Shown here: one piece after another, positions 1 through 32,812 of the stretch | Layout: each line of letters starts with the position of its first letter | How positions within the stretch are numbered: the stretch's first letter is position 1 | Source: a virus | Virus record (IMG/VR): IMGVR_UViG_3300031851_000095 | Coordinates: 1-32,812 of that record | DNA length: 32,812 nucleotides | Reading direction: 5' to 3' (one strand) | Notes under the pieces: generated by a model | Databases searched by the model: none | What the model saw: only the letters and a program-made list of their open reading frames with translations | What the model was told of the DNA's origin: nothing | Program-made: the position numbers and the translations under genes

Positions 1-1
1 T

Positions 2-385
2 CAGCTTGGCAACTTCTACGATGCCAAAGACAAGGTTCAAGAAGCTAAGGAAGAGCATAAGCGAAAGCCTAACGGCGCTTACGGCGAAGAGTCGGTCGAG
101 TCTTATGCTTTGAAAGTGATACAAGCCGAGGTTGCCTGTGAGGAGTATGAGGCAAAAATCAAAAAAATGTTTATGGCTCAGGGCAAGACTCCGCTTTATC
201 AAAAAATGCTTCGGATTAGGGCAGAAGAGCGTGACCGAAGAGCTGCGGCTCAACGTGAGCTTCTGAAAATACAACGCGAGAAACTACAACGCCAACGTGA
301 GATAAAGAACTTACTCATTGCCTTTATAGCTTTGGCGATATGTGCGGGTTCTGCGATTTTTATGGCCGCTACCGTAGTAGGTTAA
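2..385 (+). CDS. Partial C-terminal membrane-anchored hypothetical protein
   Basis: The frame is already open at base 2, so the 5' end lies outside the window; an internal TTG at 110 is only an in-frame codon and need not be the start. The visible 127 residues are highly charged (Lys/Glu/Arg-rich, probably helical, with a run of Arg/Gln/Glu heptads) and end in one hydrophobic segment of about 20 residues (LLIAFIALAICAGSAIFMAA), which suggests a coiled coil with a C-terminal membrane anchor. It precedes a second small TM protein and the tail module. I do not recognise the family. A membrane or virion-associated accessory role is only inference. Confidence 0.65.
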   Translation, partial: QLGNFYDAKDKVQEAKEEHKRKPNGAYGEESVESYALKVIQAEVACEEYEAKIKKMFMAQGKTPLYQKMLRIRAEERDRRAAAQRELLKIQREKLQRQREIKNLLIAFIALAICAGSAIFMAATVVG

Positions 386-409
386 TCATCAAATATTAGA
401 GTGCTTAGC

Positions 410-655
410 ATGACCGAATCTGAAATTAAAATTTTAGTTGAACAAGCTGCTGAACTTGGAGCGCGAAGAGCGTTACGCAATATAGGGCTCAGTGATGACG
501 ATGCGTTAGGTGATGTTTCTGAATTAAGGGGACTTCTAGAATCGTGGCGCACAGCAAAAAGAACCGTTGGGAAAACTATTGTCCAAGGTGTTACCACCTT
601 AATCCTGGGCGGCTTAATTGCCGGGTCATATTTTAACTTTTTCAACAGGTCTTAA
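410..655 (+). CDS. Small membrane protein, DUF6127-like
   Basis: This 81-residue protein starts at ATG 410, with AGAG at 398-401 as a weak Shine-Dalgarno; GTG 401 in the same frame is a poorer choice. The N-terminal half is acidic and helical (TESEIKILVEQAAELGARRA). The C-terminal half has Arg/Lys residues followed by one TM segment (TTLILGGLIAGSYFNFF). This layout (soluble helix, short linker, TM helix) resembles small DUF6127-type phage proteins found between structural genes. The stop is two bases before the next ATG, so it is translationally linked to the tail gene. Function unknown. Confidence 0.65.
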   Translation: MTESEIKILVEQAAELGARRALRNIGLSDDDALGDVSELRGLLESWRTAKRTVGKTIVQGVTTLILGGLIAGSYFNFFNRS

Positions 656-657
656 TT

Positions 658-2136
658 ATGGCTCTCGTCCAACTAGATATCCCACCAGGTCTTTACAAAA
701 ACGGCACTATCTACCAGGCAGCTGGTCGCTGGTATGACGGAGATTTAGTTCGCTGGTTTGAAAATTCACTTAGACCGATAGGCGGCTGGCAGAAGATGTC
801 TACTAGCTCTTTTAGTGATATCAGCCGAGGGATGCATGCGTACTACGATAACTCGAATAACCGCCGGGTCATTGTCGGCACTACGTCCAATCTTTACGTC
901 TACGCCGAAGGCAATTCGCAGCACGATATAACACCATCTGGAATTACTCCAGGGGTCATTAATGCCGCTTCGCAAGTAGGATATGGCTCGCAATTTTACG
1001 GCGAGCACACATACGGTACGCCAAGACCCGATAATGAAACTTATGATCCATGCACAACCTGGACAATCGATAATTTCGGCGAAAATACAGTAGCGGCTAA
1101 TACTACTGACGGAAAAATATATTACTGGCAAAACAACTTAGCGACCATCGCAGTTCAACTCACTAACGCCCCAACGTCTAATCAAGCAGTATTAGTAACT
1201 GATGAGCGTTTTATTATGTGCCTGGGAGCTGGCGGTACAACTCGAAAGGTCCAATGGTGCTCGCAAGAAGACCCGACAGTTTGGACCCCTGCGACAACAA
1301 ACTCGGCAGGTAGCATCGAACTAGCTAGTGATGGTCAAATTAGAGCAGGGATCGTTGTTAGGGGCCAGGTGCTAGTCATTACGGACACTGACGCTCACGC
1401 TCTGAGCTTTGTGGGCTCTCCGTTTTATTACACGCCAGAGAGAGTAGGTTCTAACTGCGGAATCATTGCCGCTAAAGCGGTTGCCGTAACAGGCACTGCG
1501 GCATTCTGGATGGGCGAGAAATCATTCTTTAGATACGACGGTGGTTACACGGTCCCAATTACATCTGAGGTGAGCGATTTCGTCTTCACTAATATGAACG
1601 AGTCGCAGCGATCTAAAGTGTGGGCTGTCATTAACGGTCAATACAATGAGGTTTGGTGGTTCTACCCTAGTGCCTCATCAACCGAAGTCGATTCCTACGT
1701 TGCCTATAACTTTGAAAACGACACCTGGACTGTTGGAACACTAGCTAGAACCGCTGGTGTGGACGCTGGCAGCTTCCAGAATCCAATCTGGGCATCTACA
1801 GACAGTTATATCTATCAGCACGAGACAGGCTTTAACTACGACTCACAGGTTCCGTTCGCGGAGTCAGGAGCTCTACAGATAGGGGATGGCGATCGATTGA
1901 TGAACGTCCAAGAGCTGATCCCAGACGAAAAAACGTTGGGCCAGACCACGGTGCAGTTCAAGACCGCAAACTTCCCAACCGGGACCGAAACATCGTCTAG
2001 CGTTTTCTCAATGGCTAACCCGACCTCGGTTCGATTGAGTGCCCGGCAGGTCAGACTCCGCATAGCTGGAAACGCACTAGCGGATTGGCGATATGGAAAC
2101 ATAAGGTTAAACGTTACCCCTGGGGGTCGCCGATGA
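658..2136 (+). CDS. Tail accessory / packaged-DNA stabilisation protein (P22 gp10-like)
   Basis: This 492-residue protein is rich in Trp, Tyr, Gly, Thr and Ser, with repeated short beta segments typical of a beta-propeller. The N-terminus (LDIPPGLYKNGT, then GRWYDGDLVRWFE and RPIGGWQ) fits the family of podoviral tail factors that includes P22 gp10, which plugs the portal after packaging and forms part of the tail hub. Length is close to P22 gp10 (about 470 aa). It begins two bases after the preceding stop and overlaps the next gene in ATGA. No signal peptide or TM segment is visible. The general role is well supported; the exact tail position is inferred. Confidence 0.7.
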   Translation: MALVQLDIPPGLYKNGTIYQAAGRWYDGDLVRWFENSLRPIGGWQKMSTSSFSDISRGMHAYYDNSNNRRVIVGTTSNLYVYAEGNSQHDITPSGITPGVINAASQVGYGSQFYGEHTYGTPRPDNETYDPCTTWTIDNFGENTVAANTTDGKIYYWQNNLATIAVQLTNAPTSNQAVLVTDERFIMCLGAGGTTRKVQWCSQEDPTVWTPATTNSAGSIELASDGQIRAGIVVRGQVLVITDTDAHALSFVGSPFYYTPERVGSNCGIIAAKAVAVTGTAAFWMGEKSFFRYDGGYTVPITSEVSDFVFTNMNESQRSKVWAVINGQYNEVWWFYPSASSTEVDSYVAYNFENDTWTVGTLARTAGVDAGSFQNPIWASTDSYIYQHETGFNYDSQVPFAESGALQIGDGDRLMNVQELIPDEKTLGQTTVQFKTANFPTGTETSSSVFSMANPTSVRLSARQVRLRIAGNALADWRYGNIRLNVTPGGRR

Positions 2137-2339
2137 AGTTATCGCTGCCACTCCCAACGTATTCAGCTTCACAATCCGCATCAGATAAATTCCAGCTAGA
2201 ACAAGCCAATCGAGAAAACCATAAACGAGGCCAGGATATAGAGGTTGGAACTTCCAGCATTATCCTGCAAAGCCCTAACGGCACTCGATACTCATTATCC
2301 ATAGACAATTCTGGCAATCTTTCTACCGCAGCGATTTAA
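2133..2339 (+). CDS. Small hypothetical tail-module protein
   Basis: The 68-residue frame starts at an ATG that overlaps the previous stop as ATGA; an earlier in-frame ATG at 2085 would lie deep inside the tail gene and is less likely. It has a Ser/Gln-rich N-terminus, a charged middle and a short beta-like end (SIILQSPNGTRYSLSIDNSG). Its place between a gp10-like protein and the ejection proteins suggests a small virion or assembly protein. I do not recognise the family. Confidence 0.6.
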   Translation: MKLSLPLPTYSASQSASDKFQLEQANRENHKRGQDIEVGTSSIILQSPNGTRYSLSIDNSGNLSTAAI

Positions 2340-2407
2340 ATACGCTGCACATTGTTATTTTTCGAATTGTTCTAGCGGGTTTGTCCCTGAATAGTTAAGG
2401 AATAAGT

Positions 2408-4987
2408 ATGGGCACTACAACTGGGTTACGACCTGGCAGCATGGTTTATGACAGGGGCAGTGATACCTATAATCGCGTTGGAGGGTCTTCGTATGATCCT
2501 TTTGATGTCGCAGGTATGGTTGACAGTCTATTAAACCTATCGGACCCTTCAGGAGGAAGGATGACTTCGGGTTTGTTCGATGCCGAAGGTAACTATATCG
2601 TTCCAAACTCGTATCCAGGCGGTCAAGACGCTTATAACGCCGAGATCGCAGAAAACCAAAAACCTAATAGTGAACAATTGCGTGACGTTTTTTCTGAGAA
2701 CTTAACCGCAGGGGATATATACGGAGACACTCTTGCGGGATACGAAGGGGTTAGAGATCCTGTATCAAGCAACGTTTCTGCGGCTCAAGCGTCTGATTAT
2801 TTGTTGTCACAATTAGAAGAGCAGGATGTCCCCTCGTATGTTTCCAATGACGATTACTTTGCTCAGATGGGTGGCACATTAGCCTCTCTTGGGTTGCCTT
2901 CAGCAGCAGCAGATTATCAACCGTCGAGCTCTTTTGAAACATTCGGCGAATCTGAACAAAATAACTCTACCGCCCCAGCCCCAACTACTGCTCCAACAAT
3001 GAATGAAGCGGTTACTACAATATTCGCGAACAATACGAACAACAATGCTAGAAACGTGCCGCAGCCAGACCCGGCGAGAACTGGCCCATTTCAAGAAAGC
3101 GTTTCGGATATTTTTAATAGTGACCGAAGTAACGTTGACATGGTTGATATGGTTCTTGATCGCTACGGCGAAGAAGGACGAGATGCAGCAACCGCAGCAA
3201 TATTGAGTGAGTACAACACTGATGAGCTAGACGCTGAAACCATCGCTACGAACTACAATGATTTTCCCCTCGATGTGCTCATGCAGATATTGAATAGCAT
3301 GCCTGACAACCAGGATGCGATTGATATTCTTTCTCGATCAACTGGGCCGACAGTCACTGAACCAGTACAGCCTCCGGGTACTGGCGAAGGCACACCAGGT
3401 GAAGGCACACCAAGTGAAGGCACACCAGGTGAAGGCACACAAAGTGAAGGTACTCCGGGTGAAGGCACACCAAGTGAAGGTACTCCGGGTGAAGGCACAC
3501 CAAGTGAAGGTACTCCGGGTGAAGGCACACCAAGTGAAGGTACTCCGGGTGAAGGCACACCAAGTGAAGGTACTCCGGGTGAAGCCACACCAGGCGGGGG
3601 CACCCCAGGTGAAGGTATGCCAGGTGGAGGCACCCCAGGGGGAGGTACACCAGGTGGAGGTACACCAGGTGGAGGTTTGCCGGGCGGCAACGATCAACAG
3701 ATTCCAGAAATACCTGGTGTCATTCCTGAAATCCCCGGAATAGATACTGACGATCCTGAACCACCAGAAATTGAAATTCCAAAAGTCGAATTACCAGATA
3801 AACCAACAGGAGGCGGCATGGGCTTTTTTGATAGCGCATTTAAAACCGAAGTAGAAAAAGAGTATGAAGCGGACCAAGAACTACGGTCGCGCGCACAAAG
3901 TCTTCTTGGTACTGGCAGTGTTGATGATAATTTAATTAGCAGATTAAACAGCGGCTACACCAAATACGGCGGTGAGCGTTTTACTGAACAAAACGCTGAC
4001 CAGCTCGGCGCGAACAAGCTAATCCGCGATAATATACTCAACACTCCTGGGCGCGAGATATTCGACGACTCACTTGATTATGCTGCGGGGCTCGGCTCGA
4101 TAGGCACTAACGCAGTCACAGGGGAGAACGTAAACACCCAGGCTACCGATCTGCGTACCGATGGTCGGAAATCTATACAAGATATAGTCGCTGGGCAATT
4201 CGCAGGTACGGCCTTAGATAAATATCTAAACCCATATACGAAGCAAGTAGTCGACACCTCTCTAGCTGACATCGAACGCGCTAGAAAAATGCAGATGCTG
4301 GACAACAATTCACGCGCAACAATGGCGGGTGCTTACGGTGGGGATAGAGCTGCGCTAGTAAACGCTGAGACTAATCGTGGTGCTTTAGATGCTTCAGCTC
4401 GTGTCGCTGCGGATCTGCGTAGTAGAGGGTTTGACGAAGCTGCAAGGCTCTACGGTCAAGATGCTGATCGAACGCTTCAAGCAGATAAAAGCAATCAGTC
4501 TGCCGATTCTGAAGTTGTGCGTAATGCAATGAACATTGCTGCGGATATCGAGACGAATAATCAACAGCAACAACGACTAATCGATTCCCAGAATGAATTG
4601 AACTCTCTAAGTGCTTCGGATCGTCTTTTAGCTGCATTCGGGCAAGGTAATGATGCCTATCGAAGTTATCTATCAGACTACGCAAATCTCGGTCAGAATT
4701 TAGATCAAAGAGATCAGCGTGAAAAAGACTTCGATTTTGCTGAGTTCCTCGCTGCTAACGCTTACGATCAAGATGCGATTGATAACATACTGCGAATGAT
4801 CCAGGTATCCCCACAGAATGAAAAGGAAATTACTTCAGCAGATCTTAATGCTTCAGGCGATTTTGAAGGGCTTATTGGTTTGCCAGGGGATATATCGGAT
4901 GCCGTTGGAACTTTTAAAGATGGTTACGACGCATTCAAAGATATCTTTAAAAGCAATGACCCCTCAACTGACATAAGAAATTTCTAA
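2408..4987 (+). CDS. Large ejection/internal-virion-type protein with pentapeptide repeat linker
   Basis: This 859-residue protein starts at ATG 2408, seven bases after an AAGGA Shine-Dalgarno. Residues 1-325 are acidic and low in Cys. Residues 326-425 are twenty GEGTP/SEGTP/GGGTP-type pentapeptides, a flexible spacer. Residues 430-859 are helical and Gln/Asp/Ala-rich and include AGAYGGDRAALVNAETNRG, a Gly-Tyr-Gly-Gly-x-Arg pattern common in podoviral DNA-transfer/internal virion proteins. It is the first of three consecutive large helical proteins behind a gp10-like tail gene, the usual location of ejection proteins that leave the capsid with the DNA. The ejection role is inference from motif and order. 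A repeat-rich linker of this kind may vary in length between relatives. Confidence 0.6.
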   Translation: MGTTTGLRPGSMVYDRGSDTYNRVGGSSYDPFDVAGMVDSLLNLSDPSGGRMTSGLFDAEGNYIVPNSYPGGQDAYNAEIAENQKPNSEQLRDVFSENLTAGDIYGDTLAGYEGVRDPVSSNVSAAQASDYLLSQLEEQDVPSYVSNDDYFAQMGGTLASLGLPSAAADYQPSSSFETFGESEQNNSTAPAPTTAPTMNEAVTTIFANNTNNNARNVPQPDPARTGPFQESVSDIFNSDRSNVDMVDMVLDRYGEEGRDAATAAILSEYNTDELDAETIATNYNDFPLDVLMQILNSMPDNQDAIDILSRSTGPTVTEPVQPPGTGEGTPGEGTPSEGTPGEGTQSEGTPGEGTPSEGTPGEGTPSEGTPGEGTPSEGTPGEGTPSEGTPGEATPGGGTPGEGMPGGGTPGGGTPGGGTPGGGLPGGNDQQIPEIPGVIPEIPGIDTDDPEPPEIEIPKVELPDKPTGGGMGFFDSAFKTEVEKEYEADQELRSRAQSLLGTGSVDDNLISRLNSGYTKYGGERFTEQNADQLGANKLIRDNILNTPGREIFDDSLDYAAGLGSIGTNAVTGENVNTQATDLRTDGRKSIQDIVAGQFAGTALDKYLNPYTKQVVDTSLADIERARKMQMLDNNSRATMAGAYGGDRAALVNAETNRGALDASARVAADLRSRGFDEAARLYGQDADRTLQADKSNQSADSEVVRNAMNIAADIETNNQQQQRLIDSQNELNSLSASDRLLAAFGQGNDAYRSYLSDYANLGQNLDQRDQREKDFDFAEFLAANAYDQDAIDNILRMIQVSPQNEKEITSADLNASGDFEGLIGLPGDISDAVGTFKDGYDAFKDIFKSNDPSTDIRNF
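3383..3682 (+). repeat. Tandem 15/30-bp repeat encoding 20 Gly-rich pentapeptides
   Basis: The unit is 15 bp (one pentapeptide), organised as a 30-bp higher-order unit encoding GTPGEGTPSE. Four exact 30-bp copies lie head to tail at 3451-3480, 3481-3510, 3511-3540 and 3541-3570, flanked by diverged copies. The downstream copies shift to GGGTP. Because the unit is a multiple of three, other frames also stay open here and produce false Pro-rich reading frames on the minus strand. Exact copies imply recent slippage or recombination-driven expansion. Confidence 0.97.
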
Positions 4988-5011
4988 GCCGTAATTACTG
5001 GGAAATACATA

Positions 5012-6283
5012 ATGGAACGATTACTAGAGCGTATTGGAAGCACGTTGGAAAAGGGCGTTGGTGGAGCGCAAAAACTAGGCAGTGGAATTGGCACTCTACT
5101 AGCCCAGCTTGGCGATAATTATCTACCCGAAGATCCCGGCGGCATGGAAATGACCAAGCCACAAAGGCGCGGTCTGTTACAAGCGCAAATCCGAGATCGT
5201 CGGTACGGTCCTGCTGCGACAAGCGGTAACGTAAACGCATATATGGATTCATTCCGCGCAGATAAAGAGCGATCGCGCGTTAGAGGTATGATGAATGACC
5301 CAGGTCTGCAATCACGTTTAGAAGCTATTCAAGACCCTAATTTGCAGATGCTATTAAAAAGTCAGGTTGCAGGTGGCAATGTTGATGAAGCGTTACAGTC
5401 GATGTACACCAGCGGTCTGGAGAGTCAGAACAAGTCTGCAATGATTCAAGCAGCGACTCAGATGGGCTTAGAAGAAGATGAATTAGCATTCTTGGGCTCA
5501 ATGACAGCAGATCAAATACAGATTTATTTGCAAGATAAGCGGGACAATAAAGAATCCTTAGACAAGACCGCATTTGAAGAGGCTAAACAAATACGCTCAG
5601 AGTTCACAACTGCTACCGCGCCGTTTAGAGATAGAGAGGAGAAATTTGACCAGATTTATAATGGGGCAATTGCTCCTAGCGCGGCTGGCGATATTGCAAT
5701 GATCTTCGCATTTATGAAAATGCTCGACCCAAACTCTGTGGTTAGAGAATCTGAATATGCTACCGCAGCGGCAGCAGGACCGCTGGTCGATACGAAAACA
5801 CGAGGACTGTATAACCAGATTGTTTTAGGTCAAAGGCTGACGGCTGCACAAAGAGCCGATTTCCTTAAAACAGTAGAAGGTGTCTATCGTGGAGACCTTA
5901 AAAAATACGAAACGAGTCTTAACCAAGCGAAATCCTTAGCCGCAAACAGTAATCTAGATTTCGAAAACGATGTAATCGCAGGAGCAGTACCTGATAAAGG
6001 CACTGAATTCTTGGATGCAATAGATTATGAGGCAATTAAAAATACGCAAGTAGCAGACGATTCTAGCGAACTGGCAGCGTTGTTAACACGCAATATTCAA
6101 GTCACTGGAGGGTCTGTACTAACGATAACGAAGGCGCTTGAAGAAAATCCAGGCGATCGTGCATTAGCTTTTAGACAAGCGTCTGAAACCCTGGGCTATG
6201 AGGTAACAGAGGACAGCTTTGAGGAGTTGAGCACTAAGTTGAACACGATGAGAAGCACTTTAGAATCCTTTGGAGATTATTAA
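5012..6283 (+). CDS. Internal virion / ejection-type structural protein
   Basis: This 423-residue protein is predominantly helical, with an amphipathic N-terminus (ERLLERIGSTLEKGVGGAQK). The central stretch AMIFAFMKMLDPNSVVRESE is a signature I have seen in many phage internal virion proteins. A GGGA lies nine bases before the ATG. It sits between two other large helical proteins in the same operon, and its stop is one base before the next start. It probably acts with its neighbours in forming a DNA-ejection conduit. No TM segment or signal peptide is evident. Family recognised by motif; biochemical role inferred. Confidence 0.6.
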   Translation: MERLLERIGSTLEKGVGGAQKLGSGIGTLLAQLGDNYLPEDPGGMEMTKPQRRGLLQAQIRDRRYGPAATSGNVNAYMDSFRADKERSRVRGMMNDPGLQSRLEAIQDPNLQMLLKSQVAGGNVDEALQSMYTSGLESQNKSAMIQAATQMGLEEDELAFLGSMTADQIQIYLQDKRDNKESLDKTAFEEAKQIRSEFTTATAPFRDREEKFDQIYNGAIAPSAAGDIAMIFAFMKMLDPNSVVRESEYATAAAAGPLVDTKTRGLYNQIVLGQRLTAAQRADFLKTVEGVYRGDLKKYETSLNQAKSLAANSNLDFENDVIAGAVPDKGTEFLDAIDYEAIKNTQVADDSSELAALLTRNIQVTGGSVLTITKALEENPGDRALAFRQASETLGYEVTEDSFEELSTKLNTMRSTLESFGDY

Positions 6284-6284
6284 A

Positions 6285-7673
6285 ATGGCTACCGCAGCAG
6301 AATTAGAGGCTTATCTAAATAGTTTAGCTGGCAAGTCGGGGGTCCAGCAAGGCACCGAACCTGGCTTCGAGTTTATGACTATGGTCGGAAACGTTGGGCC
6401 GTCGTTACGCAAGAATTTAGGAGATATAGTCACCGCGCTCGCTAACCCGATCGAGACAATACAAGGAGCAGGGTCCGTCGCGCTGGGCGGGATTAGTAAA
6501 TTGGGGGTTGGTGGCCTCTCTGATTTTGAACCTTACGCAGATGCGATGGGTGAAATGATTATAGACCGTTACGGCAGTATGGATGCGTTTGTTAACACCC
6601 TAGAAACTGATCCTGCGGGAGTCCTAATGGATTTCTCTGGTGCTTTGGGCACCACTGGCAAGATAGCTAAAGCAGGTGGCTTGACTAAAACAGGGGAGAC
6701 GCTTTCCAAAGTAGGCAATGCGATAGATCCAATTAACGTTGGGGCAAACGCCGTGAGCGGAACAATTGGTGCAGCAATCCCAGCCAGTGTTCCAGAGGGA
6801 CTCTATCAGAGTGCGATGAAGCCGAGCACTCGTATGACTCCAGATCAAAACAGAGCACAGATTAGAACTGCGGTTGAGCAAGGAATAATGCCTAACGATT
6901 CTGGTGTAAGAAAGCTCAATGCGCTTATTAGTCAATACGGAGCTCGTATAGATAGGCTGATAGCTCAAGCGACTGATTCCGGGCGATCTGTTGATGCCAC
7001 CGTTTTGTTTGATGACCTGGCAGCAATGGAGGCGAAAACTCTTGAGGGTGGATCAATTGACAGATTTGGTGATTTAGAAGAGATAGCTAAAGTTCGCGAA
7101 AAATTAGCGGCTTCGCTGTATGGAAGAAAAGTCACTGACATTGATGCAGACACCCCGGCGAAACCACTGACAGCGGCTGAACTTCAAGCAATAAAGAGGG
7201 ATGCTTACTCTCGCGCGGACTATATAACCGAAAACAAGCAAACGGATTTAGCTAATCAGGCTAACCAGGCTGTTGGATCAAGCGCAAGAAAAGCCGTTGA
7301 AAGCGTGAGCTCACCGGAAATAGGTCGCTTAAATCGTGAATTTGGAAAGCTATTAGATTTACGGCAACCCCTACAGCGATCCACTAATCGTATCGGCAAT
7401 AACAACCTTTTTAGTTTGCCGCAAGTGATAGGCGCGTCGGCAGGGTCAGCAGGAGGCTCAACAGGGGGTTTATTGGGATTGGGGCTCGGCTCTTTAATCA
7501 ATGCACAGAATCAAGCCAGGGCGGGGATAGGTGTTGAGCGAATGCGTCAGGTAGCAAAAAACCCTGGGCAATCCTTATTGAATTCTGCACCGTTTAGAGC
7601 TCCATTGAGAACAGGAGCATACTCGGGTCGGATGACTGAGGGTTTGCAGAGAAGGGGATTGCTGTCCAGATAA
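6285..7673 (+). CDS. Third ejection-type virion protein with Gly-rich C-terminus
   Basis: ATG 6285 was chosen because GGAG at 6272-6275 is correctly spaced and the upstream in-frame ATG lies inside the previous gene. The 462-residue product has a helical N-terminus, hydrophobic Gly-rich stretches (GSVALGGISKLGVGGL, and near residues 390-410 GASAGSAGGSTGGLLGLG) and long charged helices between. Small-residue glycine-zipper-like segments of this kind occur in podoviral ejection proteins that insert into or cross membranes. It is the last gene of the rightward structural operon and is followed directly by the attachment region. Confidence 0.55.
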   Translation: MATAAELEAYLNSLAGKSGVQQGTEPGFEFMTMVGNVGPSLRKNLGDIVTALANPIETIQGAGSVALGGISKLGVGGLSDFEPYADAMGEMIIDRYGSMDAFVNTLETDPAGVLMDFSGALGTTGKIAKAGGLTKTGETLSKVGNAIDPINVGANAVSGTIGAAIPASVPEGLYQSAMKPSTRMTPDQNRAQIRTAVEQGIMPNDSGVRKLNALISQYGARIDRLIAQATDSGRSVDATVLFDDLAAMEAKTLEGGSIDRFGDLEEIAKVREKLAASLYGRKVTDIDADTPAKPLTAAELQAIKRDAYSRADYITENKQTDLANQANQAVGSSARKAVESVSSPEIGRLNREFGKLLDLRQPLQRSTNRIGNNNLFSLPQVIGASAGSAGGSTGGLLGLGLGSLINAQNQARAGIGVERMRQVAKNPGQSLLNSAPFRAPLRTGAYSGRMTEGLQRRGLLSR

Positions 7674-7690
7674 AACAAAATCCTGAAAGC

Positions 7691-7712
7691 CGTCCGACTA
7701 TTTGTCCGACTT
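7691..7712 (+). repeat. GTCCGAC direct repeat pair, left of attP
   Basis: CGTCCGACT occurs here followed by TTTGTCCGACTT. The same two-part element recurs at 7921-7941 on the other side of the attP core, differing by one base. Paired direct repeats flanking a tRNA-type core are characteristic of integrase arm-binding sites. Binding by the integrase is inferred. Confidence 0.6.
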
Positions 7713-7724
7713 CTACACGGTATA

Positions 7725-7751
7725 CTTATGATTGCTTATGATGCGCTTATG
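7725..7751 (+). repeat. Three CTTATG repeats at about helical spacing
   Basis: CTTATG occurs at 7725, 7735 and 7746, so the copies are 10 and 11 bp apart and lie on one face of the helix. They sit between the GTCCGAC pair and the attP core, where excisionase or a bending protein often binds. The assignment is inference. Confidence 0.45.
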
Positions 7752-7833
7752 TTTGTATTGCTCTAAAAAGTCATTAAACTCAATGGCTTGCAAACAGATC
7801 ATAAAAGCATCAAAAGCCCTCAAATACCTACAA

Positions 7834-7863
7834 TCGCGAGTTCGAATCTCGTTTCCCGCTCCA
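7834..7863 (+). other. attP: attP core: 3' end of tRNA-Gly(GCC)
   Basis: The 30 bases comprise a T-arm (GCGAG, loop TTCGAAT, CTCGT), then TTCCCGC, a discriminator T and CCA. From memory of the E. coli tRNA-Gly(GCC) gene, this is its 3' end, with at most one difference in the T-loop. The bases upstream do not continue into an anticodon arm, so there is no complete tRNA here. The identity segment lies 84 bp from the end of the integrase gene, as in lambda-type attP-int-xis layouts. Integration here would rebuild the host tRNA gene. Confidence 0.88.
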
Positions 7864-7920
7864 TTCTTTTCTCAATTAAATCAATAAGATAACTATTCAC
7901 TAGGGTCGAAAAAGGCGTTT

Positions 7921-7942
7921 CGTCCGACTTTTGTCCGACTTT
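7921..7942 (+). repeat. GTCCGAC direct repeat pair, right of attP
   Basis: This is the second copy of the CGTCCGACT...TTGTCCGACTT element found at 7691-7712; it abuts the end of the integrase gene. Together the two copies flank the attP core symmetrically enough to be arm-type integrase sites. Confidence 0.6.
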
Positions 7943-7946
7943 TAGT

Positions 7947-9089
7947 TTACAAGTTCGCAAAATTCGACTCCAATAAACTGTCATCGCCGCCATCATATTC
8001 CGGTAAATAATCGGCGTAAGTTTTTAAGAAAGTCTCCTTATCATGCCCTAATTGCTTGGCAGCTTTTGCCGGGTTCACTCCCTTCGATAACAACTCAGAC
8101 GCTCGTGTATGCCTGGTAGTTTTCATAGGCCGATACTCAACGCTTGATCTCTCATGTGCTTTTATCCAGGCTAAACGAAATCGCTTCGGTTTCTTGTAAT
8201 AGTCGCCGTCTGGCTGCGGGAAAACAAAGCCCTTTCCCCAACGTGTCTGTGCTTTATTAATCGCATCAAGAGCAGATCCATTCAATTGAACGTCTCTCCC
8301 CATAAAGTCAGTTTTGACTCTCTCCTCAATCCGATAATTTGAAATACAACGTTGGACGGTTGCAATGCGCCCATCGATATCTGACCATTTTAAAGCCAGT
8401 ATTTCTTGATGACGCATTCCGGTGGCAAAGGCAAATTGAAAATAGTATTTACTGTCACCCTCTAGCCTATCTAAAATTTTGTTAATCTCAGTTGGCTTGT
8501 AGGGTTTGAACTTCGATTGCTTTTTGGACCCGACAGATGAGGTATCCAACACACCTTTGCAGGGATTAGGCTGGATTTCGAAATAGTTAAATAGCTTGCT
8601 AAGTGGACCCAGCAAATTCTTCCTGTACTTCGGCGACCAATCCCTCACAAATACTGCTTTCTTGCCCACCCAGCTCTTCTCATAGAAAAAATCTTCTAGA
8701 TCTAGCCTGGTTACCTCATTGAGGCGACGATCCTTCATAAACGGAGCCCAAGTATTCCGTAGAATTTTTGAGTAGTCAGATAGCGTTCTGTCAGTTGGAT
8801 TCTTTAATCCCCTTAATAAAAACTCATCAACTGCCTTTTCGAAGTGCGTGTAGGCTTTAAGGATTTGCTCTGGCGTTTCTTTCTTCTCGTGCAGAGCATT
8901 ACCTAAAAGCAACTTAGCGACATAGCTGTCTCTAATTTTTTTAACTCGAATAAAATCAGATTTACGAGAGACATCAGAATCAACAATTATTTCATCTACA
9001 ACAAGTTTATTTGTTCTTTTAATCTGAATGCGAAACTTGCCTCCCTTTTCATCTATATTTGGTTCTCCGTCCCATATTCTTTTAGCCAT
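7947..9089 (-). CDS. int: Tyrosine recombinase (phage integrase)
   Basis: This 380-residue protein catalyses site-specific recombination between attP and the host attB. The N-terminal 65 residues look like an arm-binding domain, residues 70-175 a SAM-like core-binding domain, and the rest the catalytic domain. Catalytic positions visible are Arg226 (in TGMRHQEI), Arg326 (in TTRHTRAS), His349 (in LGHDKE) and the nucleophile Tyr358 (in LKTYADY). The usual box II His before Arg326 is Lys323 here, a known variation. The start is supported by GGGAGG nine bases upstream. The xis gene overlaps its 5' end by 37 bp, so the two are co-translated. Its 3' end faces attP. Confidence 0.95.
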   Translation of the reverse strand: MAKRIWDGEPNIDEKGGKFRIQIKRTNKLVVDEIIVDSDVSRKSDFIRVKKIRDSYVAKLLLGNALHEKKETPEQILKAYTHFEKAVDEFLLRGLKNPTDRTLSDYSKILRNTWAPFMKDRRLNEVTRLDLEDFFYEKSWVGKKAVFVRDWSPKYRKNLLGPLSKLFNYFEIQPNPCKGVLDTSSVGSKKQSKFKPYKPTEINKILDRLEGDSKYYFQFAFATGMRHQEILALKWSDIDGRIATVQRCISNYRIEERVKTDFMGRDVQLNGSALDAINKAQTRWGKGFVFPQPDGDYYKKPKRFRLAWIKAHERSSVEYRPMKTTRHTRASELLSKGVNPAKAAKQLGHDKETFLKTYADYLPEYDGGDDSLLESNFANL

Positions 9090-9244
9090 TTGTTAACCTC
9101 CCTAAAGTTCACAAAAGTTTGCTTGCCTACTATCTTGTAGTGCTTTCCTTTGATCCAGTGCCTGGACATCCAGTTCTTCACCACGTTATCAGTAATGCCC
9201 ATCTCTTCAGCATATCGTTTCCGATGCATGAATTCTGAAGTCAT
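9053..9244 (-). CDS. xis: Excisionase-like HTH protein
   Basis: This 63-residue basic protein has a MerR/excisionase-type winged helix (RYAEEMGITDNVVKNWM, then GKQTFVNFREVNKWL). Small proteins of this type bind attP arm sites and direct the integrase towards excision. It lies directly upstream of int and overlaps it by 37 bp, the standard Int/Xis arrangement. Its ribosome-binding site is exceptionally strong (see 9245-9254). A purely regulatory HTH protein is the alternative. Confidence 0.75.
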   Translation of the reverse strand: MTSEFMHRKRYAEEMGITDNVVKNWMSRHWIKGKHYKIVGKQTFVNFREVNKWLKEYGTENQI

Positions 9245-9254
9245 ATCACCTCCT
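9245..9254 (-). promoter_or_regulatory. Extended Shine-Dalgarno of xis
   Basis: On the minus strand this reads AGGAGGTGAT, ten bases complementary to the 16S rRNA tail, ending directly at the xis ATG. It overlaps the stop codon of the upstream SSB-tip gene. It predicts efficient xis translation whenever the operon is transcribed and fixes the xis start. Confidence 0.8.
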
Positions 9255-9504
9255 AAAACTGTATGTCATCGTCGAAATTAAAGTCTTTTTTAGGGCTTGT
9301 AGGTTCCTTGGGTTCCTTGGGTTTCTTTGCTACGCCGATTTTGCCACTAAGAAAACTGCCATTGGGCCCAGTTCGCTTTTTGGCATTAAGGAAGTACCAA
9401 TTGCCGTCTAACATGATTGATCCGCTAAAATCCGCGTGCCAACTTTCTTCTTTGTCTTTTACAGGACTCAATGTAAACGTGCCTTCATCAGTAAATTCTG
9501 CCAC
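9253..9504 (-). CDS. Small SSB-tip-bearing protein of the recombination operon
   Basis: This 83-residue protein has a beta-rich N-terminal part (TFTLSPVKDKEESWHADFSG, then WYFLNAKKR), a Lys/Pro/Glu linker (KKPKEPKEPTSPKK) and an acidic C-terminus DFNFDDDIQF. The C-terminus closely mimics the E. coli SSB tip (DFDDDIPF), which docks RecO, RecG, RecQ, PriA and exonuclease I. It lies between the exonuclease and xis genes in a recombination operon. It could be a minimal single-strand-binding or partner-recruiting protein; I see no complete OB-fold signature, so it may bind partners rather than DNA. The start overlaps the end of the exonuclease gene by 17 bp. Confidence 0.6.
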   Translation of the reverse strand: MAEFTDEGTFTLSPVKDKEESWHADFSGSIMLDGNWYFLNAKKRTGPNGSFLSGKIGVAKKPKEPKEPTSPKKDFNFDDDIQF

Positions 9505-10159
9505 TTCTCGATCTCCTTTTAGTTACTTTAGTAGTTACTTCATTTAAAAACTTACTGGCCTCTTCAAGCATTTGATCGATCCGCTCCTCGTCACGAGGAA
9601 AGGGGATAACGATGCATCTAAAGGCCTCTTCGACTCGCGAGTCGTATTGCACAAAGTCCATTGCTTCGGCCCCGGTGCATGCCATCTGGCACAACATCTG
9701 CCACTGATAGCCCGAATCAATTCGCTCTAGCCATATAGGTTCCGTCACCGGGACTTCATCAATCAGCAAATCGATTAGCGCATCCTGCTTATCGGAGAAG
9801 GGGCATTTGATCTCTATCAGCTTGTTCTCTAGGATCAGCTTTCCGTCTGGGCTCGCCGCCATTCCTTCCAACGTTGGGTGGTCAATAAGCCCAAGCTCTT
9901 CGCACAAATCGCCTGTCTTCAGCTCGTAAGCCTGACGCGCTACTGGCTCCCATTTCGTGCCCCAATCCATTGCCTTTTGAGCAAAGTGCATGCCTGTTGG
10001 CTCTTCTCTTACACCTAATCGTTGATTCACGAGCTCGCTTAACAGGTCATCACGCGCCTTTAAATACGCCCCTCGCTTACCAGGCATGATCTCTCCTACG
10101 CGCGATGCGGTGAGCTTTCCCCTGCGAGCTAAAAACCATTCTTCACTTAGCTGCTGCAT
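9488..10159 (-). CDS. YqaJ/lambda-exonuclease-family 5'-3' exonuclease
   Basis: This 223-residue protein belongs to the PD-(D/E)xK viral recombinases that resect double-stranded ends for annealing. Visible elements are the N-terminal WFLARRGKLTASRVGEIM, the conserved Glu71 (in WGTKWEP), Asp105 (in GMAASPDG) and Glu116-x-Lys118 (in LIEIKCP), the metal-binding and catalytic core. Length matches the family (about 200-230). The gene overlaps the upstream annealing protein by 17 bp, consistent with a functional pair of exonuclease and annealase like Exo/Beta. The two would repair or circularise phage DNA and promote recombination. Confidence 0.9.
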   Translation of the reverse strand: MQQLSEEWFLARRGKLTASRVGEIMPGKRGAYLKARDDLLSELVNQRLGVREEPTGMHFAQKAMDWGTKWEPVARQAYELKTGDLCEELGLIDHPTLEGMAASPDGKLILENKLIEIKCPFSDKQDALIDLLIDEVPVTEPIWLERIDSGYQWQMLCQMACTGAEAMDFVQYDSRVEEAFRCIVIPFPRDEERIDQMLEEASKFLNEVTTKVTKRRSRSGRIY

Positions 10160-10781
10160 TGGCCGCTGCTTCTGGTAGTTTGGCTTTTAGGTAGTTGGCA
10201 GTTGCCTTGTAACGATCTTGGTACACCCCATCGAGCGCGTCATATTTCGGTTTGCACTGCTTATGCGCTTTGGCTAATTCCGCAGTATTTGAAGCTCCCT
10301 CCACCGCTTTTAGGATGCTTGCCAGTAATAACTCCATCTCTGGTAATGGCTCTGGCGCTTTTTCGACGACCACATCGCCAGGTCCGGTCATGCCGTCCGT
10401 GTCGTCCATGTCTTTATCGAATGTCAGGTTAAGCAGGAGCTGGAGGTTGTATCTTCGCCAGTATGTGCTTTTTTTGCCGTACTCTTGATCGGAGGAGGGT
10501 CGATCCATCACCGATGAGCCGTGTGTCGAGATCGTTTCACCGCTTTCGATATGGGTGATGGTAGTCGTGACGACATAAACCACCGCATCGCCACGATATT
10601 CGCTCGCGGAGTGGTGTGAACAGACTAATCCGTGTTTAGCTAGACCAGGCTTGATAGCGGCCACCAGAGCTTTAAGCGAGGCGTAGCTCCATTGCTTAGT
10701 ATCGCTGTCCATTTTTATCGGGCCTACGTCATTAGATATCGCTTTCAGGGCGAGGTTTAAATCTTCTCTTTGTCCTTTCAT
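10143..10781 (-). CDS. erf: ERF-family single-strand annealing protein
   Basis: ATG at 10781 was preferred because AGGAG lies five bases upstream; ATG 10784 is immediately before it, and the longer frame from 10838 would start inside the repeat-rich promoter. The 212-residue product has the ERF pattern: QWSYASLKALVAAIKPGL, HGLVCSHHS, VVTTTITHIESGETI, then DQEYGKKSTYWRRYNLQLLL, typical of P22 Erf-like annealases. The C-terminal third is helical and Ala-rich. It is the first gene of the leftward recombination operon and overlaps the exonuclease. It pairs complementary single strands after resection. Confidence 0.85.
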   Translation of the reverse strand: MKGQREDLNLALKAISNDVGPIKMDSDTKQWSYASLKALVAAIKPGLAKHGLVCSHHSASEYRGDAVVYVVTTTITHIESGETISTHGSSVMDRPSSDQEYGKKSTYWRRYNLQLLLNLTFDKDMDDTDGMTGPGDVVVEKAPEPLPEMELLLASILKAVEGASNTAELAKAHKQCKPKYDALDGVYQDRYKATANYLKAKLPEAAANAAAK

Positions 10782-10796
10782 CATGGCTCCTGTTTG

Positions 10797-10827
10797 TTTT
10801 ATATAGTGAGTATATATTTTATATAGT
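10797..10827 (-). promoter_or_regulatory. Candidate promoter/operator of the erf-exo-xis-int operon
   Basis: The 11-mer TTTTATATAGT occurs at 10797-10807 and again at 10817-10827, exactly 20 bp apart (two helical turns), in an A/T-rich block directly upstream of erf. On the minus strand it gives ACTATATAAAA twice, with TATACT and TATAAA as possible -10 boxes. The fixed spacing suggests paired binding of a regulator over the promoter. No clear -35 is visible. Confidence 0.5.
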
Positions 10828-10836
10828 TCGAAAGCC

Positions 10837-10859
10837 AAAAAAAACAGGGACTATCCCTG
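10837..10859 (-). terminator. Intrinsic terminator of the repressor gene
   Basis: On the minus strand the sequence reads CAGGGA, TAG, TCCCTG, then eight T. A 6-bp perfect stem with a 3-nt loop followed by a T-run is a textbook rho-independent terminator. The loop TAG is the repressor stop codon, so the hairpin overlaps the end of the gene. It insulates the repressor transcript from the erf operon. Confidence 0.8.
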
Positions 10860-11513
10860 AATTTGATGCCCTAACACGCAGCCAATAATTTCTTCTTCGC
10901 CAGTAATCTTAAACACCGGGTCGGGAAAAGTTTCGTTCACCAACGTGGCAACGTTGTCGCCAAGGTATTTTGCGAATGTCAGGTTACCGTCGCGAAGTAG
11001 GCAGAACATTTTGCCGGGCTTTGGCTCTTCTTTAAAATCGACAAAGGCAATCGCACCAGAGGGTAGAGAGGGGCTGTTCGCTTCCGATAAAACTTCTAAC
11101 GCATAAGTCTGTTTAGAGTGCGGTCCATGCCAAAACACTTTTTTGGCCGCACCGCTTGCAGTGGAGATGATTTCTTTGATCGTCATTGCATCTATCCCTA
11201 CAAGCCAGCTTACATCAGCAGCGTCTGGGCTTTCCCCGCTGCTACCTCTCACTTGGCTTGATACTTTCTCGGCTTCCCTTAAGAGCCGGGGGCTAAAATC
11301 GCTTAACTCAATTTCTAGGAGCTCGCAGAATTGTATCCCGCGCTTTAGATTAATCTCATTAATACCGTTGAGCATGTGGCTTACGGAGCTAATAGCACCT
11401 GGCTTAAAGCTCATAAACTCGGCAGCTTTGGCGTAGGTCAAACCGAGAACTCCGGCCTTCGCAACCCATAGCGCCTTTAATCTTGTCGCTTCTTCGATTT
11501 TTTCAGTTAGCAT
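10851..11513 (-). CDS. CI-like repressor with S24-like domain lacking the catalytic serine
   Basis: This 220-residue protein has an N-terminal helical DNA-binding region (residues 10-75: LTYAKAAEFMSF, then SVSHMLNGINEI), a hinge, and a C-terminal LexA/CI-type S24 domain. In the pattern V-x-G-D-S-M-x-P-x-x-P-x-G the sequence reads VLSEANSPSLPSG (residues 141-153), so the catalytic Ser is Ala145; the partner Lys182 (FAKYL) is kept. No Ala-Gly or Cys-Gly cleavage pair is seen in the hinge. The protein looks like the lysogeny repressor but may not self-cleave. It is transcribed leftward, divergent from the other regulators, and ends in its own terminator. Confidence 0.8.
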   Translation of the reverse strand: MLTEKIEEATRLKALWVAKAGVLGLTYAKAAEFMSFKPGAISSVSHMLNGINEINLKRGIQFCELLEIELSDFSPRLLREAEKVSSQVRGSSGESPDAADVSWLVGIDAMTIKEIISTASGAAKKVFWHGPHSKQTYALEVLSEANSPSLPSGAIAFVDFKEEPKPGKMFCLLRDGNLTFAKYLGDNVATLVNETFPDPVFKITGEEEIIGCVLGHQIQG

Positions 11514-11570
11514 TTATAGACTCGGTATTATGGAGTATCATAACGGATCAAAAACCAGATCCTAACCGAA
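11514..11570 (-). promoter_or_regulatory. Upstream region of the repressor with inverted repeat
   Basis: Reading on the minus strand, TATGAT lies about 26 bases before the repressor ATG and could be its -10. An inverted repeat GGATC-N8-GATCC at 11545-11562 lies where the -35 would be. No convincing Shine-Dalgarno precedes the ATG. This is a candidate repressor promoter with an operator; the assignment is tentative. Confidence 0.35.
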
Positions 11571-11626
11571 AGTCTATCCTATGTACAACCTATATATCTC
11601 TATTACAGTACTGCTGTCTGAGACAT

Positions 11627-11643
11627 CCATACAATCTGTATGG
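11627..11643. promoter_or_regulatory. Operator palindrome OR-a
   Basis: CCATACA-ATC-TGTATGG is a perfect 7-bp inverted repeat with a 3-bp spacer. The same CATACA-N3-TGTATG core recurs at 12396-12410 before the next XRE gene. Its TACAAT could serve as a rightward -10. Two exact copies before two regulator genes make this the best operator candidate of the immunity region. Confidence 0.75.
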
Positions 11644-11655
11644 GGGAAAGTTAAG

Positions 11656-11802
11656 TTGCCTGAAAACTTGAGTAGCCTCAATACCAAAAACGGTAGCAAA
11701 TTCAATTTATCTTTATTAAATTTTATAAAAACTGCCAAATTGGAAGACCAAAAAATAACCAAGCTGCGCAAAAAGCGTAAATTAAGAATAAAAATGTCAT
11801 GA
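11656..11802 (+). CDS. Candidate small basic protein
   Basis: A 48-residue frame begins at TTG 11656, nine bases after a GGGGG Shine-Dalgarno-like run immediately downstream of the operator, and ends in ATGA with the next gene. The sequence is Lys/Asn/Leu-rich and ends in a strongly basic stretch (KLRKKRKLRIKMS), which could bind nucleic acid. The position is reminiscent of small early antiterminators, but there is no N-like arginine-rich N-terminus. The A/T-rich composition makes a chance frame possible. Weakly supported. Confidence 0.3.
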   Translation: MPENLSSLNTKNGSKFNLSLLNFIKTAKLEDQKITKLRKKRKLRIKMS

Positions 11803-12371
11803 ACAACCTTAAACAAATCTTTGATATTTATAAGAAAAAAACAAAAAAAAGCATCACACAAACCTCGATAGACATTGGGTGGAGTCAATCTGCACTTGGT
11901 TTGTACTTAACTGGCGCGCGTCCGATGCCGCGAAAGGATGTTGTAACGGCTGCAAATTTCTTCGCTGTTGATCCTCGGTCCATCGATTCTGACTTCCTCT
12001 TTGTAGATCAAGTAGAAGTGGCAGTGATTGGGAATATCTCAGGCAATGAACTAAAGAGCGAATACATAAAAATTCACTCAGGTTTCAACGAGTTAAATGT
12101 TTTGCACATTGACCGCAAAATAAATATTGAGGCTGGACCAGACTGCGATATGTCGGAATTCATGGATGGAGGTTTTTTACCTATAGGGGCGTTCGTTGCA
12201 ATTAAAGAACCTGACAGCTTTTGGGTAAAAGATGAAAACTGGGCTGTGGCAAACAATCGAACCTGGCTGTTAAGAAACGGAGAAAAATGGACAGCCTTAA
12301 AAAACAAAAGCAAGCCCTTCCTGAAAAACTTCGAGGTTGTCGGTTATGCGATCAGTATTTATTACGCTTAA
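11799..12371 (+). CDS. XRE-type regulator with degenerate S24-like C-terminus
   Basis: This 190-residue protein has an N-terminal XRE-like helix-turn-helix (KSITQTSIDIGWSQSALGLY, followed by LTGARPMPRKDVVTAANFF). The second half resembles the beta-rich C-terminal domain of CI/LexA regulators (FLPIGAFVAIKE, then FEVVGYAISIYY), but no SM/K catalytic pair is present. It lies downstream of the 11627 operator and upstream of a second copy of it, transcribed away from the CI-like repressor. It is likely a second repressor or antirepressor-type regulator of the lysis-lysogeny decision. No strong Shine-Dalgarno is seen; translational coupling through ATGA with the small upstream frame is possible. 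Confidence 0.7.
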   Translation: MNNLKQIFDIYKKKTKKSITQTSIDIGWSQSALGLYLTGARPMPRKDVVTAANFFAVDPRSIDSDFLFVDQVEVAVIGNISGNELKSEYIKIHSGFNELNVLHIDRKINIEAGPDCDMSEFMDGGFLPIGAFVAIKEPDSFWVKDENWAVANNRTWLLRNGEKWTALKNKSKPFLKNFEVVGYAISIYYA

Positions 12372-12382
12372 CTGCAAATAGT

Positions 12383-12412
12383 TTGACTTCGTAATCATAC
12401 AAACTGTATGGT
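12383..12412 (+). promoter_or_regulatory. Promoter with operator OR-b, probably leaderless
   Basis: TTGACT (12383-12388) and TATGGT (12407-12412), 18 bp apart, form a plausible sigma70-type promoter. The palindrome CATACA-AAC-TGTATG (12396-12410) covers the -10, so a bound regulator would block it. The expected transcript start falls on or just before the ATG at 12419, and no Shine-Dalgarno exists, so the message may be leaderless. Confidence 0.6.
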
Positions 12413-12418
12413 TCGCTC

Positions 12419-12760
12419 ATGGAAATTATAAAAGCCTTCCGAACCAACGCCAGAGTCGAATTAGATCGACAAGGCAAAACGCAAGCTGACGTTGCGAGGG
12501 ATACTTCCATGAGTATTAAGCAGGTTTATTCTCTGTTTAATCATCAAAGCACAAGTCGTTTAGATTTTTCCTATGCGATGATTCTCGCAGATTACCTAAG
12601 TGTTTCGGTCTACACCCTTACAGGCGCTGAGTCTGCGGGGGCTGAGAAAGAAAGGAAATTTAAAAAAATTCTCCATGAACAAAAGCTGGCTCTTGGTAAA
12701 TTAAGCTTAGATCACGACGCATTGATGCGCAAATTCCAAAAAGACTTAAAACAGTTTTAG
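12419..12760 (+). CDS. XRE-family regulator (Cro-like)
   Basis: This 113-residue protein has a clear XRE helix-turn-helix at about residues 18-60 (KTQADVARDTSMSIKQVYSL, then ADYLSVSVYTLTG). A Lys-rich helical C-terminus may dimerise. The ATG lies nine bases after the operator palindrome and has no Shine-Dalgarno. The rightward position immediately downstream of a shared operator fits a Cro- or C2-type regulator that represses the lysogeny circuit. A CII-type activator is less likely given the autoregulatory operator. Confidence 0.75.
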   Translation: MEIIKAFRTNARVELDRQGKTQADVARDTSMSIKQVYSLFNHQSTSRLDFSYAMILADYLSVSVYTLTGAESAGAEKERKFKKILHEQKLALGKLSLDHDALMRKFQKDLKQF

Positions 12761-12778
12761 TTTTTTTTGTATTCGATC

Positions 12779-12791
12779 TATACTTTTTATA
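12779..12791 (+). promoter_or_regulatory. Shared 13-mer TATACTTTTTATA, candidate -10 region
   Basis: This A/T-rich 13-mer contains TATACT, a good -10, about 31 bases before the ATG at 12822. The identical 13-mer occurs at 20828-20840 before another small rightward gene. A shared regulated promoter element is possible; no convincing -35 is visible in either place. Confidence 0.4.
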
Positions 12792-12821
12792 CACTACCTG
12801 TACTTAAAATATGGAGTGCCT

Positions 12822-13112
12822 ATGTACCCGAACACTTATCAGCGTCCGACACCACTGAAAGAATGGATCAGTTCTAAGGGTCTTACCTATCGCGCAGCAG
12901 CAGAACATTTTGGCTTTCAGCCTGTCGCGATTCAAAAAATGATCTCTGGCAACAGGGACGTTGGAGTCTGGACCGACGATCAGCTCGTCGAGACAAAAAA
13001 GATCCAAGCAAAAGCTGTCCATGCTTGCGGCGCTATGTACGGATACCCAAAAGAGCAGGAAGTAATCGTCGCGATTAAGTTAGAACCACGAGGCAAGATG
13101 CTAGATGAATGA
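12822..13112 (+). CDS. Small DNA-binding regulator (HTH-like)
   Basis: ATG 12822 has GGAG five bases upstream, better than GTG 12816 in the same frame. The 96-residue product carries a helix-turn-helix-like segment (LTYRAAAEHFGFQPVAIQKM, then ISGNRDVG) near residues 20-50 and a charged C-terminus. It opens the rightward replication operon and overlaps the next gene by eight bases. By position it could be a CII/Cro-class regulator. I do not recognise a precise family. Confidence 0.65.
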   Translation: MYPNTYQRPTPLKEWISSKGLTYRAAAEHFGFQPVAIQKMISGNRDVGVWTDDQLVETKKIQAKAVHACGAMYGYPKEQEVIVAIKLEPRGKMLDE

Positions 13113-13506
13113 CGCAGAAGCATTGTCGCAGTTCTACAATGCCAGGCGATTGGGTGATGGCAAGTACACAGCCGTTTGCCCGGTCTGCGATTCGAAGTCA
13201 GAAACCCTCTACCTCACCGATGGTCGCAAATGCACCCTAATTTACTGCCATTCTGGCTGCACCAAAGAGGAAGTGTTAGCGGCGGTAGGTCTGAAGGTCT
13301 CTGACTTGTTCGCTAACGATATGCCTTACAAACGACCCCCTTATGACCCCAGTGACGATCTCGCTAACATGGTGATCATTCGCGCGGGGATAATTAGCGA
13401 CAGATTGCGTGGCAAAGAATGCTCAGACAGCGACAAGGTTTGGATTAAAAGCGTTGTCACAAGATTAAAGAGTAACGACTGCTGGGGGCTCGTTCATGAC
13501 CTCTAA
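13105..13506 (+). CDS. Primase-type zinc-ribbon protein
   Basis: This 133-residue protein has a zinc ribbon with Cys25-x2-Cys28 and Cys48-His49-x2-Cys52 (VCPVCDS, then IYCHSGC), followed by KEEVLAAVGLKVSDLF, the pattern seen after the CHC2-type zinc domain of phage primases. The polymerase (TOPRIM) domain is missing, so it is either a truncated or a split primase, or a regulator that reads ssDNA templates. It lies in the replication operon directly before the initiator gene and overlaps it by 11 bp. Confidence 0.7.
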   Translation: MNDAEALSQFYNARRLGDGKYTAVCPVCDSKSETLYLTDGRKCTLIYCHSGCTKEEVLAAVGLKVSDLFANDMPYKRPPYDPSDDLANMVIIRAGIISDRLRGKECSDSDKVWIKSVVTRLKSNDCWGLVHDL

Positions 13507-14218
13507 GCTCGTGTTAGAACAACGAGATGCAGTTGCGGTTGCTCTCTACAGCTACTTCGGAATGCTTCCTGACGGTCAAGCAGCGACAGCGGTAGAGATG
13601 CGTGAATATTTTAGCCTGGGTAAGACCAGGTTTGTCCGTGCGAAAAATATATTATTGAAACTTGGCATGCTAAATGAGGTTCAAAAATATGACAGCAACG
13701 GATGCTTTAGCGGCACGGTTTATGTGATGCAAACCGCTAGTGCGAAAACGACACAGCGCGAGGCTGAAAACAGCCCGCCGGTGGAGTTGGCACAGTCCAT
13801 GCAAAGATCTAAAGTAAATAGATCTAACGATGATCTGATTAACGATAATCTGATTAACGTTAATCAATCTAAGTTAAACCTAAAAGATATGTCGACCCGC
13901 AGTGTCGAAAACAAACTCGCGGCAAAGTATCCAGATAACTTTAATTTTTTCTGGGCGATATTTACCCCAACGTTGGGGAGTAAGGGTAGCAAGTCCGAAG
14001 CATACCGCGAGTGGCAGAAACTCAAATTTTCAGATTCAGATGTTGCCGCTCTCCTTAAGATTTCCCAATCAGAATACCGTCGCAAACTTGCGCTTCGAGC
14101 AACTGATCAATTCGATCCCAACTTTCCTCACGTTTGCCGAATTCTTAAGCGCCGCTTGTGGGAAACATGGGCCGAGGAAGCGCGTCCCCCAACGTCCAAA
14201 AAAGAAATCATGATATGA
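13496..14218 (+). CDS. O-like replication initiator
   Basis: This 240-residue protein has an N-terminal winged helix (residues about 10-80: EMREYFSLGKTRFVRAKNIL), a polar linker rich in Asn/Asp/Leu/Ser (about 105-130), and a C-terminal domain with FWAIFTPTLGSKGSKSEAYR and REWQKLKF, typical of phage initiators that recruit a helicase. The linker DNA carries the iterons described at 13806-13880, the same internal-origin arrangement as lambda O. The DnaB-type ATPase gene follows in an ATGA overlap. It probably binds the origin through the N-terminus and loads the helicase through the C-terminus. Confidence 0.75.
   Translation: MTSKLVLEQRDAVAVALYSYFGMLPDGQAATAVEMREYFSLGKTRFVRAKNILLKLGMLNEVQKYDSNGCFSGTVYVMQTASAKTTQREAENSPPVELAQSMQRSKVNRSNDDLINDNLINVNQSKLNLKDMSTRSVENKLAAKYPDNFNFFWAIFTPTLGSKGSKSEAYREWQKLKFSDSDVAALLKISQSEYRRKLALRATDQFDPNFPHVCRILKRRLWETWAEEARPPTSKKEIMI
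13806..13880. other. ori: Candidate replication origin inside the initiator gene
   Basis: An A/T-rich stretch carries GATCTAA-type copies at 13806 and 13821, then the exact 12-mer ATCTGATTAACG at 13833-13844 and 13848-13859 (15-bp period). The second copy merges into a perfect 16-bp palindrome, TGATTAACGTTAATCA, at 13851-13866, followed by more A/T-rich sequence. Iterons plus an A/T-rich element within the interdomain linker of the initiator is the lambda origin layout. Function is inferred. Confidence 0.65.
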
Positions 14219-15165
14219 ACATCGACAGAATCTCAGTCTCAGATTTTTCTCAGGAGCATTTAAATTCTGTTCTGGCTGAAAAAACGCAGCATCGGGTGAA
14301 CTGGCTAGATCGGCACAAAGACACAATTTTAGCCGACACTAGCGAAAGCGTTGCGCTCCAGGGCATTCAGACACCCTGGTCAAAACTTCAAGATAAAGTG
14401 GTGCTCCAGTTCGGTTGTATCTCTACCTGGATAGGCATCGACGGTCATAAGAAATCGTCAGTGCTCAATCAGATTGTGGCATTTGCCGCAAAACAACATG
14501 TGGTTGGCTTGTGCTCCCTAGAGATGGATGTGCGATCTATCGGAGAGCTCCTATGTAAGCAATCGCTGGGCGCGACGGACCCGACTAACGAGCTCAAAGA
14601 ACAGTACCTGGATTGGTCGGCAAACCGGATATTAGTCTACGACCACGTTGGTACAGTTAAGCCGCTGGAGGTTTACGCCTTAATCCTGAAAATGGTGAGA
14701 GATTACGGCGCTCGATTTATTGTCGTTGACTGTCTCCAGATGGTCGAAGGCGTTTGCGGCGACAATGAAAAAGAGCGTGGGTTTTACGCAATGCTCGTCT
14801 CCCTGGCTAAAGGCTTCAACATTCACCTGGCTGTCGTACATCACGCCAGGAAGCCCGAGAAGGGCGGCGACGAGTATGTGCCTACCCGGTTCGATGCGCT
14901 CGGCAGCGGCGCTATTTCGCAGCTCTCAAGCATTCTTGCGATCGTCTGGTCAGACAAGAAGAAACAACGGCTTCAGGAGCTCCAGAGAATCGGTGAGCAT
15001 CTTTCAGATGAAGACCTAGAGCATTTGAGTAAGCCAGACACTAAGCTCGTTATCGCCAAAAACAGGCACATTCCCTGGGAAAATACTGTCGGGCTCTGGC
15101 AGCACCCTAGTCGGCAATTTGTTGGTGGGCCTAACCTCCAACGTATTCATTTTGAGATGAACTGA
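14215..15165 (+). CDS. DnaB-type RecA-fold ATPase / replicative helicase core
   Basis: ATG 14215 overlaps the initiator stop (ATGA). The 316-residue product is a RecA-fold ATPase: P-loop region WIGIDGHKKSS, CSLEMDVRSIGELL (helicase H1a/2 region), Walker B FIVVDCLQMVEG, HHARKPEKGG, and FDALGSGAISQLSSILAIVW, all in DnaB/gp4-helicase order. It lacks the DnaB N-terminal domain. The P-loop reads GIDGHKKS, with Lys where the Gly before the catalytic Lys is expected. It would unwind the origin with the neighbouring initiator. A RepA-like single-domain helicase is the alternative name. Confidence 0.8.
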   Translation: MNIDRISVSDFSQEHLNSVLAEKTQHRVNWLDRHKDTILADTSESVALQGIQTPWSKLQDKVVLQFGCISTWIGIDGHKKSSVLNQIVAFAAKQHVVGLCSLEMDVRSIGELLCKQSLGATDPTNELKEQYLDWSANRILVYDHVGTVKPLEVYALILKMVRDYGARFIVVDCLQMVEGVCGDNEKERGFYAMLVSLAKGFNIHLAVVHHARKPEKGGDEYVPTRFDALGSGAISQLSSILAIVWSDKKKQRLQELQRIGEHLSDEDLEHLSKPDTKLVIAKNRHIPWENTVGLWQHPSRQFVGGPNLQRIHFEMN

Positions 15166-15677
15166 TGGACGGCGAACATTTCAGAATAAGTCGCAGGGAT
15201 CAGTTGAAACACCTCAACGATCTCATCGAGGAAAGCCTGAAACAGAGCGGCGAGCTCATAATCACCATATTCGATGCCAGGAGGCGCTCTGGGCAACAAA
15301 ACATGCTCCAGCATGCAATGTATCGGGAGATTGGTAAACAGCTCTACGGCGGCGATATGGAGCATGCGAAGGCTGAGTGCAAACTCACAATCGGAGTGCC
15401 CTTGCTGCGGGTCAGCAACGAAAAGTTTAAAGAGCTGTATGACAAAAATTTTAAAGCAGGGCTGTCATTTGAAAGGAAGCTTGAGTTGATGGCTATAGTC
15501 GACATCAGCAGTCTTCTGTCTGTGAGCCAGGCCAACGAATACATAGGGCAAATATATGATCGATACGCCGAAAAGTTCTCCTGGTCCGACTTCATCTCGC
15601 GCAGTCAAAAGGCGCTCGCCGAAAAAGAAAAAGAAAAGAGGGGTCGAGGGATACACCTACTCACGCCTGGTCGATGA
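15165..15677 (+). CDS. NinB-like recombination protein
   Basis: This 170-residue protein shares a pattern with lambda NinB: a short beta segment (GELIITIFDA), then RRRSGQQNMLQHAMYREIGK (compare RSLDQNRKLWACLGDVSRQ in NinB), a central region and a C-terminal YDRYAEKFSWSD. NinB (Orf) binds single-stranded DNA and assists RecBCD-independent recombination. It starts in a TGATG overlap with the helicase and is followed by a NinG-like gene, the same order as in lambda. The central sequence (KLTIGVPLLRVSNEKFKELY) differs from lambda NinB, so the assignment is moderate. Confidence 0.55.
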   Translation: MDGEHFRISRRDQLKHLNDLIEESLKQSGELIITIFDARRRSGQQNMLQHAMYREIGKQLYGGDMEHAKAECKLTIGVPLLRVSNEKFKELYDKNFKAGLSFERKLELMAIVDISSLLSVSQANEYIGQIYDRYAEKFSWSDFISRSQKALAEKEKEKRGRGIHLLTPGR

Positions 15678-16086
15678 GATCGCCAAAAAAATGCAGCGCA
15701 TGGTAAGGCTTAAGGCAGCGGATGAAAACGGCATGGTGACCTGCGTACCCAGCGGAACCCGAGTTCACTGGAAAGAAGCTCAGGGAGGGCACTTCATCTC
15801 GCGCAAGCACCAGCGCACAAAAATTCTCGAAGAAAACATTCACCCGCAGACCGCACACGAAAATTTGTGGCTGATGAAAGACTCTCTGCATGTCCTGCAT
15901 TACCGACGCTGGATGATCGATTTTTACGGTGAAGATTATGTCGAGTGGCTAGAAGGGGAGGCGAGAAAGCCGCTAGATACTCCACGAGCCGATTTGATCT
16001 TAATGTATTGGGAAATCGTGAATCGCAATAAAGAGCTCGAGAAAAACCTCGAAGGAATTCAGGCGACCGATGAGCAAGATTACTAA
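15556..16086 (+). CDS. NinG-like endonuclease-type recombination protein
   Basis: This 176-residue protein overlaps the NinB-like gene by 122 bp in another frame; AGGG seven bases before ATG 15556 supports this start. After a Lys/Arg-rich N-terminus it shows the NinG/Rap core: GGHFISRKHQRTKILEENIH, aligned to the usual AGHYRSRG...LRF...N(V/I)H, and later YGEDYVEWLEGE. The zinc cysteines expected in this family are degenerate: CISCG becomes CVPSG and QCxxCN becomes QTAHEN. Rap cuts recombination intermediates; without the cysteines this copy may use another fold-stabilising solution. The family assignment is from pattern only. Confidence 0.6.
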   Translation: MIDTPKSSPGPTSSRAVKRRSPKKKKKRGVEGYTYSRLVDEIAKKMQRMVRLKAADENGMVTCVPSGTRVHWKEAQGGHFISRKHQRTKILEENIHPQTAHENLWLMKDSLHVLHYRRWMIDFYGEDYVEWLEGEARKPLDTPRADLILMYWEIVNRNKELEKNLEGIQATDEQDY

Positions 16087-16507
16087 AGAGTACATCGATG
16101 ACTTAGTGAATATCTGGCTCGACCAGGTACAGTCGATTGAGCAGGGCTGGCCCTCCAGCTCAACACTCTCGCGATTCGCTGACTACGCCGGCAGCTTCCA
16201 AGCCTCAAGCATTGTAAATGGCCTAGAAATTTATGTTGATCGGCAGCATAAACGCGACGCAAGGTTCGCCGACATTGATTTGGCACTGACAGAGTTAGAA
16301 GAAAAACGCGCACTAGCGATTATCGCCAAGCGATTGTTGCAGGGAATAAACGCAGACGGCAGGGCATACACAAATGCCGACAGGGCGCGCATGGTGGGGA
16401 TGGAAGTCCGTCAGTACGAAAACAACCTAGCGGCTGCGTATAAAGATCTAGAAAAGACACTGACCTTGCTAAAAAAAAGACAGGCATACACTACATATTT
16501 GCAGTGA
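16070..16507 (+). CDS. Hypothetical protein at the Q (late antiterminator) position
   Basis: This 145-residue helical protein overlaps the NinG-like gene by 17 bp. The C-terminal half (RARMVGMEVRQYENNL, then AAAYKDLEKTL) looks like a helix-turn-helix of the sigma-region-4/Q type. It occupies the slot between ninG and the lysis genes where lambdoid phages place Q. A late-gene regulator is therefore plausible but rests on position and a faint motif. No zinc finger is present. Confidence 0.45.
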   Translation: MSKITKEYIDDLVNIWLDQVQSIEQGWPSSSTLSRFADYAGSFQASSIVNGLEIYVDRQHKRDARFADIDLALTELEEKRALAIIAKRLLQGINADGRAYTNADRARMVGMEVRQYENNLAAAYKDLEKTLTLLKKRQAYTTYLQ

Positions 16508-17016
16508 GGGTTGCTACCATTTTGATATTGTGGGTTTGTGCCGGTCTTATAATCTTTCCCTTGAGATCAAGACATCCCGACGGCGCGGCTCACAACCTAC
16601 TTAGAGATCCCCAAATGATTCGAGAACTCCTAAAGCGCCAGGAAGGCTTGCGGCTGCATCCTTATCGCGACAACGGAAGCCTATCCATTGGCTTCGGTCG
16701 GAACCTAACGTCGCTAGGGATTACTGAAGCAGAAGCTGAAATGCTACTGGAAGCAGACATTGAGCGGGTCGAAGAAGAGATGGGCGCTTACGATTATTTT
16801 AGTGGCCTATCACCCGAGCGAAAGGCGGCAGTAATGTCTTTAGGTTATAACTTAGGGGCGACCCGGTATGCGTTATTTATTAATCACCATTCAGCGATGG
16901 CTAAAGGTGATTACGAGGAAGCGGCTAAAAACATCTACCCCGACTCCCTCTACGCAGAGCAAGTCCCAAACCGCGCCAAAGAAATCGCAGAGATACTCCT
17001 CACCAATGAAATATGA
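16504..17016 (+). CDS. T4-type endolysin (GH24) with N-terminal signal anchor
   Basis: This 170-residue muramidase starts at GTG 16504, overlapping the previous stop. Residues 1-20 form one hydrophobic segment (ATILILWVCAGLIIFPL), consistent with a signal-anchor-release or signal-peptide endolysin that uses the host Sec route. The catalytic region reads RQEGLRLHPYRD and NGSLSIGFGRNL, giving Glu47, Asp56 and Ser61 in place of the usual Glu-Asp-Thr triad, plus the conserved GYNLG motif (SLGYNLGA). ATG 16616 would yield a cytosolic form without the anchor. It hydrolyses the peptidoglycan glycan strand. Confidence 0.88.
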   Translation: MRVATILILWVCAGLIIFPLRSRHPDGAAHNLLRDPQMIRELLKRQEGLRLHPYRDNGSLSIGFGRNLTSLGITEAEAEMLLEADIERVEEEMGAYDYFSGLSPERKAAVMSLGYNLGATRYALFINHHSAMAKGDYEEAAKNIYPDSLYAEQVPNRAKEIAEILLTNEI

Positions 17017-17422
17017 GGTAGCGGCGACAGTCGACCGGATTATTGACGGCGACTCGATTGAAGTTACCTTATCGCTCGGCTGGTCGATGTACCACAAAAC
17101 GAGTATTCGCTTACATCATGTGGACACACCTGAAATGCGTGGTGGTACAGGCATCAGCAAGGCGGCTGCCCGGTTAGCAAAAGCTCACGTTGAAACACTC
17201 GTCCCGGTCGGATCTCAGATTGTCATCGACAGCAAGGAGCTCGACAAATTCGGTAGGGGTCTGGCGATAGTCACGAACGCTGAAGGCGTGAACGTTGGCG
17301 AGGATCTCATACAAAGAGGCCTTGCTGTGAGATACGAAGGCGGCAACAAAGCGGAGGTTGCTGCGGCTCATCAAAAGAATTACGAGCTGCTGCAAGCGCA
17401 AGGGCTGATCAGTGAAACTTAA
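17006..17422 (+). CDS. Staphylococcal-nuclease-like (thermonuclease) enzyme
   Basis: This 138-residue protein has the SNase fold signature: RIIDGDSIEV, IRLHHVDTPEMRGG (Arg35, Asp40, Glu43) and DKFGRGLAIV (Arg84), matching the catalytic Arg, Asp, Glu and second Arg. YEGGNKAEVAAAHQKNY fits the C-terminal helix. Its ATG lies 11 bp before the endolysin stop, so translation is coupled. No signal peptide is visible, so it would act in the cytoplasm or be released on lysis. Its place between endolysin and holin is unusual. Confidence 0.88.
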   Translation: MKYEVAATVDRIIDGDSIEVTLSLGWSMYHKTSIRLHHVDTPEMRGGTGISKAAARLAKAHVETLVPVGSQIVIDSKELDKFGRGLAIVTNAEGVNVGEDLIQRGLAVRYEGGNKAEVAAAHQKNYELLQAQGLISET

Positions 17423-17876
17423 AGGCCTCCTCACGGCGTTTGCCCCAACGTTGGGTAATGCCATAGGTGGACCGCTAGGCTCAATCGCAATGAAAGCAGT
17501 CGCGTCGAAACTCGGCGTTCCTGTTGACGAAAGCGCAGTAGAGACGGCGCTGGAAAGCGCGACTCCCCAGCAGATTCAAGCGTTGACAGTTGAGGACCAG
17601 GCGTTCGCGGTAAGAATGCGGGAGCTCGATATTGATGCTTACAAGGTCCAAGCAGACGACACGCAACATGCCAGGGAGACCAGTAAAGGTCTGATATTCC
17701 CGCAGGTGTTCGCAAGCGTTTTCCTGCTGCTATTTTTCGCTTATATCTTTCTAATTACTGTATCGCCTCCCTCGCAAGCAGATCTGGCGTTGTCGAATCT
17801 GATTGTAGGAAATCTGATGGCGGTGATATCTGGCATATCGGGCTACCTCTACGGTTCACAGAACGGTAAGCAATAA
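17412..17876 (+). CDS. Holin (3TM type)
   Basis: This 154-residue protein starts at GTG 17412, overlapping the nuclease stop by 11 bp. The N-terminal 30 residues form a hydrophobic/amphipathic segment (LLTAFAPTLGNAIGGPLG), a charged middle follows, then two clear TM helices (FPQVFASVFLLLFFAYIFLI, and LIVGNLMAVISGISGYLY) and a short polar tail. This matches 3TM holins such as those linked to gene-transfer agents. It completes a lysis cassette with the endolysin and would open the inner membrane at lysis. No Rz/Rz1 pair is seen next to it. Confidence 0.75.
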   Translation: MKLKGLLTAFAPTLGNAIGGPLGSIAMKAVASKLGVPVDESAVETALESATPQQIQALTVEDQAFAVRMRELDIDAYKVQADDTQHARETSKGLIFPQVFASVFLLLFFAYIFLITVSPPSQADLALSNLIVGNLMAVISGISGYLYGSQNGKQ

Positions 17877-17893
17877 CACTCAGTAGGTCCATC

Positions 17894-20149
17894 ATGGCAG
17901 AACGCTATAATCCATTTATGACTTCGGAGGCCAAACGCCGCATGGCGCAAATCCCTCCTGAGTTCCTGGCACAACTTACGCCAGAGCAGCGAGCACGATT
18001 TGTAGCTGCTAACTCTCCCCAACGTTTTGATGGAACAGTCGCTCCTCGCGTTCAACAGATGACAAACGTCAATCCAACGCTCAGAGATCGCGCCTTCGGT
18101 GCAGCGGTTGATGCGTTTGGTATGTCTCCAGAGGGACGGCGTAGAGCTAACACAGCGATGAATGCGCTCGATACGATTGACCCAGGCTTGATGATTCTCT
18201 CTGATGCGAATCGTGATTTTAACCAGGGCAATACAGGCCAGGCAGCAATTGGCACCGGGATCGGTTTAGCGGGGATTATCCCTGGCGTTGGACCAGGAAT
18301 GAAGGCGATACAAAAAGGAATTCCTGACGGCGCGATAAAAAATTTACCAGACCTGCCGCGCGCTAATATTTTTATTGACGACATTGCCGAAACAAATCTG
18401 GCTGATCGCATTGGCACTACAGGCAAATACCGTGGAGCTCCGCGAAACGTCACTAGTGAGCAGAAGCTAGGTGCGATGCGGCGAAGTTTGAGAAACTCTC
18501 TTACTCGCGGATCTACTGGCAGAGATTGGTACGAAAACAGCTCGCGGACTGCGTCAGAATTGACAGGTGGTAGAGACGGCTACAAAGATCTTTACTCTGG
18601 AACGGTGGCTCTCACATCGCAAGGCGCTTCAGTGCCCGGCAATCAGACGTTTGCAGCCCGAGGCTACAATCAGGCGATCACTGGTAACGAAATCGATACA
18701 GGAAGATTCCCTCAAAGCGCCAGAAGAGGCATAGAGGGAATGCAATCTGGCGAGCCTACGACGTTTGGACCTAAGCGCACACCGTTTTTTGAGGCGTTAA
18801 ATGTTGAGCCAGGAGAGGCAGCATCGAGACCAACGAATGATTTATGGATGGCGCGAGCATTTGATTATCGCACTGAGTCAGGTGACGTTTGGTCTGAGGG
18901 TCTCGGCGAAGCTCAACATCGCTTTATGGATAAAGAGATTAACAATTTAGTTGATTGGGCGAACGAAAATAAAGTATCAGGCATGACTAATTGGACACCG
19001 GAAAAGGTCCAGGCTTCGATATGGGTAGACACTAAAGCCAATTTTGAAGGCAAGCCAGTGGAAACCGCAGCGTATGACTTTTCCGACAACCTTGACGCGC
19101 TAACCGCGAATATAAATGTTGAGTCAGAAGCTGCCAGGGGTTTAAACCACCTATCTGGAAGCAGAGATAATCCAGAACTCGCTGAGATGTTGCAGTCAGG
19201 CCAGAGACAAATACTGTCAAACAATGGTCGAGACGGCGTTGCGCTAAGCGCAGGGGCTTTGACACGCCCGACAGGCAGCGGATTTGGCTATTACAAGGGT
19301 AATTCAGCGCCTACAGACGTTTTGCAAGTGATAGCAGGGCCAGCAAGCGGCTCTAACCAGATAGACGCAGCCTCACGCGACCTAGTAGAGGGCATCGCGG
19401 CGACGCAAGGTCTACTCCGAGGGCAAGAGTCGGTCGGCTACAATTTCATCCGCGACGCTGCCGGGGCTGACAGAAACGCTGCGAAGGTAAACATTGGTCG
19501 CGCGCCAACCCAACAAGAAATGCTAGAGGTTGGAGAGAAATTAAGCGATACGTTCGGGGGAAGCATTTTCCCGGTCAATTCGGCAGAAGGCGTTAACTTC
19601 TTATCAGTTGGTTCGCCAAATGCTTATGCGGTACGCGCTGGCAAGATTCGAAGTAAGAAATACCCGAACGGAATTAGAAGGGATCAGTTTGATGCAACCG
19701 ATGACGGCCTAAAAAAATATCAGGCCGCAGTGCGAGCAGAGATCACGAAAAGCGTTAACGATATAAGCAAGTCAGTCTTCGACACAAAGGCTGCGTTTGG
19801 TCGTAACAGCGGTGACCTTGTAGGGAATTTTGAAGCGTTTAAGCCGAGCACCTACTTACCAGCGATAGAAAATTCAGGTGTGGCTGAGCAACTGAGTCGA
19901 GCAGCTCAGCAAGCTGCCCCCGCATTAGAGCAACTTGATGAGCTTCTAGTGAAAAATTACCCGGAAATCGGTGCGCGCAGTGAGATTATGATGAGGACTC
20001 GTCAGGCACTAGCCGAAGGTGGGATTCCTTTGGTTCGCAAGCTTGTTGATCAGGGGCTTCTACCGGCGGTGGTACTTGGGGCCATTGGTAGTTACGCCAG
20101 TGCTCAGCGGCAATCTCCGCAATCTGTCGGCGCGTTCGGCGGTGTCTAG
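17894..20149 (+). CDS. Large protein of unknown function after the lysis cassette (polyvalent-like)
   Basis: This 751-residue protein follows the holin by 17 bases. Residues 85-150 contain a hydrophobic Gly/Pro-rich stretch (GIGLAGIIPGVGPGMKA) that could insert in a membrane. Residues about 175-370 resemble a domain found in phage polyvalent proteins (TTGKYRGAP, then FFEALNVEPGE, NDLWMARAFDY and WTPEKVQASIWV). The C-terminus has another hydrophobic Gly-containing segment (LLPAVVLGAIGSYASA). Polyvalent proteins carry host-modifying domains and are often injected with phage DNA. No catalytic motif was identified, so function stays open. Confidence 0.6.
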   Translation: MAERYNPFMTSEAKRRMAQIPPEFLAQLTPEQRARFVAANSPQRFDGTVAPRVQQMTNVNPTLRDRAFGAAVDAFGMSPEGRRRANTAMNALDTIDPGLMILSDANRDFNQGNTGQAAIGTGIGLAGIIPGVGPGMKAIQKGIPDGAIKNLPDLPRANIFIDDIAETNLADRIGTTGKYRGAPRNVTSEQKLGAMRRSLRNSLTRGSTGRDWYENSSRTASELTGGRDGYKDLYSGTVALTSQGASVPGNQTFAARGYNQAITGNEIDTGRFPQSARRGIEGMQSGEPTTFGPKRTPFFEALNVEPGEAASRPTNDLWMARAFDYRTESGDVWSEGLGEAQHRFMDKEINNLVDWANENKVSGMTNWTPEKVQASIWVDTKANFEGKPVETAAYDFSDNLDALTANINVESEAARGLNHLSGSRDNPELAEMLQSGQRQILSNNGRDGVALSAGALTRPTGSGFGYYKGNSAPTDVLQVIAGPASGSNQIDAASRDLVEGIAATQGLLRGQESVGYNFIRDAAGADRNAAKVNIGRAPTQQEMLEVGEKLSDTFGGSIFPVNSAEGVNFLSVGSPNAYAVRAGKIRSKKYPNGIRRDQFDATDDGLKKYQAAVRAEITKSVNDISKSVFDTKAAFGRNSGDLVGNFEAFKPSTYLPAIENSGVAEQLSRAAQQAAPALEQLDELLVKNYPEIGARSEIMMRTRQALAEGGIPLVRKLVDQGLLPAVVLGAIGSYASAQRQSPQSVGAFGGV

Positions 20150-20220
20150 CTTCTAATACTTCATCAATCATGGGTCTTTCTCCTTTTAGCTCTAACGTGG
20201 CAAGTAGGTGTAAATCACGA

Positions 20221-20364
20221 ATGGATAAGGTTACTCAGGAATCGCTCAACAAGCAAAAGATTGTAGAGCTCGAGAAACAAATCCGAATGTATCTGGCAAC
20301 AGGTAAGAAGGTCAGCCCGGTAGTGACCAGGACTCGTCCCAACGTTACTGTTGATCGTCGGTAA
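20221..20364 (+). CDS. Small basic hypothetical protein
   Basis: A 47-residue frame starts at ATG 20221 with AGGTG about ten bases upstream; ATG 20170 in the same frame has no ribosome-binding site. It contains a short charged coiled-coil-like helix (SLNKQKIVELEKQIRMYL) and a basic tail. It converges with the leftward gene that ends at 20345, overlapping it by 20 bp. Unknown function. Confidence 0.5.
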   Translation: MDKVTQESLNKQKIVELEKQIRMYLATGKKVSPVVTRTRPNVTVDRR

Positions 20365-20587
20365 AGCAAACAAGGCTCTCTAGGGTCGCTAGGCCGTAAT
20401 GAGTGCCGATAGTTGCTCGCACCTGCTTACCGTCATAGTTCGTTACTGAGAAGCCGTGAGAGCTATCTACAGCAGTTCTACAGGTCCAGCCATCTACTCG
20501 CAGCAGATAACGTGGGTTGCCGTTAAGGCTAGAGGGTAGACGCTTAATAACTTCTAGATTACCGCGATGATTAGTTATGTTTTTCAT
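20345..20587 (-). CDS. Small conserved-looking phage protein
   Basis: This 80-residue leftward protein begins ATG with a one-base TAATG overlap to its upstream partner, indicating a two-gene operon. It has a basic N-terminus (MKNITNHRGNLEVIKRLPSS), NGNPRYLLRVDGW, two Cys and IGTHYGLATLESL. The pattern looks like a small beta-rich accessory protein of phage genomes. Function unknown. Confidence 0.65.
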   Translation of the reverse strand: MKNITNHRGNLEVIKRLPSSLNGNPRYLLRVDGWTCRTAVDSSHGFSVTNYDGKQVRATIGTHYGLATLESLVCFTDDQQ

Positions 20588-20769
20588 TAGGCTGCTTCCT
20601 GGTTAAGTATGTTGATGGCAGAGAACGCATAAGATCGCGCTGTCTCTTCTTGTCCCGCTAGGTGAGCCTTAGCAGCACAGTTGAATGCTTCTAACGCCGA
20701 TGTCTTACCTTGGCCCTGATAGGCGCTTATAGCCTTCATCAGATCAATCAGTATTGCTTTAGTGCTCAT
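20587..20769 (-). CDS. Small helical phage protein
   Basis: ATG 20769 was chosen for the AGAGGAAA ribosome-binding site upstream; a longer frame to 20814 runs through the promoter. The 60-residue product is helical and Ala-rich (AILIDLMKAISAYQG, then ARSYAFSAINILNQ). It is the first gene of a leftward two-gene operon inserted among rightward genes. Unknown function, perhaps an early host-interaction factor. Confidence 0.6.
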   Translation of the reverse strand: MSTKAILIDLMKAISAYQGQGKTSALEAFNCAAKAHLAGQEETARSYAFSAINILNQEAA

Positions 20770-20793
20770 AGTGAATTTCCTCTGTTTTATTTG

Positions 20794-20840
20794 ATGTATA
20801 CATATTATACACACATTGCTTGTATCGTATACTTTTTATA
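20794..20840. promoter_or_regulatory. Divergent promoter region with palindrome
   Basis: The perfect 10-bp palindrome ATGTATACAT lies at 20794-20803. TATAAT on the minus strand (20804-20809) is a consensus -10 for the leftward pair. TATACT within TATACTTTTTATA (20828-20840, identical to 12779-12791) is a -10 for the rightward gene at 20864. The region is A/T-rich and likely regulated. No good -35 boxes are visible, suggesting an activator or overlapping repressor sites. Confidence 0.5.
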
Positions 20841-20863
20841 TATCTTTAGTAGGAAGCGTACAC

Positions 20864-20989
20864 ATGCAAGACATTGACCCGGTAATGGCAGACCTGGACC
20901 GCTATCTCGATGAGAGCGAAGAGGATTACGAATGCCCTTACGAGGCTAGGGCGGCAAGAGAAGAATACCTGGCCGATCAAGAGGACTGA
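20864..20989 (+). CDS. Tiny acidic protein
   Basis: A 41-residue frame begins at ATG 20864 with AGGA nine bases upstream and a promoter-like region 25 bases before. The product is strikingly acidic (DRYLDESEEDYECPYEAR) and could mimic DNA or bind a basic partner. Divergent from the leftward pair. Unknown family. Confidence 0.5.
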   Translation: MQDIDPVMADLDRYLDESEEDYECPYEARAAREEYLADQED

Positions 20990-21062
20990 CCATCGCGGCT
21001 GATGTAGGTCTTTCCCATAGGGAGACTGACTCTAAGGGTCAACACATAGACAGGGATCTCCA

Positions 21063-21440
21063 ATGCTCATACAGCGAACTCTCATCACACCAGAGCGCCG
21101 CACCTCTATCGCGCTGGAAGCTGTGTTCTGGGAATCAATCGACAGTCTGTCTCAAGGCGAATGGCAACCTTGGGCGCGGGAAGTGTTGAAAGACAAACCT
21201 GCGAACGAAGGCAGGGCGACTTACCTACGAACACTAGTGCATCACACAGTAGTCACAGAGCTCCTTAATCGTCGACTCACTGAAGAGCAGACGCTTAGGC
21301 AATGCACGGAACTGGATAGGGTTGAGATGATGCCTGGAGGGATAGGGGGGAGCTACGAAAAAGGCCAATGGGCGCGTATCGGCGATCACGGGCGCGCGAT
21401 TATAGAGAAATTATCGCAGTTTTCAAGGCGATTCGCCTGA
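21063..21440 (+). CDS. Ribbon-helix-helix domain protein
   Basis: This 125-residue protein opens with a pattern typical of RHH_4 domains: RRTSIALEAVFWESIDSLS, then WAREVLKDKP and GRATYLRTLVHHTVV, where the first strand and two helices bind DNA as a dimer. The C-terminal part (GGIGGSYEKGQWARIG) is less conserved. AGGGA lies about seven bases before the ATG. A transcription regulator of the late region is possible. Confidence 0.6.
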   Translation: MLIQRTLITPERRTSIALEAVFWESIDSLSQGEWQPWAREVLKDKPANEGRATYLRTLVHHTVVTELLNRRLTEEQTLRQCTELDRVEMMPGGIGGSYEKGQWARIGDHGRAIIEKLSQFSRRFA

Positions 21441-21642
21441 TGCCAAGCACTAGATGTTGTGGTTTCGGGTGGATTTGACCTATAGGGCGAGCAGGGGTTT
21501 TCGTAAGTCATTGATTTTATTGATAACCTTCTGCTATTTCCGGTAATAGTAATTACCGGAATTAGTGGGAACCCCGGATTTTAGCCCCCCCTTCGCGAAA
21601 ATCGAGCGGGGTACAGGGATATACCCCCACAGAGAAACCGTC
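21441..21642. other. Structured non-coding segment upstream of the late genes
   Basis: These 202 bases hold no convincing gene. They contain three inverted repeats. The first is a perfect 24-bp element at 21538-21561, with 10-bp arms TTCCGGTAAT and ATTACCGGAA and a 4-nt loop. The second is GATTTT...AAAATC around a C-run (GCCCCCCC). The third is GGGGTA...TACCCC around 21615-21635. None is followed by a T-run, so terminators are unlikely. A packaging (cos) site, a late promoter/operator, or both are possible, since packaging genes follow. Confidence 0.6.
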
Positions 21643-22314
21643 ATGCATCCAGAGCTTCCCAGATCAGCCAAACTATCTCTCTCGGCTTATTCGGACATGT
21701 CTGGTCAGTTCGGTCATAAATTTGAAAATAAATTCACGAGTACGACCTTTTGGTGGATTGAGGGCGAGAAGGACTATCTGGTTTTCAAAGGTAGTGCGGA
21801 GCCCCGAGATTTTTTGGTAGATATTTTTGCATTTCCTCCGGTGCGTTATCTGAGGAACTGGGTTCATCCTGGGTTTGCAATAGCACATAAATCTATTAAG
21901 CCGCGACTGCTCAAAATTTTGCGGAAAATAAAATCTGAAAATAAGCAGTTAGTAATCACCGGGCATTCATTAGGTGCCGCCCAGGCTGAACTGACGCACT
22001 TACTGGCGTTGTCTTATGGGATAGATAGCACCGCTATTTGCTTTGGAAAGCCTCGCGTCTTTTTGAAGAGCTCTAAGAGCCGTTTTCCGAAAGGGTCGAT
22101 GTTATCGGTGGTCTCTGGGTCAGACATTGTCGCCAGGGTTCCCCGGTACTGTTACACGGTTGGCTGCAAGGACCAGGATTTTCTCTATTTGAGTAACCAT
22201 GACGATGTTTATTTGAACCCGGACATGGACTTTGTTGCTGATGATTTCTCTGTCTCTGACTCTATATCTGACCATTCAATGGAGGCCTACCTCCAACGTG
22301 TTGGTGGCTTATGA
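21643..22314 (+). CDS. Class-3 lipase family alpha/beta-hydrolase
   Basis: ATG 21643 follows AGAGA at good spacing; GTG 21565 would add 26 residues of non-conserved sequence. The 223-residue product contains the nucleophile elbow VITGHSLGAA (Ser109), FGKPRVF, the acid GSDIVARVPR (Asp161) and a C-terminal DHSMEAYL (His211), which together make the Ser-Asp-His triad of the Lipase_3 family. VHPGFAIA matches the strand before the lid. No signal peptide is seen. It lies just ahead of small structural-type genes and the terminase. A role in membrane damage, infection or lysis is inferred. Confidence 0.82.
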   Translation: MHPELPRSAKLSLSAYSDMSGQFGHKFENKFTSTTFWWIEGEKDYLVFKGSAEPRDFLVDIFAFPPVRYLRNWVHPGFAIAHKSIKPRLLKILRKIKSENKQLVITGHSLGAAQAELTHLLALSYGIDSTAICFGKPRVFLKSSKSRFPKGSMLSVVSGSDIVARVPRYCYTVGCKDQDFLYLSNHDDVYLNPDMDFVADDFSVSDSISDHSMEAYLQRVGGL

Positions 22315-22493
22315 TTGTCTTTGATTCGTTTGACGACGCACTGGAAGAAGCGAACTGGTGTGCGGAGCAAGAGAAGCGCAAGTACATAATCAAGCGTCTT
22401 CGCCACGGCTACCAGGTCTTACCAAAATACCGTAAGGGCGTTAAGCGATACGCGCACGTTGAGGTTGGGTTTAAGCATGCCAGCAAAGGGTAA
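22311..22493 (+). CDS. Small hypothetical protein
   Basis: This 60-residue protein overlaps the lipase stop in ATGA and the next gene by 17 bp. It is acidic at the N-terminus (FDSFDDALEEANWCAEQE) and basic after it (KRKYIIKRLRHGYQVLP). The compact arrangement and Trp/Tyr-rich middle look like a real small phage protein. No family recognised. Confidence 0.6.
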   Translation: MIVFDSFDDALEEANWCAEQEKRKYIIKRLRHGYQVLPKYRKGVKRYAHVEVGFKHASKG

Positions 22494-22725
22494 AGCGAAG
22501 GTCAAGGTACTCAGTAGCGGTAAGCGTGTGAGCTACGGTCAAGCCGGGAAAGCGAAGGGCGGTGGTCCTCGCGTGAAGCCTGTCACTGCGAAGGGCGATT
22601 CCTACTGCGCGAGATCATTAGGGATTAAAAAGGCTCTTCCGAAATCGAAAGCTAACGATCCGAATACACCGAACAATCTTTCAAGAAAACGTTGGAAATG
22701 TAAGGGGGCTAAAAGTGCCAGGTAA
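22477..22725 (+). CDS. Basic DNA-associated-type small protein
   Basis: ATG 22477 was selected because GAGGTTGGG lies upstream. The 82-residue product is very rich in Lys, Arg and Gly (KVLSSGKRVSYGQAGKAKGG, then NNLSRKRWKCKG) with two Cys. Similar basic proteins with KGDSYCARS are common upstream of phage terminases, and nucleic-acid binding or virion packing is suspected. Function not established. Confidence 0.6.
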   Translation: MPAKGKAKVKVLSSGKRVSYGQAGKAKGGGPRVKPVTAKGDSYCARSLGIKKALPKSKANDPNTPNNLSRKRWKCKGAKSAR

Positions 22726-22870
22726 AGGTTTATACGCGAACATCGCCGCTAAGAAAAAGCGAATTGCCGCAGGGTCGAAAGAGACCATGCGTAAGCCCGG
22801 CTCAAAAGGAGCCCCAACTGCTAAAGCATTTAAGCAGTCCAAAAAGACAGCAAAGAAGGCAAAGAAATGA
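22715..22870 (+). CDS. Tiny basic phage protein (MPGKGLYANI type)
   Basis: A 51-residue frame starts at GTG 22715 after AAGGGGGC and overlaps both neighbours. The sequence (PGKGLYANIAAKKKRIAAGS, then KPGSKGAPTAKAF) is a pattern I recall from many phage genomes next to the terminase. It is strongly basic, with Lys clusters at the C-terminus. Function unknown. Confidence 0.65.
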   Translation: MPGKGLYANIAAKKKRIAAGSKETMRKPGSKGAPTAKAFKQSKKTAKKAKK

Positions 22871-23046
22871 AAGGTGTTAAGCATTACCGAAAAGACGGTA
22901 CAGAGCATAAGGGAGGCATGCACAAGATGTCCGACGGCACTCTGCACAGCGGTAAGACTCACACTGCGTCTTCGAAGCCGCTATTTCATTTTGGTGAATT
23001 GAGTAAGAAAGAGCAGGTTAAGGCTAGATCAAATTGGAAAAAATAG
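22867..23046 (+). CDS. Small basic His-rich phage protein
   Basis: This 59-residue protein starts four bases before the previous stop ends. It has GVKHYRKDGTEHKGGMHKMS, then GKTHTASSKPLFHF and ELSKKEQVKARSNW. The layout matches a widespread family of small phage proteins upstream of packaging genes. Possible virion or DNA-binding role. Unknown function. Confidence 0.65.
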   Translation: MKGVKHYRKDGTEHKGGMHKMSDGTLHSGKTHTASSKPLFHFGELSKKEQVKARSNWKK

Positions 23047-23055
23047 GAGTCTGTC

Positions 23056-23094
23056 ATGCCAGGTAAGAAAAAGCGTGTTCGCAAGCCATATTAG
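23056..23094 (+). CDS. Possible 12-residue basic peptide
   Basis: MPGKKKRVRKPY is encoded after a good AGGAG ribosome-binding site, in line with the basic proteins upstream. The start resembles the neighbouring MPGKG protein. It could be a real micropeptide or a remnant. Length makes it uncertain. Confidence 0.3.
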   Translation: MPGKKKRVRKPY

Positions 23095-23103
23095 GGGGTG
23101 GGA

Positions 23104-23325
23104 ATGAAAGCGTTAATTATATTTCCATTTTTGTTACTTCAAAGCTGCGCTATCGCAGACAAGGTCATCGAAAACACGGACCTTTATTGTTCTAAGGGCT
23201 ACAAATTGGCTCGAGGTGCTGCGCGATCTGTAGTGACTTTAACCACCGGAATCCATGTTCTCGATGCGTGTGATGCTATCGGTGTAGGGGAAACTGATGG
23301 GCCAGAAGAAACAGCAGAACAATAA
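23104..23325 (+). CDS. Small lipoprotein
   Basis: ATG 23104 is preceded by an AGGGGG run. The N-terminus MKALIIFPFLLLQSCAIAD has a short charged region, a hydrophobic core and a lipobox (LQSC), so Cys16 would be acylated after signal-peptidase II cleavage. The mature 58 residues contain three further Cys and an acidic C-terminus. Candidates include a spanin-type or superinfection-exclusion lipoprotein, but it lies away from the lysis genes and has no Rz partner. It overlaps terS by 29 bp. Confidence 0.65.
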   Translation: MKALIIFPFLLLQSCAIADKVIENTDLYCSKGYKLARGAARSVVTLTTGIHVLDACDAIGVGETDGPEETAEQ

Positions 23326-23743
23326 AATGCGCGAGTCGCTTTTGGGCGATCCCGAGACCTACGACAAGATGTTTAAGGTCATTGCGGTGGGTGAGTCAGC
23401 CAATATGCTCTGCAAGGCCTGGGACATCCCATACGGCACGTTGATGTCGCGGATTAACGCAGACCCTGATTTGCGCTATCGCTATGAGGTGGCATGCCAG
23501 GCCCGAGCCTACTACCACATGGAACGAGTGGAAGAGATTGCTAACGATGTTGAAGACTCTATGGAGCCGCAACGCGCAAAAGTTGCTTTGGACGCTCGTC
23601 GCTGGCTGGCATCTAAAATGGACCCAACTCGGTTTGGTGATCGGCAGCGGATTGATTTAACGACGACCGATTTAACGAAACTGCATTTAGACGCAATCAA
23701 AGAACTTGGGATGTCGGAGGAAGTCATAGTTGCCGACCAATAA
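23297..23743 (+). CDS. terS: Terminase small subunit
   Basis: This 148-residue protein has an N-terminal HTH-like region (VIAVGESANMLCKAWDIPYG, then TLMSRINADPDL), a helical core (ERVEEIANDVEDS, ALDARRWLASKMDP) and a C-terminus with RFGDRQRIDL, all typical of phage small terminases that recognise packaging sites. It overlaps the large subunit by 14 bp. The start is preceded by AGGGG. The packaging site it recognises may lie in this gene or in the structured region upstream. Confidence 0.82.
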   Translation: MGQKKQQNNKMRESLLGDPETYDKMFKVIAVGESANMLCKAWDIPYGTLMSRINADPDLRYRYEVACQARAYYHMERVEEIANDVEDSMEPQRAKVALDARRWLASKMDPTRFGDRQRIDLTTTDLTKLHLDAIKELGMSEEVIVADQ

Positions 23744-25127
23744 TCCGTTTGTCGATTTTGTTAAAAAGTACAGGAACGATCCTAAGCAATTTGTCGTTCA
23801 GGTTTTAAAAGCAAAGCCTGACCCCTGGCAAGAAGAGCTCTTAGAGGCCGTACAGGGCAAAGACAGAAAGATCAGCGTAAGAGCAGGGCACGGAGTAGGA
23901 AAGTCAGCAGGAGCCTCCTGGGTGATTATCTGGTACTTCCTAATGAAGCACCCCTGCAAAATTGTCCTTACCGCTCCAACAAGCAGTCAATTATTTGACG
24001 CTCTCTTCTCTGAGGTGAAAAGTTGGATAAAAAAACTACCCGAAGGCTTGCAAGAGCTCGTTGAGGTTACCTCTGACCGCATTGTTTTATTAAGTGCGCC
24101 CCAGGATGCATTTATCTCCTGTAGAACAGCCAGGGCAGAACAACCCGAGGCGATGGCGGGGGTCCACTCAGACAACGTTTTATTAGTTATCGATGAGGCC
24201 TCCGGTATACCCGAAAAGGTTTTTGAAGCAGCAGCAGGATCGATGTCAGGCGAATCTGCAACGACGCTGATGCTAGGAAACCCGGTGCGAACCTCTGGGA
24301 CGTTTTATGAGTCGCACAACCGATTAAAAAGCGAATGGACAACGATGCACGTTAGCTGTGTTGATAGCCCTCGCGTATCGGATAAGTTTGTTGAAGAGAT
24401 GGCGATTAAGTACGGCGAAGAGTCCTCGGCATACGCTGTGCGCGTGTTAGGTGAATTCCCTAAAGTTGACGACGACACAGTTATCTCGATGGGCCTGGTT
24501 GAAGACGCGCAAAATCGTGACGTAGTGATGTCAGAACTCACCCCAAAGATCTGGGGTTTAGACGTTGCACGTTTCGGTCGCGACAGATCGGTCCTCGCCG
24601 AGCGCCAGGGCACAGTAATTAACTGGATAGAGGATTGGAAGGGCAAGGACTTAATGGAGCTCACAGGGCTCGTTAACGCCATGTACGAGAAGCTGCCGCC
24701 TTCCCAACGTCCTGTTGAAATTTCCGTGGACTCAATCGGCATAGGTGCAGGGGTAGTCGATAGACTGCGCGAGCTCGGCCTCCCGGTAAAAGGGATAAAC
24801 GTCTCTGAATCACCCTCGATGCGCGGCAGCTATATAAACCTGCGAGCAGAGCTCTGGTTCCGAATGAAAGAGTGGCTTGAGGCGCGCGATTGCAAGATTC
24901 CTAAAGACGAATCCTTATTCGCAGAACTGGTCTCACCGCGATACTCATTTAACTCTAGCGGTAAGCTAAAAATAGAATCCAAAGATGACATGCGAAAGCG
25001 TGGACTGCCTAGTCCAGATAAAGCTGACGCTGTAATTCTAACCCTCGCAAGTCAGCCAATGATTGCCATGTTCGGCAAGAAGTACACCAGTGGTCGGATA
25101 ACCCGAGGCATAAGGTCAATAGTATGA
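23730..25127 (+). CDS. terL: Terminase large subunit
   Basis: This 465-residue protein is translated from TTG 23730, nine bases after GGAGG. The ATPase domain has Walker A GHGVGKS (residues 53-59), Walker B LLVIDE (151-156) and a coupling motif (LGNPVRTSG). The nuclease domain has GLDVARFGRD (Asp278), ISVDSIGIGAG (Asp334) and DKADAV (Asp430/Asp433), a RNase H-like acidic set. Length suits podoviral terminases. It translocates DNA into the prohead and cuts at the end of packaging. It overlaps the portal gene by 4 bp. Confidence 0.95.
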   Translation: MPTNNPFVDFVKKYRNDPKQFVVQVLKAKPDPWQEELLEAVQGKDRKISVRAGHGVGKSAGASWVIIWYFLMKHPCKIVLTAPTSSQLFDALFSEVKSWIKKLPEGLQELVEVTSDRIVLLSAPQDAFISCRTARAEQPEAMAGVHSDNVLLVIDEASGIPEKVFEAAAGSMSGESATTLMLGNPVRTSGTFYESHNRLKSEWTTMHVSCVDSPRVSDKFVEEMAIKYGEESSAYAVRVLGEFPKVDDDTVISMGLVEDAQNRDVVMSELTPKIWGLDVARFGRDRSVLAERQGTVINWIEDWKGKDLMELTGLVNAMYEKLPPSQRPVEISVDSIGIGAGVVDRLRELGLPVKGINVSESPSMRGSYINLRAELWFRMKEWLEARDCKIPKDESLFAELVSPRYSFNSSGKLKIESKDDMRKRGLPSPDKADAVILTLASQPMIAMFGKKYTSGRITRGIRSIV

Positions 25128-27175
25128 AATACGAAGCTCAAGAAAGTTTAAATTCAGCTCAAGAGCAACTGAACGCCGAGCGTGGCGGCATGAGCACAGA
25201 GGATTTACAGGGCTACGTCGGCTCAATTCTTGACGATTCGAAAACTTATATCGATGACACCATCAGCCCATTACGCGCGAAAGCCCTACAGTATTTTCTA
25301 GGTGAGCAGTTTGGTAACGAAGAAGAAGGGCGGTCCAGTATTGTCGATATGACCGTGAGGGATACGGTAGGCAAGATCATGCCAGCGTTGATGCGTGTAT
25401 TTTTCTCTGCCGACAAGGTCGTTGAATTTGCACCTCGCACCCAGGAGGACACTCCTTACGCAGACATGATCACCGATTATGTGAACTACGTCCTTCAGAG
25501 CGACAACAATCTCTATCTGGAGCTCTCTGCTGCCTGGCAAGACGCGCTCGTGCAGGGTACAGGAATTGTTAAGTATTACTGGGAAGAGAACGGCGACGGC
25601 GAAACTCACGATATGTCAGGACTGACTGAGGAAGCGTTTATCGCTTTGCAATCTGATCCTAAATTAAATATTGAGATCGTTTCGAATATCGTTGATGAGA
25701 TGGGCTCTCGCTACGATGTCACCGTTTCTAAGATAAAGGGCGACAGCCGGGTAAAAATCGCAGCGTTACCCCCAGAAGAGTTTTTGATTGATCGAGCAGC
25801 GACCTCTCTCGAAGACGCAATAATGACCGCGCACAGAAGAATGGCGACGGTGTCTGAACTCGTTCAAATGGGCTATGACGAAGACCTGGTCGAAAGCATG
25901 TCTACTGGTACAGATGAGCTGGATGACAATCGGCTACGCAGGGTAAGAAATCCTGCTGCGCTCGATTATGGGTTTAGAAGCCAGGACGCGACTCGCCTGG
26001 TTGAATACACAGAAGTCTACATGAAGGTGGACTTTAATAATGACGGCATCGCAGAGCTGCGTAAGATTTGCTGCATGGGGAATAGTTACGAGATCGTTCA
26101 CCACGAGCCCTGGCACTCACCGCCGTTTGCGATTTTCTCCCCTCTACCTGACGCGCACGTTTTCTTTGGCTCTTCGATCTTTGACCTGGTCGGTGATATC
26201 CAGCTTATTAAATCGAACGTGATGCGAAATATGCTCGACTCACTGAGCCTCTCGATACATCCGCGCGTTGCGGTCGTTGAAGGCCAGGTAAATATCGATG
26301 ATGTGACCAACACTGAGGTAGGGGCGATTATTCGTCAATCCCAGCCCGGTGCTGTGACCCCATTCAATCTGCCGTTCGTGGGCAAAGAAGCATTCCCAAT
26401 GCTCGGCTACCTGGACACGATGAAAGAGGGCCGTACCGGGATCAGTAAAGCATCGCAAGGCCTCGACGCTGAAAGCCTCCAGAGCACAACTGCTGCTGCG
26501 GTAAACGCGACGGTCCAGGGAGCTCAAGCGCAGATAGAGCTCATCGCTAGGAACTTCGCAGAAGTCGGCATGCGTCAATTGGTTATGGGTGTGTTTAACC
26601 TCGTTTCTAAGCATCAAGACTACGAAAGAGTAGTGCGATTAAAAGGAGCCTGGACACCGATTGATCCTCGCGCCTGGTCCGCGGAGATGGACGTTGTTGT
26701 AAACATGCCAATTGGTGCGATCAATGAAGCTGAGAAGCGATCGGCAATGGCAGGGATCGTGAACAAACAAGAAGAGATCATTTCTAAGTTCGGTCCTTCT
26801 AATCCCCTGGTAAGTCTTGATCAATACCGAAATGCGATAGCTGAGACGATCAGCATGTCTGGATATAAAAACACCAGTAAGTTTATCGCTGAAGGTGAAA
26901 TTAGACTCCCAGAGCCTCCACCGCCTAAGCCATCAGCAGAAGAGCTCTTAATTGAAACTCAGCGTGAGCAGATCCAGGCTGACATCCAAAAGAAAGCCGC
27001 CGACCTTGAACTCCAACGACAGCAGATGATTCGCGACGATGATTTCCGACACGATAAGTTGGAAGCCGATGTGATGATGAACGCTGCCGAGATGAAAGCC
27101 AAATACGGTGTTCAATTAGATGTCGCGCAGATTAAAGCAATGAAGGATGAGATTCGGCCGGAGAACATTCAATGA
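25124..27175 (+). CDS. Portal protein
   Basis: This 683-residue protein starts in an ATGA overlap with terL. It carries the portal fold pattern: an acidic N-terminus, AKALQYFLGEQFGNEEEGRS, IVDMTVRDTVGKIMPALMRV, DALVQGTGIVKYYW, LPPEEFLIDRAATS, the stem/clip region, and a long helical C-terminus (DIQKKAADLELQRQQM). The size agrees with the P22/SU10-type portal family. It forms the dodecameric channel through which DNA enters and leaves, and contacts the terminase and adaptor. Confidence 0.88.
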   Translation: MKYEAQESLNSAQEQLNAERGGMSTEDLQGYVGSILDDSKTYIDDTISPLRAKALQYFLGEQFGNEEEGRSSIVDMTVRDTVGKIMPALMRVFFSADKVVEFAPRTQEDTPYADMITDYVNYVLQSDNNLYLELSAAWQDALVQGTGIVKYYWEENGDGETHDMSGLTEEAFIALQSDPKLNIEIVSNIVDEMGSRYDVTVSKIKGDSRVKIAALPPEEFLIDRAATSLEDAIMTAHRRMATVSELVQMGYDEDLVESMSTGTDELDDNRLRRVRNPAALDYGFRSQDATRLVEYTEVYMKVDFNNDGIAELRKICCMGNSYEIVHHEPWHSPPFAIFSPLPDAHVFFGSSIFDLVGDIQLIKSNVMRNMLDSLSLSIHPRVAVVEGQVNIDDVTNTEVGAIIRQSQPGAVTPFNLPFVGKEAFPMLGYLDTMKEGRTGISKASQGLDAESLQSTTAAAVNATVQGAQAQIELIARNFAEVGMRQLVMGVFNLVSKHQDYERVVRLKGAWTPIDPRAWSAEMDVVVNMPIGAINEAEKRSAMAGIVNKQEEIISKFGPSNPLVSLDQYRNAIAETISMSGYKNTSKFIAEGEIRLPEPPPPKPSAEELLIETQREQIQADIQKKAADLELQRQQMIRDDDFRHDKLEADVMMNAAEMKAKYGVQLDVAQIKAMKDEIRPENIQ

Positions 27176-27402
27176 ACGTGATGGAAGATGCGGATCACGC
27201 CAAGCGGCTTTTGGATGATGAACTCCTCCAACGTGTCCTTTCTAACATGGTTTCCGATCTCCAATTACGTTGGTTGCAAACTGACCCGGCAGATACAGAT
27301 TTAAGAGAACAGCTCTACTACGAGCTGCAAGGTGTGAAGCGATTTGGGGAAAGCCTCAAGACGTTTTATGACCGAGGTTTATTCATGCAAAAAAAGAGGT
27401 GA
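27172..27402 (+). CDS. Small acidic hypothetical protein between portal and scaffold
   Basis: This 76-residue helical protein overlaps the portal in ATGA. It has HAKRLLDDELLQRVLSNMVS and DTDLREQLYYELQGVKRF. Proteins of this size and position are frequent in podoviruses with SU10-like capsids and may help head assembly. No motif beyond helices is visible. Confidence 0.65.
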   Translation: MNVMEDADHAKRLLDDELLQRVLSNMVSDLQLRWLQTDPADTDLREQLYYELQGVKRFGESLKTFYDRGLFMQKKR

Positions 27403-27407
27403 TTTAA

Positions 27408-28367
27408 ATGTCCGCTGAAACTCCACGCGCTGGAACAATTCAAGAGGCACAAGCACAGGTACTGTCTATGTTAAATGGCGAGGAGGTAGTTGCTACCCCC
27501 GAAGCTGAGGATAGTGCCCCACCTGAAGAGCTTCCTATTGAGGAAGAACAAGAAGATGTCAGCTACACAGACGATGATGAAGAAAATATTCGAACCTATA
27601 ATGTGCGCGTCGATGGCGATGACTTAGAGGTTACCGAAGAAGAGCTTCTGAAAGGCTACAGCCGACAATCTGATTACAGTAAGAAGACACAGGAACTTGC
27701 AGAACAGCGACATACGCTTGAGTCAATGACTCAGGAAAATGAAGCTGCTAGGGAGCGAATGTCACAACTCATTCCCGAACTGGAAGCCAACCTTCTTAAG
27801 ATTCAACAAGGTCTCGATGCGGAGCCAAACTGGGACGCGCTTTACAAGCAAGACCCAACCAAAGCGATTCGGATTGAAAGAGATTTCAACCGACGAAAAG
27901 AGGCAAACAAACAACAGCTCGCCGCACTAGCTCAAGAGAAGCAACGCTTACACGTTGAACAAGAGTCTCACACAGCACAGGCGAGAGATAAATTTCTGAA
28001 TCAACAGGCTGGATTGCTTATCGAGAACATCCCCGAATGGAAGGATGAGAAGACGGCAATCTCTGAAAAATCAGCAATTGAAGAATGGTCGCTGAAAAAC
28101 GGTTACTTAGATAAGGACCGAATCGCGAACATAATGGATTGGGGCAGTGTTGCAATGATGCGTAAAGCTTGGTTGTACGACCAGGGCAAAGTTGCTGTAA
28201 ACAAGGCCAAATCGCAATCCTCAAAAACCCTTTCTCCAGGGAATAAAACCCGCTCCGCACCAACCCGAAGCGCGTATCGAGATCAGCAAGCTCGTCTGAA
28301 ACAGACAGGCAAGACTAAAGATGCCGAGGCTCTGATTGCGATGCAGTTGAATTCAATTAAGAGATAA
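27408..28367 (+). CDS. Scaffolding protein
   Basis: This 319-residue protein is acidic at the N-terminus (TPEAEDSAPPEELPIEEEQE), then carries VRVDGDDLEVTEEELLKGYS and SDYSKKTQELAEQR, a pattern common in phage scaffolds. It continues as a long coiled coil (residues about 95-220) and ends basic (TKDAEALIAMQLNSIKR), the part that usually binds the coat protein. It directly precedes the major capsid gene. AGAGGTG precedes the ATG. It is expected to direct prohead assembly and leave before packaging. Confidence 0.82.
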   Translation: MSAETPRAGTIQEAQAQVLSMLNGEEVVATPEAEDSAPPEELPIEEEQEDVSYTDDDEENIRTYNVRVDGDDLEVTEEELLKGYSRQSDYSKKTQELAEQRHTLESMTQENEAARERMSQLIPELEANLLKIQQGLDAEPNWDALYKQDPTKAIRIERDFNRRKEANKQQLAALAQEKQRLHVEQESHTAQARDKFLNQQAGLLIENIPEWKDEKTAISEKSAIEEWSLKNGYLDKDRIANIMDWGSVAMMRKAWLYDQGKVAVNKAKSQSSKTLSPGNKTRSAPTRSAYRDQQARLKQTGKTKDAEALIAMQLNSIKR

Positions 28368-28372
28368 AAATC

Positions 28373-29602
28373 ATGACTATAGTAGCAAACACGTTTACTT
28401 CTTTTGATGCGAAAGGCATTAGGGAAGATCTTAGTAATGTAATTTACAACATTGCTCCCGAGGAAACTCCTCTCCAAAGTAACATCAGCCAGCAAGAAGT
28501 CTCTAACACTCTCTTCGAGTGGCAGACCGATACTCTTGCGGCGGCTGACGCTACTAACCAGCAAATAGACGGTGACGATATTGCCGCCTTTACTGCTGTT
28601 GCTCCAACTGCTCGTGTACATAACTACACGAACATTTCTCGTAAGACCTTCATCATTGCTGACAACTTACGCTTTCAGGATCTCGCTGGTCGAAATTCTG
28701 AGATAGCTTATCAAGTCGTCAAGAACGGTAAAGAATTACGCAGAGATATGGAAGCTATCTTATGTGCAAACACAATTCCTACGGCTGGCGGTGCTGCTGC
28801 TGCTCGTAAGACAGGTGGTTTGTCTGCATGGTTAGCTACAAATTCTGTATCAAACACTGGTGGTGGCGTAGCGGGTGCGAACCCTGTACTCACTGCGGGT
28901 ATACCTACAACGGCCCAAACTGAAGGTACTAAACGTGCCTTTACTGAAACCCTTTTAAAAGAGGTTATCGAAAACGTTTGGACCAGCGGCGGTCAGCCTT
29001 CAATGATCATGGTTGGAGCATCGAACAAGCAAACCTTGTCGAGCTTCCCTGGCATTGCTGCTAATCGCTTCTCAATCAACAAGCCTGAGCAGGGCACAAT
29101 TATTGGCGCCGCCGATATTTACGTTATTCATTAGCGTCTTTATACAGGAATGTATAAATGTAATCTGTTGAATTCAAGGGAAGCCCAGAGATGGGTAATC
29201 TTGAGCGAAGCCCGAAAGGGAACGTGCAACGACTATTCCGAAAGGAAGTAGGATCAAGCGATCCGAAGCGGCAGACACCCAGACCGGGTGAAGACATAGT
29301 CTGAACAATACCGTATCTAATTAAAGGTATTGCTGCGAAAGCGGGGTTAGTTTAGCGAGCTAATCTGAACATATTGTAGTGATTTCGGCGAACTAACGGT
29401 TGTACCTAACAGGTTCTCTCCTAAGCGTGATGCTTATGTACTTGATACTGAATATCTCGGTGTTGGTATGTTGCGTCCAATGCAAACGGTTGACTTAGCG
29501 AAAACAGGCGACGCTGAAAAACGACTCCTGATCGCTGAGTATGGATTGATTGTTAAGAACGAAGCAGCTAGTGGTGCGGTCTTTGACCTAACACATACAT
29601 AG
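28373..29602 (+). CDS. Major capsid protein, split by a group I intron (join 28373..29124, 29377..29602)
   Basis: Exon 1 (752 nt) ends in the middle of a Val codon, GT; exon 2 starts with T. Joining them gives a 325-residue protein with an unbroken DIYVSDFGELTVVPNR at the junction, as in SU10/DUF5309-type capsids (also VVPNRFSPKRDAYVL and LAKTGDAEKRLLIAEY near the C-terminus). Without splicing, translation stops 8 bases into the intron after 253 residues, losing the last quarter of the coat protein. The N-terminal arm (TFTSFDAKGIREDLSNVIY) and HNYTNISRKTF also fit the HK97-fold family. Not a pseudogene: both exons keep the frame and conserved residues. Confidence 0.93.
29125..29376 (+). ncRNA. 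ORF-less group I intron, subgroup IA
   Basis: A 252-nt self-splicing intron interrupts the capsid gene. P1 pairs exon ACGU plus intron UA with UAGCGU (29132-29137), placing the U-G splice pair at 29124. P2 is UUUAUACA/UGUAUAAA with a GGAA loop. P3 is UCUGUUG (29164) with CGGCAGA (29269). P4 is CAAG (29175) with CUUG (29200). P5 and P6 hairpins follow. P7 is GACUA (29231) with UAGUC (29297). P7.1 (UUCC-GAAA-GGAA) and P7.2 (GGAUC-AAGC-GAUCC) mark subgroup IA. P8 is CACCC/GGGUG and P9 AAUACC/GGUAUU. The intron ends in G 29376. No endonuclease gene is present, so it cannot home on its own. Confidence 0.93.
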
Positions 29603-29615
29603 CGGTTAATTAAAT

Positions 29616-29639
29616 GAAAGGCCTTGCGGGGGGTCTTTC
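29616..29639 (+). terminator. Hairpin downstream of the capsid gene
   Basis: GAAAGGCC and GGTCTTTC form an 8-bp stem (one G-U pair) with an 8-nt loop just after the capsid stop. There is no T-run, so full termination is unlikely. It may protect the abundant capsid message or lower downstream expression. Confidence 0.4.
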
Positions 29640-29658
29640 ACCTAACTAGGTGGAGATT

Positions 29659-29967
29659 ATGAAAAGAACCCTCGATATAGATCCTTTAATGGCATCTCAG
29701 CAAATCTTCCATGCGAACGAGCAAGGTGACAAATTCACAATTGAAACCAAGCAAGACGTTTCTGGAATCATCAAGCAAGCCAAGGCGGCTCGCATCGAGA
29801 CAGACAAACATACGCGCTACGGCGATATGACACACGTTGCCTCGATCCCAATGACTATCTACCAGGATTGGGTGAAAAAAGGTTACACCAAAGATCAAAA
29901 GAAAATGAAAGCGTTATTAAACTCTCCTGAACTCAGATACTTCAGGACTAGAGAAGGAACAGTCTAG
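29659..29967 (+). CDS. Conserved-looking phage protein after the capsid gene
   Basis: ATG 29659 follows GGAG; an in-frame ATG nine bases earlier lacks that spacing. The 102-residue product reads FHANEQGDKFTIETKQDVSG, THVASIPMTIYQDWVKKGY and LRYFRTREGTV, a pattern seen in phage proteins placed after the capsid, with a possible head-completion role. It overlaps the next gene by one base (TAGTG). Function unknown. Confidence 0.65.
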   Translation: MKRTLDIDPLMASQQIFHANEQGDKFTIETKQDVSGIIKQAKAARIETDKHTRYGDMTHVASIPMTIYQDWVKKGYTKDQKKMKALLNSPELRYFRTREGTV

Positions 29968-30587
29968 TGGCAATCACCAACTATGGGACGCTGAAGGCTG
30001 CTATCGCTGATTTTCTAAACCGCGACGACCTGACCGCAGTCATCCCAACGTTTATTGATTTTGCCCAGGATAAAATCAATCGAGATTTAAGAACTCGACA
30101 GATGGTCGCCAGGGCAACTGCAAACATCGATTCTCAGTACAACGCCTTTCCTCCAAACTTCCTCCAGGTTCGTGACATCAGATTAAACACAGATCCAGTT
30201 CAAGCTTTGGAATATGTTTCTTCAGAACAGCAGAATCAGGAAAGAAGCCGAAATGCGACCAGCGGTAGACCGCGCCTTTTTTCAGTTATAGGCGAATCGT
30301 TCGAGGTCTTTCCGACACCTGATACCTCGTATGAATGCGAAATCGCATACTACGAAAAAATCCCTGATATGACAGCCGACTCCGACACGAACTGGTTGCT
30401 TACTAAAAGCCCAGAGCTCTTCGTTTACGGTTCGTTAGTTCATAGCGCGCCTTATCTAAAAGATGAGGACAAGATAGTGATATGGCAAACCCTTTATCGT
30501 GATGTCTTTAATTCCTTAACGTTGGAAGATGAAAAGAGTCGCTTTGGAGGAACCACCCCAAGAATGCGAACAAGGAGCTTCGGCTAA
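29967..30587 (+). CDS. Head-tail adaptor protein
   Basis: This 206-residue protein starts at GTG 29967. It has the helical adaptor layout AAIADFLNRDDL, FIDFAQDKINRDLRTRQM, then FPPNFLQVRDIRL and a C-terminal LEDEKSRFGGTTPR. The sequence suits podoviral adaptors (P22 gp4/T7 gp11-like roles) that join the portal to the tail. Its position between the capsid and tail genes agrees. Its stop abuts the next ATG. Confidence 0.7.
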   Translation: MAITNYGTLKAAIADFLNRDDLTAVIPTFIDFAQDKINRDLRTRQMVARATANIDSQYNAFPPNFLQVRDIRLNTDPVQALEYVSSEQQNQERSRNATSGRPRLFSVIGESFEVFPTPDTSYECEIAYYEKIPDMTADSDTNWLLTKSPELFVYGSLVHSAPYLKDEDKIVIWQTLYRDVFNSLTLEDEKSRFGGTTPRMRTRSFG

Positions 30588-30970
30588 TGGCTGGCACATC
30601 AAATTATCTAGAAAACAAAATCCTCGACCACGTTTTAACTGCGACTAGTTATACGTCTCCGAGCACTTTATACCTCGCTCTCTACACCTCAGATCCTGGT
30701 GACGATAACTCGGGCACTGAGGTTTCAGGTACTAACTATGCGCGTGTTTCCGCTACGTTTAGTGTTACTGCGAACGTGGGCACTAATACCGCAGCGATAG
30801 AATATGCGGCAGCAGGTAATGCCTGGGGGACCATAACTCACGTTGGTGTTATGGACGCAGCGAGTTCAGGCAATCTGCTCTATCACGCCGCTTTAACATC
30901 GAGCAAAGCAATTACGACAGGCGATATCTTCCGCGTCCCGGCTGGCTCACTAACAGTGACGATGACATAA
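30587..30970 (+). CDS. Tail-associated beta-rich protein (gp80-like fold)
   Basis: This 127-residue protein has the signature SNYLENKILDHVLTATSY, then PSTLYLALYTSDPGDDNSGT, ARVSATFS and WGTITHVGVMDAAS, common to a family of small phage tail or receptor-binding-associated domains. The fold is predicted as beta sandwich. It lies between the adaptor and fibre genes and ends five bases before the next gene. Role inferred. Confidence 0.7.
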   Translation: MAGTSNYLENKILDHVLTATSYTSPSTLYLALYTSDPGDDNSGTEVSGTNYARVSATFSVTANVGTNTAAIEYAAAGNAWGTITHVGVMDAASSGNLLYHAALTSSKAITTGDIFRVPAGSLTVTMT

Positions 30971-30974
30971 AAAA

Positions 30975-31538
30975 ATGCAATACGGAGCCTTTGAATACGG
31001 CACAGCTCTATATGGGGGCAGCCCCAGGGTTATCGCCTCTGCTGCTATAACCTCTGCAACAACAGTCGTTGCCGCTGGTGCGTTTGTAATCAACGGCGGG
31101 GCTGCGATTACGAGCTCTAATAGCGTAACAGCGTCTTCAGATGTATTGGCTGACGGCGCAGCGGCAATCACGAGCTCAACTCTCGTTGTCGCTGATAACA
31201 CCAGCGGTGGACGAGTATTAGAAGGCGCGTCGGCTGTAACGTCGACTACAACCGTCATAGCTACTGCCGGGCTTGTATTAGAAAGCGCGTCGGCTATAAC
31301 GTCGACTACAAACGTCATAGCTAACGCCAGGCTTGTATTAGAAAGCGCAGCTGCAATGCTGTCTTCTACTACGGTAATCGCCCAGGGCGCTGTAGCAACC
31401 GAGTCTGGCGTAGAGCCGATTCTGAGCGTGACAACTGTCGCCGCAGCGGGACGTTTAAAGTGGGAACCTATTGTGGACCCAACTCTCCCAACGTGGACTG
31501 AAATACCCAATCCAACTGACACATGGACCTCAATTTAA
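30975..31538 (+). CDS. Repeat-rich beta-type tail protein
   Basis: This 187-residue protein opens with MQYGAFEYGTALYGG and then carries seven repeats of about 20 residues with the pattern AAITSxTTVVAxxxxVLExG. The alternation of small and beta-branched residues suggests a beta-solenoid or stacked-sheet spacer. The C-terminus (WTEIPNPTDTWTSI) looks like an attachment tip. The DNA of two repeats is nearly identical (31215-31334). It lies next to the fibre gene and may be a fibre-proximal spacer. Family not recognised. Confidence 0.65.
   Translation: MQYGAFEYGTALYGGSPRVIASAAITSATTVVAAGAFVINGGAAITSSNSVTASSDVLADGAAAITSSTLVVADNTSGGRVLEGASAVTSTTTVIATAGLVLESASAITSTTNVIANARLVLESAAAMLSSTTVIAQGAVATESGVEPILSVTTVAAAGRLKWEPIVDPTLPTWTEIPNPTDTWTSI
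31215..31334 (+). repeat. Two near-identical 60-bp tandem units
   Basis: Units at 31215-31274 and 31275-31334 begin GTATTAGAA and share most bases, with a third partial copy after them. Each encodes one 20-residue repeat. Older repeats around them have diverged, so this pair arose recently. Confidence 0.9.
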
Positions 31539-31550
31539 AGGTAGAAAAAA

Positions 31551-32812
31551 ATGGCTACATCAACACCAAATTACAGCTTTCAAAAGCCAACTGTATCTGG
31601 CGATAGTGGGGTATGGGGCGGCTACCTTAACGCAAACTGGGCGAGCCTTGATTCTCTACTCGGTGGCGGTAGCGTAATTACTGGGATCGATATCAACAGC
31701 GGCACAATTGATGGTGCAACTATTGGTGCAAACTCAGCAAACTCAGGCGCATTTACAACTCTGTCAGCGTCGGGAACATTTACCTTTGGCGGTGTAGCGA
31801 TTACAGCGTCCGGGGCTGAGATAAATTATCTCACCGGGGTAACGTCAAACATCCAGACTCAGCTAGACGCCAACGCCTCACTAGCCTCCCCAACCTTCAC
31901 AGGCACAGTGACAATTCCTAACGCTACTGTTACTGGGGATATGAGTTTTGGCGATAATGACAAGGCTATCTTTGGTGCTGGATCTGATTTGCAGATTTAC
32001 CATAATGCAGGTACATCATTTATTACAGAAAGTGGCTCTAGTAATTTTAAGATTGGGGGCGAAAATCTATATCTTCAAAACACTGCACATAACGAAAGCT
32101 ATTTAGCTGCAATAGCCAATCAAGGCGTTACCATTTACTACAACAACGCAGCCAAACTAGCCACAACCGCCACAGGCATAGACGTTACAGGCACAGCCAC
32201 GATGGATGGTCTGACTGTTGATGGGGCTACAAATAGCACAGAAGAATTAGCACGTTTTGGTAACAACTCTGGTACACAAGAACTTATCATTGAACAACAA
32301 GGCTCGTCAGGTTATGCCATAAAAAGCTCAGTAGATTTACGGCTACATGCAGACTATGACAGCGATACCTCTGATGGTGGCTCTAGTATTGAGATGTACA
32401 CTGATGGAACTCAGCGTATGTCCATCACTGGCTCTACAGGCGACATCTCCTTCTACGAAGACACTGGCACGACTCCGAAGTTCTTCTGGGACGCTAGTGC
32501 GGAGAGTTTGGGTATTGGTACGACTAGTCCTACAGAAAAGCTAGACGTAAGTGGAACTGTCAAGGCTACAAACTACACAGACACTGTATACGCCTTATCA
32601 GGCACAGCACTAAACGCAAGTAACGGTGGAATACAGACCAAGACCCTAGCGGCTAACACGACCTTCACAGACTCACTAACCTCTGGCGATGCCATAGTCC
32701 TACAGCTCGAAGCAGGTGCGAGCTACACGGTAACGTGGCCTACAATGACTTGGGTTACCTCTGGCGGCAACGTCGCTCCTACGCTGACTGCGAAAGACAC
32801 ACTGGTGTTCTG
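31551..32812 (+). CDS. Tail fibre protein, 3' end outside the window
   Basis: At least 420 residues are encoded from ATG 31551, which has AAAGGTAG upstream. The N-terminus (PNYSFQKPTVSGDSGVWGGY, then LNANWASLDSL) fits a virion-attachment domain. EINYLTGVTSNIQTQLDA and SPTFTGTVT are standard phage fibre repeats. LQIYHNAGTSFI, SLGIGTTSPTEKLDVSGT and TLTAKDTLVF are common in marine phage fibres with a trimeric beta-rich shaft. The frame is still open at the window end, so the receptor-binding tip is missing. It adsorbs the phage to its host. Confidence 0.82.
   Translation, partial: MATSTPNYSFQKPTVSGDSGVWGGYLNANWASLDSLLGGGSVITGIDINSGTIDGATIGANSANSGAFTTLSASGTFTFGGVAITASGAEINYLTGVTSNIQTQLDANASLASPTFTGTVTIPNATVTGDMSFGDNDKAIFGAGSDLQIYHNAGTSFITESGSSNFKIGGENLYLQNTAHNESYLAAIANQGVTIYYNNAAKLATTATGIDVTGTATMDGLTVDGATNSTEELARFGNNSGTQELIIEQQGSSGYAIKSSVDLRLHADYDSDTSDGGSSIEMYTDGTQRMSITGSTGDISFYEDTGTTPKFFWDASAESLGIGTTSPTEKLDVSGTVKATNYTDTVYALSGTALNASNGGIQTKTLAANTTFTDSLTSGDAIVLQLEAGASYTVTWPTMTWVTSGGNVAPTLTAKDTLVF

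Follow-up and report, generated by a model that had tools for sequence, protein, structure and literature searches.

The window, that is, the whole stretch of viral DNA that was analysed (32,812 bases), encodes a CI-like repressor of 220 amino acids on the minus strand (10851–11513), an open reading frame that an earlier, sequence-only reading of this DNA had picked out and that our analysis confirms. The gene is the first to the left of a 285-base divergent region. Further to the left lie erf, a YqaJ exonuclease gene, a short gene, an excisionase-like gene and the integrase gene, and to the right there are three genes for HTH proteins followed by replication genes; genes are arranged in this way in the immunity regions of temperate phages. 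Four relatives of the repressor, all from other metagenomic viral contigs, are 89% (L002), 87% (L003), 54% (L021) and 53% (L022) identical to it. No close relative of the repressor phage was found in the phage collection searched, and scans of genome contigs, one using the repressor alignment and one the exonuclease, turned up no host.

The repressor gene closes with an intrinsic terminator (10845–10859, minus strand), formed by CAGGGATAGTCCCTG and a following T8 and kept in L002 and L003. Since the repressor has its own terminator, it is separate from the erf-exo-xis-int operon. The erf promoter region contains a near-palindrome, TATATACTCACTATATA (10800–10816, minus strand), which is also kept in L002 and L003 and is possibly a site for another regulator. 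The TTG start listed for erf falls within the terminator and promoter region, and AGGAGCCATGATG at about 10784 is a likelier start (window 10784–10838). On its other side, the repressor gene is preceded by a hairpin-forming leader (11514–11582, minus strand) with no Shine-Dalgarno sequence before the ATG. The hairpins lie immediately ahead of this start codon, with dinucleotide z-scores of -2.8 in the window, -3.3 in L003 (475–543) and -2.3 in L021 (5666–5721); the values for L002 and L022 are -0.95 and -1.1. In L021 and L022 the hairpin is retained with a different sequence. The repressor leader matched no family in Rfam.

The first of the three HTH genes, divergent from the repressor and in the cro position, encodes a protein of 190 amino acids (11799–12371, plus strand), to which the three full-length relatives are 69, 35 and 34% identical. 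For the C-terminal domain of this protein, of about 120 amino acids, no relatives were recognised beyond this group of phages; it was considered by eye as a second dead S24 domain (xVSGxxPL, DMSEF), and this was rejected because hhalign aligned the HTH part only. The second HTH gene (12419–12760, plus strand) encodes 113 amino acids, and the third (12816–13112, plus strand) encodes a weakly Cro-like protein of 98 amino acids, for which the ATG at 12822 is a likelier start. Elsewhere in the window, three further features were recorded. A protein with a class 3 lipase domain (21565–22314; PF01764, E 1.7e-14) is encoded between late genes and is unusual phage cargo, and a staphylococcal nuclease homologue (16868–17422; PF00565, E 6.2e-9) directly follows the phage lysozyme gene, which it overlaps in the list of open reading frames. 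The 859-amino-acid protein of 2408–4987 contains (T/S)PGEG-type repeats, with a long run at 3253–3743 in which several other frames are kept open.

Within the immunity region, the 17-base palindrome CCATACAnnnTGTATGG occurs exactly twice, allowing at most one mismatch, in the window and in L002, L021 and L022, where 0.00 copies are expected; L003 has a single copy, its contig stopping short of the second place. In the window, one copy lies between the repressor gene and 11799 (O1, CCATACAATCTGTATGG, 11627–11643) and the other overlaps the -10 element before 12419 (O2, TCATACAAACTGTATGG, 12395–12411), with no strand assigned to either; the copies in the relatives are at 5864 and 5096 in L002, at 5635 and 4888 in both L021 and L022, and at 413 in L003. 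From its placing and conservation, the palindrome is likely an operator, and we treat both copies as operator candidates. The pair could belong to the 11799 product instead of the repressor. An AT-rich near-palindrome common to the erf promoter and the divergent region had also been considered as an operator, but it was weak and was superseded by CCATACAnnnTGTATGG. Directly before 12419 is a promoter-like sequence, TTGACT-N18-TATGGT (12383–12412, plus strand), which reads TTGACA-N18-TATGGT in the relatives. The expected start of transcription from this promoter is at or next to the ATG of 12419 (window 12383–12425), and the mRNA of the second HTH gene may thus be translated leaderless.

The repressor itself consists of a lambda-type HTH domain, a linker and a degenerate S24-like C-terminal domain. 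The N-terminal DNA-binding domain (residues 1–80; 11274–11513, minus strand) was recognised with phmmer by its similarity to 3bdn, 3kz3 and 1lmb, and by hmmsearch with A4. The phmmer matches to the lambda repressor N-terminal domain are significant (3bdn, E 3.7e-11; 3kz3, E 1.8e-10) and mark this part of the protein as a lambda-type DNA-binding domain. When the C-terminal part was compared alone, the S24 domain PF00717 matched weakly (E 0.0017), under the Pfam curated cut-off, and its score was under that cut-off in every family member scanned, so automatic annotation may overlook the repressor. In a comparison of profiles, hhalign aligned the repressor family with eight cleavable CI repressors over columns 3–217 at a probability of 99.6% (E 6.8e-25), and all five family members scored 66–78 bits in hmmsearch with a profile of the same eight repressors (E down to 1e-25). 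The homology to self-cleaving repressors thus runs along the full length and includes the S24-type C-terminal domain. AlphaFold models, built from shallow alignments, had a mean pLDDT of 36 for the repressor and 34 for the 11799 product and were uninformative, and the fold assignment of the repressor therefore rests on sequence profiles. Judged by these profiles, the protein of 10851–11513 is a homologue of lambda CI.

The C-terminal domain has lost the residues on which self-cleavage depends. Residues 141–153 of the repressor, VLSEANSPSLPSG, lie without gaps on the serine motif of S24 proteins, with Ala145 at the position of the catalytic serine (lambda Ser149; codon GCG, 11079–11081, minus strand). 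This had been proposed from the sequence alone, and MAFFT in two modes, hhalign and HMMER all agree on it. In a gap-free block scan the register with Ala145 scored 22.5 and the runner-up 1.0, none of 1000 shuffled sequences matched the Ala145 score, and no other serine competes for the place. The same reading held that the catalytic lysine is retained as Lys182, and here it was mistaken. All aligners agree that Lys182 corresponds to the non-catalytic K193 of lambda and that the catalytic column is occupied by Ala181 (codon GCA, 10971–10973, minus strand), a placing to which the block scan and the match to 8gmu also point. Lambda K192 is the first lysine of FTFKKL, and the repressor has LTFAKYL, which puts Ala181 in the column of the catalytic lysine. 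The best PDB match of the C-terminal domain is 8gmu, a lambda CI with an engineered K192A (tfAk), the same substitution as Ala181. Lysine 113 was considered as another register for the Lys block and scored 13.7 against 12.4 for Ala181, but it comes before the Ser block, and L021 has nothing corresponding to it.

The third element that is lost is the substrate. As the earlier reading had noted, the linker has no Ala-Gly or Cys-Gly pair; in the MAFFT alignment the segment YPVxSxVQAG of the relatives is absent altogether, and in place of the Ala-Gly cleavage segment of cleavable relatives there is the motif ADVxWLVG (residues 98–106; 11196–11222, minus strand). By comparison, the 12 CI relatives taken from phage records all have serine in the Ser column of the MAFFT alignment, and nine of the 12 have lysine at the Lys position. 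For H66, BR201a and PA8, the remaining three, the MAFFT column falls one residue beyond the lysine of RVKF; H66, the only one of these included in a second alignment, there has this lysine in the invariant Lys column. Since both halves of the catalytic dyad and the cleavage site are lost, the earlier observation is stronger than it was stated. Self-cleavage of the repressor is very unlikely given the absence of serine, lysine and scissile bond and the retention of these losses in four relatives, so the earlier claim to this effect is well supported by the sequence. Binding to RecA is a different matter: a fragment of lambda CI that carries K192A and is catalytically dead retains the ability to bind RecA filaments (PMC6363387), and RecA binding by the repressor, unlike cleavage, is therefore possible.

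Both alanines are present in all five members of the family. The codon at position 145 varies among them (GCG, GCT or GCA), and that at 181 is always GCA. The C-terminal domain has a dN/dS of 0.035–0.067, indicating purifying selection, and its conservation is uneven. The former Ser block, HSxQTYxxEVxSEANxPxLPSGAIxxxDF (residues 132–160; 11034–11120, minus strand), is 76% identical to L021 and the former Lys block, TFAKYLGDNxATLxNxxFP (residues 179–197; 10923–10979, minus strand), is 79% identical to it; across the relatives of 54% overall identity the two blocks reach 69–79%, compared with about 51% for the whole C-terminal domain. The ADVxWLVG motif is identical to these relatives at eight of nine residues. 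Together, the two blocks and this motif have 69–89% identity, as against 14–35% in the stretches between them. Statistically, invariant sites are modestly enriched around the two dead positions (Fisher P 0.04 from five related sequences). The retention of both alanines in four relatives under purifying selection argues that the C-terminal domain is an old, maintained pseudoprotease and no fresh mutation. In lambda CI, the C-terminal domain serves in dimerisation and cooperativity. Since the domain has been kept in the repressor, these other roles were probably kept with it.

CI repressors with dead S24 domains are already known, and the present family is a separate lineage among them. The repressor combines an HTH domain with a full-length S24-like domain that has no dyad, as in the class of N15 CB and 186 CI; because those two repressors also have no dyad, the present family is a new lineage of a known kind. 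N15 CB likewise has an HTH and an S24-like C-terminal domain, with a terminator and operators close to its gene, comparable to the terminator and operator candidates in the window. It differs in the type of its HTH and in the residues at the three critical places, which are glutamine in GNQIQ (Ser), glutamine in TIQRL (Lys) and Thr-Gly (cleavage); as its replacement residues are different ones, the losses probably arose independently. It has been demonstrated that the N15 repressor is non-proteolytic and is countered by antirepression (PMC10432266). The antirepressor of N15, AntC, is known, whereas none was found in the window. In a survey of linear plasmid-like phages, 210 of the 271 CI proteins were classed as putatively non-autoproteolytic (PMC10432266), so the class is common. 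186 CI is also full-length, and its C-terminal domain is degenerate and without the dyad. It has no lambda-type HTH, however, and in 186 int directly follows cI, while in the window the two genes are separated by the terminator and by erf, exo and xis. The 186 prophage is induced by Tum, a LexA-controlled antirepressor (PMC3121763). The repressors GfoR and GtgR of the Gifsy phages are similar to the lambda N-terminal domain, uncleaved and controlled by antirepressors (PMC3121763); they have only about 136–150 amino acids and no C-terminal domain, in contrast to the 220 amino acids and selected C-terminal domain described here. Lambda CI, P22 C2 and phage repressors with a lambda N-terminal domain share the two-domain layout and whole-length homology with the repressor in the window. 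They have Ser, Lys and Ala-Gly where the window family has Ala, Ala and no segment, and the window family also has a three-residue insertion in the HTH region relative to lambda-type repressors (MAFFT).

Given that the loss of both catalytic residues and of the cleavage site is shared by its known relatives, the prophage very probably leaves dormancy by a route other than DNA-damage-triggered self-cleavage. In the reading that we prefer and hold with good confidence, the lysogeny repressor is a lambda CI homologue with a pseudoprotease S24 domain, which most likely acts at two operators and is relieved without proteolysis, most likely by an antirepressor or another partner. Its C-terminal domain would keep the fold for dimerisation and cooperativity, but Ala145 stands where the nucleophilic serine was, Ala181 has replaced the lysine that acts as general base, and the Ala-Gly substrate is missing. 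The repressor would most likely bind O1 at 11627 and O2 at 12395, the latter on the 12419 promoter, and so keep the lytic operon off. A repressor that is unable to cut itself would have to be relieved without proteolysis, and we infer that inactivation would come from a binding partner, most likely an antirepressor, and not from RecA, in a manner comparable to N15 CB and 186 CI. Induction by an antirepressor had been suggested before, and it fits these two, the repressors with a similarly dead domain that have been studied by experiment. The accompanying suggestion that the products of 11799 or 12419 could be the antirepressor is unsupported, as both are HTH DNA-binding proteins; since the conserved operator-like palindrome overlaps the promoter before it, 12419 is better read as a lytic gene under repression than as the inducer. 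Among the window proteins scanned, there was no match to antirepressor families.

Among the alternatives, the one that survives best, somewhat unlikely as it is, holds that DNA damage does not induce the phage, lysogeny ending in response to other cues or by stochastic derepression with the 11799 product acting as Cro. The location of 11799 in the cro position would suit such a role, as would its conservation in the three relatives whose contigs contain the whole gene, the fourth having its N-terminal portion. Sites resembling the LexA boxes of three common kinds (E. coli, alphaproteobacterial and Bacillus types) were at chance level and none lay in the immunity region, which is also consistent with non-inducibility; however, the LexA box of the host may be of another kind, so the missing boxes mean little. 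An antirepressor may also sit elsewhere in the genome, as in the Gifsy phages (PMC3121763). That the repressor is instead removed after DNA damage by a host protease, or by an S24 protein acting in trans, is improbable: among the window proteins scanned, neither an intact S24 protein nor any other candidate protease could be recognised, and an S24 enzyme acting in trans would find its target segment missing. We give very little credence to an alignment artefact, in which a register shift hides an active site made of another serine and Lys182 and self-cleavage is intact. Strand register shifts are possible in degenerate domains and Lys182 is invariant in all five family members, but the Lys block scored +12.4 at Ala181 and -3.4 at Lys182, the Ser block fits at Ala145 alone, Ser143 sits in the glycine column of the GxSM motif, and the Ala-Gly substrate is absent as well. 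A decaying or newly mutated repressor gene in a defective prophage would be in keeping with the loss of three elements of the cleavage mechanism, but it is hardly credible given the C-terminal dN/dS of 0.035–0.067, the same state in relatives of 54% identity and the intact gene order around the repressor in the relatives.

Returning to a pseudoprotease repressor that is relieved without proteolysis, the former Ser and Lys blocks are among the most conserved parts of its C-terminal domain, so the pocket may be a docking surface. A tentative and rather doubtful extension of our reading is that the dead active site was repurposed in this way, with an antirepressor, a peptide or a small signal molecule docking there to switch the repressor off. 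The immunity region, with the repressor, two operator candidates and three HTH genes, is small and concrete and would make these ideas testable. No close counterpart of the lineage was detected among sequenced phages or genomes. It represents a lambda-type lineage in which self-cleavage has been fully lost while the domain itself has been retained and conserved, and it adds to the case that induction by RecA-dependent cleavage of the repressor is not a universal route.

Follow-up and report, generated by a model that had tools for sequence, protein, structure and literature searches.

Endonuclease-free group I introns that appear to be spreading through a phage major capsid gene

The reading frame of the major capsid gene in the phage sequence analysed here stops after 253 amino acids (28373-29134), and codons for the rest of a capsid protein follow from 29377. 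A first-pass annotation placed a compact group I intron between the two parts. The locus raises two questions: is the interruption an intron that would be removed from the capsid mRNA, and how could an intron without an endonuclease have arrived in this gene?

The window, which is the whole 32,812-base IMG/VR contig, contains genes for an integrase, ERF, YqaJ, NinG/Rap, a lysozyme, an Sf6-type small terminase subunit and a large terminase, together with an SU10-type portal, a scaffold and an SU10-type major capsid protein. This gene content is that of a temperate tailed phage. Next to the lysozyme gene is an ORF resembling staphylococcal nuclease (16868-17422), and another, at 21565-22314, resembles class 3 lipases. 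In the relative L088, tail-fibre genes spanning ~3 kb separate the window's last gene from its first large gene; judged from this gene order, the window seems to have been opened within the tail genes, with a loss of just ~3 kb of genome sequence. Among sequenced bacterial genomes, capsid relatives reach no more than 57% identity across most of the gene and are scattered over phyla, so no host is named.

A predicted group I intron in the major capsid gene

The region 29115-29332 (+ strand, as are all window features below) matches the Rfam model RF00028 with 91.4 bits (gathering threshold 50, E 2e-22), and this is the sole Rfam match at the gathering threshold within the window. The covariance-model result agrees with the class proposed at first. 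The boundaries proposed with it, which define a 252-nt intron without an ORF at 29125-29376, also stand, because intronless alleles and related introns place them at the same bases.

The intron is inserted after the second base of capsid codon 251. Specifically, exon 1 (28373-29124) holds the first 250 codons plus two bases of the next, while exon 2 (29377-29602) runs from the last base of codon 251 to the stop codon TAG at 29600-29602. The unspliced frame adds I and H alone past V251 and then meets the TAG at 29132-29134, which starts at intron base 8, as the first-pass annotation had read it. Joined in silico, the exons encode 325 aa with the junction ADIYVSDFGE, which contains the previously expected peptide DIYVSDFG. 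The predicted spliced nucleotide junction is ...GATATTTACGT joined to TAGTGATTTCGG, and the predicted peptide over it is ADIYV followed by SDFGELTVVPNR. Pfam SU10_MCP (PF17236) matches the unspliced product with 194 bits over profile positions 4-220 of 292 and the spliced product with 294 bits over positions 4-292 of 292, so that the profile is matched to its end after splicing, consistent with the DUF5309-type C-terminus recognised earlier.

The conserved core P3-P4-P5-P6-P7-P8 is complete, with pairing in every helix. Covariation was evaluated over 49 core pairs in an alignment of 15 introns that includes the edges of their exons. The pairs are formed in 92.8% of cells, compared with 30-42% when the partners are slid, and double changes occupy 135 core cells, compared with 44 in shuffles; both values are far from those of the controls. 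P3 (29164-29170/29269-29275) is paired in 105/105 cells, with double changes at five of its seven pairs. P4 (29174-29179/29199-29204), which encloses P5 (29183-29187/29192-29196), is 98.9% paired and has four double-change pairs. P8 (29276-29280/29286-29290) is paired in 75/75 cells, and five of the six pairs of P7 (29231-29236/29296-29301), the guanosine-binding helix, are invariant in the 15 introns. P2 (29139-29145/29152-29158), P6 (29205-29206/29224-29225) and P6a (29211-29213/29218-29220) are positioned by the intron alignment. P9 (29306-29312/29326-29332) is paired in 105/105 cells with six double-change pairs, and is followed by P9.1 (29335-29336/29341-29342) and P9.2 (29345-29350/29360-29365; 42/42 cells in the s251 and s295 introns, for which see below). 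All the helices originally named from P1 to P9 are therefore present, although P6 has just 2 bp, and P9.1, P9.2 and P10 have to be added to them.

The splice sites have the expected features. P1 (29121-29137) is formed between exon bases ACGU (29121-29124) and guide bases GCGU (29134-29137), and includes the U29124-G29134 splice-site pair, correctly spotted at the outset. It is paired in 60/60 cells in the 15 introns, with double changes at three of four pairs. The U-G pair is found in 15/15 introns and the final G, here omegaG29376 at the 3' splice site, in 17/17. The P10 part of the guide (29128-29133) pairs with the 3' exon (29377-29382, UAGUGA) in a 6-bp run, and the s251 guide is thus matched to both exons. 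P7.1 (29237-29239/29244-29246) and P7.2 (29251-29255/29260-29264) are inserted between P7 and the 3' strand of P3, and are paired in 21/21 and 35/35 cells (56/56 together) across the seven s251 and s295 introns. We take these extra helices to be a feature of subgroup IA, as first suggested, an assignment that does not tell IA1 from IA2.

Taken together, the segment that interrupts the major capsid gene is almost certainly a group I intron of IA type that would splice itself out; its splicing is predicted from sequence, from which we also infer catalytic activity in vivo. In the pre-mRNA, P1 and P10 would line up both exons on the guide sequence. P7 would bind exogenous guanosine, which attacks after U29124; exon 1 would then attack after omegaG29376, giving a joined mRNA for the 325-aa capsid protein. 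The in-frame stop at intron base 8 would end translation ahead of the ribozyme core. The earliest in-frame stop lies 4-24 nt into the intron in 16/16 introns examined, which fits with early stops keeping ribosomes out of the ribozyme core, an interpretation based on general knowledge of phage introns.

Introns at other sites and in other capsid genes

Relatives were found by scanning IMG/VR with the spliced capsid protein. Their spliced proteins have 325 or 326 aa (L013 has Ns), and the intronless alleles are 95% (L002), 84% (L004), 78% (L005) and 74% (L007-L009) identical at the protein level. All insertions placed by cmscan are group I introns above the Rfam gathering score, and the introns of L417 and L421 were recognised through the intron motif and read by eye. 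Sites are named by the codon that precedes the intron, with s2 denoting insertion after codon 3. The capsid gene has seven intron sites: s2 (L012, L417), s24 (L003, L013, L017, L417), s55 (L010, L014, L015, L017), s82 (L014), a site near codon 113 (L421), s251 (window, L006, L012, L017, L085) and s295 (L011, L012, L015, L017, L085). L017 has four introns, the maximum in one gene, and is matched by two contigs from other samples, L018 and L019. Across the six aligned sites, the introns have no ORF and measure 244-271 nt. In L012 (4721-5000), a 271-nt intron follows capsid codon 3, and the first exon encodes three residues.

Each guide makes 4-5 bp with its own site and 1-3 bp with most other sites; for P1 of s251, the values are 4 bp and 1-2 bp. 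One guide is common to s2 and s24, and the s24 and s55 guides are one base apart (GATCC versus GAGCC). Two intron clades are starred in the tree, s2/s24/s55/s82 and s251/s295. Each spans more than one site, so related introns are spread over different positions within one gene. A recent jump between s24 and s55, at which similarity hints (the s24 intron of L003 is 88% similar to the s55 intron of L017, compared with 85% to its s24 intron), is not claimed, because a single s24 clade is not rejected by the tree (AU p 0.19).

The window intron is identical to that of L006 in 252/252 positions and to that of L017 in 251/252, although the spliced coding sequences of the window and L017 are 75.2% identical. 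An intron matched in 251 of 252 bases within a 75%-identical gene indicates a recent move, and lateral movement of this kind is, on the sequence comparison, very probable. The earlier question of how an ORF-less intron arrived is hereby sharpened to that of a recent transfer. Similarly, the s295 introns of L012 and L017 are 95.5% identical, compared with 75.4% for the exons; s24 and s55 are less telling, with introns at 85-87% and exons at 75%. As in mobile introns, alleles with and without the intron occur at one site together with lateral transfer, but no homing endonuclease is encoded in the intron.

The exon bases that flank polymorphic sites bear a footprint. L004, which has no intron, and L010, which has the s55 intron, differ at 16 of 975 coding positions, and three of these fall in the four exon bases immediately upstream of the intron. 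Between L004 and L012 (s2, s251 and s295) there are 46 differences; 12 of the 46 lie no more than 13 nt from one of the three polymorphic junctions. With L002/L003 pooled in, the five polymorphic junctions have 16 differences within 13 nt, compared with 2.5 expected (Poisson P ~1e-8 for a 13-nt window picked after inspection of the data), while the 13 junctions that are not polymorphic in the same pairs have three. At s55, s251 and s295, each of the 12 changes agrees with the intron-bearing L017, and all are synonymous by the codon table. Long co-conversion tracts around the introns were looked for, and none extends past ~15 nt. Because the footprint overlaps the exon bases of P1 and P10, it points to either co-transfer of a short exon stretch or selection for pairing. 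That near-identical alleles show donor-like changes simultaneously speaks for a short exon stretch having travelled with the intron, and the footprints suggest transfer at the DNA level. Which way each change went, to gain or to loss, is something that we infer; plus/minus pairs alone do not separate the two. Overall, ordinary group I introns appear to be actively spreading through the capsid gene, where few of them had been reported before.

A non-coding motif near the 3' end of first-clade introns was used to search IMG/VR, where it occurs in 36 stretches. Outside the window's clade, several of the matches fall in capsid genes of different PHROG families: phrog_1328 (L397, L398), phrog_3437 (L401), phrog_267 (L408) and phrog_9953 (L404); the phrog_1357 capsid of L122 was picked up by another motif. 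Other matches are in genes to which no name could be given, and several of these introns appear by eye to carry HNH-like ORFs. In a second motif sample, capsid ranks among the most frequent exon types: major head families have 4, 4, 4, 3, 3 and 2 members among 83 downstream fragments, a count that is indicative only since the families partly overlap and the fragments were chosen by length, and UvsX was matched in 7/87 upstream fragments. Capsid genes are a common, not exclusive, home of these introns. The top-80 lists favour unsplit genes, and the absence of introns there is therefore not used as evidence of rarity outside the clade.

Further intron-bearing loci were observed. A gene weakly matching phrog_1357 contains at least four group I introns within ~2.2 kb in L122 (9800-12992, - strand) and L132 (700-4200, - strand), and one of the L132 introns encodes a LAGLIDADG_2 protein. 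A distant SU10-type capsid gene (~43% identical) has three group I introns at other sites in L193 (1983-3700, + strand), with the same phage represented by L118, L172 and L197. SU10-type capsid loci with 1-4 group I introns nearby are found in L140 (2143-5385, +), L166 (161-2856, +), L194 (-) and L249 (3732-3963, +), the last being a bacterial MAG contig whose intron lies within a tyrosine codon adjoining s24. Of 83 intron-adjacent fragments, 16 matched the family phrog_11023 (named LAGLIDADG homing endonuclease), which may represent translated intron core, not a protein.

Routes of movement

The evidence points to an intron that has no endonuclease of its own and yet very probably moves over evolutionary time; the phages concerned have capsid genes ~25% apart. 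The route was probably at the DNA level, to judge from the footprints. Specifically, a break at the insertion site, presumably made by an endonuclease acting in trans, from a co-infecting phage for instance, would be repaired, with a short exon stretch carried along on either side. An endonuclease in trans is our tentative choice. Alternatively, the intron may have been moved by recombinases of the phage itself or by DNA recombination of another kind, which is possible but rather doubtful; the recombination genes ERF, YqaJ and NinG/Rap are present. An endonuclease within the phage was looked for with five Pfam families (HNH, HNH_3, GIY-YIG, LAGLIDADG_1 and LAGLIDADG_2), which have no match in the window or its relatives (all fragments), consistent with the earlier reading of an endonuclease-free intron with no ORF of recognisable role. 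A Pfam and PHROGs scan of the other ORFs returned recombination and lysis genes and no homing endonuclease. In other systems, phage introns without an ORF have been established to home in trans (PMC3984707). In such collaborative homing a separate endonuclease mobilises group I introns that, like ours, have no ORF (PMC3984707); here, no endonuclease was matched with the five Pfam families on fragment records.

Movement at the RNA level, in which the excised intron reverse-splices into capsid mRNA at guide-matching sites and is then copied to DNA and recombined, is unlikely. It would account for the multiple related introns and for the frequency of capsid hosts, as capsid mRNA is probably the most abundant late transcript; the two multi-site clades, the near-identical s24 and s55 guides and the presence of 3'-end-motif relatives in several capsid families agree with it. 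However, the donor-like exon bases beside the introns favour DNA transfer, and the s55 exon of L004 (ACATTA) mismatches the guide and would need a prior change. Moreover, the tree leaves recent site-to-site jumps unproven, s24 monophyly not being rejected, and a reverse transcriptase was neither sought nor seen. It is quite doubtful that the introns form a small endonuclease-free lineage specialised for capsid genes, in which guide changes open new sites and unrelated capsid families; such a lineage may possibly move at the RNA level, given abundant capsid mRNA, as has been proposed for introns of eukaryotic rDNA. There is a slim chance of a route other than a trans endonuclease, DNA recombination or reverse splicing.

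Vertical inheritance from a many-site ancestor, with precise losses by lineage, is very unlikely. Presence at the same sites is patchy over wide divergence, as losses would predict, and the s24 and s55 identities could still be explained in this way, but at s251 a near-identical intron beside 75% exon identity would demand an implausible constraint on loops and contradicts it. Still less probable is that splicing tunes capsid output to guanosine, temperature or growth state, or that the 253-aa product is functional. T4 intron splicing is reportedly tied to translation and growth state, going by the title of one paper cited in PMC3984707, and every intron has an early in-frame stop; against this, close relatives have no intron or have it elsewhere, the unspliced frame gains just two residues after V251, and no truncated product is conserved across sites. 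Finally, we give hardly any credence to a dead element or assembly artefact with a capsid ending at residue 253: the core is intact and covarying, the C-terminal capsid exon is conserved, and several contigs come from different samples.

Comparison with known capsid introns

The rarity of capsid introns implied by the first-pass annotation is partly wrong, because they have been published for LittleE, Tuc2009 and crAss-like phages and recur in IMG/VR. Capsid-gene group I introns are already known, and the window intron is another case. In the Cluster J mycobacteriophage LittleE, splicing of the major capsid intron was demonstrated by RT-PCR and N-terminal sequencing (PMC3706429). As in the window, the LittleE intron is of group I type, with U ending exon 1 and G ending the intron; other than that, ~820 bp are removed, a LAGLIDADG-like ORF is on the bottom strand, there is one intron and the phage is unrelated (PMC3706429). 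Phage BAKA has a 265-bp ORF-less intron in a virion gene with RT-PCR-confirmed splicing, but in a tail gene and at a single site (PMC3706429). The lactococcal phage Tuc2009, known here through its citation in PMC3706429, carries its group I intron in the gene of a capsid subunit and differs in phage and capsid family. According to PMC7886860, the MCP of a crAss-like phage (Zeta group) is in five fragments with several group I introns, which were recognised by their encoded endonuclease domains; the capsid and phage group are different, and junction polymorphism does not appear to be analysed there.

Similar intron cores are those of Klebsiella phage RCIP0089 (76% over 172 nt) and phage C72C1 (73% over 141 nt), the latter also in a major head gene but at another capsid site. 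In the C72C1 record (L082, OQ984150.1, 2998-4199), the major head protein is annotated as two CDS with three antisense hypotheticals between, and this annotation of an intron-split head gene is probably wrong.

Three things are new here: the density of introns, the signs that they moved recently and an intron subfamily, related to them, across several capsid families. A joint report of ORF-less introns at seven sites in one capsid gene, up to four sites occupied at once, presence/absence polymorphism among near-identical alleles and a near-identical intron in a gene diverged by 25% was not found in the open-access literature. In environmental phages, introns can split capsid genes, so that automatic annotation and surveys based on capsids may cut such genes short or overlook them. 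The alleles, with zero to four introns in a near-identical essential gene, are a natural series for measuring what group I introns cost, how efficiently they splice and how mobile they are, and with it the old question of how endonuclease-free introns keep spreading becomes testable.
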